Assembly: GCF_024105735.1 (NCBI RefSeq)
Contig: NZ_JAAAML010000002.1
Span: 806,001-870,000, forward strand
From: Parahoeflea alexandrii
GTDB lineage: Bacteria > Pseudomonadota > Alphaproteobacteria > Rhizobiales > Rhizobiaceae
Direction of reading: 5' to 3'
Length of the DNA: 64,000 nucleotides
Under the pieces are notes generated by a model. The model had not been told where the DNA came from, ran no database searches, and saw only the letters and a program-made list of their open reading frames with translations. This document shows positions 1 to 64,000 of the stretch, piece by piece (position 1 is the first letter of the stretch; each line of letters opens with the position of its first letter). Made by a program: the position numbers and the translations under genes.

Positions 1-179
1 AGCCGAATTTTCACTGTGTTCTGTCGCTGCCGCTTCCCCCGGCCTGAGATCGAGTAACCTGCGAAAGCACGGAAAACGGGCTGTACTCACGCTTTCGTGA
101 CAGGTCGCAAACCACGAGCCATGCTCCGAAACCCCGGAAAACCGGGCTTCATCCCGCCTGTGCGATCTCGCCGCAGCGC
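1..179. other. Upstream spacer with two small hairpins
   Basis: No gene is supported here; any gene to the left lies outside the window. Two short perfect stem-loops are visible: TCACG-CTTT-CGTGA at 87-100 (inside an imperfect CTGT/CAG extension, 81-103) and CCCGG-AAAA-CCGGG at 133-146. Neither is followed by a T-run, so they are weak terminator candidates for a gene outside the window. Confidence 0.3.
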
Positions 180-204
180 GGAACTTCTGCCAGCCCTGCC
201 CGTT
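180..204 (+). promoter_or_regulatory. EcfG (general stress sigma factor) type promoter for the aldehyde dehydrogenase operon
   Basis: GGAAC at 180-184 is separated by exactly 16 bases from CGTT at 201-204. This matches the known alphaproteobacterial EcfG/RpoE2 consensus GGAAC-N16/17-CGTT. The start codon at 233 lies about 25 bases downstream, leaving a short leader that holds the ribosome binding site AAGGAG. Seen: the exact motif, orientation and distance. Inferred: control by EcfG. Confidence 0.6.
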
Positions 205-232
205 GACCTGCCGAATCCCAAAAGGAGCAGGC

Positions 233-1609
233 ATGTCAACAATCACAACCATCAACCCCGCGACAGAACAACCCATCGAGACCTATGAGCTGATGAGCGA
301 GGCAGAAGCCACCCGCCGTCTTGAGGCTTCCCATGAGGCTTTTCTCGAATGGCGCAAACTCTCGCATCAGGAGCGGGCACCTTATCTCACCAGGATCGCG
401 CAGAAGCTGCGTGACAATGCAGATGAACTCGCCGAACTGATGACCCGCGAGACCGGCAAGTTGCTCAAGGATGGTCACACCGAGATCAAGATCTGTGCTG
501 CCATTCTCGATTACACCGCCAAGAACGGGCCGGAGATGCTGGCCGACGAGGAGCGGACCCATGGCACCAAGGGTCAGCGTGGAGTTGTCAGCTATCAGCC
601 GATCGGCGTGATCTACTCGATCCAGCCATGGAACTTTCCGCTCTACCAGCCGATCCGCGTGCTTGCCGCCAATCTGATGGCCGGCAATGGCTGCGTGCTC
701 AAGCATGCCAGCATCTGCACCGGCTCGGGCCTGCGCCTGCGTGAACTGTGTATCGAGGCCGGTCTGCCCGAAGACCTGTTCCAGGTCGTGCTCATCGACC
801 ATGATACCAGCGACAAGCTGATCGAGCACCCGAAGGTCCGTGGCGTCACGATGACCGGCTCCGATGGCGCAGGCCGGCATATCGGCTCGGTTGCGGCCAA
901 GGCACTGAAGAAGACCGTGCTCGAACTCGGCTCCAACGATGCCTATCTCGTGCTCGAGGATGCCGACATCGAAACCGCGGTGAAATTCTCGGCTATGGGC
1001 CGGCTCTACAACAATGGCGAGACCTGCGTGTCGGCCAAGCGCTTCATCGTCACCGACAAGGTCTACGACGCCTTCGTCGAGGCCTTCGTTGCGCAGATGA
1101 AATCCGTCACCATGGGCGATCCCATGGATGAGGACACAGACCTTGGCCCGCTGTCGAGCCAGGATCAGTTCGACACCGTGAAGAGCCAAGTCGACGAAAG
1201 CGTTGAAAAGGGCGCCAGCATTCTCTGCGGCGGCGAAGCGCCGGACCGCACCGGCGCCTACTACCCGGCCACCGTGCTCGGCGACCTCAAGCCCGGCATG
1301 CCTGCCCATGACGACGAGATCTTCGGCCCGGTCGCCTCCATCATCCGCGCCCGCGACGACGAGCACGCCATGCAGCTTGCCAATGAAAGCCGCTATGGTC
1401 TCGGCGGCGGCATTTTCTCGCGCGACGAGGGCCGGGCGCTGAAGCTCGCCCGGGATCATTTCGACACCGGCATGGTTCGCATCAATTCCTTCGGCGCAGC
1501 TGATCCCAACATGCCCTTCGGCGGCGTCAAGGATTCCGGCTACGGTCGCGAGCACGGCGGTTTCGGCATGAAGGAATTCGTCAACGCCAAGGCGATCTTC
1601 CTGCCATGA
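233..1609 (+). CDS. NAD(P)-dependent aldehyde dehydrogenase, YneI/Sad succinate-semialdehyde dehydrogenase type
   Basis: A 458-residue cytoplasmic aldehyde dehydrogenase. The cofactor/active-site motif PWNFPLYQ is near residues 132-139, the general-base Glu231 lies in VLELGSNDA, and the catalytic Cys265 lies in NNGETCVSAKRF. The short length and these motifs resemble the YneI (Sad) branch, which oxidises succinate semialdehyde to succinate; the substrate is inferred. A TTG 30 bases upstream is in frame, but ATG 233 has AAGGAG (222-227) at good spacing and is preferred. The stop overlaps the GST gene by four bases (ATGA), so the two are probably translated together. An EcfG-type promoter lies just upstream, suggesting use under general stress. 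Confidence 0.88.
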   Translation: MSTITTINPATEQPIETYELMSEAEATRRLEASHEAFLEWRKLSHQERAPYLTRIAQKLRDNADELAELMTRETGKLLKDGHTEIKICAAILDYTAKNGPEMLADEERTHGTKGQRGVVSYQPIGVIYSIQPWNFPLYQPIRVLAANLMAGNGCVLKHASICTGSGLRLRELCIEAGLPEDLFQVVLIDHDTSDKLIEHPKVRGVTMTGSDGAGRHIGSVAAKALKKTVLELGSNDAYLVLEDADIETAVKFSAMGRLYNNGETCVSAKRFIVTDKVYDAFVEAFVAQMKSVTMGDPMDEDTDLGPLSSQDQFDTVKSQVDESVEKGASILCGGEAPDRTGAYYPATVLGDLKPGMPAHDDEIFGPVASIIRARDDEHAMQLANESRYGLGGGIFSRDEGRALKLARDHFDTGMVRINSFGAADPNMPFGGVKDSGYGREHGGFGMKEFVNAKAIFLP

Positions 1610-2223
1610 TCACGCTGCACGCCCTTCAGTATTCGCGCGCCACCCGTGTGCTCTGGCTGCTGGCCGATCTTGGCCAGCCCTGCGAACGGGTGGATTACCG
1701 GCGCACCGAAGCGTTTCGCGCCCCCGAAGACCTGTCGCGGGTTCATCCGCTCGGCAAGTCGCCGGTGGTCGAGGATGATGGCGAGACCATCGCCGAATCC
1801 GCCACCATCCTGCGCTACCTCGTCGAGAAATACGGCGACACCACGCACCGGCCGCCCCACGGCACTCCCGCCTTCTGGCGGCACGAAGCGCTGCTTGATT
1901 ACGTCGAGGGCTCCTTCGCCCCCGTCGTCCTGCGCGCCATCCTGCCGGCCTTCGACGGCAAGCCGGTGCCCGAGCAGGCGCAGGCGGCGCTCGACGACCA
2001 TCTCGCCTATATCGCCGGCGAACGCGGCGAGGGGCCGCTTCTCTTCGGTGAGGCGCCGATGCTGGCAGACATCCAGTTTTCCTACCTGATCGCGATGCTT
2101 GACCGTTTCGGCCTTCTCGAAGGCCATCCGGCCGTGGCCGATTACTGGAAGCAGTTGCAGCGCCAGCCAGGCTACATCGCCGCCACCGAAGCCGCGGGGC
2201 CGATGGTCCCGCCTTCGGAATAA
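1606..2223 (+). CDS. Glutathione S-transferase family protein
   Basis: A 205-residue soluble protein with an N-terminal thioredoxin-like GST domain (about 1-78), including HPLGKSPVVEDDG and the glutathione gamma-glutamyl contact region ESATILRYL, followed by a helical C-terminal domain. This is the usual GST length. It probably conjugates or transfers glutathione to an electrophile; the substrate cannot be read from the sequence. The start overlaps the aldehyde dehydrogenase stop as ATGA, so it depends on that gene's promoter. Pairing with an aldehyde dehydrogenase suggests removal of reactive aldehydes. Confidence 0.88.
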   Translation: MITLHALQYSRATRVLWLLADLGQPCERVDYRRTEAFRAPEDLSRVHPLGKSPVVEDDGETIAESATILRYLVEKYGDTTHRPPHGTPAFWRHEALLDYVEGSFAPVVLRAILPAFDGKPVPEQAQAALDDHLAYIAGERGEGPLLFGEAPMLADIQFSYLIAMLDRFGLLEGHPAVADYWKQLQRQPGYIAATEAAGPMVPPSE

Positions 2224-2309
2224 ACCGCCGTACCCGACCCGGTCTCCCGGCTTCCCGTTCCGGGCCAGCCGGCCCCCGATTGCCATTCGAACTCAAAAGG
2301 ACATTCATC

Positions 2310-2912
2310 ATGCCCAAGACTATCCTCGTCGCCGGCGCCACCGGCAAGACCGGCCGCCATCTGGTCCAGACCCTGCTCGATCAGGGCCAGAGCCCGATCG
2401 CGCTTGTCCGCGAAAGCTCCGACACCAGCACTCTGCCCGAGGGCGTTGCCTTGCGTCAGGGCGACCTTACCGATCTTCAGCCCGGCGTCTGCGAGGGCGT
2501 CGACGTGGTTGTCTTCGCCGCCGGATCAGGCGGCTCCACCGGCCCGGAAATGACCGAGAAGGTCGACCGCGACGGCGCCATCCGCCTGGTTAATCTGGCC
2601 GCAAGCGCCGGTGTCGAGCGCTTCGTCATGCTCAGTTCCATCGGTGCCGACCAGTCCGACCCCGAAGGCGATCTCGCCCATTATCTAAAGGCCAAGCATG
2701 CCGCCGACGAACACCTCAAGGGTTCGTCCGTAACCCATGCCATCCTGCGCCCGGTGGCGCTTACCGATGGCGATGAAAGCGAAAACGTCGTCCTCGGCGA
2801 GAATGTCGACAAGACTGCGAAGGCCGCCCGCGCCGATGTTGCACGGCTTCTCGCCGAAGCTGCCATCACCGGTCGGTTTGACGGCAAGGCGCTCGACATG
2901 CAGTCGGCCTGA
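2310..2912 (+). CDS. Atypical short-chain dehydrogenase, NmrA/YwnB-like NAD(P)-binding protein
   Basis: A 200-residue Rossmann protein. The glycine-rich dinucleotide motif GATGKTG is at residues 8-14, and a VMLSSIGAD strand replaces the classical active site. This is the atypical SDR (SDR_a5/NmrA-like) pattern: no canonical YxxxK is visible, and the family often acts as reductases or redox sensors. An in-frame TTG at 2280 would add ten unconvincing residues; ATG 2310 has AAAAGGA about nine bases upstream. It lies 86 bases after the GST gene in the same direction and may belong to the same stress operon. Substrate unknown. Confidence 0.82.
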   Translation: MPKTILVAGATGKTGRHLVQTLLDQGQSPIALVRESSDTSTLPEGVALRQGDLTDLQPGVCEGVDVVVFAAGSGGSTGPEMTEKVDRDGAIRLVNLAASAGVERFVMLSSIGADQSDPEGDLAHYLKAKHAADEHLKGSSVTHAILRPVALTDGDESENVVLGENVDKTAKAARADVARLLAEAAITGRFDGKALDMQSA

Positions 2913-2922
2913 GCAATACTAT

Positions 2923-2960
2923 CGCGCAATGCGGCCGGCTCCAGCGAGCCGCATTGCGCG
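2923..2960. terminator. 13-bp perfect stem-loop between convergent genes
   Basis: Bases 2923-2935 and 2948-2960 are perfect reverse complements (13 bp, CGCGCAATGCGGC arm) around a 12-base loop. The element sits between the convergent SDR gene and the SUMF1-fold gene, where a bidirectional terminator is expected. No T-run follows on either side, so intrinsic termination is uncertain; an mRNA-stabilising 3' structure is the alternative. Confidence 0.55.
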
Positions 2961-3017
2961 GAGCCCCTCGGCTGTCCCGGCAGTCTCCTGGCAAGACCGC
3001 GGGGGGCTGAAGTCTCT

Positions 3018-3716
3018 TCAGTCATAAGCGCAGCGGAACCCCACATAGACCGCGTAGAATGAGGCGGGTTTCCACTGCATGCCCTCGGCCTGTGTGGCGC
3101 TTGGCCCGTACCACCAGCTGCCGCCCGCCGTCAGCGCGTCCTCGCCGCGCCGGTCGGCGAGCCATTCCCAGGCATTCCCGCCCATGTCGTAAAGCCCGTT
3201 GACGCCGCGCCTGGTGCTGCCAGCCGCCACATGCCCTGTCCGGTTGTTGTTCATTCCCTCCGGCGCGTCACCCACCGGGTAAACGTAGCTGCGCCCGGTC
3301 TCGAACCCGTCGGTCGGGCTCGGGCGCTGTTCGGTATAGGCCGCGCGGCTCCATTCCTCGCGCGTCGGCAACCGTCCGCCGGCATCTGCGCAGAAGGCGT
3401 CCGCCTCCTCCCAGCTCACATGCACCGCGGGCTCGCTGTCGTCTGCAGCGCGCCCGAAGGGTGTGCGGAAGGTCCAGCCCGGCCGCCGCTCCCATCCAGC
3501 GCCCCATTCGAAACCTCCGCCCTCGCGCTCGGCCATGGTTTCAAGCCCTGCGCGTTGGGCAAAATCCTTGAAGGCGCCGACCGTGACCTCGGTCCGGTCG
3601 ATCGCAAAACCGTCGAGCCGCGCCTGTTCCGCGTCCGAGTTCGCGGCACTAGCGCACCCCAGTGCAGTGGCCATCGCCGCCGCGCCGCAAGCCATCCGAT
3701 AAAGGCCAGTCTTCAT
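3018..3716 (-). CDS. Exported SUMF1/FGE-fold protein lacking the FGE cysteine pair
   Basis: A 232-residue protein with a basic, hydrophobic N-terminus ending ALGCASA that looks like a signal peptide, perhaps a lipoprotein signal although the lipobox is imperfect. The body has formylglycine-generating-enzyme (SUMF1) fold signatures: IDRTEVTVGAF, VSWEEADAFC, GRLPTREEWSRAA, NAWEWLADR, GGSWW and a C-terminal FRC. True FGEs carry a copper-binding cysteine pair in the last third; here GGSWW is followed by YGPSATQAEG with no such cysteines, so sulfatase activation is unlikely. The start was chosen at ATG 3716 because AGGGGG lies nine bases upstream. It converges on the SDR gene. Function unknown. 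Confidence 0.75.
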   Translation of the reverse strand: MKTGLYRMACGAAAMATALGCASAANSDAEQARLDGFAIDRTEVTVGAFKDFAQRAGLETMAEREGGGFEWGAGWERRPGWTFRTPFGRAADDSEPAVHVSWEEADAFCADAGGRLPTREEWSRAAYTEQRPSPTDGFETGRSYVYPVGDAPEGMNNNRTGHVAAGSTRRGVNGLYDMGGNAWEWLADRRGEDALTAGGSWWYGPSATQAEGMQWKPASFYAVYVGFRCAYD

Positions 3717-4000
3717 AACGCGCATCCCCCTGCTGACAATCCTGCCTTGCAAGCCTCACACGCGCCCTTCCGTCCGTCCGCGCGTGCGCCACACCCGGCC
3801 ATATAGACCGCCGCCTGAGAATGACGAGAGCCCGCTGCAACGGGTTAAGCCGGACCGACCTGATCCCGCGCCTTCCGCCCGCCCGGTCGCGGTCAAACTG
3901 CCCGGCGCGGATACCTTGCCCAAGTATCTGACCCAGTTGACGAGGCAGGCTGCCCGGCGAGCGGCCGTTGGCGCCCGGCAAGTCGAAATCCGCCCATTCC
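3717..4000. other. Spacer upstream of the SUMF1-fold gene and the universal stress gene
   Basis: No convincing gene is visible in this divergent spacer. Short open frames exist on both strands but lack family resemblance and ribosome binding sites. It should hold the promoter of the leftward SUMF1-fold gene; no clear -35/-10 pair was found. Confidence 0.3.
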
Positions 4001-4014
4001 TTGAGCCAAATCAA
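4001..4014 (+). promoter_or_regulatory. FNR/FixK-type anaerobox upstream of the universal stress gene
   Basis: The 14 bases TTGAGCCAAATCAA match the FNR/FixK consensus TTGAT-N4-ATCAA at nine of ten specified positions. The site is centred about 59 bases upstream of the start codon at 4067. Universal stress genes are common targets of FNR, Anr and FixK regulators in proteobacteria. Seen: the motif and its position. Inferred: activation at low oxygen. Confidence 0.55.
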
Positions 4015-4066
4015 CACGGCTGCAGAGCGGTTGTGCTAGTTTTTCGAGATTGAGGAGGACCTGACC

Positions 4067-4474
4067 ATGTACAAGAACATCCTTGTTGCCACCGCACTCG
4101 ACCACGCCCATGACATCGCCGCGGCCTTCGATATCGCCCGCGCGCTCGCCGCCGGGGGCGCGTCGCTGACGGCGCTGCACGTGCTTGAGGACATCCCAGC
4201 CTATGCGGCGCAATATGTCCCCGCAGAGCAGGCCGGCACACGGCATGCGGAGGCCGAGGCACGCCTGAAGGCGGAACTCGGAGGCGTGGCCAACGTCAAG
4301 CCGGTGGTCGTCAGCGGCCACCCGGGCTCGACCATCGTCGATTACGCCGACGATCACGACATCGACTGCATCATCATCGCCTCCCACCGCCCCGGCCTGC
4401 AGGACTACTTCCTCGGCTCCACCGCCGGTCGCGTCGTCCGCCACGCCAAATGCGCGGTGCATGTGATCAGGTGA
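4067..4474 (+). CDS. Universal stress protein, UspA family
   Basis: A 135-residue single-domain Usp protein. It starts with the typical MYKNILVATALD strand and ends with the ATP-binding signature GSTAGRVVRHAKCAVHV (G-x2-G-x9-type loop), so it probably binds ATP. The start is well supported by GAGGAGG at 4052-4058. UspA-domain proteins help cells survive starvation, oxygen shift or oxidative stress. The FNR/FixK-like box about 60 bases upstream suggests induction when oxygen is low. It converges on a GGDEF-EAL gene and appears monocistronic. Confidence 0.92.
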   Translation: MYKNILVATALDHAHDIAAAFDIARALAAGGASLTALHVLEDIPAYAAQYVPAEQAGTRHAEAEARLKAELGGVANVKPVVVSGHPGSTIVDYADDHDIDCIIIASHRPGLQDYFLGSTAGRVVRHAKCAVHVIR

Positions 4475-4696
4475 GGGGGTGGGGGCGGTTTTGCACTCCC
4501 ATTGCGGTCGTTTGTCGTTTTGGATCGATTGTGCAGAAGCCGCCACTCGGCTCTTTTCGAAAAGTTCTGTTAAGCGGCGAACCAGAGTTCGCTTTGCCGC
4601 CCATAAATGACTTCCGTGCAGAGGCCGTTTTCAAATTTTGATGCAACATAACCGCAATGAGCACAGCCAGCTCAGTGACATGATCAAGTGCACTCT
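4475..4696. other. Convergent spacer with a 12-bp palindrome
   Basis: This spacer lies between the stop codons of the convergent universal stress and GGDEF-EAL genes. It contains the perfect palindrome CTTTTCGAAAAG at 4553-4564, which could form only a weak hairpin. No gene or clear intrinsic terminator is visible. Confidence 0.3.
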
Positions 4697-6613
4697 TTAA
4701 GCGGATTGGATGTACCGTACAGCGTGATCTGCGTTTTGCTGCTGCTGGTCCGCGATCAACTGCCTTGCGTCCTCCCCGCTCATCGGCCGGCCAAACAGGT
4801 ATCCCTGAATCAGGTCGGGCTGTAGTTCCTCGAGAACGGCCATTTCGTGGTCGGTCTCGACGCCCTCCAGCACACACCGCAGGTTAAGCTTGGAGCACAA
4901 TCCATTGATGGCCGCCACAATTTCACGCGAAGTGATGCTGTGAGGAACCTTGCGGATGAAACTCCTGTCAATCTTGACCTTGTCTAGCGGCAGCTGATCG
5001 AGATACTCGAAACTTGAGTAGCCAGAACCAAAATCATCAAGTGCGATTTTGCAGCCGCTGCTCCTCAGCCGGCTGAGAACGGCGCTGGAGGTTGCCAGAT
5101 CAGACATGACCGCTGTTTCGGTTATTTCGAACTCCAGACGGGCCGGCGAGAGCTCCGCCTTCATGATCTCTCCGAGGAGAGACAGGACGAAGGTCTGATC
5201 CGAGATGTCGCGCGCCGAAAGGTTGAAAGACAGGCCGATGTCGTCGGGCCATCTCTTCAGCTCCGCCAGTCCCTTTCGGAACAGAATTCCAGTTATCTTC
5301 TGAATGAAACCGGAGCGTTCGGCCACACGAATGAACTGGTCAGGGCGGACAAGCCCGAGCTTTGGATTTTCCCAGCGGGCAAGTGCTTCAAAGCTCAGGA
5401 CACGCTTCTGGCTCGGTGAGTATTGCGGTTGAAAAACGAGAAACAGTTCTTCTTCAAGGTTGCCTTCACGCAATTCCCGCTCGATCGCGATTGCGTTTTT
5501 CATTTCCTCACTGTCGGCCGCTTCAAAAAGGATACACTGTCCGCGGAAATGAGTTTTGGCCTTGTACAGCGCGAAATCGGCCTGTTCATAAAGTTGCGTG
5601 CTGTGGGTTCCCATGTCCGGAAAATGCGATAAACCCGCCGAAGCCCCTACCGTGAGTTCCTGGTTGTCGATCACGTAGGGGGAAGTGATCGATTCTATCC
5701 CGTTGCTGACGAGTTTCTTGACCTGCTGTTCGGTGAGGTTTCCGGGAAGAATGGCAGCGAATTCGTCACCGCCGATCCGGCCGATCATTACCCCTTCCGA
5801 GACCTGTTCCATCACCCGGTCTACGGCTGCACAGAGCAGGCGGTCGCCCATCGAATGGCCATACACATCGTTGATCGCCTTGAACCCGTCGAGGTCGAAT
5901 ATTCCAAGCCAGAACGGCTTGCCACGCTCAATCAAAGCGTCGATCTTCTCGAAGATAGCCCGCCTGTTGGGAATCCCCGTTAGTGTGTCGGAGTCTGCAA
6001 GGGATTGTGCCTTGGCCGTCATTTCATCGGCAAGTAATCGTGCGTCGATCTGACGAATGATCGCATGCCTGAGTAGCCCGGTCATGCTGATTGAGGCAAA
6101 GGCAGTTGCAACGATAATGGATAGATATTCGGCATAAAGGTCGCTGGGGAGCGATGTGGAAAACCAGTAAAGCGTTGCCAATGACAGTGGAACGCTGATC
6201 ATGACTGTGCGCGCAGTTGCACCCGTTATCGCAAAGATGAATGCCAATAAAACGAAATAGATGTAGCGAGTCTGTACGTCGTAGACGAGAAGGTAACTCA
6301 AAAGGTTGAGGTACATGAAAAGATGCATTGCCAGGCTATGAACTTCGAGCCTGGCCAGAGACATCGTCCGATTGCTCGTCAAATGCTTGTGAAACATATA
6401 GAAGCTGAGAGCGGTCGTCATGCTGATGAAAGAGAACATGATCAGCAGAATTCCGGTCTGCGTTTGCCAGTGTTCCCATGTGACGAACAGATAATATGCG
6501 CAGGCGGGTATCAGAATGGGTCGCAGAACAAGCGAGTATGAGTCCACCATTGCCTGCTGTCTTACCGGATCCTCCAGTTTCGTCAGATAATTGGCAATGG
6601 TATCGAGTCTCAT
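4697..6613 (-). CDS. Membrane-anchored bifunctional diguanylate cyclase/phosphodiesterase (GGDEF-EAL)
   Basis: A roughly 638-residue c-di-GMP enzyme. About 180 N-terminal residues form several transmembrane segments (for example IPACAYYLF, LLIMFSFISM, YIYFVLLAFIFAI), then a GGDEF domain with intact RIGGDEF and an EAL domain with FEALARW and DDFGSGYSS. Both catalytic signatures look intact. The RxxD inhibitory site five residues before GGDEF is replaced by SEGV, so product inhibition through that site is unlikely. ATG 6613 is preferred; a GTG at 6676 would add 21 polar residues with no better ribosome site. The gene looks less G+C-rich than its neighbours. No operon partner. Confidence 0.9.
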   Translation of the reverse strand: MRLDTIANYLTKLEDPVRQQAMVDSYSLVLRPILIPACAYYLFVTWEHWQTQTGILLIMFSFISMTTALSFYMFHKHLTSNRTMSLARLEVHSLAMHLFMYLNLLSYLLVYDVQTRYIYFVLLAFIFAITGATARTVMISVPLSLATLYWFSTSLPSDLYAEYLSIIVATAFASISMTGLLRHAIIRQIDARLLADEMTAKAQSLADSDTLTGIPNRRAIFEKIDALIERGKPFWLGIFDLDGFKAINDVYGHSMGDRLLCAAVDRVMEQVSEGVMIGRIGGDEFAAILPGNLTEQQVKKLVSNGIESITSPYVIDNQELTVGASAGLSHFPDMGTHSTQLYEQADFALYKAKTHFRGQCILFEAADSEEMKNAIAIERELREGNLEEELFLVFQPQYSPSQKRVLSFEALARWENPKLGLVRPDQFIRVAERSGFIQKITGILFRKGLAELKRWPDDIGLSFNLSARDISDQTFVLSLLGEIMKAELSPARLEFEITETAVMSDLATSSAVLSRLRSSGCKIALDDFGSGYSSFEYLDQLPLDKVKIDRSFIRKVPHSITSREIVAAINGLCSKLNLRCVLEGVETDHEMAVLEELQPDLIQGYLFGRPMSGEDARQLIADQQQQNADHAVRYIQSA

Positions 6614-7719
6614 GAAAATATTTCTCGTATCTCCGTCTGCTTCGCTCGACAATTCCTTCGATGTCAACGCAAACACATATTCAGTTTCTTGCGATTTGGA
6701 TTCCGTGAGGCGAGGCTTGGCCTTGTTTTACGTGGAAACATCATCGTCTCTGTATATTAGTGCGCCTTAAATTTGGGTTGCGGTAATTCTTCGATTTGAA
6801 TGAGGTGTGACGATTGATTTCACCCGTGCAGACTCTATGCAGGACAGAACCCGTCGTATCTGACTGAACATCTGTTCGCGGACTCATCCCAAGCGTTCAA
6901 CCCAGAAAATCCCTCCGTCTTTTTCCCCACCCTCTCTCGCCATGCGATCATCACTCCACCTTCCGTCGGAACGGATGATCGCGGACCACGGAGCTGCGGT
7001 TGGCGGGAGGCGGTGAGGTCTGGCGGGCGCGGCCGTATCGCGCGCTAGGCGCTTGCGGGAAAATCATCCCGGCCAGCACCGGTGCCCGTCAGCCTCAAGC
7101 GGAGCTGACATCAGGGTGATCATGCGAAGGCCGGAACCGGAAGGCCCGGCTCTGCCGGCCCCGGCGGCGTTTCAGGTGTGTGTGCGTGCCCGGCGGGCTG
7201 GCCGGGCGCCATAGGCACCGCCCGCTTTGAGACGCCGGCCTGACAAGTCCCAGAGGTGATGCCGCACGGCTTGCCGCGCGCGCATGCGGGGAGAGGGCGG
7301 GTTCGGTTCACGCGCCGAACAGGACGAAACCGCCCGGGGCTCAAGATGATCCGCTGCAGGAGGAGAAGCCCGCCCGTGCCCGGAAGGCGCGGGAGATCCG
7401 TCACCGGCGGGGCGCGGGAGACTGTGCCAAGCCCTTTCTTCACCACCACCACGGGCCGGTTGCCCGTGCCCCGCACACCGGTTTTGACGCCGGAGCCTGG
7501 AACTGCCCCATCCCGCCGGCGAGATTTTCGCGCGCGGTTTTTTGCCGTGGCTGGAAACCGGTCCGGATTTGGGGGCAAGTGCCGAGCCGCGCTGCCGGCG
7601 GCCGGGTCGGGGCTGGCTTCAGGGCAAGTTCAACGAAGGCGGGGGCCGGTTGCGATTCCGGACAGGCGGGAGATCAACACGTCCGGGTAGTTTCGGGGGG
7701 GCGTTTTACCGGAGGTAAC
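6614..7719. other. About 1.1 kb without a convincing gene
   Basis: The first 170 bases are A+T-rich and probably hold the GGDEF-EAL promoter. The rest (about 6950-7700) is extremely G+C-rich. Open frames on both strands (for example 7256-7690 plus and 7120-7578 minus) encode only Arg/Pro/Gly-rich low-complexity peptides with no recognisable fold or good start. A 7-bp perfect hairpin (CACGGGC-CGGTT-GCCCGTG) lies at 7450-7468. It may be decayed coding sequence or may carry an untranslated RNA; neither is shown. Confidence 0.4.
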
Positions 7720-8202
7720 CTAACGTCCATCCACTTCAGGGGTTGCCTCCGGGCCGCCATTCAGGTCGGCGATCAACGCTTCCATCTCGGCGATTTCCAG
7801 CCGTTGCGTGTCGATGATATCGTCAGCCAGCTCGCGCACCCGCGGGTCTTCGAGATTGGCTCGCGAACTGGTCAGGATGGCGATCGAGTGATGCGGGATC
7901 ATCGCCTTCATCCAGGCCTCGTCGCCCACCGTGTCCTGGCTTCTCACCAGGTAGAGCGAGACCGCAAACACCAGCGCCGCGGCCACGAAGATCGCCGCAT
8001 TGAGCCGGGTGTTCCTGTACATACCGAGCATGAAGCTCAGCATCACCGCGGCCATGGCAGCACCCATGTAGAGCGCCATCCACATCCGCGTCTGGCTGAA
8101 CCAGGCATGGTCGGCCGCAAAGGTGTTGAGATACATCAGTCCGAACATCACCAGCGTCGATGTGGCGATCATGGCTGCGAAGCGGATGTAGGACGTGGAC
8201 AT
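7720..8202 (-). CDS. DUF305 domain membrane protein
   Basis: A 160-residue protein with three or four transmembrane segments (IRFAAMIATSTLVMFGLMYL, WMALYMGAAMAAVMLSFMLG, AAIFVAAALVFAVSLYLV) followed by a short DUF305 segment containing MKAMIPHHSIAILTS and RVRELADDIIDTQRLEIAEM. DUF305 is related to ferritin-like helical domains and is often linked to metal or copper stress; its reaction is unknown. ATG 8202 is preferred over an in-frame start at 8244 because GGGGG lies nine bases upstream. A perfect EcfG-type promoter lies 41-65 bases before the start. prfC lies upstream on the same strand. Confidence 0.85.
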   Translation of the reverse strand: MSTSYIRFAAMIATSTLVMFGLMYLNTFAADHAWFSQTRMWMALYMGAAMAAVMLSFMLGMYRNTRLNAAIFVAAALVFAVSLYLVRSQDTVGDEAWMKAMIPHHSIAILTSSRANLEDPRVRELADDIIDTQRLEIAEMEALIADLNGGPEATPEVDGR

Positions 8203-8242
8203 GCTTTCTACCCCCGTGGTCTGCGACAGGACTCTGTCGGAC

Positions 8243-8267
8243 AACGCAGGGGCGGGCGGATTGTTCC
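8243..8267 (-). promoter_or_regulatory. EcfG-type promoter for the DUF305 gene
   Basis: Read on the minus strand, GGAAC (8267-8263), a 16-base spacer and CGTT (8246-8243) match the EcfG/RpoE2 consensus exactly. The predicted transcript would start near 8237 and give a leader of about 35 bases before the DUF305 start at 8202. This gives the DUF305 gene its own promoter, separate from prfC. Confidence 0.6.
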
Positions 8268-8320
8268 GGCCTTGCTGGCGCGGGCTGTGGACGCCCCGGG
8301 GGAAAGCTCCGGAACCCGCC

Positions 8321-9910
8321 TCAGGCGGCCTTGGCCACGTGGTATTCCTTGATCGCCACCATGTCGATCATCTTCCAGCGCTCGGCCTCGTAGTTGAGTG
8401 AGAACTGGTCGGAGGCCAGGAACACCGGGTCGCCGTCGAGATCGCGGGCAATGTCGCCGCGGTGGCTGGTGACGAACCGTTCGAGGTCGGCCTTGTCGTC
8501 CGCCGAGATCCAGCGGCAGATCGAGAACCGCGCCATCTCGAAACTCACCGGAAGCCCGTATTCGGCGTGCAGCCGCTCCTTCAGCACGTCGAGCTGCAGC
8601 GCGCCGACCACGCCGACGATCGCCGGCGAACCGTCCTCGGGCGAGAACAGCTGCACCACGCCTTCCTCGGCCATTTGCTGCAGCGCTTCCTTGAGCTTTT
8701 TCGCCTTCATCGCATCCTCGAGCCTGACCCGGCGGAGAATTTCCGGCGCGAAGTTCGGCACGCCCTGGAACACCAGCGCCTCGCCCTCGGTCAGCGTGTC
8801 ACCGATCCGCAAGGTTCCGTGGTTGGGAATGCCGACCACGTCACCGGCATAGGCCGTGTCGGCGATCTGGCGCTGCGAGGCGAAGAAGAACTGCGGCGCC
8901 GACAGGCTCATCGGCTTGCCGGTGCGCGCCAGCCGCGCCTTCATGCCGCGTTCCAGCTTGCCCGAGCAGACCCGCACGAAGGCGATCCGGTCGCGGTGGT
9001 TTGGGTCCATGTTGGCCTGGATCTTGAACACGAAGGCGGTCATCTTCGGGTCGGTGGCCTCCACCGTCCGCGTGTCCGCCACCTGAGCCCGCGGCTGCGG
9101 CGCGAATGCGCCGAGTGCGTCGATCAGGTCGCGCACCCCGAAATTCCGCAGCGCCGAGCCGAAATAGACCGGCGTCAGGTGGCCTTCGCGAAACGCTTCG
9201 AGGTCGAACGGCTTGCACGCCTCCGCCGCAAGCGAGGTCTCCTCGATGAAGGTCTCGCGTTCATTCTCCGGCAACAGCCCCGCCACCTTGTCCGATTCCG
9301 GCCCGTTCACCGGGGTCAGCGCGGTTTCCTTGTCCGACAGCCGGATCGCCGACTTGGCGAGGTGATAGGTGCCCGAAAAGCTCTTGCCCTGTCCGATCGG
9401 CCAGGTCATCGGCGCGCAGTCGAGCGCCAGCTTCTGCTCCACCTCGTCGAGAATCTCGAACGGATTGCGCGCCTCTCGGTCCATCTTGTTGACGAAGGTA
9501 ATGATCGGAATGTCTCTGAGCCGGCAGACCTCGAACAGCTTCAAAGTTCGCGGCTCGATGCCCTTGGCCGCGTCGATCACCATCACGGCTGCGTCCACCG
9601 CCGTCAGCGTCCGGTAGGTGTCGTCGGCAAAGTCCTCATGGCCCGGCGTGTCGAGCAGGTTGAAGACATGATTGTCATACTCGAACGTCATCACCGAGGT
9701 GACCACCGAGATGCCGCGCTCACGCTCGATCTTCATCCAGTCCGAGCGGGTCTGGATCCGGTCCTTCTTGGCCTTGACCTCGCCTGCCAGCTGGATCGCG
9801 CCGCCGAACAGCAGAAGCTTTTCGGTCAGCGTGGTCTTGCCGGCGTCCGGGTGAGAGATGATGGCGAAGGTGCGGCGGCGGCCGACTTCCTCTGCGAGTG
9901 GTTCGGGCAT
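8321..9910 (-). CDS. prfC: Peptide chain release factor 3 (RF3)
   Basis: A 529-residue translational GTPase, the same length as Escherichia coli RF3. It contains the P-loop HPDAGKTTL, switch region [17 protein letters not shown] and NKMDRE in order, then EF-G-like domains II and III. RF3 uses GTP to release RF1/RF2 from the ribosome after termination. The open frame extends well upstream, but ATG 9910 ([15 protein letters not shown]) is chosen because AGGA sits about ten bases before it and it gives the usual family length. It is divergent from dut; the 93-base spacer must hold both promoters. Confidence 0.96.
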
Positions 9911-10003
9911 TGGCGGCGGATTCCTGTTGATTGCGCTGCCTTCTACCGTCTTGCCGCCCGCCATGCAATTGACCTCGGCCCGCCAAGAGTAAAAGCTTGT
10001 CCC

Positions 10004-10498
10004 ATGATCCAGCCTGCCCACCTGTCCCCGTCCGCCGCTGATGCTACACCGGTGCTGCTTGTGCGCCGCCTCCCGCATGGCGAGGGACTGGAGCTTCCCG
10101 CCTATGAGACGACCGGCTCCGCCGGGATGGACCTGCGCGCCGCCGTCGCCGACGATGCTCCTCTGGAAATCGCGCCGGGGGCCCGTGCCGCCGTTCCCAC
10201 CGGGCTGGCCATGGAAATCCCGCACGGCTTCGAGGGCCAGGTTCGTCCGCGCTCTGGCCTGGCGCTGAAGTCCGGCATCACCTGCCTGAACACGCCCGGC
10301 ACCATCGACAGCGATTATCGCGGCGAGGTCATGGTGATCCTTGCAAATCTCGGCACCGAAACCTTCACCGTCACCCGCGGCATGCGCATCGCCCAGCTGG
10401 TGATCGCCCCCGTGGTCCAGGCGCGGATCGTCATCCAGGACAGTCTGAGCGAAACCTCCCGAGGCGACGGCGGTTTCGGCTCCACGGGAACGGCATGA
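10004..10498 (+). CDS. dut: Deoxyuridine 5'-triphosphate nucleotidohydrolase (dUTPase)
   Basis: A 164-residue trimeric-type dUTPase with all five motifs in order: [45 protein letters not shown] and the flexible C-terminal arm [10 protein letters not shown]. It hydrolyses dUTP to dUMP and pyrophosphate, keeping uracil out of DNA and feeding thymidylate synthesis. ATG 10004 gives the expected family length. Its stop overlaps the start of the hydroxyproline dehydratase gene by four bases (ATGA), an unexpected partner for dut. Confidence 0.95.
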
Positions 10499-11514
10499 GC
10501 GGCCTGCTCACCGTCATTGACATGCACACCGGCGGCGAACCGCTGAGGATTGTCACCTCCGGCTATCCCGAGCTGCCCAGGGGCACGATCCTCGAAAAGC
10601 GCGCCTATGTCCGCGATCATCTCGACCATCTCAGAAAGATTCTGATGTTCGAGCCGCGCGGCCATGCGGACATGTATGGCGCGCTGCTGGTCGAACCGGA
10701 TCTGCCCGGCGCCGACCTGGCGGTGCTGTTCATGCACAATGAGGGCTATTCCACCATGTGCGGCCACGCCATCATTGCGCTTGGTCGCTATGCGGTGGAC
10801 AAGGGCCTGGTCGAGGCCCAAGGCGACCGCGCCACGGTCAACATCGAGTGCCCTTGTGGCATGGTGCGCGCCGAAGTGGTTATCCGCGATGGCAAGGCTG
10901 CCGATGTCAGCTTCGAGAGCGTGCCGTCGTTCCTGTTCGCCCGGGATCAGGAGCTCACGCTCGAAAACCGCGGCCTCGAAAACCACGGCAAGATCAGCTT
11001 CGACATCGCCTATGGCGGCGCCTTCTATGCTCTGGCCGACGCCCGCCAGTTCGGGCTCGAATTCGGCCGCGATCCGGTTTCGGCCTTTGTCGAGGCGGCC
11101 GACCAGTTGACCAGGGCCGTTCAGGCCACCACCCGGCTCAGCCATCCCGATGCCGAGGACCTGGCATTCCTCTATGGCTCGATCCTGACTGACGGGCGCG
11201 ACGCCTTTTCCGATCAGCCCACCCGAAATGTCTGCGTCTTTGCCGAAAGGCAGGTCGACCGGTCGCCCACCGGCTCCGGCGTTACCGCCCGGCTGGCGGC
11301 GATGCATGCCCGCGGCCAGATCGCGCCGGGTCAGGCACGGACATTTGAAAGCATTATCGGCAGCCGTTTTTCGGGATCGGTCGCTTCGGTAACGACTTGC
11401 GGGCCGCATTCGGCCATCACCGCGCTCGTCTCCGGACGCGCATTTTATGCGGGCAGGGCGGAGTTCACCGTCGAGCAGGATGATCCGCTGGCGGCGGGGT
11501 TCCTTGTCCGTTGA
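10495..11514 (+). CDS. trans-3-hydroxy-L-proline dehydratase (proline racemase family)
   Basis: A 339-residue member of the proline racemase fold. Proline racemases and 4-hydroxyproline epimerases use two catalytic cysteines. Here the first is present (Cys89 in TMCGHAII) but the second is threonine (Thr259 in DRSPTGSG). A Cys/Thr pair is the known signature of trans-3-hydroxy-L-proline dehydratases (human L3HYPDH and bacterial t3HypD), which form delta1-pyrroline-2-carboxylate. The function call rests on those two positions and family knowledge. It starts inside the dut stop codon (ATGA) and its 3' end overlaps the convergent EamA gene by 50 bases. No pyrroline-2-carboxylate reductase is recognised in the window. 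Confidence 0.82.
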
Positions 11515-12400
11515 GTGGCTTTGCGGGCCTGCTGGTGCCCAGATAGATCGACCCGATGATGATCGCCAGCGCGATCAGCCGCTGTGTGGTCAAGGCCTCG
11601 CCAAGCAGCAGAAAACCCAGCCACGCCCCGCCAACGGGAACAGCGAAATTGACCTGCGACATCCGCGTCGCCCCCAGCCGTGGCACCAGGTGAAAGTAAA
11701 TCAGGTTGGCGCAGGCCGTCGAAAACAGCCCGAGATAGAGCACTGCGCCCAGCGATGTGACGCCGAAGTCCATCTGACCAAGCTGAGCGCCCGAAAGCGC
11801 CAGTACGCATCCCATGATCAGGCTGGCAAAGAGCATTGATCCGGCCGCCATCTCCAGGGGCGGGCGTGTGACTGCCCGGCGGATATAGACCGTGGAGGCG
11901 GCATAGCAGGCGGTGGCTGCGAGGATCGCCAGTTGTCCGCCGAGCTGTGCACCCAGCCCCGCAAGTGCTGCCGGCCCGACAAGCACGGCGACGCCCGATA
12001 ACCCGCCTATGATGCCGACTGACGTGCGCAGCGTCAGCCGCTCCTGCGGGATCAGCCATGCGGCAAGCAGCAGGGTCATCACCGGCGATGCGCCCATCAG
12101 GATCGAGGCGAGCGCGCTGTCGACCGATTGCTCGCCATGGGTGATCAGCAGAAACGGCGCAGCGCTGCCCAGCAGCCCGGTCACCCCATAGGAGAACCAT
12201 ACCGCCGGATCCCGTGAAAGAGCCAGCCCGCGCCAACGCATGACCGTGTAGATGATGACGCTTCCCACCAGCAATCGTCCGAAAACGAGGACCGCCGGTT
12301 CGAGCGTTGCAACGCCGATCTTGATCACAGCGTATGACGAGCTCCACATCGCGGCCAGAGCCAGCCAGAGCACGATGTCGATGAAAGATGCCTTGCCCAT
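11465..12400 (-). CDS. EamA-family (DMT superfamily) transporter
   Basis: A 311-residue inner-membrane protein with about ten transmembrane helices in two EamA repeats, the second starting near LGAQLGGQLAILAATACYA. The N-terminal ALAAMWSSSYAVIKIG is typical of the drug/metabolite transporter family, which mostly exports small metabolites or amino acids; the substrate is unknown. It is divergent from an HxlR-type regulator across 109 bases that carry repeated GTAGC motifs, the classic layout of a regulator controlling its neighbouring exporter. The last 50 bases overlap the convergent dehydratase gene. Confidence 0.9.
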   Translation of the reverse strand: MGKASFIDIVLWLALAAMWSSSYAVIKIGVATLEPAVLVFGRLLVGSVIIYTVMRWRGLALSRDPAVWFSYGVTGLLGSAAPFLLITHGEQSVDSALASILMGASPVMTLLLAAWLIPQERLTLRTSVGIIGGLSGVAVLVGPAALAGLGAQLGGQLAILAATACYAASTVYIRRAVTRPPLEMAAGSMLFASLIMGCVLALSGAQLGQMDFGVTSLGAVLYLGLFSTACANLIYFHLVPRLGATRMSQVNFAVPVGGAWLGFLLLGEALTTQRLIALAIIIGSIYLGTSRPAKPLNGQGTPPPADHPARR

Positions 12401-12413
12401 TCCAGCTGTTCCT

Positions 12414-12462
12414 GTAGCCTGCTACGTTATCAGTAGCAGTACACCGCTACGAATATAGTAGC
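12414..12462. promoter_or_regulatory. Cluster of GTAGC inverted and direct repeats, candidate HxlR operator
   Basis: Five GTAGC/GCTAC half-sites lie within 49 bases: GTAGC-CT-GCTAC at 12414-12425, GTAGC-N8-GCTAC at 12433-12450, and a further GTAGC at 12458-12462. They fill the divergent spacer between the EamA gene (start 12400) and the HxlR gene (start 12510). Density and position suggest an operator for the adjacent dimeric regulator; binding is inferred. Confidence 0.6.
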
Positions 12463-12509
12463 AAGACGCGTGGCGCTTGGCGTGAGCTGCGCATCAAGGG
12501 GAGGCAGCG

Positions 12510-12869
12510 ATGACCAGCGATGGCAAGCCGGTTGCCAGATTGGGAGAGCCGGTTCGCGGCTCACGGAGCGGACAGCCGATCATGGTGCTGTTTGATCTGC
12601 TGAGCCGGCGTTGGGCCATGGGCATTCTGTGGAACCTGGCCGAAGGCCCTCGAACCTTCCGCCACCTGCAGGCGCGCTGCGGCTCGGCGTCGCCCAGTGT
12701 CCTCAACACCCGTCTCAAGGAGTTGCGCAGTGTCGGCCTGATCGAGAACACCGGTGAGGGCTATGCACTGACGGCAACGGGCCGGGAACTGTTCAGCCAT
12801 CTGGAACCGCTGGGCGATTGGGCCATGCACTGGGTGCCCACGTTGCACCCGGACGCGGGCGGAGAATGA
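12510..12869 (+). CDS. HxlR-family winged-helix transcriptional regulator
   Basis: A 119-residue MarR-like regulator. The winged-helix core shows VLFDLLSRRWAMGILWNLAEGPRTFRHLQ, recognition helix SPSVLNTRLKELRSVGLI and a basic wing, all typical of HxlR. These proteins act as dimers and often sense electrophiles or small ligands. The start is supported by AGGGGAGG at 12497-12504. Divergent placement beside the EamA transporter and the GTAGC repeat cluster between them point to control of that exporter and of itself. The effector is unknown; the only cysteine seen is in QARCGSAS. Confidence 0.9.
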   Translation: MTSDGKPVARLGEPVRGSRSGQPIMVLFDLLSRRWAMGILWNLAEGPRTFRHLQARCGSASPSVLNTRLKELRSVGLIENTGEGYALTATGRELFSHLEPLGDWAMHWVPTLHPDAGGE

Positions 12870-13049
12870 ACCGTTCCTGGATGCTCGCGGCCAGGATCAT
12901 GCCGTCTGAGCCGAAAAGCGGAATACCATTCCGCGATGAGCTTCAGAACGAGAACAAATTTGCGCGTCGATCAGCGCCTCGTCGATGGTGATGGCTGGCG
13001 CGAGGTCAGGGCCTGACCTACACTCGCGCCAACCAGAAGGAGCATTTTC
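12870..13049. other. cysK leader spacer with a perfect hairpin
   Basis: The spacer before cysK contains GCGGAAT-ACC-ATTCCGC (12918-12934), a perfect 7-bp stem with a 3-base loop. It may be the end of the hxlR transcript or a small dispersed repeat. The ribosome binding site AAGGAGC for cysK is at 13037-13043. No S-box-like leader or other riboswitch was recognised. Confidence 0.35.
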
Positions 13050-14024
13050 ATGTCCGCTTACTCGAGTGAAACGCCTGGCCGTGGCCGCATTTACAATTCC
13101 ATCATCGACACCATTGGCAACACGCCGATCGTGCGGCTCGGCAAGCTTGCGAACGCCGATGGCGTCAAGGCCGATCTTCTTGCCAAGCTCGAGTTCTTCA
13201 ACCCGATCGCTTCGGTCAAGGACCGCATCGGCGTCGCCATGGTCGAGAGCTTGGAAGCGCAAGGAAAGATCGAGGCAGGCAAGACCACGCTGGTCGAGCC
13301 GACCTCGGGCAACACCGGCATCGCGCTGGCCTTCGCGGCCGCTGCCAAGGGCTACAGGCTGATCCTGACCATGCCGGAAACCATGTCGGTCGAACGCCGC
13401 AAGATGCTGGCGTTGCTCGGTGCCGAACTGGTGCTGACCGAGGGGCCGAAAGGCATGAAGGGCGCCATCGCCCGGGCCGAGGAATTGCTGAACGAAATTC
13501 CGGATTCGGTGATGCCGCAGCAGTTCGAGAACCCTGCAAACCCGGAAATCCACCGCACCACCACCGCCGAGGAGATCTGGAACGATACCGGCGGCGCCAT
13601 TGATATCCTGGTCTCCGGCATCGGCACCGGTGGCACCATCACTGGCGTCGGCCAGGTGCTGAAGGCGAAAAAGCCTGGTGTTCAGGTCGTCGCCGTCGAG
13701 CCGGCAGACTCACCGGTGCTCTCGGGCGGCAATCCCGGTCCGCACAAGATCCAGGGCATCGGAGCCGGCTTCGCGCCGGGCGTGCTCGATACCGGCATCT
13801 ATGACGAGATCGCCAAGGTCACCAATGACGAGGCCTTCGACATGGCCCGCCGGGTGGCGAAACTCGAAGGCCTTCCGGTCGGAATTTCCTCCGGAGCGGC
13901 GCTGGCAGCGGCGGTGCGCGTTGGCCAGCGTCCGGAAAATGCCGGCAAGCAGATCGTTGTCATCATCCCCTCCTTCGCCGAGCGCTATCTGTCGACGGCG
14001 CTGTTCGACGGTCTGGGCGGCTGA
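13050..14024 (+). CDS. cysK: Cysteine synthase A (O-acetylserine sulfhydrylase)
   Basis: A 324-residue PLP enzyme that makes L-cysteine from O-acetyl-L-serine and sulfide in the cytoplasm. The PLP lysine is Lys57 in NPIASVKDR. The substrate loop EPTSGNTG and the phosphate-binding [11 protein letters not shown] are intact, followed by the family motif [11 protein letters not shown]. Length and motifs fit CysK rather than the slightly shorter CysM. The start is supported by AAGGAGC seven bases upstream. It is single in its direction and converges on a DUF1353 gene. Confidence 0.95.
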
Positions 14025-14065
14025 GGCGGAGCGTTACCAGACCGCGGAGAAAGCGGAAAAGTTAC

Positions 14066-15001
14066 TCACCGCTGGATACTCTCAACTCTATTGAGCGCGG
14101 GATTCCAGGATGACTGGGCAAACGGCTCGGCTATGGAACCGCCGATCTCCAATCCGTTGTTAGCATATGCATCGGAAACTGCCTTGGCTTCGTCTGAATA
14201 GTAAGCTGCTAATTCAGGTACCTGTTCGATGTTCCACACCAACACAGTTGCGTCGCGGTTATCCGCATTGGCAAGCTGTGAAAATTCGAAGTCGCTTAGG
14301 TTGGAAAACAAGCCGAGTTTTTCGCGTGGGACGTTGAAATTTTCCAGCATTGCGTCGTGCAAAAAGTCCAGGTACTCGGCTGCTTGTTCGGATTCGGCCA
14401 GAACAACCGTCCCATCTATCACATCAAGAACCCGCCCCCCAGTTGACTCCAAGGTCCGACGCATGGCGATCAATTTGGTCGCAGCGATCCCACGCACTTG
14501 CACACTTTTTCCCTCAATAGCGCTATCTCCTAAGTCGCATGGCACAGGTGGAGTCCGCTTGGGGTCCACATTCCAACGGTTGGGGCCGAAAGCCCGGACT
14601 GCCGCCCACATTAGGTTGGCCTTCGCATTGCCGATTCCGTCAAGCCGCAGCCCGCGCCAAAATGCTTTGTGCGTATCAGCGAAGTCGCGTGTCTTGGCGC
14701 AACAATAGTAATCATGGATAATTGCGGCCCGAATATAGTTGCCCGAAAATGGGCCACCGATGATGCTCCATGCGTATTGTGGAATGGATGCCCCATCAAC
14801 AACTTCGCCTGAAGGCGCCGTCCACTTGAGGCTATTGGGATCAATGTAAGTCAGTGGGCTGTTAAGTCTGAAAAGTGGTCTTTCTCCGCCCCGAATAAAA
14901 ACACCGTTCGGCTCCCCGTCAAATTCTCCGAAGTAATCCTGAGAATTTGCATTAAATGTAGCAAGAGCGATGATCGTTAATGAAAGAAATTGTTTTATCA
15001 T
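14066..15001 (-). CDS. Secreted DUF1353 domain protein
   Basis: A 311-residue protein with a clear signal peptide (MIKQFLSLTIIALATFNANSQ). A DUF1353-type core (about 30-150) carries the motif DGASIPQYAWSIIGGPFSGNYIRAAIIHDYYC, split here as DGASIPQYAW and AAIIHDYYCC, followed by a C-terminal part of about 150 residues with no family I recognise. DUF1353 is known from phages and bacteria; its Asp/His residues suggest metal-dependent hydrolase activity, which is unproven. Base composition is visibly more A+T-rich than the cysK and comM genes on each side, and its upstream flank is very A+T-rich, so it may have been acquired by transfer. Confidence 0.75.
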   Translation of the reverse strand: MIKQFLSLTIIALATFNANSQDYFGEFDGEPNGVFIRGGERPLFRLNSPLTYIDPNSLKWTAPSGEVVDGASIPQYAWSIIGGPFSGNYIRAAIIHDYYCCAKTRDFADTHKAFWRGLRLDGIGNAKANLMWAAVRAFGPNRWNVDPKRTPPVPCDLGDSAIEGKSVQVRGIAATKLIAMRRTLESTGGRVLDVIDGTVVLAESEQAAEYLDFLHDAMLENFNVPREKLGLFSNLSDFEFSQLANADNRDATVLVWNIEQVPELAAYYSDEAKAVSDAYANNGLEIGGSIAEPFAQSSWNPALNRVESIQR

Positions 15002-15077
15002 CTAGGATGTGCCGATATTTGAATGATTGATTAGAATAAGCTTTAGATTTAATAGATGTCAATTATTGCGATCAAGC

Positions 15078-16610
15078 TCACGCCGCCGCCGACACCCGTT
15101 CCGCCCCGATCCGGTAGGAGATCGCCTCGGCGAGGTGGATGCGGCCGACAGTCTCGGCGCCGTCGAGATCGGCGAGCGTTCGCGCCACCTTGAGAATGCG
15201 GTGATAGGCGCGGGCCGAAAACCGCATCTTCTCGGCCGCATCGCTGAGCAGTGCCTGTCCGGCCTGGTCAGGTTTCGCCACCTGTTCGACAAGCGAAGTC
15301 GAGCATTGGGAGTTGGTGCGAATGTCGGGGCGTCCGAGGCCTCGGAAGCGGTCCTGCTGCATGGCCCGCGCCCGCGCGACCCGGAGAGCCACATCGGCGC
15401 TTTTTTCTGCCGCTTCCGGCCTGATCAGGTCCTGCGCGGTAACAGCAGGCACATCGATGCGGATATCGATCCGGTCCATCAGCGGGCCAGAGATCCGGCC
15501 CTGGTAATCGGTCTGGCAGCGCGGTCCGCGCGAGCAGCTGTGCCCCGGTTCCCCGGCCATACCGCAGCGGCAGGGGTTCATCGCCGCGATCAGCTGGATG
15601 TTGGCCGGGTAACTGACCCGGTGATTGGCCCGTGCAATCACGCTTTCACCGTTCTCCAGCGGCTGCCTGAGTGAATCGAGCACCTGCGGCGTGAATTCGG
15701 GGAACTCGTCGAGAAACAGGATGCCGTTGTGCGCCAGCGACACCTCGCCCGGCCGGGCCCGCAAACCGCCGCCGACCATTGCCGCCATCGAGGCTGAATG
15801 ATGTGGCGCCCGGAACGGTCGCCGGTCGGACAGTTTGCCGCCCGCCAGTTGCCCGGCAATGGAGTGGATCATCGAGACTTCCAGCAGTTCCGCCGCCGAC
15901 AGCGGCGGCAGGATCGAGGGCAGCCGCGCCGCCAGCATCGACTTGCCGGACCCGGGAGGCCCGACCATGATCAGGTTGTGACCGCCGGCTGCAGCCACCT
16001 CGAGCGCCCGCTTGGCGGTTTCCTGGCCCTTGATGTCCGACAGGTCCGGAAGGTTGGCGGGTGCTGCCCGCATGGCCGGTACCGGGCGGCCCAGCACCTG
16101 GGTGCCGCGGAAATGGTTGGCAATGGCGATCAGCGAGCGCGGCGCCAGGATGTCGATCTCCTCGCCGGCCCAGGCCGCTTCCGGCCCGCTTGCCGCCGGG
16201 CAGATCAGTCCCTTGCCGAGCGCGTTCGCCCCGATGGCGGCCGGCAGCGCGCCGGCGACGCTGGCGATGGTGCCGTCAAGCGAGAGTTCGCCCAGCACCA
16301 CGTAACCGTCCAGCGCATCGCCGGGAATAGCCCCGAGGGCGGCCATCAGCCCAAGCGCGATCGGCAGGTCGAAATGGCTGCCCTCCTTGGGCAGGTCCGC
16401 CGGCGCCAGGTTGACGGTCACCTTCTTGGCCGGCAGCGACAGCCCGGAGGCATGCAGGGCGGCCTGGACCCGCTCGCGGCTCTCGGCCACGGCCTTGTCC
16501 GGCAACCCGACGATATGCATGTTCACCTTGCCCGGCGCGATCATAACCTGAACGTCGACCGGCACCGCTTCGATACCCTGAAATGAAACCGTGCTGACCC
16601 GCGCAACCAT
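15078..16610 (-). CDS. comM: YifB/ComM family Mg-chelatase-like AAA+ ATPase
   Basis: A 510-residue protein with an N-terminal Lon-protease-like ChlI fold (MVARVSTVSFQGIEAVPVDVQV onward), a central AAA+ module with Walker A GPPGSGKSMLA and Walker B ILFLDEFPEF, a zinc-like cluster region MNPCRCGMAGEPGHSC, and a helical C-terminal domain. ComM is known as a hexameric branch-migration helicase that helps integrate DNA during natural transformation; whether this host is transformable is unknown. ATG 16610 gives the typical family N-terminus, although an in-frame ATG at 16628 also has a usable ribosome site. It is transcribed alone. Confidence 0.92.
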   Translation of the reverse strand: MVARVSTVSFQGIEAVPVDVQVMIAPGKVNMHIVGLPDKAVAESRERVQAALHASGLSLPAKKVTVNLAPADLPKEGSHFDLPIALGLMAALGAIPGDALDGYVVLGELSLDGTIASVAGALPAAIGANALGKGLICPAASGPEAAWAGEEIDILAPRSLIAIANHFRGTQVLGRPVPAMRAAPANLPDLSDIKGQETAKRALEVAAAGGHNLIMVGPPGSGKSMLAARLPSILPPLSAAELLEVSMIHSIAGQLAGGKLSDRRPFRAPHHSASMAAMVGGGLRARPGEVSLAHNGILFLDEFPEFTPQVLDSLRQPLENGESVIARANHRVSYPANIQLIAAMNPCRCGMAGEPGHSCSRGPRCQTDYQGRISGPLMDRIDIRIDVPAVTAQDLIRPEAAEKSADVALRVARARAMQQDRFRGLGRPDIRTNSQCSTSLVEQVAKPDQAGQALLSDAAEKMRFSARAYHRILKVARTLADLDGAETVGRIHLAEAISYRIGAERVSAAA

Positions 16611-17113
16611 GTGTGCCTGCCCCTTCATGTTGCCTGTCCACCTGCGCCGGGCATGATCGAATACCCGTTATACGCGATCTGGATTCCATTGAAACACGGC
16701 ATGCGGACTAAAACAAGAACAATATGGCAACAAATACACCATTAAGGAGAAATGGGTTGTGCCGGGTTGCAGGGCCGGAACGCCCGATTGCCAGAACTTG
16801 ATCAGAATCCACCGATTCCATCGGTCTGCGGCCTGGGCGATGCAATCGAGCATCGCTCCTGGCAGATTTCCTGCACCGGTTGCTGCTCTGGAACCTGGTT
16901 ATGCCGGTCCAGGAAGCGCAGTCTCAACCTGAGCAATACGCAGCCTGAAAAATTCAATGAGAAAACCTGCGATCTGCACATGATTGTTGCCCGCGTGGGG
17001 TACAAAATCAGCGGAAACTGAATTACGTGGTGAGCTTCGTTCCGGGCTGGCCCCGGAAATTTGGGCAGTCGACCGGAAAGCATCTCGCGGTCATTCCGGC
17101 ACGGAGCAGTAGA
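16611..17113. other. Spacer upstream of comM and the YciI gene
   Basis: About 500 bases without a supported gene. The part next to comM is A+T-rich and probably carries its promoter. A 6-bp hairpin ACCGAT-TCC-ATCGGT lies at 16811-16825. An open frame at 16752-17021 encodes a cysteine-rich peptide with no recognisable features and no ribosome site. Confidence 0.35.
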
Positions 17114-17416
17114 ATGGCCTTTCTCAAGGATGGCGAAAACCTGTTCGTCATCGACCTGACCTACATCACCGCGCTTGAAACCATCGACCCGCTGGTCGCC
17201 CCGCACATGGCCTTCATCGAGCGCAATTATGCCGCAGGCCTGTTCCTGGCCTCGGGCGCCAAGGTGCCCCGCACCGGCGGTGTCATCATCGCCCGCGGCC
17301 GGTCTGTCGCCGATATCGAGGACCTGATCACCGCCGACCCGTTTCACATGGCCGGTGTCGCCCGCTACAAGATCACCGAATTCATTCCCGGCAATGTCGC
17401 CGCGGCGCTGAAGTAG
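17114..17416 (+). CDS. YciI family protein
   Basis: A 100-residue YciI-like ferredoxin-fold protein. It has the typical core FVIDLTYITALETIDPLVAPHMAFI, the strand GGVIIARG and the C-terminal DPFHMAGVARYKITEF with the conserved Asp/His region that forms a putative active site in this family. The biochemical role is not established; some relatives are dehydrochlorinase-like. A GTG at 17027 would extend it by 29 unconvincing residues, whereas ATG 17114 has CGGAG seven bases upstream. It converges on the MscS gene. Confidence 0.87.
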   Translation: MAFLKDGENLFVIDLTYITALETIDPLVAPHMAFIERNYAAGLFLASGAKVPRTGGVIIARGRSVADIEDLITADPFHMAGVARYKITEFIPGNVAAALK

Positions 17417-17513
17417 CCGGGCCGCTGATCGGCACCGATGTGCGAGGTCGAAATCTGCCGGCCGAACCGCATCCCTCTGGTGTGCAGACCCTCAGGCCGG
17501 ACCGTGACAGGTT

Positions 17514-19229
17514 TCATGTCGCGGACCTTGCACCGCCCTGTTGCGTGTCTTGCATCCCGGCAAAGTCGGAAATCCGGCTGTCGCGCTCGGCTGGCAGGAA
17601 CTGCCGGCCTTCGCTGCGCTCCAGTTCGAGCTCGCTGGCGGCCTTGAGCATCGCCTCGCGCAATTCGCATTCCATCGTCCACGCCGTCAGCGGCTCTTCC
17701 GCGGTGGCGTAGAACCCGACCAGCATGCCGGTGGCGTCGTGGTCAACGACGAGCACGCGCGCACCGTCCTTGTCGATGACCTTGTCATTGTCCCGGACAA
17801 AGCTTGCGAAGCGCTCGCGCAGGCTGTCGATATCGGCGCTGTGGTGCAGCCGGAGCCGGACAACCTTGGTCATGGTCGGGTCGCGCTTGGTCCAGTTTTC
17901 GAATGGCTCCGAGACGAAGTAGGTCACCGGAACGATCAGCCGCCGGCTGTCCCAGGTTTTCAAGAGAACATAGGTGAAGTTGATCTTCTCGACGTAGCAC
18001 CAGCGGTTCTCGAAGAACAGCGAATCGCCGATCGCCGCCGTCTTGGAGATGGCGATCTGCAAGCTGGCCATAATGTTGCTGAGTGCCGAGCGGGCAGCGA
18101 AAGCCAGGATCAGGGTCACGACCCCGGCCGAGCCGATCAGGGCGACGCCGGTCGTGGCAAACAGGTTGATCTGGGTCAGCAGCACACCGGCGGCCAGCAT
18201 GATGGCCAGCACGATCCCGATCCGGCGAAACGCCGAAAGATTGGTCTGGAACGCCCGCATCTCGCGGTTCTCGGGTTTCTCGAGTTCGGAGATGTCCTTG
18301 GTCAGGGTGCGTTCAAGGATCATGTCGATGGTCTGCACAAAGACCGTCAGCGCGCCGCCAAACAGGATCATCAGCAGCAGTGGGGCGAAAAATGTATCGA
18401 TAGTGGCTGAGAACACGAAAAGGCGCCCCTGCATCGCGTAGCCGGTTACCGCACCGGTCAGCACCCCGAATGACAAGGCGAGCCGGCTGAGCAAGCGTCC
18501 CCAGAAACCCGGCCGCAGCTGGCTGCCGGCATTTCGCAGCATCCTGTAGACAAGCCACCCCGCCAGCCCCGCGGACATCAGCAGCAGCGGCAGGGCAAGC
18601 AGCTGCCAGGCGGCGAGACCTGACACTATCTCTTTTTGCGCCCAGGCCGGCATCGACCGCTCGAGCCAGCTCTCGCCATAGGCCTGGTGCAGCGCCGGAA
18701 TGGTCTCGACAGACCGGGCCGCAAACACCCAGACCGGTTGGCCGTCTGCCGGTTTGACACGCTCCAGACGGAGAGGCACCGGGCGGTCGTCGAGCTCGAT
18801 CAGCGCGAGCCGCAGCGACCGGCGGGGGCTGCCGGCCAGGAGGTCCTTCGGGCTGGCGGTAATGTCGAGACCATCGGGACGGTCGGGGAGGCCTTCCCAA
18901 TTGATCCAGACCTTGCGTTCGAGGATCTTCTCGAGCTGGCGTGCCAGTTGTGGTCCGGCGCTGGGCTGGTCCGCCACCGCGATCGAGCTCAGGTCAAGCA
19001 GATGCGCGGCCCTGGCGTAGTCTCCGTCCTTTGCAAGATCCAGAAAGCTCTCGAGCGCGGCTTGCGGGGTGCTGCGGTTTATCCGTGGTTCTCCGGCGAG
19101 GCCGGGGTTCAGAGCCTCGACTTCGAAGTAGACATCTCCCGGTGCGGATTGCTGGGCGGCCGCACTGCCGGCGAGCCCGGCAAGCCAGCCAAGAGCAAGG
19201 GCAGTCATCAGTGTCATCAACCGCGGCAT
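17514..19229 (-). CDS. MscS-family mechanosensitive ion channel with periplasmic domain
   Basis: A 571-residue inner-membrane protein. A signal peptide (MPRLMTLMTALALGWLAGLAGSAAAQ) precedes a periplasmic region of about 180 residues, then about five transmembrane helices, with the pore-lining helix near ARSALSNIMASLQIAISK and the MscS beta domain IGDSLFFENRWCYVEKINF plus a cytoplasmic alpha/beta tail. Such channels open on osmotic downshock to release solutes. Compared with E. coli MscS (286 residues) this is the large type with an extra exported domain. It lies 80 bases after gshB on the same strand and may be co-transcribed with it. Confidence 0.9.
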   Translation of the reverse strand: MPRLMTLMTALALGWLAGLAGSAAAQQSAPGDVYFEVEALNPGLAGEPRINRSTPQAALESFLDLAKDGDYARAAHLLDLSSIAVADQPSAGPQLARQLEKILERKVWINWEGLPDRPDGLDITASPKDLLAGSPRRSLRLALIELDDRPVPLRLERVKPADGQPVWVFAARSVETIPALHQAYGESWLERSMPAWAQKEIVSGLAAWQLLALPLLLMSAGLAGWLVYRMLRNAGSQLRPGFWGRLLSRLALSFGVLTGAVTGYAMQGRLFVFSATIDTFFAPLLLMILFGGALTVFVQTIDMILERTLTKDISELEKPENREMRAFQTNLSAFRRIGIVLAIMLAAGVLLTQINLFATTGVALIGSAGVVTLILAFAARSALSNIMASLQIAISKTAAIGDSLFFENRWCYVEKINFTYVLLKTWDSRRLIVPVTYFVSEPFENWTKRDPTMTKVVRLRLHHSADIDSLRERFASFVRDNDKVIDKDGARVLVVDHDATGMLVGFYATAEEPLTAWTMECELREAMLKAASELELERSEGRQFLPAERDSRISDFAGMQDTQQGGARSAT

Positions 19230-19309
19230 CGTCTCCCCCTGTGCGTTGCACTCAGGGTTTGAACGCCTGTGGCCGTGGTTGGTTCAATGGCCGCCGCAGG
19301 AAGCGTGGA

Positions 19310-20263
19310 TCAGGAGTGCGCGCGTTTGGATTCCACCGCATCCCAGAACAGGGCCGCCACATCCGGTCCGCCGAAATTCCTGATTTCGCGGATGCCGGTC
19401 GGCGAAGTGACGTTGATCTCGGTCATCTTGTCGCCGATGATGTCGATGCCGACCAGGATGAAGCCGCGCGCCTTCAGCGACGGCCCGATGCGGGCGCAGA
19501 TCTCCTTTTCGCGGCTCGTCAGTTCGCTGTGCTCGGCGCGGCCGCCGACATGCATGTTGGAGCGGGAATCGTGCTCGGCCGGCACCCGGTTGATCGCCCC
19601 CGCCGGCTCGCCGTCGATCAGGATGATGCGCTTGTCGCCGGCCCTGACATCGGACAGGTATTCCTGTGCGATGAACGGCTCGCGGTACATCTGCGCAAAC
19701 ATTTCAAGAAGCGAGGACATGTTGCGGTCGTCCGGCTTGACGTGAAACACGCCGGCGCCGCCATTGCCGTAGAGCGGCTTGAGGATCATGTCGCCGACTT
19801 CCGCGCGGAAGGCGTTGATCGTCGCCGGATCCCGGGAAATCAGCGTCTTCGGCATCAGGTCGGGGAACTCGGTGACGAAGATCTTCTCGGGCGAATTGCG
19901 CACCCAGGCCGGATCATTGACCACCAGCGTCTTCGGATGCACCCGCTCCAGAAGATGCGTCGAGGTGATGTAGGACATGTCGAACGGCGGATCCTGGCGA
20001 AGCAGCACCACGTCCATGCTCGAAAGATCAATCTTCTCCTGCGGCCCGAGCTCGAAATGGTCGCCCTCGACATCGCGCAGGATCATCGGCTCGGCGATCG
20101 CCTGGACGACGCCGTCGCGCATCGACAGCTGGTCCGGCGTGTAGTGAAACAGCTTGTAGCCGCGCGCCTGCGCCTCCAATGACATGGCGAAGGTGGAATC
20201 GCCGCCGATCTTGATAGAGCTCACATGGTCCATCTGGACCGCGACATTCTTGATCTTGCTCAT
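19310..20263 (-). CDS. gshB: Glutathione synthetase
   Basis: A 317-residue ATP-grasp enzyme that joins gamma-glutamylcysteine and glycine, the last step of glutathione synthesis. Visible features are the N-terminal [21 protein letters not shown], the substrate region [20 protein letters not shown], the ATP-grasp loop [12 protein letters not shown] and the metal-binding [22 protein letters not shown] 20263 (MSKIKN) gives the standard length; an upstream in-frame start would add 40 non-conserved residues. Glutathione made here would serve the GST near the left end. It is divergent from the HisKA_2 kinase gene. Confidence 0.95.
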
Positions 20264-20399
20264 GGGTAGTGTGTCTCCGCCAAGTCTCAGGCTCTCACAT
20301 AGGCGCTGAGGGGGGAGGATTGCAACGGGGAGGGACGTATTGGGAGAGAGTGGCAGCTGTCCTTTCCGAAATTTTTTTGCCACCAGCAGAAAAGTCTAG

Positions 20400-20424
20400 G
20401 GAACCTTTTGCGGATCGGCACGTT
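20400..20424 (+). promoter_or_regulatory. EcfG-type promoter for the HisKA_2 kinase gene
   Basis: GGAAC (20400-20404), a 16-base spacer and CGTT (20421-20424) match the EcfG consensus exactly. The chosen kinase start is at 20539, giving a leader of about 110 bases; an in-frame ATG near 20452 would shorten it. The rest of the 20264-20538 spacer must also hold the leftward gshB promoter, for which no clear boxes were seen. Confidence 0.55.
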
Positions 20425-20538
20425 GAGTTCCGCCGGAAAATTGCAGGTGTGATGATGACGACCGCGGGAACCCGCCTGCGGCCGTCAATTCGGCTGCCGC
20501 CGCACGTTGCGTCGGGTGGGCTGTGCAAAGGATCCCCA

Positions 20539-22080
20539 ATGGTCACAAAAGCGATTGCCGCTTCGGCGCGGGCCGCAATAATCTTTATCGTTGCAACTCT
20601 GCTGATCTATTCCGCCATCATCGGTGCCTTTATCTATCAGGGGGTAAACGAACAGCAGGATCGCGCGGAAGCCACCGCATCGGCGGCTGCCAAGGCGGTC
20701 AGGGTCAATACGGCATGGATTGTGGAGGTCGCAGCACAGGCGCTCAGGCGAATGGATTCGGCTCTGGGCCGGGACGTCCAGCCCAACCAGACCACCACCC
20801 TGACCGGCCTCCGGGATGCTCTCGAAGGGCTTCCCGCCACCGCCAAGGCCTACATTGTCGCCGCCGGGGGACAGACCCTTTACACCACGGATCCGAACTT
20901 TGTGGACATCGACATTCGCGACCGGGAGTATTTTGCACAGCCCGCGGCAGGAAAGCATTTCTTCACCTCGTCGCTTCTCATGAGTCGGCTCGACGGCAGC
21001 GAGATCTTTACCTTCAGCCGACGCCTGGAGCGCCAGGGCGTGTTCATTGGCGTCGCCATCATTTCCTTTGACGGAGTTCTGCTCGAGAGCCTGCTGGAGT
21101 CCCTCGATCTGGGGCCCGGATCAACCATAAGCATTCTGCGTTCCGACGGCATGCTGGTTGCCCGCTACCCGCCGGCCGAAGGCCCCGTCGACCTTAGCCG
21201 GCACACGCTGTTCACGCATATGCTTCCCAGCTCGGACGTCGGTGTCTACACCGCCAGGTCCCCGGTTGACGGAGTGCAACGTGTGGTCAGTTACCAGTCG
21301 GTTCCGGGCACCGATCTCATCGCGCTGGCGTCAGTCTCAACCGCTGAAACGATGTGGCGGTTCTGGCGCCGGGTCTGGATCTTCCTGATTGTCGTCATCC
21401 CGACGACTCTCGCCCTGGCACTCTGTGCGATATGGATCATAAGGCTTCTGCAGAAGGACGGACGCCGCAATGATGAGCTGGAAAATGCGCTAGCGACCAA
21501 CACCATGCTGTTTCGCGAGATCCATCACCGGGTGAAGAACAACATGCAGTCCATGCAGTCGCTGGTCCGGATGCAGAATCTTCCCGAAGCCATCAAGACG
21601 GACATCCAATTGCGCTTTGCAGCCATGTCGGCGGTGCATGAGCACATGTACAACCGGGATGCCTATGCTGCGCTCGATGCGCCGGCCTTCATCTCCTCGA
21701 TCACCGAAAAGCTCTTCCAGGCCTATGGCACCTCCGCGCAGCTGGCCCTCGACATCGATCCGCTGCTGATCAGCCACGAGCGCGCCACACCACTGGCGCT
21801 GCTGATCAATGAGGTCGTCACCAACGCGCTCAAATATGCCGATCTGGAAAGAGCCGGAGCAACGGTATCCATCAGCCTCAAGGGAATGTCGGAGGATCTG
21901 GCGAGGCTGGTGATCACCGACAACGGTCCCGGGTTTGACCCGGCCACCATCAGCATGGGGATGGGAACGAAGATCATCAGGGGAATGGTGATGCAGCTTG
22001 GTGGGTCCCACATCTACACATTTGACAACGGAACAGTGTTCTCCGCAGAGATCCATATCGGTTTCAGGCCCGCCGCCTGA
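20539..22080 (+). CDS. Membrane sensor histidine kinase, HisKA_2/HATPase type with Cache-like sensor
   Basis: A 513-residue kinase: transmembrane helix at about 10-33, a periplasmic Cache-like sensor (about 35-275, including IDIRDREYF and IFTFSRRL), a second helix at 278-302, then HisKA_2 with LFREIHHRVKNNMQSMQSL (phosphoacceptor among His329/His330) and an HATPase domain with LLINEVVTNALKYA and ITDNGPGFD. Kinases of this HWE/HisKA_2 class phosphorylate PhyR in the alphaproteobacterial general stress response, so the EcfG-type promoter upstream suggests feedback. No response regulator is adjacent. AAAGGA at 20527-20532 supports the start. It converges on a LysR gene with four bases between stops. 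Confidence 0.9.
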   Translation: MVTKAIAASARAAIIFIVATLLIYSAIIGAFIYQGVNEQQDRAEATASAAAKAVRVNTAWIVEVAAQALRRMDSALGRDVQPNQTTTLTGLRDALEGLPATAKAYIVAAGGQTLYTTDPNFVDIDIRDREYFAQPAAGKHFFTSSLLMSRLDGSEIFTFSRRLERQGVFIGVAIISFDGVLLESLLESLDLGPGSTISILRSDGMLVARYPPAEGPVDLSRHTLFTHMLPSSDVGVYTARSPVDGVQRVVSYQSVPGTDLIALASVSTAETMWRFWRRVWIFLIVVIPTTLALALCAIWIIRLLQKDGRRNDELENALATNTMLFREIHHRVKNNMQSMQSLVRMQNLPEAIKTDIQLRFAAMSAVHEHMYNRDAYAALDAPAFISSITEKLFQAYGTSAQLALDIDPLLISHERATPLALLINEVVTNALKYADLERAGATVSISLKGMSEDLARLVITDNGPGFDPATISMGMGTKIIRGMVMQLGGSHIYTFDNGTVFSAEIHIGFRPAA

Positions 22081-22084
22081 CCGC

Positions 22085-22903
22085 TCACCGCCCTCCGAGC
22101 ACCCGGGCCAACCGGTCTATGGCGCGGCGGACCTCGGGCAGATGGCGATCGTCCTGGTGGGTGACGATCCAGCGTTCATGCGCCAGTTCCGCGATGGTGC
22201 TGCCTGCCCGATCAAGCCCAGTCTGCCGGTCGCCGATGAAGGTGGGCAGCAGGGCAATGCCCTTGCCGGCAAGCGCGAGGTCGAGGCTGTTGCGCGGCGC
22301 GGTGACCTCGCAGACCGCATCGGTGCCGGTCATCCTGTCGAGCCAGCGCGCCGAGGGTGTGTCGGCCATAACCTTGATCCAGCGATCTGGCGCACCTGCT
22401 CTGGCATAAGGTGCGAATTCCACGCGCGACAGGCTCTGCCCGGCAAGGCCCGGATCCGTCGGGCGCGCATTGCGGATGCCGATGGCGATCTCGCGGCGGG
22501 TTATGTTCAGCGAAGTTTCGGCGGAAACAAAGCGGAGCCGGAGATCGGCCGGGGTTCCGGTGATCCTGTCAAGATTGTCGAGCAGGAGCAGCGTGGTCCA
22601 GGAGCCGGCGGAAATCTTCACCAGCCGCCTCTCGCCGCTGCCGGGTCTGACCGCAAGCCTGGTGATGCGAGCCTCGATCTCGGTCAGTTCCACAAGCAGG
22701 TCACGGCCTTCGCCGGTCAGTTCGTAACCGCGCTCGTGCCGGACAAACAGCTCGCGCCCCATCGAGCGCTCGAGTGAGAGCATCCGCCGCCCCAGCGTCG
22801 CGGCGCTGCGGCCCGTCACCCGCGCCGCAGCCGACAGCCCGCCCTCCCGTGCAACCGAGAGAAAAAGATGAAGGTCCTCCCACCTGGCAGTCGTTTCATT
22901 CAT
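22085..22903 (-). CDS. LysR-family transcriptional regulator
   Basis: A 272-residue regulator with an N-terminal winged helix (WEDLHLFLSVAREGGLSAAARVTGRSAATLGRRMLSLE, split as DLHLFLSVAREGG and SAATLGRRMLSLE) and a LysR effector domain slightly shorter than the usual 290-310 residues. Target genes and ligand are unknown. It is divergent from a small hypothetical frame, not from an obvious enzyme gene, which is unusual for LysR. ATG 22903 is supported by AAAGG ten bases upstream. Direct repeats around the start may be its autoregulatory site. Confidence 0.9.
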   Translation of the reverse strand: MNETTARWEDLHLFLSVAREGGLSAAARVTGRSAATLGRRMLSLERSMGRELFVRHERGYELTGEGRDLLVELTEIEARITRLAVRPGSGERRLVKISAGSWTTLLLLDNLDRITGTPADLRLRFVSAETSLNITRREIAIGIRNARPTDPGLAGQSLSRVEFAPYARAGAPDRWIKVMADTPSARWLDRMTGTDAVCEVTAPRNSLDLALAGKGIALLPTFIGDRQTGLDRAGSTIAELAHERWIVTHQDDRHLPEVRRAIDRLARVLGGR

Positions 22904-22930
22904 GAAATGAACCTTTCAATTCGTTTCATT
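22891..22930. promoter_or_regulatory. 10-bp direct repeat and inverted TTTCAT/ATGAAA motif at the LysR start
   Basis: TCGTTTCATT occurs at 22891-22900 and again at 22921-22930, exactly 30 bases apart (about three helical turns). Between them lie further TTTCAT/ATGAAATG inverted motifs. One copy overlaps the first codons of the lysR gene. The arrangement fits autoregulation by a LysR tetramer; binding is inferred. Confidence 0.45.
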
Positions 22931-23020
22931 TCGAAAGTGCCAGCCAGCCACTACTCTGGGCTCTCGTCAAGACTGGCCCGTTAAGAAACCCTTCAAGGGC
23001 CCAAGCCGGGGAGCAGGTAG

Positions 23021-23326
23021 ATGCGTATCGACAATTCAGGAAAGGGAGCTGGCTCACGGCCCTTCCCGCAGGCCGGCAAGACCAGGGCCGAGCGTCAGGA
23101 GGATGCCTTCATGGAACTGCATGGCGGACGCGGAGCGCAGCTGATCTACCGGATTGTCTGCCTGATCGATGCGGCCGCCGGTTGGGTCATCTTGCTCGTG
23201 CGTGGCAGCAGCGGCGCAAGCCGTGTTACTGAAGCTGAGCATGACGGTCCGGTCATGAAAGATCGCGGCAAAAAGAAACCGTGCAGGCTGGCTTCCGCGA
23301 CCACGCCCCTTAAAAAGCATCCTTGA
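23021..23326 (+). CDS. Hypothetical small protein (doubtful)
   Basis: A 101-residue open frame starting at ATG 23021 after GGGGAGCAGG. It has a basic N-terminus, one possible hydrophobic segment (IYRIVCLIDAAAGWVILLV) and a lysine-rich tail. No family is recognised. Its end overlaps the end of the convergent yraN gene by 17 bases. The spacer between lysR and yraN would otherwise be about 400 bases with no gene. The hydrophobic helix and ribosome site are in its favour; lack of recognisable relatives is against it. Confidence 0.35.
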   Translation: MRIDNSGKGAGSRPFPQAGKTRAERQEDAFMELHGGRGAQLIYRIVCLIDAAAGWVILLVRGSSGASRVTEAEHDGPVMKDRGKKKPCRLASATTPLKKHP

Positions 23327-23678
23327 GATGCACAGGCCACTTCCACGGGCTGACCACGATGATGTCATGCCGCCAGGACAGGCTTGCGGAAGCCGGCTGC
23401 CGACCGATGAACAACTCGCCCGCAGCCTGAATCCGCCGTTGCGCGGAATAGCTCACAGCATCCACTCCCGAGGCCAGATCCCGCCGCGCCTTGACCTCGA
23501 TGAAGGCGATGAGATCACGCTTGCGCGCCACGATGTCGATTTCCCCCAGCGGCGTGCGGTAGCGCAGGGCGACGATGCGGTAACCCTTGAGCATCAGTGC
23601 CATCGCCGCAAACCATTCCGCGCGGCGGCCCTTGCGCTCGGAGCGCCGTTTCCTGTCGAGCCTGTCGCCCGCGCTCAC
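23310..23678 (-). CDS. yraN: YraN family nuclease-fold protein (UPF0102)
   Basis: A 122-residue protein with the PD-(D/E)xK nuclease-like core of the YraN family: an N-terminal GRRAEWFAAMALMLKGYRIVA, then GEIDIVARKRDLIAFIEVKAR containing the conserved Glu, Asp and Glu-x-Lys. Its substrate is unknown; relatives resemble Holliday-junction resolvases. The open frame runs far upstream inside rsmI, but the real start is GTG 23678, which overlaps the rsmI stop as GTGA and has GGAAGG upstream. The rsmI-yraN order is widely conserved, supporting the call. Confidence 0.9.
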   Translation of the reverse strand: MSAGDRLDRKRRSERKGRRAEWFAAMALMLKGYRIVALRYRTPLGEIDIVARKRDLIAFIEVKARRDLASGVDAVSYSAQRRIQAAGELFIGRQPASASLSWRHDIIVVSPWKWPVHLKDAF

Positions 23679-24634
23679 GCCTCGCCTTCCGGTGAAATGG
23701 CTTTCAGGGCGAGCAATCGGGCATAGAGATCCTTGCGGTTGAGGCCGGTGAGCCTGGCCGCTTCCGTCGCAGCCTTGCCGGCGGGCAGATCGGCTGCAAG
23801 CTTGGCCAGTAGGAGGTCGACATCGCCCTCCGAAGGAGCCGGCGTCGAGCCGGGGCCGATCACCAGCACGATCTCGCCGCGCACGCTCTCGTCCTCGTAA
23901 CGTGCGGCAAGCTCGCCCAGCGTGCCGCGCCGGATTTCCTCGTAAGCCTTGGTCAGCTCCCGGCATACGGCAGCCGGGCGATCTGCGCCCAGAACCGCGG
24001 CGGCTGACTTCAGGCAGGCGGCGATGCGGTTCGGGCTTTCGAAGAACATCAACGTCGCCTCGGTTGCAGCAAACGATGCCAGACGATCGCGCCGCGCCTT
24101 GTCTTTCGACGGCAGGAAGCCCGCGAACAGGAAGGTGTCGCTGGGCAGGCCCGAAGCGACAAGGGCTGCCATCGGCGCCGAGGCTCCGGGAACCGGGATC
24201 ACCGGGATATCGGCCTCGATCGCGGTCTGCGAGAGCCGGTAGCCGGGATCCGAGACAAGCGGCGTTCCGGCATCGGAGATCAGCGCCACGCTTTTCCCGG
24301 CTTCGAGCGCTTCCATCAGCTTCGGCCCGGCGCGCTCGGCATTGTGCTCGTGATAGGCGTGGGGACGGGTGGCGATGCCGAAGCGGTCGAGCAGCACCCG
24401 GCTGACGCGGGTATCCTCGCAGGCGATGATGTCGGCGCCCGAAAGCGTCTCCAGCCCGCGGATGGTCATGTCGCCGAGATTGCCGATCGGGGTGGAAACC
24501 AGATAGAGCCCCGGCTCGAGCGGCCGTGCGGCGATCTCGTGCGCACCGATGCGAAACGACCGTGCCCGCCGGTCGGCTTCCATTGTGCCCTTGTTGCCGG
24601 CGTCAGCCGAAGCTGTTGATTTTCCGCGCGTCAT
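23675..24634 (-). CDS. rsmI: 16S rRNA (cytidine1402-2'-O)-methyltransferase
   Basis: A 319-residue tetrapyrrole-methylase-fold enzyme. It has the start motif LYLVSTPIGNLGDMTIRGLE, the SAM-binding LISDAGTPLVSDPG and the family block FLPSKDKARRDRLA. RsmI methylates the ribose of C1402 in the ribosomal P-site, supporting accurate decoding. The final bases overlap the yraN start (GTGA), so the two are translationally coupled. Length is slightly above the E. coli enzyme because of a polar N-terminal tail of about 35 residues. Confidence 0.93.
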   Translation of the reverse strand: MTRGKSTASADAGNKGTMEADRRARSFRIGAHEIAARPLEPGLYLVSTPIGNLGDMTIRGLETLSGADIIACEDTRVSRVLLDRFGIATRPHAYHEHNAERAGPKLMEALEAGKSVALISDAGTPLVSDPGYRLSQTAIEADIPVIPVPGASAPMAALVASGLPSDTFLFAGFLPSKDKARRDRLASFAATEATLMFFESPNRIAACLKSAAAVLGADRPAAVCRELTKAYEEIRRGTLGELAARYEDESVRGEIVLVIGPGSTPAPSEGDVDLLLAKLAADLPAGKAATEAARLTGLNRKDLYARLLALKAISPEGEA

Positions 24635-24728
24635 CTGTGCCCCGTAACCCGGCCTGGTCTGTCACCCCGGCGGGCCATGTTTCAGTCTCAAGGGCGGGTG
24701 TAGCAGAGTTTTTGAACCGGGTGTGAGA

Positions 24729-24757
24729 GGCAACCGCCCGGAATTTTGGCGGTTGCC
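24729..24757. repeat. 10-bp perfect stem-loop in the rsmI upstream spacer
   Basis: GGCAACCGCC (24729-24738) and GGCGGTTGCC (24748-24757) are perfect reverse complements around a 9-base loop. The element lies in the 209-base spacer between the divergent rsmI gene and the small gene at 24844, so it is not downstream of either. It could be a leader structure for the small gene or an operator. Confidence 0.4.
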
Positions 24758-24843
24758 CCCGCCTTCGAGCTTGCTGGACACTGCTGCTGACAGCTTTTGA
24801 CCGCTGGCCCTTCTAGAAGCGGGTGCCAATACGGGGAGCCTTC

Positions 24844-25062
24844 ATGCGTGCATCACTGAGAGAAAAGGCGATCGCCGTCTGCGAGACGAAGATCGCGCGG
24901 AATGGCGAAGGCGTCGGGCTGTCCTTCTATGCCTTCTTTGCCAACAGGAATGACGATCCGGAACTGCTGATGGAAGCGGCGACATGGTGGATCAGCACTC
25001 ACCGGCTCGATCACTTTGAAAAGGCTGCCAGGATCCGGCGCATGCTGCTTGATCAGCTGTGA
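24844..25062 (+). CDS. Small hypothetical protein
   Basis: A 72-residue protein with GGGGAG five bases before ATG 24844; an in-frame GTG at 24823 would add seven residues but leaves the ribosome site inside the gene. The sequence is soluble, alpha-helical looking and rich in Trp/Phe/Tyr near its centre (GLSFYAFFANRNDDPELLMEA and ATWWISTHRLDHF). I do not recognise the family. The strong ribosome site and normal composition suggest a real gene. It converges on the TauE/SafE gene with 18 bases between stops. Confidence 0.62.
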   Translation: MRASLREKAIAVCETKIARNGEGVGLSFYAFFANRNDDPELLMEAATWWISTHRLDHFEKAARIRRMLLDQL

Positions 25063-25080
25063 GGCCGGTGGGAAAAGGTC

Positions 25081-25842
25081 TCAGTTGAACTGGCTGATCA
25101 ATCCGACTGCAGACAGGAGTGCGAGCAGCATCAGGCAGGCGGTCTTGTAGATTGGCTCATAGGCCGGCCGGAACAGCAGGATTCCAGCCCACACCCCGAG
25201 CAGCGCCACCGGAGCCATCAATGCGCCGCGCCAGATTGCCTGCATGGTCATCAGGTCGTAGGCGATGAGCCAGATCAGCGAGGTGAACATGCTGATCGCC
25301 AGGAACATGACCAGCGACGCGCGCATCTGTCTGGGCGGCGCTTCGCTGGCCAGCACGTAGAGAGCGATCACCATGCCACCGACAGATGCAAGCCCGGTTG
25401 CGATCCCGGCGGCAAGACCGCTGGCATACAGACCCTTTGTGGTGCTCAGGAAAGCAGGCCTCAGGCGGAAGAACTGCGCCGCCGTCAAGGCCAGGATGAG
25501 GCACAGCGCCAGTTTTCTGGAAAGCTCGATGTCCATGCTTGTGGTGGCCAGCAGCCCAATCGGAATACCGATGGCCGAACAGATCACCAGCCCGCGGACA
25601 ATTCTCATGTCGGCATGCGCCATCCCGCCCCGGAACATCGCCAGGCTCGCCGCCCCCTCAAGCAGGTAGCAGACCGGTATCAGTTCAACCGGTGGAATCC
25701 GGGTCGCAGCGGAGGCCATCACGATGGCCGACAATCCGAAGCCGGCGAAGCCACGGATGAGACCCGCAAGGAACACTGCCGCCAGAACAATAGCCAGATC
25801 GGCCCCGGCAAGCCCGGTATACTGCGTCATCATGGTGAGCAT
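25081..25842 (-). CDS. TauE/SafE family permease
   Basis: A 253-residue inner-membrane protein with seven or eight hydrophobic segments. The first contains AVFLAGLIRGFAGFGLSAIVMA, the glycine-rich motif typical of TauE/SafE (DUF81) proteins, and a second related repeat holds GLAAGIATGLASVGGMVIALYV. Family members are thought to export sulfite, sulfoacetate or other organic anions; the substrate here is unknown. ATG 25842 is preferred because GAGGAGG is eleven bases upstream; the longer frame would add a charged, unlikely N-terminus. It is divergent from a GGDEF-EAL gene. Confidence 0.88.
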   Translation of the reverse strand: MLTMMTQYTGLAGADLAIVLAAVFLAGLIRGFAGFGLSAIVMASAATRIPPVELIPVCYLLEGAASLAMFRGGMAHADMRIVRGLVICSAIGIPIGLLATTSMDIELSRKLALCLILALTAAQFFRLRPAFLSTTKGLYASGLAAGIATGLASVGGMVIALYVLASEAPPRQMRASLVMFLAISMFTSLIWLIAYDLMTMQAIWRGALMAPVALLGVWAGILLFRPAYEPIYKTACLMLLALLSAVGLISQFN

Positions 25843-26034
25843 ATGAACAGCGGCCTCCTCGTCTGCGCGACCGGAGCTGGCAGTCTGCCGCCGGTTTTCC
25901 TTGGCTTGTCTGTCTTTCCGGTCCTGGCGCCGCGGCATCAACCCCGCAAGTCCGGGATACTCAAATTTAATATACTTTATGTATTTCCATCGTGAGCGTT
26001 TCTTTCCGGCAATCCACGACGGCACTCAAAAGTG

Positions 26035-27972
26035 ATGAAAACTGCAGTTTCTCGGTTGCGACGTCTGTTGGTGGTGCCTGCCGACAATGCAGATCTGCTG
26101 AAGGCCCAGTTTGAGGTTTTTTCCAAACAGGTGCCCCTGATGTATGCGATCGTGCTGATCAATGCATGGGCGCTTGCCATCACCTTTGCGCAACGGGCGC
26201 CCGATTGGCTGACGATCTGGATTCCGGCCTTCATTTCAGTGGTGTGCTGTGTCCGAGTCGCGAGCTGGTGGCGCTCCGTCTCCGCCGTGCCCGATGCCAA
26301 AACCGCGCACAAGGCGCTGACCCGAACCAATCAGTTCAGCTTCATCCTCACTGCTGCTCTCGTTGCATGGTCGTTGTCGCTCTATCCCTATGGCGATGCC
26401 TACATGCGCGGCAATATCGCTTTCTTCGTCGGCATCACCGGCCTGGGTGTGATCATCTGTCTGCAGCAATTGCCCTCGGCGGCGTTCATTGTCGCGGCCG
26501 TGATCAACATTTCGTTCGTGACCTATTTCAGCCTTGCCGGGATCGCCTCCTTCTTGGGCATGGCTGTGAACCTGGTGCTGGTGTCAGTCGCCCTGCTGCT
26601 GGTCGTCACGGTGCAGTACCGGCATTTCTCCGCAGCGGTGACAGCCCGAGCCAAGCTGGAAACTGCAAACCACGAAAATGAACGGCTTGCCAACCTGGAC
26701 AGCCTGACCGGACTGTCCAACCGCCGCCAGTTCTTCGCACGGCTTGAACAGGACTTCTCAAACGCGAAAGGCCGGCGGCTGGCTGTCGGTCTCATCGATC
26801 TCGATGGCTTCAAGCCCGTCAATGATCTCTATGGTCATACCGCCGGTGACAGCCTGCTTTACGAGGTTGGCCAGCGTTTGTTGGCGTTTGTCGGCGACAG
26901 TGGTCATGTCGCAAGGCTGGGTGGTGACGAGTTCGCCTTCATTGTCGACGATTGTCCCGACAACGAGGCCCTGATCGGCCTTGGTGAGGAGATCTGCGCA
27001 GCGCTGCGGACCCCGTTCGTGCTGAGCGACTCGACGGTCCTGATCTCCGGATCGATTGGCTTTTCCGTGTATCCCGAGCTCGCCGAAGACGTGCACCAGC
27101 TTTATGAGCGGGCCGATTACGCGCTCTACAAGGGCAAGGAATCAAACCGCGGTCATGCGCTTCTGTTCAGCAAGGAACATGTTGCCGCCATCGAGCAGAA
27201 CCAGCAACTGGAGCAATTGCTCAGCAAGGCTGATCTTGATGCGGAGCTGACCGTCTTCTTCCAGCCCATCGTCAACATCCAAAGCGGCAGGACCGTTTCG
27301 TTCGAAGCCCTGGCGCGGTGGAACAGTCCGGTGCTCGGCAACGTCTCGCCTGCCGTGTTCATCCCTGTTGCCGAACGTATCGGGCTGATCAGCGAACTGA
27401 CCTGCACATTGCTGAGAAAGGCCCTTGCTACGGCCATCACCTGGCCTGAGGAGGTGGGCCTGTCCTTCAACCTGTCCACGCACGACATCAGTTCATCCGA
27501 CGATGTGGCGACCATTGTCGGCATCATCCTGTCAAGCGGCATGGATCCCAGGCGGCTTGATCTGGAGATCACCGAAACGGCGATGATGTATGATTTTGCC
27601 CAGGCCAAGGCCGCTATCGAGATCTTCAAGATCCTCGGCTGCGGGATGGCGCTGGACGACTTCGGCACCGGCTATTCGAGCCTCAGCCAGTTGCACGCGC
27701 TGCCGCTGACCAAGATCAAGATCGACCGCAGTTTCGTCTCCGGTCTGCACAAGAACCCGGCAAGCTACAAGATCGTCAAGTCCCTGCTTGCACTCAGCTC
27801 CGACATGGATCTGGACTGTGTCATCGAAGGCGTCGAGACCAGCGAGGAGCTCGAGGTGCTCAAGAAGCTCGGCGGGATTCTGGTTCAGGGTTACTATTAC
27901 TCCGCCCCCGTCGCTGGGAGCGAGATCGGGAGATTTCTTCCCCGGCCCGAATTGGGCCGCAAGGCGGGTTGA
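26035..27972 (+). CDS. Membrane bifunctional diguanylate cyclase/phosphodiesterase (GGDEF-EAL)
   Basis: A 645-residue c-di-GMP enzyme with about 190 N-terminal residues of transmembrane helices, then GGDEF (LGGDEFAF intact) and EAL (FEALARWNSP, DDFGTGYSSL intact). No RxxD inhibitory site is present before GGDEF. The plan matches the 4697-6613 protein, so the two may be distant paralogues. GTG 26032 and ATG 26035 are adjacent in frame; ATG is listed. The ribosome site is weak. A+T-rich DNA with a TATACT hexamer at 25971-25976 lies upstream, without a good -35. It ends tail-to-tail with another GGDEF-EAL gene. Confidence 0.9.
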   Translation: MKTAVSRLRRLLVVPADNADLLKAQFEVFSKQVPLMYAIVLINAWALAITFAQRAPDWLTIWIPAFISVVCCVRVASWWRSVSAVPDAKTAHKALTRTNQFSFILTAALVAWSLSLYPYGDAYMRGNIAFFVGITGLGVIICLQQLPSAAFIVAAVINISFVTYFSLAGIASFLGMAVNLVLVSVALLLVVTVQYRHFSAAVTARAKLETANHENERLANLDSLTGLSNRRQFFARLEQDFSNAKGRRLAVGLIDLDGFKPVNDLYGHTAGDSLLYEVGQRLLAFVGDSGHVARLGGDEFAFIVDDCPDNEALIGLGEEICAALRTPFVLSDSTVLISGSIGFSVYPELAEDVHQLYERADYALYKGKESNRGHALLFSKEHVAAIEQNQQLEQLLSKADLDAELTVFFQPIVNIQSGRTVSFEALARWNSPVLGNVSPAVFIPVAERIGLISELTCTLLRKALATAITWPEEVGLSFNLSTHDISSSDDVATIVGIILSSGMDPRRLDLEITETAMMYDFAQAKAAIEIFKILGCGMALDDFGTGYSSLSQLHALPLTKIKIDRSFVSGLHKNPASYKIVKSLLALSSDMDLDCVIEGVETSEELEVLKKLGGILVQGYYYSAPVAGSEIGRFLPRPELGRKAG

Positions 27973-28033
27973 GCCTCCTGTCGCAGCGGAGCTGGCGCGT
28001 GGTGGTCAACGGTTCTTGCCGGTCAATAGCCGC

Positions 28034-30208
28034 TCAGGCGGTGCGGGCTTGCTCGCTCGGCTTCAGGCGCTGGATCTTCTTGACCACTTCCGGGATCAGC
28101 AAGGCGGGGGCCGGCCTGGAATAGTAATAGCCCTGTATGGCATCGCAGCCTATGTCACGGATCACGGTGACCTCTTCGAGCGTTTCGGCACCTTCGACGA
28201 CGATGTCAAAACCCAGGCCACGGCCGAGTTCGAGGATCCCGCGCATCACCTTCTGCTTGCGCACATCCGTGTCGATGTCGGAGACGAAGCTCCGGTCGAC
28301 CTTCAGCTGGTCGAACGGAAGCCGGTTGAGATACCCCAGCGAGGAATAGCCCGATCCGAAATCATCAAGTGACAGCAGCACACCGAGCTGACGCAACGCC
28401 GCCAGAACCTTTTCGATGCGCTGTTTGCTCTGGTCGACAAACACCCCTTCCGTAATTTCGATGCAGATCTCGTTGCCCGCCAGGTCATGGCGTTTGAGCG
28501 CGTCCTTGACCACCTCGATGAAATTCGGCTGCCACAACTGGATCGGCGAAACGTTTATCGAGATGTGACGGAACCCGAAACCGGCCGCGCGCCATTTCGC
28601 AGCCTGTTCGCAGGCCAGTTCGAGAATCAGGGTTCCCAGGTCGACGATCTGGCCGCTGGCCTCGGCGATCGGAATGAACATGCCCGGCGAAATCGGTCCT
28701 TCCGCCGGATGGGTCCAGCGTGCCAGCGCCTCGACACCGGCGAGTTGGTGGGTCGCCGGGTTGACCTGCGGCTGGAAGTGAACCTCGATCTCGCGATCGG
28801 CGATCGCCAGCCTCAGCATCCGCTCTATCCGCATGTGGTTCTGGAAATCGTCAAGCATCTCGGATGAGAAGAACACCGCCCGGTCGCCCTTTGCCTTGGC
28901 CTTGCGCAGGGCGAGGCCGGCGTTGCGGTGGGCCTCATCGGCATCGCTGGCGTCGTGTTGCAGTAGAACGATCCCGATCGAGCCGGTCAGGCGGATTTCG
29001 CCGGCGTTGAGTTGCAGCGGCTCATGGATCTCGGTCAGCAGTTTTTCCGCCAGTGTTTCCACCTCCTCGGCCGGGCGGCCATCACCGATCAGCACCGCGA
29101 AATGGTCCGCGGCCAGGCGGGCAATCCGGGCGCTGTCTCCGGCAGTGTCCTTGATGCGGGCAGCGATGAGCTTGATCACCCGGTCGCCGACGCTCTGGCC
29201 ATATCCGTCGTTGACCTGCTTGAACTTGTCGAGGTCGATATGCAGCAGGGTCCACTTGCGCTGCCCCGAGAGACTTTCGCTCAGCGCCTGGTCGAGGTCG
29301 TTGAGATGTCTGCTGCGGTTGGCAAGGCCCGTCAACGGATCGGTATAGGCGAGGTGGGCAAGCTTTCCCTGCAGCGCGACCACCCTTTCGAGCCCCTGCG
29401 CCAGCGCGCCGATCTCGTCGTTCCGCTTCCTGTAGGGCACCGCGCCCGCTGGGGCTCCGGCAGCCAGGTCCTCGGCATACCGCGAAAGCGCCCTGAGCGG
29501 CTTGAGCTCGGCACCCAGGCTGGCGGCGCCGAAGGCGGCGACCAGGACGAGAATGAGGCCGGTTGCAATAATGATCTGCCGCCGCAGCTCGTTTCTTGCC
29601 GCGACCAGATCGTCCACCCAGCCGACATCGACGGCCAGTGCGCCGGCGACACTGCCGGTGGCCGTCTGGATCGGCGTCAGATAGGCCAGCCGCATCCGCC
29701 CCATCACCGGAACCTCGCCAAGATGCGGCCGGTTGTTGATCAGATTGTCATAGGCGGGGTGCATGATCCCGATCGACATCGGCGGCGGCATCGATCCGTC
29801 CGGTCTGCGGAAAGTCGTGGCAAACCGGTCAAACGCCTGGGACTCGGGATTGAGTCTGAACAGGTTGGCGGCACCCTGGTTGATAGCCCCGATCTCCTTG
29901 AGAAGCGCGTCATGGGCGTCACGGAAGGTTAGGGCTCCCGTCGGATCCTCCCCTTTCAGCCGCAGGGCCAGCGGAGTACCGGCCTCGTCGCGGATCACTG
30001 TGAACTCGGAGGCGAGACGCTCCGCAAACAGTGCCGTGGCTGCCCGCGCGGCGCGGTCGATGCGGATCTCGGAATTCGCTGCGGTCACCTGGTAGAGCTT
30101 GAAATAGCCCAGCGTTGCCGTGATGAGAATTGAAACAGAAACGATCAGGACCAGGAGAGTAGTCACCCTGCCGGTTATTCCTTTGAGGAACGTGAGTAAT
30201 TTGGACAT
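28034..30208 (-). CDS. Membrane GGDEF-EAL protein with degenerate GGDEF site (probable phosphodiesterase)
   Basis: A 724-residue protein: transmembrane helix near 13-35, a periplasmic sensor of about 180 residues, a second helix (IIIATGLILVLVAAFGAAS), a HAMP segment, then GGDEF and EAL domains. The cyclase signature is replaced by RLAADHF (AADHF instead of GGDEF), so synthesis of c-di-GMP is unlikely. The EAL domain keeps VEALARW, ICIEITE, DDFGSGYSS and KVDRSFV, consistent with active phosphodiesterase. The dead GGDEF may bind GTP and regulate EAL, as known for some relatives. Start ATG 30208 has AGGA nine bases upstream. It converges on the 26035 gene. Confidence 0.9.
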   Translation of the reverse strand: MSKLLTFLKGITGRVTTLLVLIVSVSILITATLGYFKLYQVTAANSEIRIDRAARAATALFAERLASEFTVIRDEAGTPLALRLKGEDPTGALTFRDAHDALLKEIGAINQGAANLFRLNPESQAFDRFATTFRRPDGSMPPPMSIGIMHPAYDNLINNRPHLGEVPVMGRMRLAYLTPIQTATGSVAGALAVDVGWVDDLVAARNELRRQIIIATGLILVLVAAFGAASLGAELKPLRALSRYAEDLAAGAPAGAVPYRKRNDEIGALAQGLERVVALQGKLAHLAYTDPLTGLANRSRHLNDLDQALSESLSGQRKWTLLHIDLDKFKQVNDGYGQSVGDRVIKLIAARIKDTAGDSARIARLAADHFAVLIGDGRPAEEVETLAEKLLTEIHEPLQLNAGEIRLTGSIGIVLLQHDASDADEAHRNAGLALRKAKAKGDRAVFFSSEMLDDFQNHMRIERMLRLAIADREIEVHFQPQVNPATHQLAGVEALARWTHPAEGPISPGMFIPIAEASGQIVDLGTLILELACEQAAKWRAAGFGFRHISINVSPIQLWQPNFIEVVKDALKRHDLAGNEICIEITEGVFVDQSKQRIEKVLAALRQLGVLLSLDDFGSGYSSLGYLNRLPFDQLKVDRSFVSDIDTDVRKQKVMRGILELGRGLGFDIVVEGAETLEEVTVIRDIGCDAIQGYYYSRPAPALLIPEVVKKIQRLKPSEQARTA

Positions 30209-30499
30209 GTTCTGCTGTCCTGACAAAATATAGATGTAATCGACAGGAGTTTAATGTGCAAAACTTGCGCGAAAATGAAGAGGAAAGAGTCAATGTTTCC
30301 TGGTTTTGAAGCCGCTTGATTGGCCCGTTTCGAAACGCATGTTCAGTATCAACACAGTTTTCACACTGCGCAACGGGGAAGGGGTGACCGGATCGGCGCG
30401 CCATGAGGTCAGGCAAGATCGGCAGGCAGGCGCACGGCGGTGCACGGCAAGAGCGGATTGTTCAGTGGCGTGTCGAAACCTCGACAAGCATCCTGACAC
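30209..30499. other. Spacer with a perfect 12-bp palindrome
   Basis: No gene is supported. The palindrome CGTTTCGAAACG lies at 30326-30337, about 120 bases upstream of the leftward GGDEF-EAL gene and downstream of hemW. It could be a binding site for an unidentified dimeric regulator. The promoter of the GGDEF-EAL gene should be here but has no clear boxes. Confidence 0.35.
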
Positions 30500-31753
30500 T
30501 CAGAACGCGAGATCGGCAACCACCGCGTCGAGCACCAGCATGCCCGCTTGCGTGCAGCGGATCCGGTCCGCACCCATCTTCTCGATCATGCCGTGATGGA
30601 TCAGGAAATCGGTGCGGTCGGGATCGAGTCCTCGCCCGGCCAATGCGCCCCAGCGTTTCAGGTTGATGCCTTCGCGCAGCCGTAATCCCATCAGCAGCAA
30701 TTCGTCGGCCTGCTCCTGTGCCGTCAGTTCGGTTGTTTCGGTCATACCATGACCGTTTTCTGCAACAAGCTTCAGCCAGGTCTCTGGAGTGCGCTCGGTC
30801 GCCGTGGCAATCTTGCCGGTCTTGGTCGACAGCCGGCCATGCGCGCCGGGGCCGATGCCGGCATAGTCGCCATAACGCCAGTAGGTCAGATTGTGCCGGC
30901 TCTCGGCGCCAGGCCGGGCGTGGTTCGACACCTCGTAGGCGGGCAGCCCGTGCCGCTCGCACACCCGATGGGTGAGTTCATAAAGCTCGGCGGAAAGGTC
31001 GCCATCGGGGACGATCAGCTTGCCGGCCTTGTGCAATCCGTAAAACGGTGTGCCTTCCTCGATCGTCAGCTGGTAGAGCGACAGGTGGTCGGCGGCCAGC
31101 GAAATGGCCTCTTCCAGTTCCGCTGCCCAGGCCTCCGCGGTTTGATCCGGCCGCGCATAGATCAGGTCGAACGACATCCGCGGGAAGATTTCGCGCGCCA
31201 GCCCGATGGCTTTCAGCGCCTCGGCCCGGTTGTGCAGCCGTCCCAGCCGTTTCAGGTCAGGGTCGTTGAGGGCCTGCACGCCCATCGACACCCGGTTGAC
31301 CCCCGCCTGCCGGTAGCCGCGAAACCGGCCGGCCTCGACACTCGACGGGTTGGCCTCCAGCGTGATCTCGATCCCTTCCGGCACCACCCAGGCGTCGCGA
31401 ACCGCATCGAGAATGGCGCCGACCGTGTCGGGTGACATCAGCGACGGCGTGCCGCCGCCAAAGAACATGCTGGTGACAACCCTGGGGCCCGACATGGCCC
31501 GCATCGCTGCGATTTCCTGCTTGAAAGCCGCAACATAGGCCTGCTGGTCGATACCGGCATGCCGGACATGGCTGTTGAAATCGCAATAGGGGCATTTTGC
31601 GGCGCAGAACGGCCAGTGCAGGTAGACGCCGAACCCGGGCTTGCCGGTGTCCGGCGCAATGCTGTCGGCTGCATGGGTGGCGTTCACGCCGGTACCGCTG
31701 TGGGTGCCGGATCCGGATACCGGTTGGTCCGTTGGGCGGGACGGCGTGCTCAC
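30500..31753 (-). CDS. hemW: HemW-type radical SAM protein (heme chaperone)
   Basis: A 417-residue radical SAM protein. The iron-sulfur motif is [11 protein letters not shown], followed by FGGGTPSLM (SAM contact) and the HemN-like C-terminal domain containing [22 protein letters not shown] (split as [19 protein letters not shown]). HemW was long annotated as coproporphyrinogen dehydrogenase but is now known to bind heme and deliver it to proteins. An N-terminal tail of about 37 polar residues precedes the core. The GTG start overlaps the rdgB stop (GTGA), so expression is coupled to rdgB and rph. Confidence 0.93.
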
Positions 31754-32403
31754 GTTGCGGCTACACCGAGACGTTGTTCCGCAAACAGCTTGAAGGCGCG
31801 CGCGCGGTGCGACAGCGCGGTCGCCTGGCCGGGAGTCCAGCCATGCTTTTCTTCAGCCGGCATTTCGCCGAATGTGCGGCTATGGCCATCGGGGCGGAAC
31901 ACCGGATCGTAGCCGAAGCCCAGCGACCCGCGCGGTGGCCAGACAAGAACGCCGTCCGCCTCGCCGCGATAGAAGCTGACCTCGCCCGTGGGCGTTGCCA
32001 GGCACAGCACGCTGACAAAGCGTCCGGTACGCTGCGCGTCGGTTTCCGCGCCGCGCGCCTTGAGCGCATCCTCGACCTTCTGCATGGCCACGTTGAAGTC
32101 GCGGCTTCCGTCTTCAAGCGTCGCCCAGTCGGCAGTGTACACTCCGGGTGCGCCATCGAGCGCGTCGACCACCAGGCCTGAATCATCCGACAATGCGATC
32201 AGCCCCGAGGCCTTCGCGGCGGCAAGCGCCTTGGTTGCCGCATTGGCCTCGAATGTATCGCCGGTTTCCTCGGGTTCCGGCAGCCCGAGTTCTGCCGCCG
32301 AGGTGACCTCGACGCCGAGCGGTCCGCACAGGTCACGGATTTCCGAGATCTTGCCGGCATTGTGGCTGGCGACCAGCAGTTTGGTGAGGGGCGCGTCCGT
32401 CAT
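31750..32403 (-). CDS. rdgB: RdgB/HAM1 family non-canonical purine NTP pyrophosphatase
   Basis: A 217-residue house-cleaning enzyme that hydrolyses dITP and XTP. It shows the N-terminal [14 protein letters not shown], the active-site [18 protein letters not shown] and the C-terminal [10 protein letters not shown] and SHRARAF motifs. ATG 32403 gives the standard length; the open frame upstream is antisense read-through of rph. It lies five bases after rph and overlaps hemW by four bases, forming the compact rph-rdgB-hemW operon typical of Hyphomicrobiales. The ribosome site is weak, suggesting coupling to rph. Confidence 0.95.
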
Positions 32404-32408
32404 CGGTG

Positions 32409-33134
32409 TTACAGCGGTCCTGCGACCGTTTCCTTCTGCATGGCGACCAGATCGGCAATCCCGTTCTTGGCCAGTTCCAGAAGTTCGAGCAATTGTTCCT
32501 GCGTGAACGGCTCGGCTTCGGCCGTGCCCTGGATCTCGACGATGCCGCCCGAGCCGGTCATGACGAAATTGGCGTCCGTTTCCGCCGCGGAATCCTCGAG
32601 ATAGTCGAGATCGATCACCGGCTGCGAGGCAAAGATGCCGCAGGAGACGGCGGCGACATTGTCCTTGAGCACGCGCTCGGTGCGAACCATGGCCCGCGCT
32701 TCCATCCACTTCAGGCAGTCGTGCAGCGCGATCCATGCGCCTGTGATGGCGGCCGTGCGGGTGCCGCCATCGGCCTGGATGACGTCGCAATCGACCGTGA
32801 TCTGGCGTTCGCCGAGTTCTTCGAGATTGACGACGGCGCGCAGCGAGCGGCCGATCAGGCGCTGGATTTCAAGCGTCCGGCCGCCCTGCTTGCCCGAGGA
32901 GGCTTCGCGGCGCATGCGGTCGCCTGTCGAGCGCGGCAGCATGCCGTATTCGGCGGTGACCCAGCCCTTGCCACCATTGCGCAGCCACGGTGGAACCCGT
33001 TCTTCAAGACTGGCGGTGCAAAGCACATGGGTGTCGCCGAACTTGACCAGGCAAGAGCCCTCGGCGTGCTTGGAAACGTTGCGTTCGAAGCTGACCGCCC
33101 GCATCTTGTCTGTGTTCCGGCCCGATGGGCGCAT
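32409..33134 (-). CDS. rph: Ribonuclease PH
   Basis: A 241-residue phosphorolytic 3'-5' exoribonuclease that trims tRNA 3' ends. Features include [12 protein letters not shown] at the start, the substrate-binding [31 protein letters not shown] and the metal/phosphate-site motif [17 protein letters not shown]. All are intact and the C-terminus is full length, unlike the truncated K-12 E. coli copy. ATG 33134 is supported by AGGAG seven bases upstream. It heads the rph-rdgB-hemW operon and is divergent from hrcA. Confidence 0.96.
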
Positions 33135-33328
33135 GATATCTCTCCTGATTTCAATGTTGCCGCCTTCTATCGGCGCGCGCCGCCCGATGCAAAGAAAAAG
33201 CGCTCCACCCCGACGATTGCGCCGAGGCTGATGCCAATGCCGCCAGGTGCGGGTTGCCTCTTCCGTGTTGAGGCGCAAATACCTATATTCCCGCTAGGCA
33301 GCGCCGCAGGCGGCCTGTAGGAAACTGC

Positions 33329-33362
33329 ACATGACCATGACCAAGACATGACCATGAACACC
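33329..33362 (+). repeat. 17-bp tandem duplication at the hrcA start, creating a six-codon leader frame
   Basis: ACATGACCATGA occurs at 33329-33340 and again at 33346-33357, 17 bases apart, so the hrcA start region appears duplicated. The good ribosome site AGGAAAC (33319-33325) now faces the first copy, which reads as a six-residue frame (33331-33351) ending in a TGA that overlaps the hrcA ATG. hrcA may therefore be translated by coupling to this leader. Confidence 0.5.
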
Positions 33363-34433
33363 CCATCCATCCCGGCGGACCTTGTCGGGGCGCTTGACGA
33401 ACGTTCGCGCGAAATTTTCCGCGCACTGGTGGAAAGCTACATGGAATCCGGCGATCCGCTCGGCTCCCGCAGTCTTTCGCGGATGTTGCCGATGTCGCTG
33501 TCACCGGCATCCATCCGCAACGTGATGAGTGATCTCGAGGATCTCGGCCTGATCTACGCACCCCATGTCAGTGCCGGCAGGCTGCCGACCCAGAAGGGCC
33601 TGCGCTTCTTTGTCGACGCCTTCATGCAGGTCGGCGATCTGCAGCCGGAGATGCGCCAGACAATTGAGCGTCAGGTCCATTCCGAAGACACCAGCCGTCC
33701 GGTCGAGACACTGCTGACAGAGGCCAGCCAGATGCTGTCGGGCATGACCCGCGGGGCAGGCCTCGTCATCGCCGCCAAGCAGGATTCCACCATCCGCCAT
33801 ATCGAGTTCATCAGGCTCGACCCAAAGCGGGCGCTGGTGGTGCTGGTCGGTGGCAACGACCAGGTCGAGAACCGTGTGATGGAATTGCCGGATGGCGTTA
33901 CCGCCGGACAATTGACCGAGGCGGCTAATTTTCTCAATGCCCATCTGGCCGGAAGGACGATGAGCGAGGTCCGCCAGGAACTGGAACGGATCACCGACGA
34001 GGTCCGCTCCGAGCTCGATGTGCTCTCGCGCGATCTGGTAGAGCGCGGCCTGGCGGTCTGGGCCGGAAGCCGCGAGGGTGCCAGCACCGCGCGGCTCATC
34101 GTGCGTGGCCGCGGCAATCTTCTGGAAGGCCTTTCTGCTGGCGAGGAGCTCGATCGTCTCAAGCTGCTGTTTGACGAACTTGAGCGCAAGGAAAGCCTGA
34201 TCGAGCTGATGACGCTGGCCGAGGAGGGCTCCGGTGTGCGGATCTTCATCGGATCGGAAAACAAGCTGTTTTCGCTCTCGGGCTCATCCCTGATCGTGGC
34301 GCCCTGGCGCGACGGCGAGGACAAGGTCGTGGGCGCCGTCGGCATCATCGGCCCGACCCGGCTCAACTACGCCCGTATTGTCCCGATGGTCGATTACACC
34401 GCGCAGCTGGTCTCGCGCCTGGTTCGCAAATAG
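33348..34433 (+). CDS. hrcA: Heat-inducible transcription repressor HrcA
   Basis: A 361-residue repressor with an N-terminal winged helix (EIFRALVESYMESGDPLGSRSLSRML and SPASIRNVMSDLEDLGLI), a GAF-like middle domain and the C-terminal dimerisation segment ending GIIGPTRLNYARIVPMVDYTA. HrcA binds CIRCE elements to repress groESL or dnaK operons and is itself stabilised by GroEL. No CIRCE sequence (TTAGCACTC-N9-GAGTGCTAA) was found before hrcA or grpE. Two in-frame ATGs (33348, 33354) are possible; the first overlaps the upstream six-codon frame. It is followed by grpE after 218 bases. Confidence 0.95.
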   Translation: MTMNTPSIPADLVGALDERSREIFRALVESYMESGDPLGSRSLSRMLPMSLSPASIRNVMSDLEDLGLIYAPHVSAGRLPTQKGLRFFVDAFMQVGDLQPEMRQTIERQVHSEDTSRPVETLLTEASQMLSGMTRGAGLVIAAKQDSTIRHIEFIRLDPKRALVVLVGGNDQVENRVMELPDGVTAGQLTEAANFLNAHLAGRTMSEVRQELERITDEVRSELDVLSRDLVERGLAVWAGSREGASTARLIVRGRGNLLEGLSAGEELDRLKLLFDELERKESLIELMTLAEEGSGVRIFIGSENKLFSLSGSSLIVAPWRDGEDKVVGAVGIIGPTRLNYARIVPMVDYTAQLVSRLVRK

Positions 34434-34505
34434 CGCGGCGGCCGGGCCAGGACATGGCTGCCGCAGGGCGGCTTGGCAGGGTTCCGCAGATTGCGGTTTT
34501 CGCTT

Positions 34506-34546
34506 GCCCTGCAGGCCGGCGCAAGCACGCCGCCGCGTTGCAGGGC
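34506..34546 (+). terminator. Inverted repeat at the 3' side of hrcA
   Basis: GCCCTGCA (34506-34513) pairs with TGCAGGGC (34539-34546) around a G+C-rich 25-base interior. It is followed almost at once by CTTGATTTTTA, so it resembles a terminator whose T-run coincides with the candidate grpE promoter. The long loop makes it a weak case. Confidence 0.35.
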
Positions 34547-34575
34547 CTTGATTTTTACGGCCCGAACGTCGATAT
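34547..34575 (+). promoter_or_regulatory. RpoH (heat-shock sigma32) type promoter for grpE
   Basis: CTTGAT (34547-34552), 17 bases, then CGATAT (34570-34575) resemble alphaproteobacterial RpoH promoters (CTTGAA-N17-CYATNT-like). The start codon of grpE is 76 bases downstream. A 6-bp hairpin GATATG-CGTGG-CATATC (34571-34587) overlaps the -10 and start region. The product, a heat-shock co-chaperone, supports the assignment. Confidence 0.5.
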
Positions 34576-34651
34576 GCGTGGCATATCTCCGGGTCATCCA
34601 TGCAATCGGTGATCCTCAGACACTCATCACAACAGTCAGGACATGCACAAC

Positions 34652-35296
34652 ATGAGCGATGAAAGCCAGGGCCGCGAACACGATAAGCCGCAGGCCGACG
34701 CCGCACCCGAGGTTGAACAGGCCGCCAATCCTGGCCAGGAACAGGAGCTGGACCCGATGCAGGTGCTGATGGCCGAGATTGCCGATCTCAAGGACCAGCG
34801 CCTGCGCATGGCCGCCGAGATGGAAAATCTGCGCCGCCGCACCGCGCGCGAGATCAAGGACGCCAAGAGCTACGCCATTTCCGGCTTCGCCCGTGACATG
34901 CTGCAGGTCTCCGACAATCTTCAGCGCGCCCTCGCGGCGGTTCCGGAACAGTCCGAGGCTGCGTCCGACAACGGCCTGAAGACCCTCGTCGAGGGTGTCG
35001 AACTGACCGAACGCGCGATGCTGTCGACGCTGGAGCGTCACGGTGTGCGCAAGCTCGAGCCGATGGGCCAGAAGTTCGATCCGAACTTCCACCAGGCCAT
35101 GTACGAGGTCCCAAACACCGAGGTGCCCAACAACACCGTCCTCGACGTGGTTCAGCCCGGCTACGTGATCGGCGACCGGATGTTGCGTCCGGCCATGGTC
35201 GGCGTTTCCAAGGGTGGCCCCAAGGAAACCGCGCAGCCCGAAGCCGCGCAATCAGATTCCGATGGCCCGGATCCGGCCTCCGGCTACGACGTCTGA
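34652..35296 (+). CDS. grpE: GrpE, nucleotide exchange factor of DnaK
   Basis: A 214-residue co-chaperone that releases ADP from DnaK. The N-terminus is acidic and disordered, followed by the long coiled-coil [25 protein letters not shown] region and the beta domain with [37 protein letters not shown] (core [19 protein letters not shown]). ATG 34652 is preferred to ATG 34643 because AGGA then has ten-base spacing. It follows hrcA, and an RpoH-like promoter in the gap suggests separate heat induction. Confidence 0.96.
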
Positions 35297-35326
35297 GGCC
35301 TGCCCCGGCGGGGAGAGGAACCACCC

Positions 35327-35962
35327 ATGACCCCGCTTGATGCACTCGACTATGCCGGTGTCGCGGTCTTTGCCGCCACCGGCGCGCTGGCCGCCTCGCG
35401 CAAACAGCTCGACATGATCGGCTTCGTCTTTCTTGCCGCCGTGACCGGCATTGGCGGCGGCACCTTCCGCGACATCGTGCTCGGCGCAACGCCGGTGTTC
35501 TGGGTTGGCAAGCCCGCCTACCTGGTCGTCTGCGTCTTTGTCGCGGTGATTGTCTATTTCACCGCGCACCTGGTGGAATCGCGCTATCGGCTCTTGCTCT
35601 GGCTCGACGCCATCGGTCTCTCCGCCTATGCGGTGATGGGCGCGGCCAAGGGTCTGGCGCTCAGCGGCTCGCCGATCGTCGCCCTTGTAACAGGAATGAT
35701 GACGGCGACACTGGGCGGCATCCTGCGGGATCTTCTCTCCGGCGAGCCTTCGGTGCTGATGCGTCCCGAAATCTATGTCTCGGCTGCTCTGGTCGGGGCC
35801 GGCGGTTATGTCGCCGCCAGCCTGCTCGGCGCGCCACTGATCCTGGCGTCGGCCATCGGTGTCACCGCCGCCTTTGCCGTCCGCGGCGGCGCCATTCGCT
35901 ATGGCTGGGCGTTTTCGCCCTACCGCTCACGCGCAGGCCGCCCGCCCGAAGACGTCATGTAA
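35327..35962 (+). CDS. Trimeric intracellular cation (TRIC) channel family protein, UPF0126/YadS type
   Basis: A 211-residue inner-membrane protein with seven predicted helices arranged as two repeats. Each repeat holds a glycine-rich RD motif: GIGGGTFRDIVLG in the first and LGGILRDLLSGE in the second. Bacterial TRIC homologues form trimeric cation channels; transported ion and physiology are not known here. The start is supported by GAGAGGAACC just upstream. It follows grpE by 30 bases in the same direction and converges on the sugar-kinase gene. Confidence 0.9.
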   Translation: MTPLDALDYAGVAVFAATGALAASRKQLDMIGFVFLAAVTGIGGGTFRDIVLGATPVFWVGKPAYLVVCVFVAVIVYFTAHLVESRYRLLLWLDAIGLSAYAVMGAAKGLALSGSPIVALVTGMMTATLGGILRDLLSGEPSVLMRPEIYVSAALVGAGGYVAASLLGAPLILASAIGVTAAFAVRGGAIRYGWAFSPYRSRAGRPPEDVM

Positions 35963-35974
35963 GGCAGGCTGGGG

Positions 35975-36967
35975 TCAGACGAACCCGGCGTCGAGGGCGG
36001 CGTCCTTGAGCGACAGTTGCGGCCGTGGGCCGATCTGCTGGATCACCAGGCCGGCGGCCAGGCTGCCGAGCTTGCCGCAGACATCGAGCGGCTTGCCGTG
36101 GGCGTAGCCGTGCAGGAAACCCGCCGCATAGAGATCGCCCGCGCCGGTGGTATCGACCACCTCATCAATGTCGATCGCGTCGATGTCGTAGCGTTCATCA
36201 CCCCGGACGATGACCGAGCCATGCTCGGAACGTGTGATCGCCGCAAGCTTGCAGTCCTTGCGCAGCTGCGACACCGCATGTTCGAAATTGTCGGTCTGGT
36301 AGAGCGACTTGGCTTCGTCCGCATTGGCGAAGATGATGTCGATGGTACCCGAGCGCATCAGCTCGAGAAACTCGTTTCGGTAACGGTCGACACAGAACGG
36401 GTCCGACAGCGTCATCGACATTTCCCGGCCATGCTTGTGGCCGATGTCGGCGCAGAGCCGGATCGCATCCTTGGCCCGTGGCGGATCCCACAGGTAGCCT
36501 TCGAAATAGGTGACCTTGCTGCCGGCCACCACGTCGGCTTCAACGTCTTCGGGGCCAAGCTCGACACTGGCGCCGAGATAGGTGTTCATCGAACGCTCGC
36601 CATCCGGTGTCACGAAGATCATCGAGCGCGCGGTGGGCGGCGTGTCTTTCAGTGGCCGGGTCTCGAAATGAACCCCTTGCGCCCGGATGTCGTGGTTGAA
36701 GATCTTGCCGAGCTGGTCATCGGCCACCTTTCCGAAATAGGCCGACCGGCTGCCGAAACTGGCGATGCCGGCCGCCGTGTTGCCGGCGCTGCCGCCCGAG
36801 GCCTCGATGGCGGGGCCCATGCGGGAATAGAGCAGTTCCGCCCGCTCGGCGTCGATGAGGTTCATCGCGCCCTTGATGATGGCATTGTCGACGAGAAAGG
36901 TCTCGTCGCAGCGGGCGATGATATCGACAATCGCATTGCCGATGCACAGGACGTCGAACTGGCTCAT
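35975..36967 (-). CDS. Adenosine kinase-like PfkB-family carbohydrate kinase
   Basis: A 330-residue ribokinase-fold enzyme. The substrate motif is FDVLCIGNAIVDIIARCDE, the GG region is EASGGSAGNTAAGIASFG, and the C-terminal anion-hole signature DTTGAGDLYAAGFLHG contains the catalytic Asp. Annotated relatives in Hyphomicrobiales are called adenosine kinase; the exact nucleoside or sugar is inferred from similarity. ATG 36967 has GAGGAAACGGA upstream. It lies 105 bases after the end of the following-strand mutS frame but is transcribed away from it on the same strand, so mutS is downstream-independent. Confidence 0.87.
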   Translation of the reverse strand: MSQFDVLCIGNAIVDIIARCDETFLVDNAIIKGAMNLIDAERAELLYSRMGPAIEASGGSAGNTAAGIASFGSRSAYFGKVADDQLGKIFNHDIRAQGVHFETRPLKDTPPTARSMIFVTPDGERSMNTYLGASVELGPEDVEADVVAGSKVTYFEGYLWDPPRAKDAIRLCADIGHKHGREMSMTLSDPFCVDRYRNEFLELMRSGTIDIIFANADEAKSLYQTDNFEHAVSQLRKDCKLAAITRSEHGSVIVRGDERYDIDAIDIDEVVDTTGAGDLYAAGFLHGYAHGKPLDVCGKLGSLAAGLVIQQIGPRPQLSLKDAALDAGFV

Positions 36968-37072
36968 TCCGTTTCCTCGTTACCGAACTGCGATCGTGCT
37001 GCGCAGCCGGTCCTCTCTTATCGGTTTTTGGTCGGGATGGAACCCCGCCAAAGGTGCGTGCCGTGCCGAGGC

Positions 37073-39850
37073 TCAGCTTTTCCCCGGCTCAACCAGCCGC
37101 CGCTTGAGTTCATACAGCGCCTCCAGCGCCTCGCGCGGGGTCATGTCGTCCGGGTTGATTTCTGTGAGGTAGGCGTCGGACTGCGACGGTCCCTTTGCAG
37201 CCTTCTCCACTCCCCTGTGCACGGGCACCGCAAACAGCGGCAGGTCGTCGACCAGCCGTGCCGCCGGGTTTTCCCGCTCGCTGGTTTCAAGCAGCTGCAG
37301 CACCTCGCGGGCGCGTGACACCACCGCGTCGGGCAGGCCCGCAAGCCGCGCCACCTGGATGCCGTAGGAGCGGTCTGCGGCACCGGCGCCGACCTCGTGC
37401 AGGAACACGACGTCGCCCTGCCATTCCTTGACCTTCATGGTGGCGTTCGAAAGCCGCGGCAGTTTCTCCGACAGCGCGGTGAGCTCGTGAAAATGGGTCG
37501 CGAACAGGCCCCGGCAACAGTTCTGGGCATGCAGATGCTCGACCGCCGCCCAGGCGATCGACAACCCGTCGAAGGTGGCGGTGCCACGGCCGATCTCATC
37601 GAGGATGACCAGCGAGTGCGGCCCGGCCTGGTTGAGGATCGCCGCGGTCTCGACCATCTCGACCATGAAGGTCGAGCGCCCGCGCGCCAGATCATCCGAG
37701 GCCCCGACCCGCGAGAACAGCCGGTCGACCACGCCGATATGGGCACTGCCTGCTGGCACGAACGAGCCCATCTGCGCCATGATGGCAATCAGCGCGTTCT
37801 GTCGCAGAAAGGTCGACTTGCCGCCCATGTTGGGCCCGGTCAGCAGCCAGATCGCGCCGCCATCATCGCTTCCCTCGGGTGGCGACAGGTTGCAGTCATT
37901 GGCGACAAACGGCTGCGCTGCCTGCTTTCTCAGCGCCTGCTCGACCACCGGATGGCGTCCCGCGACGATCTCGAAGGCGAGGCTGTCGTCCACCTTCGGG
38001 CGCGAGTACCCCTGCTCCTGGGCAAGCTCCGCGAGTGCGGCGGTCACGTCGATCACCGACAGCGCGTCTGCTGCCGCCTTGATCGCATCGGCGTGGGCCA
38101 CAACCATCAGCACCAGCTCGTCAAAGGCCGATAGTTCGATCGCCAGCGCTTCGCCCGCCGCATTGGCGATGCGGGTTTCCAGATCCGAGAGTTCGGTGGT
38201 GGTAAACCGCATGGCATTGGCCATGGTCTGCCGGTGGATGTATTTGGACTTGGCCTCGTCGCCCTCGGTCAGCGGTCCGGCATTGAGCGCCGTCACCTCG
38301 ATGAAATAGCCCAGCACATTGTTATGCTTGATCTTGAGAGACCGGACCCCGGTTTCCTCGGCATAGGACAGCTGCAGCCCGGCAATCACCCGCCGCGACT
38401 GATCTCTCAGCGCCCGGAGTTCATCGAGTTCCGGCGAGTGTCCTGCCCGCACAAAGCCGCCGTCGCGCTTCATCAGCGGCAATTCGTCGTCAAGTGTCGC
38501 TGCCAGCCGAGCGCCGATCTCGCCGGGAACCGCCCTGAGTGCATTCACCGCACTTTGCAAATGCGGTGGCGTTTCCCCGTCGCCAAACAGTGCGGCGATA
38601 TCGGTGGCGGCCTTCAATCCGGCAAGAATGGCGCCGAGATCGCGCGGTCCGCCGCGGTTGAGCGCCAGCCGCGACAGTGCTCGCGGCATGTCGGAGACGC
38701 CCTTGATCGCCCGCCGCAGTTTCTCGCTCAGGCCGGGATTGGCGATCAGATGCGAAACGCCGTCGAGCCGCGCATTGATGGCATCCGGATCGGTCAGCGG
38801 CGCCATCAGCCATTCGGCGAGCTTGCGTCCGCCGCCGCCGGTCACGGTCCGGTCGACTGCCTTGATCAGGCTGCCCTGCCGCTCGCCCGACAGTGTCCGC
38901 ACCAGCTCGAGGCTTGCCCGCGTCGCCGGGTCGATGAACATCCGCGCGCCGTCGCTTTCACGCTCGGGCCGGCCCAGCGGCGGCCGCTCGGAAATCTGGG
39001 TCTTCTCGACATAGGCAATCGCCGCCGCCGCCGCCGCCAGTTCCGCCCGCGAGAAACTGCCGAAACCATCCAGCGAGCTGACTTCGAAGAACCGCGCGAT
39101 CCGGCCTTCCGCCGAGGCGCTGTCAAAAAGCACCGCCGGCTGCGGTGCGGCTACCCGGCCGAGCTGGTCGACCAGCGGCCGAAGCTCCGGGTCGTGGAAC
39201 ACGTTGTCGGCCAGGATCAGCTCGCGCGGCTCCACCCGGGCAATGTCGGCCAGAAGCCGCGCCAGCCGGCTTTCGCCGACATGAAACGCACCGGTGGAAA
39301 TGTCGATCCAGGCCAGCCCGAACTGGGATTCACCCGCGCCCTTGACCCGGGCCAGCGCCATCAGGAAGTTCGACTGCGACGGATCGAGCAGCTTTTCCTC
39401 GGTCAGCGTCCCGGGCGTGACCAGCCGGGTCACGTCGCGCCGTACCACAGATTTCGAGCCGCGTTTCTTCGCCTCCGCCGGGTCCTCGGTCTGCTCGCAG
39501 ACGGCGACCCGGAAGCCGAGCGAAATCAGCTTCTGCAGGTAATCGTCTGCCGCATGCACCGGCACGCCACACATCGGGATATCCTGGCCCAGGTGCTGGC
39601 CGCGCTTGGTCAGCGTGATGCCGAGCGCCCGCGACGCGTCCACCGCGTCCTCGAAGAACAGCTCGTAGAAATCCCCCATCCGGTAGAACAGCAGCGAATC
39701 CGGATTGTTCGCCTTGATCTCGATGAACTGCTCCATCATCGGCGTCGCGGTCGCCCGGCTTTCCGGCGAGGCAAGCTGGGCGGTCGTCAGTATGGCAGGA
39801 TTAAGCGGGGATTCGGCGTTCAAGAGGTAATGCCTGTCTTGGGTTTTCAA
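37073..39850 (-). CDS. mutS: DNA mismatch repair protein MutS
   Basis: A protein of about 925 residues with the mismatch-binding [11 protein letters not shown] (Phe and Glu contact the mispair), connector and lever domains, and a C-terminal ATPase with Walker [11 protein letters not shown], Walker [13 protein letters not shown] and [11 protein letters not shown]. It starts mismatch repair with MutL. The listed start is TTG 39850; no ATG occurs until MMEQF (about residue 38), so the real start may be this TTG or another TTG nine codons later. It is divergent from the malic enzyme gene across 132 bases. Confidence 0.95.
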
Positions 39851-39982
39851 ATCTTTGCGATGTAAGCTTCACCGGCCGCGCGGCTTTACAGGCCGTGCCA
39901 ACCACCCTAACGGTGGGATGAGGACAAAGACAACAGTTACGAGGCGCCATACACAAGGTCGCCCACAACGGGATGGAGACAT

Positions 39983-42268
39983 ATGCCAGGGACGGACAAG
40001 TCAGATCGCTCGATTTCTCAGGTCACCGATCAGGAGGCGCTGGATTTCCACGCCCGCGGCCGGCCCGGCAAGCTCGAAATCAACCCGACAAAACCCATGG
40101 CGACGCAGCGCGATCTGTCGCTGGCCTATTCGCCGGGCGTTGCCGTTCCGGTCAAGGCCATTGCCGAGGATCCCTCGCGCGCCTTCGACTACACCGCAAA
40201 GGGCAACATGGTGGCCGTCATTTCCAATGGCACCGCCATTCTGGGCCTTGGCAATCTCGGCGCCCTGGCCTCCAAACCGGTGATGGAAGGCAAGTCGGTG
40301 CTGTTCAAGCGCTTCGCCGACGTCGATTCCATCGATCTGGAGGTCGACACCGAAAATGTCGACGAGTTCATCAACTGCGTGCGGTTTCTGGGGCCGAGCT
40401 TCGGCGGCATCAATCTCGAGGACATCAAGGCGCCCGATTGCTTCATCATCGAGCAGCGCCTGCGCGAGATCATGGATATCCCGGTGTTCCATGATGATCA
40501 GCACGGCACCGCGATCATCGCGGTTGCGGGCCTGATCAACGCGCTGCATCTGACCGACCGTGATCTCAAGACCACCAAGCTCGTCTGCAACGGCGCTGGT
40601 GCCGCGGCAATCGCCTGCGTCGAGCTGGTCAAGGCGATGGGGTTTGCGCCGCAGAACATCACGCTCTGCGACACCAAGGGCGTGATCTACAAGGGCCGCA
40701 CCGAGGGCATGAACCAGTGGAAATCGGCCCATGCGGTGGAGACCAAGGCACGCTCGCTGGCCGATGCCATGGAAGGTGCCGACGTCATTTTCGGTCTTTC
40801 GGCCAAGGGTGCCCTGACCAACGAGATGATCGCCTCGATGGCCAAGAACCCGATCATCTTCGCCATGGCCAATCCGGACCCGGAAATCACGCCCGAAGAG
40901 GTCGCCTCGATCCGCAATGACGCGATCATGGCGACCGGCCGCTCGGACTACGCCAACCAGGTCAACAATGTCCTCGGATTCCCCTACATCTTCCGCGGCG
41001 CGCTGGATGTGCGGGCCACCACCATCAACGAGGACATGAAGATCGCTGCCGCCCAGGCGCTGGCCAATCTGGCCCGCGAGGATGTGCCCGACGATGTCGC
41101 CGCGGCCTATCAGGGCGTCCGCCCCCGCTTCGGTCCGCAATACATCATTCCGGTGCCGTTCGATCCGCGCCTGATCTCGGCTATTCCTGTTGCGGTCGCC
41201 AGGGCCGCGATGGACTCGGGGGTGGCGCAGAAGCCGATCCTCAACATGGACGCCTATGCCCAGGAGCTCTCCGCCCGGCGCGACCCTATCGCCTCGACGC
41301 TGCAGCGGCTTTACGAGCGTGTCCGCCGCCACCCGCGCCGCGTCGTCTTCGCCGAGGGCGAGGAAGAGCAAGTCATGCGTGCCGCTGTTTCCTATGTGAA
41401 CCAGCGGCTCGGCACCGCCTGCCTTCTGGGCCGCGAAGAGCAGATGCGCGAGACCGCAAAACAGGCTGGCATCGATCTCGACCGTCCGGGTCTCGAACTG
41501 GTCAATGCCCGCGTCTCGCGCCGTGTCGATGCCTACACCGACTATCTCTATGCAAGGCTGCAGCGCAAAGGCTACCTGCACCGCGATTGCCAGCGGCTGA
41601 TCAACACCGACCGCAACCATTTCGGCGCCTGCATGGTGGCTCTCGGCGATGCCGATGCCATGGTCACCGGCACGACGCGGAACTATTCGACCGCGCTCGA
41701 GGACATTCGCCGCTGCGTCGACGTCAAGCCCGGCCACCGGATGATCGGCGTCTCCCTGGCACTGTGCCGGGGCCGCACCGTGTTTGTCGCCGATACCGCC
41801 GTCATCGACATGCCCAACTCCGAGGAACTGGCTGATATTGCCGAGGAAGCCGCAGGCATGGCCCGCAGGCTCGGCTACGAGCCGCGCGTGGCGATGCTGG
41901 CCTATTCAACCTTCGGTCACCCGACCGGCGAGCGCTCGGAACGGGTGCGCGACGCGGTCAGGATCCTCGACAAGCGCCGGGTCGATTTCGAGTATGACGG
42001 CGAGATGGCGGCCGATGTGGCGCTCAATTCCAAGGTGATGGAGCAATACCCTTTCTGCCGCCTGTCGGGCACCGCTAACGTGCTGGTCATGCCGGCGTTC
42101 CACTCGGCCTCGATCTCGACCAAGATGCTGCAGGAACTCGGTGGCTCAACCGTCATCGGCCCGCTGCTGGTCGGCCTCGACAAGTCGATCCAGATCGTCT
42201 CGATGGGTGCCAAGGATTCCGACATCGTCAACATGGCGGCGATTGCGGCCTACAACGCGTCGAACTGA
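39983..42268 (+). CDS. maeB: NADP-type malic enzyme with C-terminal phosphotransacetylase-like domain
   Basis: A 761-residue two-domain enzyme. Residues 1-430 form the malic enzyme (YSPGVAVPVKAI, IPVFHDDQHGTAIIAVAGL, NAD(P) loop LVCNGAGAAAIAC), which converts malate to pyruvate and CO2. Residues from about 440 form a phosphate acetyltransferase-like domain that probably binds acetyl-CoA for regulation. This chimeric length is known from rhizobial Dme/Tme and E. coli MaeB; NAD versus NADP preference cannot be read safely. The ribosome site GGAG is close (4-5 bases) to ATG 39983. It converges on the TylF-type gene. Confidence 0.93.
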   Translation: MPGTDKSDRSISQVTDQEALDFHARGRPGKLEINPTKPMATQRDLSLAYSPGVAVPVKAIAEDPSRAFDYTAKGNMVAVISNGTAILGLGNLGALASKPVMEGKSVLFKRFADVDSIDLEVDTENVDEFINCVRFLGPSFGGINLEDIKAPDCFIIEQRLREIMDIPVFHDDQHGTAIIAVAGLINALHLTDRDLKTTKLVCNGAGAAAIACVELVKAMGFAPQNITLCDTKGVIYKGRTEGMNQWKSAHAVETKARSLADAMEGADVIFGLSAKGALTNEMIASMAKNPIIFAMANPDPEITPEEVASIRNDAIMATGRSDYANQVNNVLGFPYIFRGALDVRATTINEDMKIAAAQALANLAREDVPDDVAAAYQGVRPRFGPQYIIPVPFDPRLISAIPVAVARAAMDSGVAQKPILNMDAYAQELSARRDPIASTLQRLYERVRRHPRRVVFAEGEEEQVMRAAVSYVNQRLGTACLLGREEQMRETAKQAGIDLDRPGLELVNARVSRRVDAYTDYLYARLQRKGYLHRDCQRLINTDRNHFGACMVALGDADAMVTGTTRNYSTALEDIRRCVDVKPGHRMIGVSLALCRGRTVFVADTAVIDMPNSEELADIAEEAAGMARRLGYEPRVAMLAYSTFGHPTGERSERVRDAVRILDKRRVDFEYDGEMAADVALNSKVMEQYPFCRLSGTANVLVMPAFHSASISTKMLQELGGSTVIGPLLVGLDKSIQIVSMGAKDSDIVNMAAIAAYNASN

Positions 42269-42295
42269 GCGGCGGAGAGCAGGCAGTGCTTCGGT

Positions 42296-43036
42296 TCAGG
42301 CGCGCTTGAGCAATAGCGGTTCGTAAATTTCCGCCGGTTGTTGTTCGGCCTGCGGCTTGCGAACGAACCAGACCGACTTGCGTCCGAGCATCAGCTGTTC
42401 CGGCTTGACCGGCTGGTCTGCAAAGAACTCGTCCACGGCGCGCGAGGCGCCGGGCCATTTCGGTTCGGCGTAATCATCGAACACCACGATGCCGCCCGGG
42501 ACCAGCTGGTCATAGAGCACGTTGAGGCAGTCGAGATGCGATTCATAGATATCGCAGTCGATGAACATGAAGCAGTACTTGCGCCGGCGCATCCGGGGCA
42601 GCGTTTCGGAAAAGAACCCCTTCACCACGTGGCCGTTGACACGGTAGGTGTCGAAGAATGCAATCAGCCGACCCGGCACATCCATCGCATGGCGGAACTT
42701 GCGGCGGATCTTGAAGCGGAAGCGGAACGGGCCGAGATCGGCGTCGAGAATCCGGTCTTGGGGAAATCCCTCGAAACTGTCGCAGGCAAAAAGCGGCTTT
42801 CCGGGCGCGAGATCGCGCATCCTGCGGCCCATCAGGCGGGTGCTGCCGCCGCGGTACACGCCACACTCGATGACGTCACCCTCAAGCTCCAGGCTCTCTT
42901 CCAGAAGCCAGATCAAAGGGCTCTGATGGCATTCGTCATCAAGCCGGCGCCAGTACTCCGCCTGGCCGGCTTCTGTTTCCATCAATTTTGCGATCTCGTC
43001 GTCGTGACGGATCCGGAGCCGGTCAACCCGCTTCAT
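42296..43036 (-). CDS. TylF/MycF-family O-methyltransferase-like protein
   Basis: A 246-residue SAM-dependent methyltransferase of the TylF (macrocin O-methyltransferase) family. It has SAM motif I-like DVIECGVYRGGSTRLMG, FACDSFEGFPQ, the metal-binding FIDCDIYES and VFDDYAEPKWPGA. Such enzymes methylate sugars on antibiotics or surface polysaccharides. Its place near an O-antigen ligase-like gene suggests modification of a surface glycan; this is inference. The 550-base spacer upstream contains a CtrA-like box. Confidence 0.83.
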   Translation of the reverse strand: MKRVDRLRIRHDDEIAKLMETEAGQAEYWRRLDDECHQSPLIWLLEESLELEGDVIECGVYRGGSTRLMGRRMRDLAPGKPLFACDSFEGFPQDRILDADLGPFRFRFKIRRKFRHAMDVPGRLIAFFDTYRVNGHVVKGFFSETLPRMRRRKYCFMFIDCDIYESHLDCLNVLYDQLVPGGIVVFDDYAEPKWPGASRAVDEFFADQPVKPEQLMLGRKSVWFVRKPQAEQQPAEIYEPLLLKRA

Positions 43037-43586
43037 CCGCGGTCCGCCATCTGCTGATGGCGGTTCGGAAATTCTGCGGCCTTTTGCAAATGCTGCACGA
43101 ACTCAAACCTTCAAAGTGCATTTTCGGCTTGCAGCAGACCGTGCGGAAGCGATCCTCGGGTTCGGCTGCAACATGAAGATCCAGACTGCGGCATTCATGG
43201 TTAATTTTGGTTTAATTCCGGATGGTCACTCACAGCAATACGCCTTTGAAATGCAACCCTAAAAGGTGGCCTGTAACTCAGATGCGGACAATTCACTGGT
43301 AACGCGGGCCGCCGCGCTGGCCCCGGTGCCGCGATACGCGTATCTGCACTCGGGGATTTGGCCATGCCGCCCGTCAGAAAACGGCTTTCCGGTAACCGAC
43401 GGGACGCGGGAAGCGGTCACGGTCTGGCAACCGAACTGACCTCAAGCCGGAAAGAAAATGATTCCTTGAGCGGGTTGGGTGAGATAATCGCAAGCAGTGC
43501 GCCCGTGTCAGTGGACTTTGGTCGGAGCTTTGTCCAGTGTTGACGCCCTTTCGGAGCCAAATCGAAAACGGAGATATCAATTCTCG
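43037..43586. other. 550-bp divergent spacer of envelope genes
   Basis: No gene is supported between the leftward TylF-type gene and the rightward O-antigen ligase-like gene. It holds a CtrA-like box (43197-43215, listed separately) and a perfect 12-bp palindrome GATACGCGTATC at 43333-43344. A 61-codon frame at 43358-43543 has no recognisable features. Confidence 0.4.
43197..43215. promoter_or_regulatory. CtrA-type binding site
   Basis: TTAA (43201-43204), seven bases, TTAA (43212-43215) match the CtrA consensus TTAA-N7-TTAA exactly. The preceding bases make ATGGTTAA, the reverse complement of the TTAACCAT half-site known from Hyphomicrobiales CtrA targets. It lies about 160 bases before the TylF-type gene and 370 before the O-antigen ligase-like gene. 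Binding and target are inferred. Confidence 0.5.
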
Positions 43587-44861
43587 ATGAGCGCCTTAAC
43601 AGCTGAAACACCTGCCCGGAAACCGGATTTGGTCTCGATACTGGCAAGCCTTGGCCTGATGGTTTTTCTGGCGGCAAGCCTGTCGGTGCCGGGGGGGTAT
43701 TCAATCGGCACCGCGATAATTGCCATTGCGGGTCTGGTCTTTCTCGCGAAGCGCCTTTTCGCCCGCGCACCGTTGATCCAGCCCACTCTGGCTGGAAAGC
43801 TGCCTCTGGTCTTCATGGCTTTTGCGTTCGTCGGCGCAGCGATCAGCCTGTGGCAGCAGGCCCCGGCCGGCTACTATGAAATGTATATTCCGTTCCTGTG
43901 GGCGCCGCTGATTTTCCTGGCCGTGCTGGACGGTCGGGTCGATCGCCGCTTCATATGGCTTGGGTGTTTGCTGGGCGCCGGCCTTGCATGCGCCATCGCC
44001 ATGTATCAATCGATCCACCTTGGCGCCGAACGGCCGAGCGGCTTCCTGACCAGTCCGATTTTCTTCGGCAACAATGCGCTTCTGTTGGGCTCGGTTACGC
44101 TTGCCGGCAGACATGACCCGCCCTTCAACCTGCGCAAGCCGGTTTGGCTTGCATTGGCCTATGCCGGCTTCTTACTGGGACTCGCCGCCAGTCTGTTGAC
44201 CCTTTCAAAAGGAGGTTGGCCGCTCGCGCCTCTCGTTTTTGCCTGGGTTGTCGTCGAGGATTTCTGGCGCGCCTCCAGGCGCGAAAGGCTGTCACTGGTT
44301 CTCGTGGCCGTGACCTTTCTCGCGCTTCTGCCGCTCATGCCGGTCAAGAGTACCATGGAACGCATCAACCATGCCGCGATCGGGGCGATGGAATGGTTCC
44401 GGAGCGGGGAAATGGTTGACGGTTCCGTATCGCCGCGCCTGGAGCTGTGGAAGCTCGGGTTGACCATCTGGCCTGAAAAACCCTGGCTTGGGCACACAAG
44501 GGAGGGGGTGACGCAGAGAATTGAGCAAAACTTCGCTCACAAAGATGTAGCCAATGGGCTGGGTGGCTTCGGGGCCCTGCACAGTGAGCCGATACAGATC
44601 CTTGCGGAAAAGGGCCTGGCTGGCCTGTTGAGCTGGGCATTGGTGTACGCCGTGTCCGCTGTCGTGTTCTGGCGCGCTTACTTGAGGCCAGAACCGGTCA
44701 GGAAGATGCTGGGACAGGCCGGGCTCATCACCCTCGCGGGATCGTTTGTCTTCGGCCTCTCGGATACGTATCTGATCTGGAACGTCAACCGGCAGCTCTT
44801 TGTCTTTTTCGTCATGACGATGGCGGCGCTGCTGCTTGCGGAAAGCAAAAGATCGGCATAG
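43587..44861 (+). CDS. O-antigen ligase/polymerase family membrane protein (Wzy/WaaL-like)
   Basis: A 424-residue inner-membrane protein with about eleven hydrophobic segments and a large hydrophilic loop near 270-350 containing SPRLELWKLGLTIWPEKPWLGHTREGV, read as RLELWKLGLTIWPEKPWLGH, typical of the Wzy_C domain. The family polymerises or ligates surface polysaccharide in the periplasm. Whether this one is a ligase (WaaL) or a polymerase (Wzy) cannot be decided. ATG 43587 has a weak, distant GGAG. It converges on olsB. Confidence 0.85.
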   Translation: MSALTAETPARKPDLVSILASLGLMVFLAASLSVPGGYSIGTAIIAIAGLVFLAKRLFARAPLIQPTLAGKLPLVFMAFAFVGAAISLWQQAPAGYYEMYIPFLWAPLIFLAVLDGRVDRRFIWLGCLLGAGLACAIAMYQSIHLGAERPSGFLTSPIFFGNNALLLGSVTLAGRHDPPFNLRKPVWLALAYAGFLLGLAASLLTLSKGGWPLAPLVFAWVVVEDFWRASRRERLSLVLVAVTFLALLPLMPVKSTMERINHAAIGAMEWFRSGEMVDGSVSPRLELWKLGLTIWPEKPWLGHTREGVTQRIEQNFAHKDVANGLGGFGALHSEPIQILAEKGLAGLLSWALVYAVSAVVFWRAYLRPEPVRKMLGQAGLITLAGSFVFGLSDTYLIWNVNRQLFVFFVMTMAALLLAESKRSA

Positions 44862-44898
44862 CGCCCGATTTTTTCCCTTCTCGCGCCAGCCAGAACGA

Positions 44899-44960
44899 AC
44901 GCCTTGCCCTTCTGCTGCTGTCTGCAGTTGATCGGCAGCGCACGCGAAGACGCAAGGCGT
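44899..44960. terminator. Long-range inverted repeat between convergent genes
   Basis: ACGCCTTGC (44899-44907) pairs with GCAAGGCGT (44952-44960), with a smaller CTGC/GCAG stem inside. The element lies between the convergent O-antigen ligase-like gene and olsB. A T-run (CGATTTTTTCCC) occurs before rather than after it on the plus strand. A two-way terminator is possible but weakly supported. Confidence 0.3.
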
Positions 44961-45014
44961 CTGGCCCTTCAAGGGGGTCCGATTGGTTCGCGCAGAGCGA
45001 AAAGTCCGCGATGT

Positions 45015-45884
45015 TTACGCCGCGAAACGCGAAGCGTCGGCGCCGTAGTGATTGATGTAACGGCCGTTGATCTGCTTGACCGGCAGGATCACCAGCACAT
45101 CGGTGGTGCCGAAGGCGCTATCGACGACGGCTTCGTGAGAGACCAGCGCCCCGATCCTGAGATAGCCCTTGATCAGCGGCGGCATCGCGGTGAGCGCTGC
45201 GCGGGGATTGATCGCTTCGACGGGCATCATGTCCGTTGACAGGCCACGGCCGGCGATCGCGCTCACTTTCCAGTCCGCATCGGCTGCGCAGCTGTGATTG
45301 AGAAACGACAGCGCCAGCGCATGCGCATGGGGACGGTCGCCGGGGAACGAGGCGCACCCGAACATCACGTCAATGCCATGGGCAAGCGCATAGGCCCAGT
45401 TGCCCTGCCACAGCGCTTCAAGCGTCCGGCGGGTGCGGTATTCGCGCAGCACGCAGGATCTGCCAAGCTCGAGAAAGCGCTTGCCGGGGTTGCGCGCGGC
45501 CAGATCCATCACATCGTACTCGCTTTGCGAGTAGAAACCGTCATGGCGCGCTGCGACCTCCTGCCGGAGCAGCCGGTAGGTCCCGACGATCTGTTCCTCG
45601 ACGGCACCGGCAAGGGCCGTGTCGAGCACCAGGAGATGATCGCAATAACGGTCGATCGTGTCGAAATCCCGCTTCTGCCGCATGGCGTCTTCGGGAAGTT
45701 TTGCCCCCATCTCCTCGACGAACACCCTGTAGCGCAACACCTGTGCGGCCTCGATCTCGCTCCGCGTTGCGGCCAGCCGGACTTCCAGCGAACCGATACG
45801 GCCAAGCACCCGGCTTGCCGGCTCGTAGCCGGCGAGGGGGGCCGGGAATGGATGAGAAACAGACCGGTTCAATTGCGTTTCCAT
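45015..45884 (-). CDS. olsB: Ornithine lipid synthesis 3-hydroxyacyl-ACP:ornithine N-acyltransferase
   Basis: A 289-residue GNAT-fold acyltransferase that attaches a 3-hydroxy fatty acid to ornithine, giving lyso-ornithine lipid. Conserved motifs are VLRYRVFVEEMGA, DRYCDHLLVLD, YDVMDLAARNPGKRFLELGRSCV (core LELGRSCV) and GCASFPG. Length is close to the Sinorhizobium enzyme. The O-acyltransferase olsA is not in the window. A Pho-box-like element lies 45-62 bases upstream, fitting the known induction of ornithine lipids under phosphate starvation, when they replace phospholipids. Confidence 0.92.
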   Translation of the reverse strand: METQLNRSVSHPFPAPLAGYEPASRVLGRIGSLEVRLAATRSEIEAAQVLRYRVFVEEMGAKLPEDAMRQKRDFDTIDRYCDHLLVLDTALAGAVEEQIVGTYRLLRQEVAARHDGFYSQSEYDVMDLAARNPGKRFLELGRSCVLREYRTRRTLEALWQGNWAYALAHGIDVMFGCASFPGDRPHAHALALSFLNHSCAADADWKVSAIAGRGLSTDMMPVEAINPRAALTAMPPLIKGYLRIGALVSHEAVVDSAFGTTDVLVILPVKQINGRYINHYGADASRFAA

Positions 45885-45928
45885 GGGTAATCTCCCGCTT
45901 GGTGATGCCGGGTATCAACCATGATTCT

Positions 45929-45946
45929 GCGACATCCGAGTGACAT
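45929..45946 (-). promoter_or_regulatory. Pho-box candidate upstream of olsB
   Basis: On the minus strand the site reads ATGTCAC-TCGG-ATGTCGC: two TGTCA/TGTCG half-sites repeated every 11 bases, as in the PhoB consensus CTGTCAT-N4-CTGTCAT. It lies 45-62 bases before the olsB start, in the correct orientation. Each half-site has one or two mismatches. PhoB control of olsB is known in Sinorhizobium; here it is inferred. Confidence 0.5.
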
Positions 45947-46054
45947 TTGCCATCCCGCATGTGGTAATTTGGAGGTCATACTGTGTTCCGGCAAGGCCGA
46001 TGCGATGAAAACCCTTGCTGACCTTCAAGTGGAGACTTGTCTGCGAGACGGACC

Positions 46055-48379
46055 TTAGCCCGCAGCGCGCACTCTCTTGCCGGCGGTCATGGTCACAAGC
46101 TGCAGCAGCCACTCCGGATCGACCGGTTTTTCCGCATGTCCATCAGCTCCAGCGGCAAGCAGGTCGTCCCGGGTCGACGCCTGTCCGTCGGCCGTCAGCA
46201 CGATGATCGGCAGACGGGCGAGGTGGCCCGCGGCTTCCTCCGCGCGGATCTGTTCGATGGCGCTGCGTCCATCGAGTTCCGGCATGGACAGGTCGGTGAT
46301 GACGAGGTCGTAGCCGGCGGAGCCGCCGGGGCGTTCCATCGCCTGGGTTACCAGGTCGCGTCCGTTGACCACGACAGTCACGCGGTGGCCCTGACGCGCG
46401 AGATTGGTGCGCACGACCAGCGCGTTGACCGGATCGTCCTCGGCAAGAAGGATATCGAGGGTCGGGTTGTCGGACGACCGCTCCAGCATCACCGGCCTGG
46501 GCTTGCCGCACAACCGGTCGCGATCCTCACGGTCGTCGCGGCGGGTCAGCACATTGATCAGCGAGTCCCGCCGGACCGGACGAACCAGCCAGGCATTGGC
46601 GCCATGGCCGGAATGACTTTCCAGATCGCGGCTGTCTTCCGGCGCGATCACCAGAGTACGGGCGATGTCGTTGGGAAGTTCGATCGGCGCCGATGCCAGA
46701 AGGCTATCCGCGCGATCGGCGAACCGGCGATCGATGACGATGTCGCTGATCTGGGCGCCGGAGCGGCACAGCCGGGTCAGCGCTGCAATCATGCTTTCGG
46801 CGTCGTCGGCAGTCTCGGCGATTCCGCCAAGATCCCGGATCGTCCACAGCAGGGCTGTCGAGACCGGACCGCGTGGTGCGATCAACAGCACGGCACGGTC
46901 GGCCAGCGGGCCACGAACCGGAGCGCCGTTCTCCGGCACCGCCAGTTCCCTCACCGGCACGGTGAAACGGAAAGCGCTGCCTTGCCCCGGCGTCGAGGCC
47001 ACGCCGATCTCACCGCCCAGCGCCTCGACGATGCGCGCGGAAATGGACAGCCCAAGACCGGCGCCGCCATGCTTGCGGGTCGGACCGTTGCTGGCCCGTT
47101 CGAACTCACCAAAAATCCGCGCCTGATCGGAGTCCTTCAGTCCCGGTCCGGTGTCGGACACGATGAACGCAAGCTGGCCGTCTTCACGCGTCACTTCGAT
47201 CAGCACGCCGCCGGTTTCGGTAAACTTTATGGCGTTGCCGACCAGGTTGAACAGCACCTGTCGCAGCCTGCCGATGTCGGAGGTGATCCGCCGCGGCGCT
47301 TCCGGTGCGATGTGAACCGCAATCTCGATGCCTTTCTCGTGGGCGCGCGAGGCCATCAGTTCCGACACGCCGTTGACCAGGTCTTCGAGACTGCCTTCCT
47401 CGTGCCGAAGGTGCAGGCGGCCGGCCTCGATCGAGGTTACATCGAGCAGATCCTCGATCAGCGACAAGAGCGCCATGCCGGATTCGCTTGCGGTTTTCAG
47501 ATAGCTTGCCTGTTCGGGCGTTGTCTGGGTCTGCTCGAGCAGGTGGGTCATGCCCAGAATGCCGTTGAGCGGCGTGCGGATCTCATGGCTGACGGTTGCC
47601 AGGAAACGCGATTTGGCATGGTTGGCGGCTTCCGCTCTTTCCCGTGCATCGACCAGTTCGGCTTCGGTGCGCCTTGCCTCGGTGATGTTGCGACCGATGC
47701 ATTGCCGGGTCAGTGTGCCGGATACGGGATCGCGGGCCGTGGTCTCGTGCCAGGACCAGATGGTCTGCTCCGGCCCTTCGCCGAGCAGCAGTTCGAGAGG
47801 GCCTTGGCCGCTGGAATCGACCGGTTCGACCCCGGCCATGGCGAGCGTCAGGCCGACCGGATTGTCAAATCCCGTCGCGGTCCTGAAAGTCTCGTTTGCA
47901 TAGACGATCTGGCCGTTCAGGCTGCAAATGACCACCATGTCGCCTAGCGCATCAAACAGCCCGGCGAGCTGGTTGGAAAATTCGCCCAGTTCCCACTTGC
48001 GGTCACTCTCATGTTCCTGAAACCGGTTGGCGACCGGTTTCGCACGGGCCGGGTTTGTCGCTGCGGAGATGTTGAAGGACCGTCGCAACAAGGGCATGGC
48101 CGCGAAAACCGCGATCCCGGCCACCGAGGCAAGCAGCACAGCGGGCGCGTTGAAGGCCACCGAGGCTGCGGTGGCGCCCAGCGCGGCTGCAACCGCGAAC
48201 AACGGTCGCGATGCCGGGGTATCCGGGATCTCCGGCGAGCGCCGTTCGCTGTCAACGACAATGTCGGGAACTGGTTGCCGGTGTGCCAGGTCGATGTGCG
48301 GCGCGCTAGAATGCGCCGCAACCTGTTCGCTCAGGGCGCGCTGGAGGGTTTCTTGCAGTCGGAGCGGTTCTGTCATCAT
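46055..48379 (-). CDS. Hybrid sensor histidine kinase/response regulator
   Basis: A 774-residue kinase. After a Pro/Ser-rich start come two hydrophobic segments ([17 protein letters not shown] and [20 protein letters not shown]), a PAS domain ([18 protein letters not shown] onward), HisKA with [15 protein letters not shown], an HATPase domain ([29 protein letters not shown]), a degenerate receiver-like segment of about 120 residues, and a C-terminal receiver with [11 protein letters not shown], phospho-Asp in [13 protein letters not shown] and the Lys in EKPVD. Signal and target are unknown. ATGs at 48379 and 48376 are both possible. No good ribosome site is visible, and a 9-bp hairpin abuts the start. 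Confidence 0.92.
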
Positions 48380-48401
48380 GGGCCCGTGATAGCACGGGCC
48401 C
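48380..48401 (-). repeat. Perfect 9-bp G+C hairpin touching the hybrid kinase start codon
   Basis: On the minus strand, GGGCCCGTG-CTAT-CACGGGCCC is followed immediately by the kinase ATG. The nine base pairs are perfect and almost all G-C, and they occupy the place where a ribosome site should be. No T-run follows, so it is not a standard terminator of the upstream acuI-like gene. It may restrict translation of the kinase. Confidence 0.55.
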
Positions 48402-48448
48402 CGTGAGCAAAGACTTCAGCGAAACCGTCAAATTTTAGAGATTGCGCA

Positions 48449-49447
48449 TTAGCTCTTCTTCATGTCGACGACCACGCGTCCACGGATTTTGCCGTCTATG
48501 ATCGAATGCGCCGCATCGACGATGCCGTTAAAGCCGATCTCGGTCGACAGCGCCTCGAGTTTGCCCATGTCCAGATCCTTGACCAGGCGCGACCAGGCTT
48601 CCTGCCTGAGCGCCAGCGGAGCCATCACCGAATCGATGCCGAGCAGCGAAACGCCGCGCAGGATGAACGGCGCTACCGATGTGGGCAGGTCCATGCCCTG
48701 TGCCAGGCCACAGGCAGTCACCGCGCCGCCGTAAGAGGTCATCGACAGAACGTTTGCCAGCGTGTGGCTGCCCACCGCGTCAACCGCACCGGCCCAGCGT
48801 TCCTTGTTGAGCGGCTTGGCCGGGCCGGAGAGTTCGTCGCGATGGATGACCTCGGAGGCGCCGAGGCTCTTGAGGAACTCGGCTTCCTCGGTGCGTCCGG
48901 TCGAGGCGATGACCTCGTAGCCGAGCTTGCCCAGCACCGCGATCGCAACCGTGCCGACGCCGCCATTGGCGCCGGTGACCACCACCGGGCCGCGTCCGGG
49001 CGTGATGCCATGGCGTTCAAGCGCCATCACCGACAGCATGGCGGTGTAGCCGGCGGTGCCGATCGCCATCGCCGAGCGGCCATCCATGCCCTCGGGCATC
49101 GGGATCAGCCAGTCGCCCTTCAGCCGGGCATAAGCCGCATAGGCGCCGGTGTGCACCTCGCCGACGCCAAAGCCGTTGAGGATCACCTTGTCGCCGGCCT
49201 TGAAACGCTCGTTCTCGGAACTGACCACCGTACCGGCACAGTCGATGCCCGGCACCATTGGCCAGCGCCGCACCACCGGTCCCTTGCCGGTGATGGCGAG
49301 GCCATCCTTGTAGTTGACCGTGGTCCATTCGACCTCGACGACCACGTCGCCTTCCATCAGGTCATCAAGGCCGAGTTCGGTCACATTGACCGACATCACC
49401 TTGTTTTCGTCGCGGGTGAGCAGAATGCCCTTGAAACGGTCTTGCAT
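48449..49447 (-). CDS. acuI: AcuI/YhdH-type acrylyl-CoA reductase (MDR family)
   Basis: A 332-residue medium-chain dehydrogenase/reductase without structural zinc. It has VEVEWTTVNYKDGLAITGKGPVVR (core VNYKDGLAITGKGPVVR), PGIDCAGTV and the NADPH loop VTGANGGVGTVAIAVL. The best match from memory is the AcuI/YhdH group, which reduces acrylyl-CoA to propionyl-CoA and protects against acrylate, for example from DMSP breakdown in marine bacteria; the exact substrate is inferred. ATG 49447 has a strong GAGGAG upstream. It is followed by the hybrid kinase gene after 69 bases. Confidence 0.85.
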   Translation of the reverse strand: MQDRFKGILLTRDENKVMSVNVTELGLDDLMEGDVVVEVEWTTVNYKDGLAITGKGPVVRRWPMVPGIDCAGTVVSSENERFKAGDKVILNGFGVGEVHTGAYAAYARLKGDWLIPMPEGMDGRSAMAIGTAGYTAMLSVMALERHGITPGRGPVVVTGANGGVGTVAIAVLGKLGYEVIASTGRTEEAEFLKSLGASEVIHRDELSGPAKPLNKERWAGAVDAVGSHTLANVLSMTSYGGAVTACGLAQGMDLPTSVAPFILRGVSLLGIDSVMAPLALRQEAWSRLVKDLDMGKLEALSTEIGFNGIVDAAHSIIDGKIRGRVVVDMKKS

Positions 49448-49524
49448 GGAAGCTCCTCTCATGTGTTGGCCCAGACTGGCCCGCCCCGATCCCAAGATCA
49501 AGGGTGGCGGCGCCGGGTCGGATC

Positions 49525-50034
49525 TCAGGTTCGGTTCTTGCGCTCGCGGAGTGTGGCGATCACTTCATCAAGCACGATCAGCCCTGCACCGATGCTGATG
49601 AAGCTGTCGGCAAGATTGAACACGGCAAACGACCAGCTTTCGGTATGAAACAGGATGTAGTCGACCACGTGGCCATAGACGGCCCGGTCAATCAGGTTGC
49701 CGAGCGCTCCGCCGATGATCAGCGCAAAACCCAGATGCGCGATGCCGCGGTCCGAAGGCGTCCGCCACCAAAGGTAAAGCACGAAGACGATCACCACAGC
49801 TGTCAGCGCCAGCAGGCCTGAATCGGGCAGCCCCTTGAGCAGCGAAAACGCGATTCCCTCATTCCAGGTCCGGTAGAGCGCGAACATGGGGATCACCGGT
49901 ACCAGCTCGTGAAACGGCAGGCGTGTTTCAACCAGCCACTTGATCAGCTGATCCAGCGCCACGGCGCCGGTCACCAGCGACAGCATCGGCACGATCCGGC
50001 TCAGCGCCGACGGTTTCTTCACGCTCCCGCTCAT
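49525..50034 (-). CDS. lspA: Lipoprotein signal peptidase (signal peptidase II)
   Basis: A 169-residue inner-membrane aspartic protease with four transmembrane helices that cleaves lipoprotein signal peptides. Catalytic Asp125 lies in GHVVDYI and Asp143 in FNLADSFI; the conserved TWNEGIAFS and IIGGALGNLIDR blocks are present. The start overlaps the preceding methyltransferase stop as ATGA, so it is coupled to that gene. It is the last gene of the rlmI-trmH-lspA run, with 78 bases before the acuI-like gene. Confidence 0.95.
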   Translation of the reverse strand: MSGSVKKPSALSRIVPMLSLVTGAVALDQLIKWLVETRLPFHELVPVIPMFALYRTWNEGIAFSLLKGLPDSGLLALTAVVIVFVLYLWWRTPSDRGIAHLGFALIIGGALGNLIDRAVYGHVVDYILFHTESWSFAVFNLADSFISIGAGLIVLDEVIATLRERKNRT

Positions 50035-50897
50035 GCGCTGGGCTCGTCAAGCTCGAGCAGGTGCCTGCGCGCCTCGAACAGCATGACGCCGGTGGCGATC
50101 GCCAGGTTGAGCGAGTCCGCCCGGCCGGTCTGCGGGATGCGCGCCAGCTTGCCACAGGCTGTGGCCAGGGTATCGGGCAGGCCCTGCTGCTCGTTGCCCA
50201 TCAAGAGCACCACCGGCTGGTCCTTGTAGCCGATCGTCCGGTAGTCGACGCTGCCCTTGAGGTGGCTGCCGACCACAAGCGCGGACGATTTTTTCGACCA
50301 GCTCAGGAACTCGGCTTCGCTGGCCCGCACCAGAGGAACTGCAAAAACCGATCCCATTGTGGCGCGCACCGTTTCCATCGAGAACGGATCGACGGTCTCG
50401 CCGATCAGGATCACGCCGGAGGCGCCCGCCGCGTCGGCGGTGCGGATAATGGTGCCGAGATTGCCCGGGTCGCGGACCCGGTCGAGCGCGATCCATGTGT
50501 CGTCCTTTGCCGGCGAAATGCCCGCAAGCGGTGCCAGTTTCTGGTCGAAAACGGCAATCACCGCCTGCGGATTGTCGCGCCGCGTGATCGCGGTCAGTAC
50601 TTTCTCGCTCACTTCCAGCACCAGGCCGCCACGCGCCACCGTCAGCGCCGCGATCTTCTCCACCTGTGGCTTGCCGCGCTGCGCCTTGGCGTAGATCAGC
50701 GTCCGGATCGACCAGCCCAGATCGATCGCGTCGATCACCAGCTTTAGCCCCTCGGCGAGAAAGGTGCCGGTCTCGTCGCGGTGCTTCTTCATCGACAGCG
50801 CGCGGATGTCCTTGACGATCGGATTGGAAAGGCTGGTGATGTCCTTCACCTGTCCCACCCGAGCCGCACCACTCCGTGGAGTTTCGTGATCGCTCAT
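50031..50897 (-). CDS. TrmH/SpoU-family RNA 2'-O-methyltransferase
   Basis: A 288-residue knotted SPOUT methyltransferase. An N-terminal substrate-binding domain (VKDITSLSNPIVKDIRALSMKKHR onward) precedes the SpoU catalytic part with DRVRDPGNLGTIIRTADAAG, VVLLMGNEQQGLP and ADSLNLAIATGVMLFE. It methylates a ribose in rRNA or tRNA; the target nucleotide cannot be assigned. ATG 50897 is chosen because it overlaps the upstream gene's stop by four bases; the longer open frame is read-through of that gene. Confidence 0.92.
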   Translation of the reverse strand: MSDHETPRSGAARVGQVKDITSLSNPIVKDIRALSMKKHRDETGTFLAEGLKLVIDAIDLGWSIRTLIYAKAQRGKPQVEKIAALTVARGGLVLEVSEKVLTAITRRDNPQAVIAVFDQKLAPLAGISPAKDDTWIALDRVRDPGNLGTIIRTADAAGASGVILIGETVDPFSMETVRATMGSVFAVPLVRASEAEFLSWSKKSSALVVGSHLKGSVDYRTIGYKDQPVVLLMGNEQQGLPDTLATACGKLARIPQTGRADSLNLAIATGVMLFEARRHLLELDEPSA

Positions 50898-52204
50898 TGG
50901 GGCAGCCACCTTGAAAAAAGCGATGTCGACAGCGCCCGGCACTCGTCCGCCTCCGGCTTGCCGCTCTCGCGGATGATCAGTTCGCCCGACTCCACCCGGC
51001 CGCCGGCGCCGCGCATGGTTTCGCGCAGCAACTCGTGTGTGGCGTAGAACGAGGCCCGGATCGAGTACGCCGTCAGCACCAGGCCCACCGGCTTGTCGCT
51101 CAACAGTTCGCGGCAGATGTCGAGCATCAGCGGCAGATGCTCGAACAGCTGCCAGACTTCGCCATTCGGTCCCCGTCCGAATTTCGGAGGATCGGTCAGA
51201 ATGATGTCGTAGCGGTTGCCGCGGCGTTCTTCGCGGGCGATGAACTTCATCGCGTCCTCGCAGATCCAGCGGATCGGCTTGTCCTCGAGCCGGGCCAGCG
51301 CCTGGTTCTCCCGCGCCCAGCCGATCGCCTTCTTCGAGGCATCGACATGGGTGACTTCGGCTCCGGCCTTGGCCGCCACCAGCGAGGCGACCCCGGTATA
51401 ACCAAACAGATTGAGCACTTTCAGAGGCCGCCTGGAGTCCGTGATCCTGTCCGCCATCCAGCGCCAGTGGGCGATCTGCTCGGGAAACACCCCGACATGG
51501 CGGAACGAAGTCAGCCGGCCGTGAAAGTCGACCCCGAGCAGCTTCATCGGCCAGGTTTCGCCGAGCGGGACATTGGGAAATGCCCAGCGGCCGATGCCGT
51601 CCTCGTCGGTGTCGCCGGTAAACACCGCGTCCGCCTTGGTCCATTCCGAATCCGGCAGCCCGCGGCTCCACAGCGCCTGCGCTTCCGGGCGGACGATCCT
51701 GAGGCTGCCATATTGTTCGAGCTTCTCGCCCTGGCCGGCCTCGTTCAGCCCCATGTCGAGCAGCTGGTAGCCGTCCTCGTTGCCGGTTTCCAGGATCAGC
51801 GGCGCGGTCTGGCTTGGCAGTGCGCCCTGCCGCTTGATCAATGGTCTAATCGGCGCTTGCTGTTGAACATCCCCGCGCTTGTCGGGCGCGGGCCTGTCAG
51901 CGGGCTTCCGGTCCGGCCGCGCGCGCGGGGCCGTACGGGCGCCTGCAGCAGCCGGCTTTGGACCCGACACACCGTCCCTCGGGCCGTCGCTCCGTTTGTC
52001 ATCACGGGGCTTGCCGCCGCCCGGTCCGCCAGCCTTCGACCTGGCGGCGGCCTTCGGTCTGGCATCACCGGGTCTGGAAGAACTGCCGCGTCGTGGCTTT
52101 TGGGTGCGCTTGTCGGCCAAGGTCCGGAATGTCCAGTCTGCGAATGGGGTCAGGGCACAGGCGATGCCATGACCGGCGATTTCATGAGGGTTTGGACATA
52201 GCAA
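50894..52204 (-). CDS. Class I SAM-dependent rRNA methyltransferase, RlmI/RlmK-like, with disordered basic N-terminus
   Basis: The C-terminal 300 residues are a methyltransferase with SAM motif VLNLFGYTGVASLVAAKAGA, acidic VTHVDASKKAIGWA and catalytic-site ILTDPPKFGRG. The group methylates cytosines of 23S rRNA. The first 130 residues are Pro/Ala/Gly/Arg-rich and look disordered. The start is uncertain: the frame opens with a TTG at 52204 and has no ATG before the methyltransferase core; a TTG about 30 codons later is another candidate. Its stop overlaps the trmH-type gene, starting a three-gene coupled run. Confidence 0.85.
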   Translation of the reverse strand: MLCPNPHEIAGHGIACALTPFADWTFRTLADKRTQKPRRGSSSRPGDARPKAAARSKAGGPGGGKPRDDKRSDGPRDGVSGPKPAAAGARTAPRARPDRKPADRPAPDKRGDVQQQAPIRPLIKRQGALPSQTAPLILETGNEDGYQLLDMGLNEAGQGEKLEQYGSLRIVRPEAQALWSRGLPDSEWTKADAVFTGDTDEDGIGRWAFPNVPLGETWPMKLLGVDFHGRLTSFRHVGVFPEQIAHWRWMADRITDSRRPLKVLNLFGYTGVASLVAAKAGAEVTHVDASKKAIGWARENQALARLEDKPIRWICEDAMKFIAREERRGNRYDIILTDPPKFGRGPNGEVWQLFEHLPLMLDICRELLSDKPVGLVLTAYSIRASFYATHELLRETMRGAGGRVESGELIIRESGKPEADECRALSTSLFSRWLPQ

Positions 52205-52275
52205 CCCGATATGGACTTGGCAAAGCCGTTTTCGCTTTGCATAGATAGGGCAGCATTCAGGGAGGAATATGTCCG

Positions 52276-52731
52276 ATGGAAATGAACGGCGAAGAACGCA
52301 TTGCCGCCCCGCGTCAACTGGTCTGGGAAGCGCTCAATGATCCTGACGTGCTGCGTGAGTGTATCCCGGGCTGCGAAAGCCTGGAAAAGAGCTCCGACAC
52401 CGAGATGTCGGCGGCCGTCAGGATCAAGATCGGCCCGGTCTCGGCCAGATTTACCGGCGATGTGACGCTTGAAAACATCAACGCGCCGGAAAGCTACACA
52501 ATCTCCGGCGAAGGCAAGGGCGGCATCGCCGGCTTCGCCAAGGGTGGCGCCGACGTCAAGCTCGTCGAGGACGGTGCGGAAACCGTGCTCACCTACGATG
52601 TGAAGGCCCAGGTCGGCGGCAAGCTCGCCCAGCTCGGCTCCCGCCTGATCGACTCCACTTCGAAGAAACTGGCTGGCCAGTTCTTCACCAAATTCAACGA
52701 AGTGGTGAGTGCGAAGGCTGCAGGGGCGTGA
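52276..52731 (+). CDS. coxG: CoxG-like SRPBCC protein (carbon monoxide dehydrogenase subunit G family)
   Basis: A 151-residue START/SRPBCC-fold protein with MNGEERIAAPRQLVWEALNDPDVLRECIPGCESLE (core APRQLVWEALNDPDVLRECI) and the glycine-rich GEGKGGIAGFAKGGADV loop typical of CoxG. CoxG helps membrane attachment of CO dehydrogenase in some bacteria; no coxMSL genes are in the window, so a CO role is not supported here. ATG 52276 has GGAGGA nine bases upstream; an out-of-frame ATG lies between. It converges on the Crp/Fnr gene. Confidence 0.88.
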   Translation: MEMNGEERIAAPRQLVWEALNDPDVLRECIPGCESLEKSSDTEMSAAVRIKIGPVSARFTGDVTLENINAPESYTISGEGKGGIAGFAKGGADVKLVEDGAETVLTYDVKAQVGGKLAQLGSRLIDSTSKKLAGQFFTKFNEVVSAKAAGA

Positions 52732-52780
52732 GGGGGGCGGTTGCCGCCGCGCGGCACCGCAGGGAAATCGCCGACGCGCG

Positions 52781-53317
52781 CTAGGCCCGACGGTCGAGCA
52801 CTCGCTTTTTGATGCGGCTCAGTCCGACCGGGGTGACGCCCAGATAACGCGCGATCTCGTTCTGGGTGACGCGCTCGAACAGCTGGGGCGTTGCCTGAAG
52901 CAGCCGCCGGTATCGTTCCTCCGCGGAAAGACACAAAAGCTCATATTCGCGCATTTCCTTCTTCATGCCGAAGCCCAGCAGGAAGTCCACTGTCTCGGCC
53001 GACAGTTCCGCATCCGAGCGGATTGCGGCGGAAAGTTCGGTAAAACTGAACCGGATCAGTTCCGAGGGTTCCAGGCATATCAGGCTGAAGGTGCAGCTCC
53101 CGCCGCCATGGCAGGATGCCAGGCTGCCGATGACATCGCCCTGCAGAATGAAGGACTTGATGTTCTCCTTCCCGTCGCCTGAGAGATAATAGGCCTTCAG
53201 CAGGCCACGGCTCACCAGGAACAGGGATGAGACCTCGTCGCCCTGCCGAAACAGATGCTCGCCGGTGTCCCTTTCAAGGTGGCGGCCATTGGCGGCGATG
53301 AAGTCGGCAATTTTCAT
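52781..53317 (-). CDS. Crp/Fnr-family transcriptional regulator
   Basis: A 178-residue regulator, shorter than the 200-230 residues of classical Crp or Fnr. It has a cyclic-nucleotide-binding-like beta domain (FRQGDEVSSLFLVSRGLLKAYY) and a helix-turn-helix VTQNEIARYLGVTPVGLSRIKKR. No Fnr-type four-cysteine cluster is visible, although CHGGGSC and a third nearby Cys occur mid-domain. It is divergent from the SDR-VTT pair, with a 24-bp inverted repeat in the 81-base gap, suggesting it controls that pair and itself. Confidence 0.9.
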   Translation of the reverse strand: MKIADFIAANGRHLERDTGEHLFRQGDEVSSLFLVSRGLLKAYYLSGDGKENIKSFILQGDVIGSLASCHGGGSCTFSLICLEPSELIRFSFTELSAAIRSDAELSAETVDFLLGFGMKKEMREYELLCLSAEERYRRLLQATPQLFERVTQNEIARYLGVTPVGLSRIKKRVLDRRA

Positions 53318-53361
53318 CCGTGTTATCCCGGGTTAATTCCAGAGCGCGGTCGCAAGCCTAG

Positions 53362-53385
53362 TTTCCACGAAAAGTGACGTGGAAA
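53362..53385. promoter_or_regulatory. Inverted repeat operator candidate between Crp/Fnr and SDR genes
   Basis: TTTCCAC (53362-53368) and GTGGAAA (53379-53385) form a perfect 7-bp inverted repeat with a 10-base spacer, 13 bases before the SDR start and 45 before the regulator start. The size fits a dimeric Crp/Fnr protein, but the sequence differs from the FNR and CRP consensus, as expected for a divergent subfamily. Binding is inferred. Confidence 0.55.
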
Positions 53386-53398
53386 ACAGGTAATCAGC

Positions 53399-54130
53399 AT
53401 GAACCTTCACGACAAACATATTGTTATCACCGGCGCGGCCTCGGGCCTTGGACTGGAGTTGCTGCGCCAGCTTCAACCCGGCAACCGCCTCTCGGTCATC
53501 GCTCGACCTTCCGCGGGATTGGAGGCATTGCGTCGGGCGTTCCCGAATGTTGACATCTATGAAGCCGATTTTGCCGACCTCGGCTCCGTTGAGCGTGCTG
53601 CCGATGCGCTGGCGAAATCCGCCGGGACGATCGACGTGCTGATCAACAATGCGGCTGTGCAGTATACCCCCCGCTTTACCGATTCGGATTTCCGCTACGA
53701 AACCATCCGGCGCGAGATCGATGTCAATTTCGCTTCCATCTGCACCCTCGTTCATCTTCTGTTGCCAAGCCTGATGCAGTCGGGCGCCGGAATGATCGTG
53801 AACATCAATTCCGGTCTGGCGCTGGCGCCGAAGGCCGGTTCGGCGATCTATTGCGCCACCAAGGCTGCCTTGAACATCTTCTCGCAGTCGCTGTCCTATC
53901 AGCTTGAGGACACGAATGTTGCGGTCAGGCAGGTCTTCCTTCCTCTGGTCGATACCGCGATGACCAACGGGCGCGGCGGCGGAAAGCTGCCCCCCGACAG
54001 GGTTGCCACAACGATCATCACCGGGCTCGCATCGGATCGCACCACCATCGACGTCGGCAGGGTAAAGGCCCTGCGGATCCTCCTGCGCATAGCCCCGGGC
54101 CTTGCCGCCAAGATCATGAAAAGGGGATAA
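53399..54130 (+). CDS. Short-chain dehydrogenase/reductase, DltE-like
   Basis: A 243-residue classical SDR with TGAASGLG (cofactor loop), NNAAVQ, the catalytic Ser in NINSGLALA and YCATK (Tyr/Lys pair). The tail VKALRILLRIAPGLAAKIMKRG is hydrophobic and basic, perhaps membrane-associated. Substrate unknown. It starts 14 bases after the inverted-repeat operator candidate and ends three bases before a VTT-domain membrane protein, so these two form an operon likely controlled by the divergent Crp/Fnr protein. Confidence 0.88.
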   Translation: MNLHDKHIVITGAASGLGLELLRQLQPGNRLSVIARPSAGLEALRRAFPNVDIYEADFADLGSVERAADALAKSAGTIDVLINNAAVQYTPRFTDSDFRYETIRREIDVNFASICTLVHLLLPSLMQSGAGMIVNINSGLALAPKAGSAIYCATKAALNIFSQSLSYQLEDTNVAVRQVFLPLVDTAMTNGRGGGKLPPDRVATTIITGLASDRTTIDVGRVKALRILLRIAPGLAAKIMKRG

Positions 54131-54133
54131 GCG

Positions 54134-54796
54134 ATGAGATCTCTTCTCAAAGTCATGTTGACCCTCGGCTCTATCTTCGCCCTTACATTCATTGTCGGGC
54201 GGCTGCTCGGCATTCTCACGGTCGACAACGTACGGCTCTGGCTGGAATGGGCCCAGTCCGTGGATCCTGTCTGGGTCATCAGCATTGTGGTGCTGTTGCT
54301 TTACGCGGATCTCTTTGTCGCTGTGCCGACATTGACCATAACGATCCTGGCCGGGTTCTTCGTGGGTTTTCCGGCAGGCGCAGCGGCGGCGTTCGCCGGC
54401 ATGTCTCTGGCGGCGTTTTCCGGGTTCTGGATCAGCCGTATGTGGGGTGAAGGCGCCATCGCGCTGCTGATCAGGGATCCCGACGAGCGCCGATCGCTCG
54501 CTTGTTCCTTCCAGCAAAGCGGACCGGTCATGATCATGCTGTCGCGGGCCGTTCCGATAGTGCCTGAGGTGACCGCCTGCATCGCGGGAGCCACCGGGAT
54601 GCGGTTTGCCCGCTACTGCATGTTCTATGCGGTAGGCACCCTTCCTTACGTGCTGATCGCCAGCTATGCCGGCTCGATCAGCTCGATTGAAAGCCCGCAA
54701 CCGGCAATCTATGCAGTTCTGCTGCTCAATGTCGTCCTTTGGGGTGGCTGGTTCTTGTTTCGCCGTCGAACAAAGCGATCGCGTGAGGTCGCCTAG
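54134..54796 (+). CDS. TVP38/TMEM64 (VTT/DedA-like) membrane protein
   Basis: A 220-residue protein with about five or six transmembrane segments. The VTT/SNARE-associated domain is visible as VAVPTLTITILAGFFVGFPAGAAAAFAGMS (core PTLTITILAGFFVGFPAG) followed by the re-entrant segment SRAVPIVPEVTACIAGATGM. Bacterial members of the DedA/VTT group include lipid scramblases or flippases; function here is unproven. It lies three bases after the SDR gene, so the two are surely co-transcribed. The palindrome TCGCCTAGGCGA (54789-54800) covers its stop codon. Confidence 0.87.
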   Translation: MRSLLKVMLTLGSIFALTFIVGRLLGILTVDNVRLWLEWAQSVDPVWVISIVVLLLYADLFVAVPTLTITILAGFFVGFPAGAAAAFAGMSLAAFSGFWISRMWGEGAIALLIRDPDERRSLACSFQQSGPVMIMLSRAVPIVPEVTACIAGATGMRFARYCMFYAVGTLPYVLIASYAGSISSIESPQPAIYAVLLLNVVLWGGWFLFRRRTKRSREVA

Positions 54797-54848
54797 GCGA
54801 GAGACGCACTGGGGGGAGGGGGCAATCCGGCGGGGGGCTTGTCGCCGG
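54789..54848. terminator. Palindrome and stem-loop after the VTT gene
   Basis: The 12-bp palindrome TCGCCTAGGCGA (54789-54800) spans the VTT stop codon. A second stem CCGGCG/CGCCGG with a 10-base loop lies at 54827-54848. They occupy the gap before the convergent lapA gene and may end transcription. No T-run is present. Confidence 0.35.
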
Positions 54849-54918
54849 GAGGAAGATGTGTGCTGGCTGCGCCTTGTGTGGGGTTCGTCCCAAGGTGGCC
54901 GGATGGTCCGCTACTGCC

Positions 54919-55269
54919 TCAGGCAGCGTCGCGCTTGTCGGGTGCGGGCAGGGCGGCGGCGATCTGCTGGGCCTTGGCCTTCTGGCGGTCGGCTTCCGTA
55001 TGCCACTTCACCGCTTCATTGGCCTGAACCCGCGCCTGCTTGCGGTGCTTGCCTTGCTTGAACCAGGTTGCCAGCGATCCGAGGATCATGCCGGTGATCA
55101 GGGCAAGAAACAGAAACACGAAGAACGGCAGGGTGACCGAAAGCACCGTGTCCGTTGGATCGAACGGATTGAGCGCCAGCGTCACGGCGGTGCGGTTGGC
55201 AACCGACAGCATGATGAGAACGATGCCCAATGGAACCAAGATGGCCAGTGCGATGATGCGCTTGATCAT
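54919..55269 (-). CDS. lapA: LapA family (DUF1049) membrane protein
   Basis: A 116-residue inner-membrane protein with two transmembrane helices (IIALAILVPLGIVLIMLSVA and LPFFVFLFLALITGMILGSL) and a charged coiled-coil-like cytoplasmic tail. LapA-domain proteins are linked to control of lipopolysaccharide synthesis in E. coli, where LapB controls LpxC. The gene lies downstream of ihfB on the same strand, as in rpsA-ihfB-lapA arrangements elsewhere. ATG 55269 is used. No LapB partner is in the window. Confidence 0.85.
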   Translation of the reverse strand: MIKRIIALAILVPLGIVLIMLSVANRTAVTLALNPFDPTDTVLSVTLPFFVFLFLALITGMILGSLATWFKQGKHRKQARVQANEAVKWHTEADRQKAKAQQIAAALPAPDKRDAA

Positions 55270-55381
55270 GTTTCGATCCTGTCTTGTCCTTGATCCACGC
55301 GGCTAGACCGCCTTTTTGTCGAGGCCGAAAACCGCTCAGCCTCGATCCTGCAGATAGGGCCGCACCGCGGATCGCGCAAGC

Positions 55382-55672
55382 TCAGTCCTTGTCGTCCGGA
55401 TTGAGCCGCTCGCGCAACTCCTTGCCGGTCTTGAAGAACGGCACCCATTTTTCCTCGACGAACACCGGATCGCCCGTGCGCGGGTTGCGTCCCGAGCGTG
55501 GCGGACGGTTCTTCACCGAAAAGGCCCCGAACCCGCGCAGTTCGACGCGGTTGCCATCGGACAGAGCCTCGGTGATCTCGTCCAGCACGGCATTGACGAT
55601 ATTCTCGACATCACGGTGATAGAGGTGCGGGTTTCGCGCCGCAACCGCTTGAACCAACTCCGATTTGATCAT
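55382..55672 (-). CDS. ihfB: Integration host factor subunit beta
   Basis: A 96-residue DNA-bending protein of the HU/IHF family. It shows [23 protein letters not shown], the beta-arm region [26 protein letters not shown] and the DNA-inserting proline of the NPRTGDPV motif. The beta-type N-terminus and the neighbours sppA and lapA support ihfB rather than ihfA or hupB. IHF would assist sigma54 promoters, whose factor RpoN is encoded 3.6 kb away. The start lies 12 bases after sppA's stop, so they are co-transcribed. Confidence 0.94.
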
Positions 55673-55684
55673 GTTTCCTCGCCC

Positions 55685-56653
55685 CTACTCGACACGCTCC
55701 GACTGGGAGCCAACCTGCCAAACAGACACAAGGCCGTCAAGGAACAACTTGCCACCCGACAGGCGGTCGATTTCATCGGAAAGCGATGCCGGCAGGCCGG
55801 TCAGTTGACGCAGAATGCTCGCCACGCCTGCTCCGAGCAACAGGTTTTCGCTTTCGCTGGCAGGTTCCCAGTCGACAAACTCGAGCGTATCGTCGATATC
55901 GCGGCTTTTGAGATAGGCGCGGATTTCGGCTTCGCCCCCCAGCGCGTCGACGAGGCCGTTGGCCAGCGCCTGGCGTCCGGTGAAAATCGAGCCGTCGGCC
56001 AGCGTCAGAACTTGTGAACGTTCCATCTCGCGGCGCGCGGCCACCAGATCGACGAACCAGTCATAGCTGTCGAGCACCATCGAGCGGATCATCGCCTTGG
56101 CTTCTTCGCTCGCTTCGTGGAATGGGGACGGCTCGGCCTTAAGCGGCGAGGATTTGATCTCCTCGAGCCTGACTCCGATCTTGTCGAGCAGATCCTGTGC
56201 CTGCGCATACTGGAAGATCACCCCGATCGAGCCGACGATCGAGCTTTCGCCGGCCACGATATGGTCGGTGGAGGCCGCGACCATGTAGCCTGCCGATGCG
56301 GCCAGCGTGTGGATGTCGGCAACCACCGGCTTTGATTTGCCGGCTTCGACCAGCGCCTTGTGAATGCGCTCGCCGCCATAGGTGGTGCCGCCCGGTGAGG
56401 AGATCGAAACCACCAGCGCCTTTGCCGCCTCGTTCTCGGTGGCGTCCTCGATCAGGTCGAGCAGCCGCTGGTCGTCGGTGATCACCCCGCTGATATCGAT
56501 GCGGGCGATATGGTCGCTGTTCCGGCCCGAACCCTGGAAACGCGCGAACAGGCCGGCCACCAGCGCAATCGCCACGACAACGGTCATGAACCGCCAGAAG
56601 CTCAGCTTGCGCCGGATCCGGCGGCGGTCTGCAAGAATGTTCGGGTCAGTCAC
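55685..56653 (-). CDS. sppA: Signal peptide peptidase SppA (short form)
   Basis: A 322-residue membrane-anchored serine protease with a transmembrane helix near 22-40 (FMTVVVAIALVAGLFA). The catalytic dyad is Ser120 in TLAASAGYM and Lys172 in SSPLKAEPSPF; ISSPGGTTYGG forms the oxyanion region. It degrades signal peptides after secretion. The GTG start at 56653 is chosen over an upstream TTG because GGAGG lies seven bases before it. It heads sppA-ihfB-lapA. A large palindrome lies 54 bases upstream. Confidence 0.93.
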   Translation of the reverse strand: MTDPNILADRRRIRRKLSFWRFMTVVVAIALVAGLFARFQGSGRNSDHIARIDISGVITDDQRLLDLIEDATENEAAKALVVSISSPGGTTYGGERIHKALVEAGKSKPVVADIHTLAASAGYMVAASTDHIVAGESSIVGSIGVIFQYAQAQDLLDKIGVRLEEIKSSPLKAEPSPFHEASEEAKAMIRSMVLDSYDWFVDLVAARREMERSQVLTLADGSIFTGRQALANGLVDALGGEAEIRAYLKSRDIDDTLEFVDWEPASESENLLLGAGVASILRQLTGLPASLSDEIDRLSGGKLFLDGLVSVWQVGSQSERVE

Positions 56654-56706
56654 GCGTGTTCCTCCCAAAACGGGCAGTTACTGCACCATGCAGTGGTTTA
56701 CAGTCT

Positions 56707-56744
56707 TGCAGCGGCGTGCGCTTGATCAAACGCACGCCGCTGCA
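56707..56744. repeat. 38-bp near-perfect palindrome between divergent sppA and lptC
   Basis: A 14-bp arm (56707-56720, TGCAGCGGCGTGCG) is perfectly repeated in inverse at 56731-56744. The 10-base centre contains TTGATCAA, itself a palindrome, so only one pair is mismatched across 38 bases. It lies between genes transcribed away from it, so it is not a terminator of either. It may be a sppA leader hairpin, an operator, or the relic of a lost gene's terminator. Confidence 0.6.
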
Positions 56745-57003
56745 GGTTCGGCATCGGCCGCTATCGCCTATTTAAGGCAGCAAGCCGGCAGGGCCAGAGC
56801 ATTTTGCCTGTGCCCGATATCCGCTATGGTTTTGCCATTGTCGCCAAGGCGTGGCAATCTGCGTCGACTGCTTCGCAAAATCACCATATTGGCATGTGAA
56901 ACCAACCGCAACCGACACTTGGCGCCACAGCCGGACTGAAAATCTGACCTTGCCGCATCCGAGTGCAGATCGGCGCCGAAAGCCATCAAGACCGCAGGAC
57001 CGA

Positions 57004-57684
57004 ATGACAACATCGTCAGTCTCAGGGATGCCCAACAGCGGCAGTTATGCCGGGCGGTCTCATGCCGAATACAAGCGCGCGCTGGCCCATTCCCGGCTGG
57101 TCAGATTGTTCAAGATCCTGCTGCCGCTGTCGGCGGCTCTTGTAATCCTCGCCTTCATTCTCGTCTCCTGGGTCGATGGCCTGGTGCCGGAGGGCGTCGG
57201 CATCGAATCGGTGGTGATCCGCGATGGAAAGCTCGTCATGCAGAACCCGGTGATGAGCGGCGAGGGGCCCGGTGCACGGCCCTACACCATGCGCGCCGCC
57301 CGCGCGGTGCAGGACCTGACCTCGCCCGACGTCATCGTGCTCGAGGAGATTCTTGCCGATCTTCCGGTGTCGAACGGCGACCAGGCGGTGCTCAATGCCG
57401 TCAGCGGTACCTACAATCGCACCGCTCAAACCATGATGTTCGACAAGCCCTTTACCGTGACCAGTGAAAACGGCTTTTCGGCGGAGCTGCAATCGGCGAA
57501 CATTGATCTTGCCAGCGGCGGACTGAGCTCGGATGCGCCGGTCTCGATCAGTTCGGGGGAGGCCTCCGTGGTTGCGCAATCCATGCAGATGACAGATAAG
57601 GGCCGCGTCATCATCTTTCAGGACAAGGTCCGCATGACGATCAACCCATCGGCCATCAAGCCGACGGATGGAGCGAAGAACTGA
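57004..57684 (+). CDS. lptC: LPS export protein LptC
   Basis: A 226-residue bitopic inner-membrane protein: a cytoplasmic tail, one transmembrane helix (LFKILLPLSAALVILAFILVSW), then a periplasmic beta-jellyroll that receives LPS from LptB2FG and passes it to LptA. The family core GVGIESVVIRDGKLVMQNP and the C-terminal SISSGEASVVAQSMQMTDKGRVIIFQDKVRM (core VVAQSMQMTDKG) fit. ATG 57004 has a short-spaced AGGA. It ends one base before the lptA start region and begins the lptC-lptA-lptB operon. Confidence 0.9.
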   Translation: MTTSSVSGMPNSGSYAGRSHAEYKRALAHSRLVRLFKILLPLSAALVILAFILVSWVDGLVPEGVGIESVVIRDGKLVMQNPVMSGEGPGARPYTMRAARAVQDLTSPDVIVLEEILADLPVSNGDQAVLNAVSGTYNRTAQTMMFDKPFTVTSENGFSAELQSANIDLASGGLSSDAPVSISSGEASVVAQSMQMTDKGRVIIFQDKVRMTINPSAIKPTDGAKN

Positions 57685-57685
57685 C

Positions 57686-58234
57686 ATGGCAAGAACGCCT
57701 TTGCATATCTTGAGGGTTGCTGCGGTCGTTTTCGCCGCCGTCCTGCTTGCGCCTGCCGCCCAGGCCCAGACGACCGAAAGCCGGATGTCGGGCCTCGCCC
57801 TTTCGGGCGACGAGCCGATCCAGATCGAAAGCGACCTGCTCAAGATCAACGAGGAAACCAGCCAGGCCACCTTCACCGGCAACGTCAAGGTGGTGCAGGG
57901 TGATACCGTGCTGCAGGCGGGCGAGATGATCGTCAACTACACCAATGACGGTGGTTCGGTATCCTCCGGTACGGCTGATATCCGCGAGATCGAACTCTAC
58001 AAGAAGGTGCTGATCCGCTCGGGCACCCAGACGGCCACCGCCGATGCAGGTAATTTCAACATGGCCGACGAGATCCTGGTGCTCACGGGCGAGAAGGTCG
58101 TGCTCACCGACGCCGAAAACGTCTTCATTGGCTGCAAGCTGACCGTGCAGATGAAGAATGGCCAGGCTAAGCTCGACAGCTGCGGCCGCCGGGTGATGAT
58201 CCAGCTTGACCCCAAATCGCGACCCAAACAGTGA
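57686..58234 (+). CDS. lptA: LPS transport periplasmic protein LptA
   Basis: A 182-residue exported protein with signal peptide MARTPLHILRVAAVVFAAVL ending near APAAQAQ. The beta-jellyroll OstA domain is recognised by EPIQIESDLLKINEETSQATFTGNVKVVQGD (core QATFTGNVKVVQGD) and LYKKVLIRSGTQTATAD. LptA polymers bridge the periplasm to LptD. The start lies just after the lptC stop; the end overlaps the lptB GTG start (GTGA). This coupling secures balanced synthesis of the export chain. Confidence 0.93.
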   Translation: MARTPLHILRVAAVVFAAVLLAPAAQAQTTESRMSGLALSGDEPIQIESDLLKINEETSQATFTGNVKVVQGDTVLQAGEMIVNYTNDGGSVSSGTADIREIELYKKVLIRSGTQTATADAGNFNMADEILVLTGEKVVLTDAENVFIGCKLTVQMKNGQAKLDSCGRRVMIQLDPKSRPKQ

Positions 58235-59037
58235 TTCGCGGCCTGTTCTCGAAGCGAGTTAACGAGAGTGTGATCGGGAGCGGCGAGGAGCCCCCCGCCG
58301 CCAGCGCACGTTATGACGGTACACTGATTGCCCGCAATCTGACCAAGTCCTACAAGTCGCGCCGCGTGGTCGACGGTGTTTCTCTGGGTGTGCGCCGCGG
58401 CGAGGCGGTGGGTCTTCTCGGCCCGAACGGCGCCGGCAAGACCACCTGTTTCTACATGATCACCGGGCTGGTGCCGGTCGATGCCGGCTCGATCGAGATC
58501 GACGGCCATGATGTCTCAAGCCTGCCGATGTACCGCCGCGCCCGCCTCGGCGTCGGCTACCTGCCGCAGGAAGCCTCGATCTTCCGCGGACTGAGTGTCG
58601 AGGCCAATATCCGCGCCGTGCTCGAAGTGGTGGAAAAGGACCGCGCCAAGCGCGAGCACAAGCTCGACAGCCTGCTCGAGGAATTCCATATCTCGCATCT
58701 GCGCAAGTCCCCCTCGATTGCACTGTCCGGCGGTGAACGGCGCCGGCTGGAAATCGCCCGCGCGCTCGCTTCCGATCCGACGTTCATGCTGCTCGATGAA
58801 CCCTTTGCCGGCGTCGATCCGATCGCCGTTTCCGACATTCAGGACCTGGTGCGCCACCTCACCCGGCGCGGCATCGGTGTTTTGATCACCGATCACAATG
58901 TGCGTGAGACGCTTGGCCTGATTGACCGGGCCTACATCATGAATGCGGGCGTGCTCCTGACCCATGGCCGTCCCTCTGATATTGTCGCCAATCCCGATGT
59001 GCGACGGCTCTATCTCGGCGAACAATTCTCCCTCTGA
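58231..59037 (+). CDS. lptB: LPS export ATPase LptB
   Basis: A 268-residue ABC ATPase that powers LPS extraction with LptFG. Walker A GPNGAGKTT, Q-loop GYLPQEASIFRGL, signature LSGGERRRLEIARAL, Walker B FMLLDEPFAGVDP and switch His in ITDHNVRET are intact. An N-terminal extension of about 25 residues precedes the ABC core. It starts at a GTG that overlaps the lptA stop. lptF and lptG are not in the window. Confidence 0.95.
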   Translation: MIRGLFSKRVNESVIGSGEEPPAASARYDGTLIARNLTKSYKSRRVVDGVSLGVRRGEAVGLLGPNGAGKTTCFYMITGLVPVDAGSIEIDGHDVSSLPMYRRARLGVGYLPQEASIFRGLSVEANIRAVLEVVEKDRAKREHKLDSLLEEFHISHLRKSPSIALSGGERRRLEIARALASDPTFMLLDEPFAGVDPIAVSDIQDLVRHLTRRGIGVLITDHNVRETLGLIDRAYIMNAGVLLTHGRPSDIVANPDVRRLYLGEQFSL

Positions 59038-59272
59038 CTTGGTGGAGCCTTGTGCCGGGCTTCCGGACGATGGATTTGCTGCATTCCGGGGCCGGCGGGA
59101 GGCATTTTTACCCTGTCCATAGGTCGCACTTGACCCGAAGGGAGAAAAAAGCAATTTTCGGGCCAGATGGGTCGAAGGGGCGTCGATGGAGGCGTCCCGA
59201 ATCCGGACAGAAGGAAGGCGGCGGTGCCGTTTTTGTTCTGGCGGCGGCCCGAGCGGGGAGTAGTGCGTCGCC
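59038..59272. other. lptB-rpoN spacer
   Basis: A 235-base spacer with no supported gene. The sequence is G+C-rich apart from short A/T runs (GCATTTTTACC near 59102 and AAAAAAGCAATTTTCG near 59147). It probably carries an rpoN promoter, but no clear boxes were found. GGGGAG about 12 bases before the rpoN start is the likely ribosome site. Confidence 0.3.
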
Positions 59273-60823
59273 ATGGCCTTGTCAGCCGGTCTTCAACTGC
59301 GTCAGAGCCAATCACTGGTCATGACGCCACAACTGATGCAGTCGATCCGTCTGCTGCAATTCAGTCATGTCGAGCTGACCCGATTCATCGAACAGGAAGT
59401 CGAGCGCAACCCGCTGCTTGAACTGGTCAGTTCCGAAAACGATCAGCCCGATAGTGTCTCCGAAGCTGCAGAACCGGCCAAGCCGCAGGTGGCGGAAGGC
59501 GATCCGGGAGAGGATGCCACCTGGGCTGGAAATGCCGATTCCCAGGCGGAGCGGATGACCTCGGAAATCGACGCGCGCTATGAAAATGTCTTTCCCGACG
59601 ATCATGGCACCGAACGAGTGGATCAGCCCGAATTCATCGACAACTGGAAATCGATGCCCGGCAGCGATGGCGGTCGGTCGGGTGAAGGCTACGATCTTGA
59701 TGATTTTGCCGCCAGGGCGCCGACCTTGCGCGATCATGTCGCCGAACAGATCGCCTTCGCCTTTGCCGAGCCCGCCGAGCGTCTGATCGCCACCGAGCTT
59801 GCCGACCAGCTTGATGCTGCCGGCTACATGGTCGGAGACATGGCGGAAACCGTTGAGCGGCTGAGCGCCGATCCGGAGCAGGTCGACGGCGTGCTGGCCC
59901 GGCTTCAGGAGTTCGAGCCCGCCGGCCTGTTTGCCCGCTCCCTGTCCGAGTGTCTCGCCCTGCAGCTCGCCCGCAAGGACCGGCTGGATCCGGCAATGGC
60001 GGCCCTGGTCAACAATCTCGAACTGCTGGCGCGCCGTGACTTTGCCGCGCTGACCCGGATTTGCGGTGTCGACGAGGAAGATCTGCTCGACATGATGGCC
60101 GAGATCCGGGCGCTCGATCCCAAGCCGGGCACCCGGTTCGAGACCGGTTCGAGCGAGATGATTGTGCCGGATGTTTCGGTCCGCCCCTCCTCTGATGGAG
60201 GATGGAACGTCGAACTCAACCCGGACACGCTGCCTCGGGTGCTCGTCAACCAGACCTATTTCACCACCGTCACCGGCAAGATGCCAAAAGATGCCGCCGG
60301 ACATGATTTTCTCGGTGAGTGCCTGCAGACCGCCAACTGGCTGGCACGGTCGCTTGACCAGAGGGCCCGCACGATCATGAAGGTGGCCTCCGAAATCGTC
60401 CGTCAGCAGGATGCATTTCTGCTCCATGGCGTTGATCACCTGCGGCCGCTCAATCTCAAGGCGGTGGCCGAGGCCATCGGCATGCATGAATCCACCGTCA
60501 GCCGGGTGACCTCCAACAAGTACATGATCACGCCGCGCGGCGTTTTCGAGCTGAAATACTTCTTCACCGTCTCCATCGCTTCGGCGCAGGCCGGCGGCGA
60601 CGCGCATTCTGCCGAATCAGTGCGTCACCGGATCCGTGTGCTGGTTGATCAGGAAGCCCCTGAAGCGGTGCTGTCCGATGATGATCTCGTTGACCTGCTC
60701 AAGAAGGCAGGGATCGAGATTGCCCGGCGAACGGTGGCCAAGTACCGCGAAGCCATGGCCATTCCCTCGTCGGTGCAGCGGCGTCGCGAAAAACGGGCGA
60801 GGGCCCGCGCGGCGGCGGTTTGA
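59273..60823 (+). CDS. rpoN: RNA polymerase sigma54 factor
   Basis: A 516-residue sigma54. The Gln/Leu-rich region I is MALSAGLQLRQSQSLVMTPQLMQSIRLLQ (core SQSLVMTPQLMQSIRLLQ). An acidic region II of about 100 residues follows, then the core-binding domain, the helix-turn-helix ESTVSRVTSNKYM and the RpoN box ARRTVAKYREAM, which reads the -24 element. With NtrC-type activators it serves nitrogen, carbon and motility genes. It is flanked by lptB and hpf in the order conserved through the proteobacteria; ptsN downstream belongs to the same nitrogen-linked block. Confidence 0.97.
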   Translation: MALSAGLQLRQSQSLVMTPQLMQSIRLLQFSHVELTRFIEQEVERNPLLELVSSENDQPDSVSEAAEPAKPQVAEGDPGEDATWAGNADSQAERMTSEIDARYENVFPDDHGTERVDQPEFIDNWKSMPGSDGGRSGEGYDLDDFAARAPTLRDHVAEQIAFAFAEPAERLIATELADQLDAAGYMVGDMAETVERLSADPEQVDGVLARLQEFEPAGLFARSLSECLALQLARKDRLDPAMAALVNNLELLARRDFAALTRICGVDEEDLLDMMAEIRALDPKPGTRFETGSSEMIVPDVSVRPSSDGGWNVELNPDTLPRVLVNQTYFTTVTGKMPKDAAGHDFLGECLQTANWLARSLDQRARTIMKVASEIVRQQDAFLLHGVDHLRPLNLKAVAEAIGMHESTVSRVTSNKYMITPRGVFELKYFFTVSIASAQAGGDAHSAESVRHRIRVLVDQEAPEAVLSDDDLVDLLKKAGIEIARRTVAKYREAMAIPSSVQRRREKRARARAAAV

Positions 60824-60880
60824 TCCGCGGCCGTCAATGGCTTGAATTTGTTTTCGATTTAAGCAAAAGCCGTGCCAAAC

Positions 60881-60909
60881 TTGACAGTCTGGCAACATCG
60901 GCGTAGAAG
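60881..60909 (+). promoter_or_regulatory. Sigma70-type promoter upstream of hpf
   Basis: A perfect -35 TTGACA (60881-60886) is followed after 17 bases by TAGAAG (60904-60909), a fair -10. hpf starts about 160 bases downstream. A second weaker pair, TTGGAT (61009-61014) and TAGACT (61032-61037) with 17-base spacing, lies closer to the gene. Either could drive hpf and ptsN. Confidence 0.45.
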
Positions 60910-61070
60910 CCGCTCCGCATTGGGTGGCGTGTTTTGACCGCGCGCCTCGAGCCGGTACTGTCAAGCGAAAAATTGCATGGACCGGACCATTTGACCGCCG
61001 TCGGACGCTTGGATGAGCGCGGCGCATGGCTTAGACTAAATTCCCAAGTCATAACAAGAAGGGATGACCC

Positions 61071-61643
61071 ATGAGCGTGCGAGTGTCGGGTAAGCATATG
61101 GAAATCGGCGAGTCGTTCATGACCCGCATTGAGGACCATGTCACAGGTGCGGTTCGGAAGTACTACGACGGTGGCTTTTCGAGCCATGTGATCGTGGAAA
61201 AGTCGGGGTCGCGTTTCAAGGCTGATTGCAAGATCCATCTCGACACCGGTGTCGTGCTGCACGCCACTGGGGAGGCCCAGGATCCGCAGCCGGCTTTCGA
61301 CGCTGCAGCGGAACGCGTGGAAAAGCGCCTTCGCCGCTACAAGCGCCGTCTCAAGGATCATCACGCCAACAATCATCAGGCTCAGGCGGAGCTGGCCTAT
61401 GCGGTTGTGGACTCGGCCAATGACGATGCCGTTGAAGTGCCTGAGGACTATGCCCCGGCGATTATCGCCGAAAGCACCAAGCAACTGGTGACGATGAGCG
61501 TGGCCAATGCTGTTATGGCTCTGGACATGACGGACGAACGGATCCTCATGTTCCGCAATGCGGGCAATGATGCCCTTAACGTCGTGTATCGCCGCGATGA
61601 TGGAAATATCGGCTGGATAGACGCAGGCGGGGTCAGGTCCTGA
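61071..61643 (+). CDS. hpf: Ribosome hibernation promoting factor, long form
   Basis: A 190-residue protein. The N-terminal ribosome-binding domain (MSVRVSGKHMEIGESFMTRIEDHV onward, with the basic stretch AAERVEKRLRRYKRRLKDHH) blocks the decoding centre in resting cells. A C-terminal domain (STKQLVTMSVANAVMALDM, then FRNAGNDALNVVYRRDDGNIG) dimerises and joins 70S ribosomes into 100S. The two-domain size identifies the long HPF type, the only form in most alphaproteobacteria. AGAAGGG precedes the start. It lies between rpoN and ptsN. Confidence 0.95.
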   Translation: MSVRVSGKHMEIGESFMTRIEDHVTGAVRKYYDGGFSSHVIVEKSGSRFKADCKIHLDTGVVLHATGEAQDPQPAFDAAAERVEKRLRRYKRRLKDHHANNHQAQAELAYAVVDSANDDAVEVPEDYAPAIIAESTKQLVTMSVANAVMALDMTDERILMFRNAGNDALNVVYRRDDGNIGWIDAGGVRS

Positions 61644-61768
61644 CGGCGTTGGCTGATATGATATAAGGCAGGCAGGCTGGCGCCCGATGGAACCGGCGGC
61701 GGCCTGCAGCCGTTCACATGATGCGAACAATGAGGTCCGGAAAGCGGACCCGGAACAAGGAATTTATT

Positions 61769-62233
61769 ATGGCGCTTGCTGATCTGATTGCGCAGAACTC
61801 TGTTCTGCCAGCGCTCAAGGCAAACTCCAAGAAACAGCTGTTGCAGGAACTGGCAGCCAAAGCCTCGGAAGTCACCGGACTTGCCGAGCGCGAGGTGTTT
61901 GACGTCATTCTGCAGCGTGAGCGGCTCGGCTCCACCGGCGTTGGCAACGGTATTGCCATCCCGCACGGCAAGTTGGCCTCTCTTGACAAGATTGTCGGCG
62001 TGTTCGCGCGCCTCGACCAGCCCGTCGATTTCGAGGCGCTGGACGATCAGCCCGTCGACCTGGTGTTTCTGCTGCTGGCGCCCGAGGGGGCAGGAGCCGA
62101 TCATCTCAAGGCACTCTCGCGGATCGCCCGTGTCATGCGCGACAGCGAGATGGTGGCCAAGTTGCGCGCCACCGACAACGCCGCGTCGCTGCATGCCTTC
62201 CTGACCGAGGAGCCGGAATCCAACGCCGCCTGA
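61769..62233 (+). CDS. ptsN: PTS(Ntr) nitrogen regulatory IIA protein
   Basis: A 154-residue EIIA of the fructose/nitrogen type. Phosphorylated His66 lies in NGIAIPHGKL. It receives phosphate from PtsP and NPr and regulates potassium transport, nitrogen and stress responses rather than sugar import. ATG 61769 (MALADLIAQN) with AAGGA seven bases upstream is chosen over an in-frame ATG 51 bases earlier. It is the last gene of the rpoN block; a strong intrinsic terminator follows at 62298. Confidence 0.95.
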   Translation: MALADLIAQNSVLPALKANSKKQLLQELAAKASEVTGLAEREVFDVILQRERLGSTGVGNGIAIPHGKLASLDKIVGVFARLDQPVDFEALDDQPVDLVFLLLAPEGAGADHLKALSRIARVMRDSEMVAKLRATDNAASLHAFLTEEPESNAA

Positions 62234-62297
62234 GGGCGCGTGCGTTCTGAAGGCTGCCGACAGCGCAAGCACCAATCTTCAAATTGACCACAGTGAA

Positions 62298-62335
62298 AAG
62301 CCCGGAAATCCAAAGGATTTTCGGGCTTCAATTTT
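62298..62335 (+). terminator. Rho-independent terminator after ptsN
   Basis: A 14-bp stem (arms 62298-62311 and 62315-62328, one G-U pair, AAA loop) is followed by CAATTTTT. This is the clearest intrinsic terminator in the window. It ends the rpoN-hpf-ptsN transcript and may also serve the convergent DUF1150 gene, since AAAA precedes the stem on the other strand. Confidence 0.88.
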
Positions 62336-62393
62336 TGCGCATCCAGGTTTTGGCCGATGGGCCTGGAGCGATTCCAGCCGAAGATGACTGACT

Positions 62394-62651
62394 TTAGTGC
62401 AGGGCGACTGTCTTGAGTTCGTCTTCGGCGGCGCGGTAGAAGGTGCTCGACCGGTTGTCGGTCAACAGGATCGGCGTACCGTCGGCGCCGAACAGCGCCC
62501 AGAGTTCAAGGCCGGGGTCGAGCACCGGCGCTTCCGGAAAGCGGGCGCTGACGTCCTCGGAACGCATCTTGCGGATATAACCGATCTTGCCGGCGCCCAG
62601 CAGGGCCAGATCATTGGCGGACAATTGGGTCTTTCCCGATTTGGCAATCAC
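62394..62651 (-). CDS. DUF1150 family protein
   Basis: An 85-residue small protein of the alphaproteobacterial DUF1150 family, recognised by LALLGAGKIGYIRKMRSEDV and the C-terminal LWALFGADGTPILLTDNRS. Its function is unknown. The GTG start at 62651 is firmly supported by AGGAGG eight bases upstream. It lies 55 bases after hsp20 on the same strand, an arrangement common in Hyphomicrobiales, so it is probably induced by heat with hsp20. Confidence 0.88.
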   Translation of the reverse strand: MIAKSGKTQLSANDLALLGAGKIGYIRKMRSEDVSARFPEAPVLDPGLELWALFGADGTPILLTDNRSSTFYRAAEDELKTVALH

Positions 62652-62706
62652 GTCGATTTCCTCCTGTAGGTGGCAGGAAACATCCTGTTGGCTCGAACTC
62701 TAATCT

Positions 62707-63138
62707 TCAGTCTCGAACCGAAATGTTAATTTTTCGCACCATGCGCTCCGGTTCCGGTCGAATTAGATCGACGGAAAGCAATCCGTTCTTCAATTCGGCG
62801 CTGACGACCTGCATGCCATCGGCCAGCACGAACATGCGCTGGAATTGCCGCGCGGCGATGCCGCGGTGCAGGTATTCCCGGCCGTCATTGTCGGACTGGC
62901 GTCCACGGATGACGAGCTGGTTTTCTTCCGTCGTCACCTCCAGATCCTCGTCACAGAAGCCGGCAACGGCGAGTGTGATCCTCAGCCGCTCGGCCTTGCT
63001 TCCGTCGGCCGAGGCCCGGATTCGTTCAATATTGTAGGGCGGGTAGCCTTCAGAGCCCTTGGCGATCCGCTCCAGGGTCTTTTCCATCGTGTCAAAGCCC
63101 AGCAGCAGCGGGCTTGAAAAGGGCGTCATGCGAGACAT
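62707..63138 (-). CDS. Small heat-shock protein, Hsp20/IbpA family
   Basis: A 143-residue alpha-crystallin-domain chaperone. The N-terminus MSRMTPFSSPLLLGFDTMEKTLERI and NIERI are typical of rhizobial Hsp20s; the core domain has ITLAVAGFCDEDLEV, LVIRGRQ, YLHRGIAARQFQRMFVLADGMQV (core RGIAARQFQR) and the conserved GLLSVDL. It binds unfolded proteins without ATP. An RpoH-type promoter lies 63-91 bases upstream, and the ribosome site GAGGA lies in the loop of a small hairpin, so transcription and perhaps translation respond to heat. Confidence 0.94.
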   Translation of the reverse strand: MSRMTPFSSPLLLGFDTMEKTLERIAKGSEGYPPYNIERIRASADGSKAERLRITLAVAGFCDEDLEVTTEENQLVIRGRQSDNDGREYLHRGIAARQFQRMFVLADGMQVVSAELKNGLLSVDLIRPEPERMVRKINISVRD

Positions 63139-63139
63139 G

Positions 63140-63159
63140 GCTTGTCCTCGTTTTCAAGC
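63140..63159 (-). promoter_or_regulatory. Hairpin presenting the hsp20 ribosome binding site
   Basis: On the minus strand GCTTG (63159-63155) pairs with CAAGC (63144-63140), enclosing a 10-base loop with the ribosome site GAGGA; the start codon lies one base beyond. Small heat-shock genes of rhizobia often use RNA thermometers (ROSE). This 5-bp stem is short, and the UYGCU signature of ROSE was not seen, so a simple thermometer is only a possibility. Confidence 0.35.
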
Positions 63160-63200
63160 GACAGGCGCCAGACCCTCGATCGGCATCCGGCATGCAGGTA

Positions 63201-63229
63201 ATATGGGAACTTCATTCCTGCTTCGCAAG
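63201..63229 (-). promoter_or_regulatory. RpoH-type heat-shock promoter for hsp20
   Basis: On the minus strand CTTGCG (63229-63224), a 17-base spacer and CCATAT (63206-63201) closely match alphaproteobacterial RpoH promoters (CTTG-N18/19-CCATNT-like). The predicted start of transcription is near 63194, giving a leader of about 55 bases. The small heat-shock product strongly supports the call. Confidence 0.65.
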
Positions 63230-63299
63230 AACCTTGCCCGATCGCGGTTACGGCTCTTAAGGTCGCGCCAACCGAATCGCATTCCCCGAAGGACCGACC

Positions 63300-64000
63300 A
63301 TGACGCCGCGCAAGATCATCATCGACACCGACCCTGGCCAGGACGACGCTGCCGCGATCATGCTGGCCCTCGCCAGCCCGGAACTGGAGGTGCTCGGGGT
63401 GACCGCGGTCGCTGGCAACGTGCCGCTGGCGCTGACGGCGCGCAACGCAGGCATCGTCACCGAGATCTGCGGAAGAAGCGACATCGCGGTCTATGCGGGG
63501 GCCGACAGGCCGCTTGCCCGCAAGCTGGTGACCGCCGAGCACGTGCATGGCAAGACCGGCCTTGACGGTATCGATCTGTTCGAGCCCGCGAGACCCCTGG
63601 AGACGGTTCATGCTGTCGACTTCATCATCGAGACCCTGCGCAGGGAGCCGGCAGGCACAGTTACGCTTTGCCCGCTTGGTCCGCTCACCAACATCGCCAC
63701 AGTCATTGAGCGCGCGCCGGATGTCGTTGAACGGATCAAGGAGATCGTACTGATGGGCGGCGGCTATTTTGAGGGCGGCAACATCACGCCTTCTGCCGAG
63801 TTCAACATCTATGTCGATCCCGAAGCCGCGAAGATCGTCTTTGGCACCGGTGTCGCCATCACCATGATGCCGCTCGATGTCACCCACAAGGTGCTGACCA
63901 CTAGGGTCCGGGTCGAGCGCCTGCGCGCCAACGGCAACCGTCCTTCGGTGGCAATGGCCGACATGCTGGAGTTCTTCGAGCGATTTGACGAGGAAAAATA
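63300..64000 (+). CDS. Nucleoside hydrolase (IunH family), partial
   Basis: The first 233 residues of a nucleoside hydrolase, cut by the window end; the family is about 310-320 long. The calcium-binding motif IIIDTDPGQDDAAAIMLAL is intact near residue 6-24. The conserved GNVPLALTARNA, HGKTGLDG and VLMGGGYFEGGNITPSAEFNIYVDPEAA (core ITPSAEFNIYVDPEAA) follow. It hydrolyses ribonucleosides to base and ribose for salvage; specificity is unknown. AAGGA six bases before ATG 63300 supports the start. It is divergent from hsp20. Confidence 0.93.
   Translation, partial: MTPRKIIIDTDPGQDDAAAIMLALASPELEVLGVTAVAGNVPLALTARNAGIVTEICGRSDIAVYAGADRPLARKLVTAEHVHGKTGLDGIDLFEPARPLETVHAVDFIIETLRREPAGTVTLCPLGPLTNIATVIERAPDVVERIKEIVLMGGGYFEGGNITPSAEFNIYVDPEAAKIVFGTGVAITMMPLDVTHKVLTTRVRVERLRANGNRPSVAMADMLEFFERFDEEK

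Follow-up and report, generated by a model that had tools for sequence, protein, structure and literature searches.

The locus considered here raises the question of whether a sensor kinase, the gene for which lies behind an EcfG-type promoter, reports back to the very stress response to which that promoter belongs. In the established pathway of this response, phosphorylated PhyR binds NepR and EcfG is thereby freed. The gene resides in a Hoeflea genome, within the whole stretch of 64,000 nucleotides that was analyzed (hereafter the window), and a preliminary description of that DNA had suggested that it may be an orphan kinase that amplifies the response under whose promoter it stands. We set the chances at about even that it is indeed an EcfG-controlled kinase feeding the general stress response, which it would most likely amplify. 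The features on which the argument turns are as follows:

20400–20424, plus strand: EcfG-type promoter, an exact match with GGAAC at 20400–20404, a spacer of 16 nt (N16) and CGTT at 20421–20424.
20527–20532, plus strand: AAAGGA, read from the sequence as the probable ribosome-binding site for the ATG at 20539.
20539–22080, plus strand: intact gene for a sensor histidine kinase of 513 amino acids (Pfam domains, ortholog alignment, open reading frame).
21526–21528, plus strand: codon of the predicted phosphoacceptor His330 (H-R-V-K-N), invariant in six aligned sequences.
Kinase residues ~12–34, ~39–267 and ~275–303: first transmembrane helix (TM1), periplasmic dCache sensor and second transmembrane helix (TM2), with helix limits set by eye and from a low-confidence model.
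Kinase residues 327–396 and 417–505: HisKA_2 with a short hairpin, and HATPase_c (both from Pfam).

The start of the kinase at ATG 20539 is supported by its orthologs, which read M-V-T/S-K/Q-A-I-A from the same point. In the sensor, Pfam reports dCache_1 (residues 91–261) and dCache_1_like (183–264); in the core, the matches to HisKA_2 (54.3 bits, cut-off 22.3), to HWE over residues 327–377 (30.1 bits, cut-off 22.8) and to HATPase_c (34.4 bits, cut-off 26.4) all pass, and the joint presence of an HRxxN dimerization domain and the matching ATPase domain places the protein in the HWE/HisKA_2 class. By eye, both H330-R-V-K-N and the ATP-binding boxes are intact. An AlphaFold model run on six orthologs (mean pLDDT 50.8, pTM 0.41) was of too low a quality for fold comparison and served for the layout of helices and strands only. 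The closest solved relative of the dCache sensor by sequence is 3lif (E 2.4e-22), which says nothing firm about the cue. The only cysteine read in the kinase, C296, lies in TM2, and hence the protein lacks the periplasmic cysteine of the PhyK type, a residue with a functional role according to a passage in PMC5964349.

As to its surroundings, gshB diverges to the left of the kinase gene, and the end of a LysR gene on the opposite strand comes 4 nt beyond the stop codon of the kinase; thus, the kinase gene probably forms a unit of its own. With a home-made receiver profile, no receiver ORF turned up in positions 1–40000 of the window, in keeping with the earlier reading of the kinase as an orphan. 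Further afield, positions 1–47 are the end of a PAS-PAS-GAF-HWE kinase gene (L090:6120-8048), nearly all of which falls outside the window, ~20 kb from our kinase, and PAS-GAF-HWE kinases also occur near its relatives in Sulfitobacter brevis and NT-25. At 26032–27972, on the plus strand, lies the gene for a GGDEF-EAL protein whose N-terminal part resembles membrane helices by eye.

The canonical EcfG promoter, as given in a passage of a review, has AAC at -35 and CGTT at -10 (PMC8103513). The site at 20400–20424, with 114 nt between it and the kinase ATG, displays the EcfG regulon motif (GGAAC-N16/17-CGTT), and no sigma-70-like consensus match was found in 20264–20560. Hence, the arrangement claimed at the outset, a HisKA_2 kinase with a Cache-like sensor behind an exact EcfG-type site, is borne out. 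Nevertheless, the match alone proves little, since the bare consensus, with 99 sites genome-wide, is no commoner than its reversed control, with 106; by the same count, we ruled out motif number alone as proof of an EcfG promoter. Strict sites within the window number five against 0.89 expected from shuffles. Separately, an exact GGAAC-N16-CGTT at window positions 180–204 on the plus strand is separated by 28 nt from the ATG (233) of a downstream gene for an aldehyde dehydrogenase, which is nearest to succinate-semialdehyde dehydrogenase models, below their cut-offs; the spacing suits a real EcfG promoter, for which it is a candidate from the motif.

It is the conserved position that makes the site ahead of the kinase credible. 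Across our genome, G002 (NORP7) and G010 (H. halophila), all 9 of the 9 motif columns are identical, against 4 of 16 in the spacer and 92 of 230 in the other columns; under a simple column model this corresponds to 0.4^9 = 3e-4. The sites ahead of the orthologs in G002, G010 and G016 (YIM 152468) lie at -138, -140 and -142, respectively. G016 has a different upstream gene but carries the site as well, with 117 nt between it and the ATG versus 113–115 in the others; as MAFFT left it unaligned with them, its homology rests on the equal distance to the ATG, and it may have been either kept or newly gained. The site is absent in four of the eight close orthologs (G003, G005, G011 and S. brevis), and none was found directly upstream of the kinase in 27 further family loci; thus, EcfG control of the kinase gene is not a constant of the family. 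The interpretation given in the preliminary description stands in part. Its claim of EcfG control is backed by the conserved site in the other four of these eight and by the EcfG-type sites around the family (below), and weakened by the four orthologs that lack it. For the Hoeflea gene itself, the conserved site makes such control very probable.

The general stress switch of this genome lies elsewhere, as had been surmised: phyR, nepR and ecfG sit together at 870.7–872.5 kb of contig C8, and the kinase is on contig C7. The 18-kb region around these three genes holds 8 strict sites against 0.34 expected, implying that the stress locus of this genome uses the EcfG motif. The same region encodes two HWE kinases, of which one is a neighbor of phyR and the other has a CHASE sensor. 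Genome-wide, there are seven HWE/HisKA_2 kinases at E 0.001; for two of them, ours and a GAF-HisKA_2 protein, the HisKA_2 score exceeds the HWE score. An exact-motif search of the genome, which a diverged hub could escape, found no PFxFATG receiver (MrrA/SdrG, the FATGUY motif). Among 17 other members of the genus, two (G001 and G015, each 99% complete) gave no NepR match at E 0.001, so that part of the genus may have lost the general stress switch.

With regard to its affinities, the best NCBIfam match of the kinase core is to the PhyK model NF051872, at 114.4 bits against a cut-off of 750, followed by a LOV-kinase model at 55.5 bits against 450. The HisKA_2 domain spans 70 residues over 76 profile positions, short of the full-length hairpin that is typical, though not required, in the class. 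Compared with most HisKA_2 rows from PhyR-like loci, the DHp hairpin is six residues shorter (five residues against two of the rows), and its short length is the same throughout the 35 family loci in which it was measured (with near-duplicates). To place the protein, we built a tree of 43 DHp-CA rows, which uses proximity to a PhyR-like gene as a proxy for PhyK and holds no named PhyK, LovK or Pak rows; L124 (131 residues) was dropped and the genome's own kinase at C8:624k was cut to its last 205 residues. Our kinase falls in the HisKA_2 half and groups with its 15 nearest kin (89/94), beside, and not inside, the group formed by 12 kinases of PhyR-like loci (likewise 89/94); the tree leaves the branching among the HisKA_2 groups unsettled. 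By the model cut-offs, the kinase is neither PhyK nor a LOV kinase. One name in the phylogenetic comparison proposed in the preliminary description has to be struck out, as RsiB had been listed as a kinase, whereas a passage of PMC3616915 presents RsiB1 and RsiB2 as receiver-domain anti-anti-sigma factors of the PhyR type.

The PhyR-like loci themselves offer a point of likeness. We fetched 20 loci with a PhyR-like gene, 18 of which gave an HWE/HisKA_2 ORF, and a HisKA_2 kinase of one tree group is present in 12 of the 20. All ten PhyR-locus kinases run on Pfam have HisKA_2, seven with a dCache_1 match (over the cut-off in four). A class-wide search of 389 genomes, with the best three candidates scored per genome, returned nine genomes with a match at E 1e-30, our own included; over the nine other loci from that search, the hairpin was read for four and has the longer form in all of them.

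The kinase clade is accessory, being present in 15 of 121 related genomes. These carriers include seven of the 18 of the genus at an identity of at least 70%; G009, a further member of the genus, has a 35% relative. Four of the five named loci with a close relative are from Hoeflea and the fifth is from S. brevis. We considered whether the latter might be a contamination and think this unlikely: plasmids of S. indolifex and S. faviae carry copies that are 65% and 62% identical, respectively. Across the three Sulfitobacter loci (L063, L153, L154), the kinases are 62–71% identical, being plasmid-borne in the latter two species, and the S. brevis assembly also has a NepR match. More broadly, 67 plasmid records match the kinase at E 1e-60, 45 of them predicted to be conjugative, from Rhizobium, Ensifer, Sinorhizobium, Shinella, Sulfitobacter, Skermanella and NT-25; all 19 plasmid loci that we fetched have the short hairpin, and integrase or transposase genes lie near some plasmid family members. 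Two of the plasmid settings deserve separate mention. On plasmid p2 of Sinorhizobium sp. B11 (L179), a relative of the kinase lies amid receivers, a REC-HWE kinase, a Crp/Fnr gene, glgB and an amylase gene, a region that looks like a plasmid stress-regulon island and in which no strict EcfG site was found. On the predicted conjugative plasmid pRPC2 of Rhizobium sp. BG4, a sigma-70-family gene with a PhyR_sigma2 match (L160:1034-1549) and two receivers lie near the relative.

NepR is found in all 15 carriers versus 80 of the 121 relatives overall, with hypergeometric p-values of 0.0012 by genome and 0.02 by genus that do not control for relatedness and genome size. A link of the kinase to the general stress response is plausible from this co-occurrence together with its membership in the HRxxN/HisKA_2 class and the dCache-HisKA_2 layout that is common to PhyR-locus kinases. 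Further, EcfG-type sites are enriched around the family. After dropping ten near-duplicates and close kin from 35 loci (L154, L156, L171, L174, L175, L177, L180, L181, L182 and L184), and with our own locus and G016 excluded, the 23 non-redundant loci, which still include the site-less close orthologs of G003, G005 and S. brevis, contain 15 strict sites over 203 kb, compared with 2.8 +/- 1.8 (maximum 7) from 100 shuffles, 2 for the reversed control and 4.1 at the rate of our own genome. The ten chromosomal loci among them have eight sites against ~1.6 predicted from whole-genome counts, G055, G025, G060, G003 and G005 having none. The enrichment is uneven, as four of these sites come from G009 and three from Rhizobium BG4; several of the 15 fall within ORFs. 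Likewise, the carrier genomes differ in their overall motif counts, which exceed the reversed control in G025 (66 vs 23) and G048 (87 vs 46) and fall below it in G003 (92 vs 161) and G076 (68 vs 128).

Some of the individual sites around the family have a favorable position. In Shinella HZN7 and Sinorhizobium RAC02, a site stands ahead of a PAS-HisKA-receiver hybrid kinase gene, which is followed on the same strand by the family kinase, and in Rhizobium BG4 ahead of a receiver-DUF4112 gene pair. In S. indolifex, S. faviae and S. brevis, GGAAC-N16-GGTT lies ~28–35 nt ahead of a single-domain receiver gene near the kinase; GGTT is among the EcfG sites listed for Sphingomonas in a passage of PMC6599016. 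Overall, 12 of 34 family loci have receiver-domain ORFs in the flanks that we fetched, a count that includes near-duplicates and leaves out our window and L090. The best model for the receiver beside the S. brevis relative is the PhyR family (48 bits against a cut-off of 240), and PhyR is the second-best match of this receiver in our Hoeflea genome. A receiver gene near several plasmid members could be the real partner.

Loops of this kind have precedents. According to a passage in PMC5964349, SigT raises the expression of phyK and lovK in Caulobacter, which means that such loops exist, and HRxxN kinases, some of them encoded outside the phyR locus, are described as starters of the general stress pathway in a passage of PMC8103513. 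Our kinase resembles Caulobacter PhyK, as depicted in part of PMC5964349, in being a membrane sensor with a HisKA_2 core and a gene probably linked to an EcfG-type sigma factor, which raises phyK expression; it differs in lying outside the phyR locus, where PhyK is encoded beside phyR, in scoring below the PhyK cut-off and in having a hairpin ~six residues shorter than kinases of PhyR-like loci, our proxy for the PhyK sequence. It shares with LovK and other LOV kinases the HWE/HisKA_2 superfamily and, with lovK, probable control of its gene by such a sigma factor (SigT for lovK, as in part of PMC5964349), but has dCache and membrane helices in place of the soluble LOV sensor of LovK. By description, it may be likened to the Sphingomonas Pak kinases, several of which, mainly of the HWE/HisKA_2 type, feed one PhyR in a passage of PMC6599016, although its genome has no exact FATGUY-motif receiver. 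By description again, S. meliloti SMa0113/114 and exsFG are two-component genes under an EcfG-type promoter in a passage of PMC3616915 but, unlike ours, are paired with a regulator gene; the passage on these RpoE2-dependent regulator-kinase pairs states no PhyR role for them. Two earlier studies ascribed no role in the general stress response to Brucella PhyK, an orphan HWE kinase, and, in the part of PMC12354254 concerned, the authors of that 2025 work reopen the question; thus, an orphan HWE kinase need not act in this response. A limited literature search found no published account of the Hoeflea kinase. EcfG-controlled stress kinases are already in print; the novelty here lies in the branch with the short hairpin, members of which are carried on plasmids, and in the EcfG-type sites that surround it.

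Taking these observations together, we propose the following mechanism. Stress would first act via other kinases, leading to phosphorylation of PhyR, its binding of NepR and the release of EcfG. EcfG, as we infer from the conserved site, would then transcribe the kinase gene from 20400–20424 and so place more dCache sensors in the membrane. Upon meeting a periplasmic cue, the kinase would autophosphorylate on His330 and pass the phosphate most likely to PhyR, either directly or through a single-domain receiver in exchange with it. The loop would amplify or prolong the response for as long as the cue lasts. We somewhat favor PhyR as the direct or indirect target, and, should it be so, would also lean toward a positive sign. 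Speaking against this reading, the shorter hairpin and the tree position set the clade apart from the PhyR-locus kinases, the receivers near several plasmid members are candidate partners, and two EcfG-controlled precedents, LovK/LovR and the S. meliloti pairs, point in other directions.

The same parts could be wired in reverse, with the EcfG-induced kinase acting mainly as a phosphatase or a drain for phosphate that ends or limits the response, as thought for Caulobacter LovK with LovR. The SigT-controlled LovK/LovR pair is read as negative feedback in a passage of PMC5964349, part of PMC12354254 cites S. meliloti RsiC as activator and repressor alike, and in the three Sulfitobacter species the single-domain receiver gene near the kinase has a GGTT-type site upstream. 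Nonetheless, we regard it as unlikely, given that no receiver gene was found beside the Hoeflea kinase, that the kinase boxes look intact, and that the best matches of the Sulfitobacter receiver in our Hoeflea genome reach no more than 32 bits and fall mostly within large proteins. Also improbable, to a like degree, is that the induced kinase opens an output branch, letting a periplasmic cue drive a regulator other than PhyR during stress; the short DHp hairpin and the receivers flanking part of the family would suit this, whereas near the Hoeflea kinase no dedicated regulator gene was found, and the sensor-core layout is the one common to kinases beside PhyR-like genes. Finally, there is a slim prospect that the EcfG-type site matches by chance or as a relict and that EcfG does not control the kinase, for all that the bare motif is not enriched and half of the close orthologs lack it, as the motif bases were all kept while the spacer diverged and the site stands 113–117 nt from the ATG in four orthologs and two gene contexts.

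Returning to the favored amplifying loop, we tentatively set it in a wider frame, which we hold to be possible but, taken as one claim, somewhat doubtful: the short-hairpin dCache-HisKA_2 kinases may be mobile stress-sensor cassettes, found on plasmids and at varied chromosomal sites in Rhizobiales, Sulfitobacter and Skermanella, that are wired to the response of the host by an EcfG-type promoter and whose hairpin gives them a choice of receiver unlike that of PhyK. In Hoeflea, the kinase itself would carry this promoter; in Sinorhizobium RAC02 and Shinella HZN7 a tandem hybrid kinase would do so, and in Sulfitobacter and Rhizobium BG4 a neighboring single-domain receiver.

If true, the Hoeflea kinase would be an accessory sensor plugged into a core stress switch, with the sigma factor's own promoter setting when the sensor is present. 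The occurrence of promoter-bearing and promoter-less orthologs within one genus would then be a natural comparison for the role of such feedback, and the kinase branch offers a way to ask whether the length of the DHp hairpin alters the choice of receiver.
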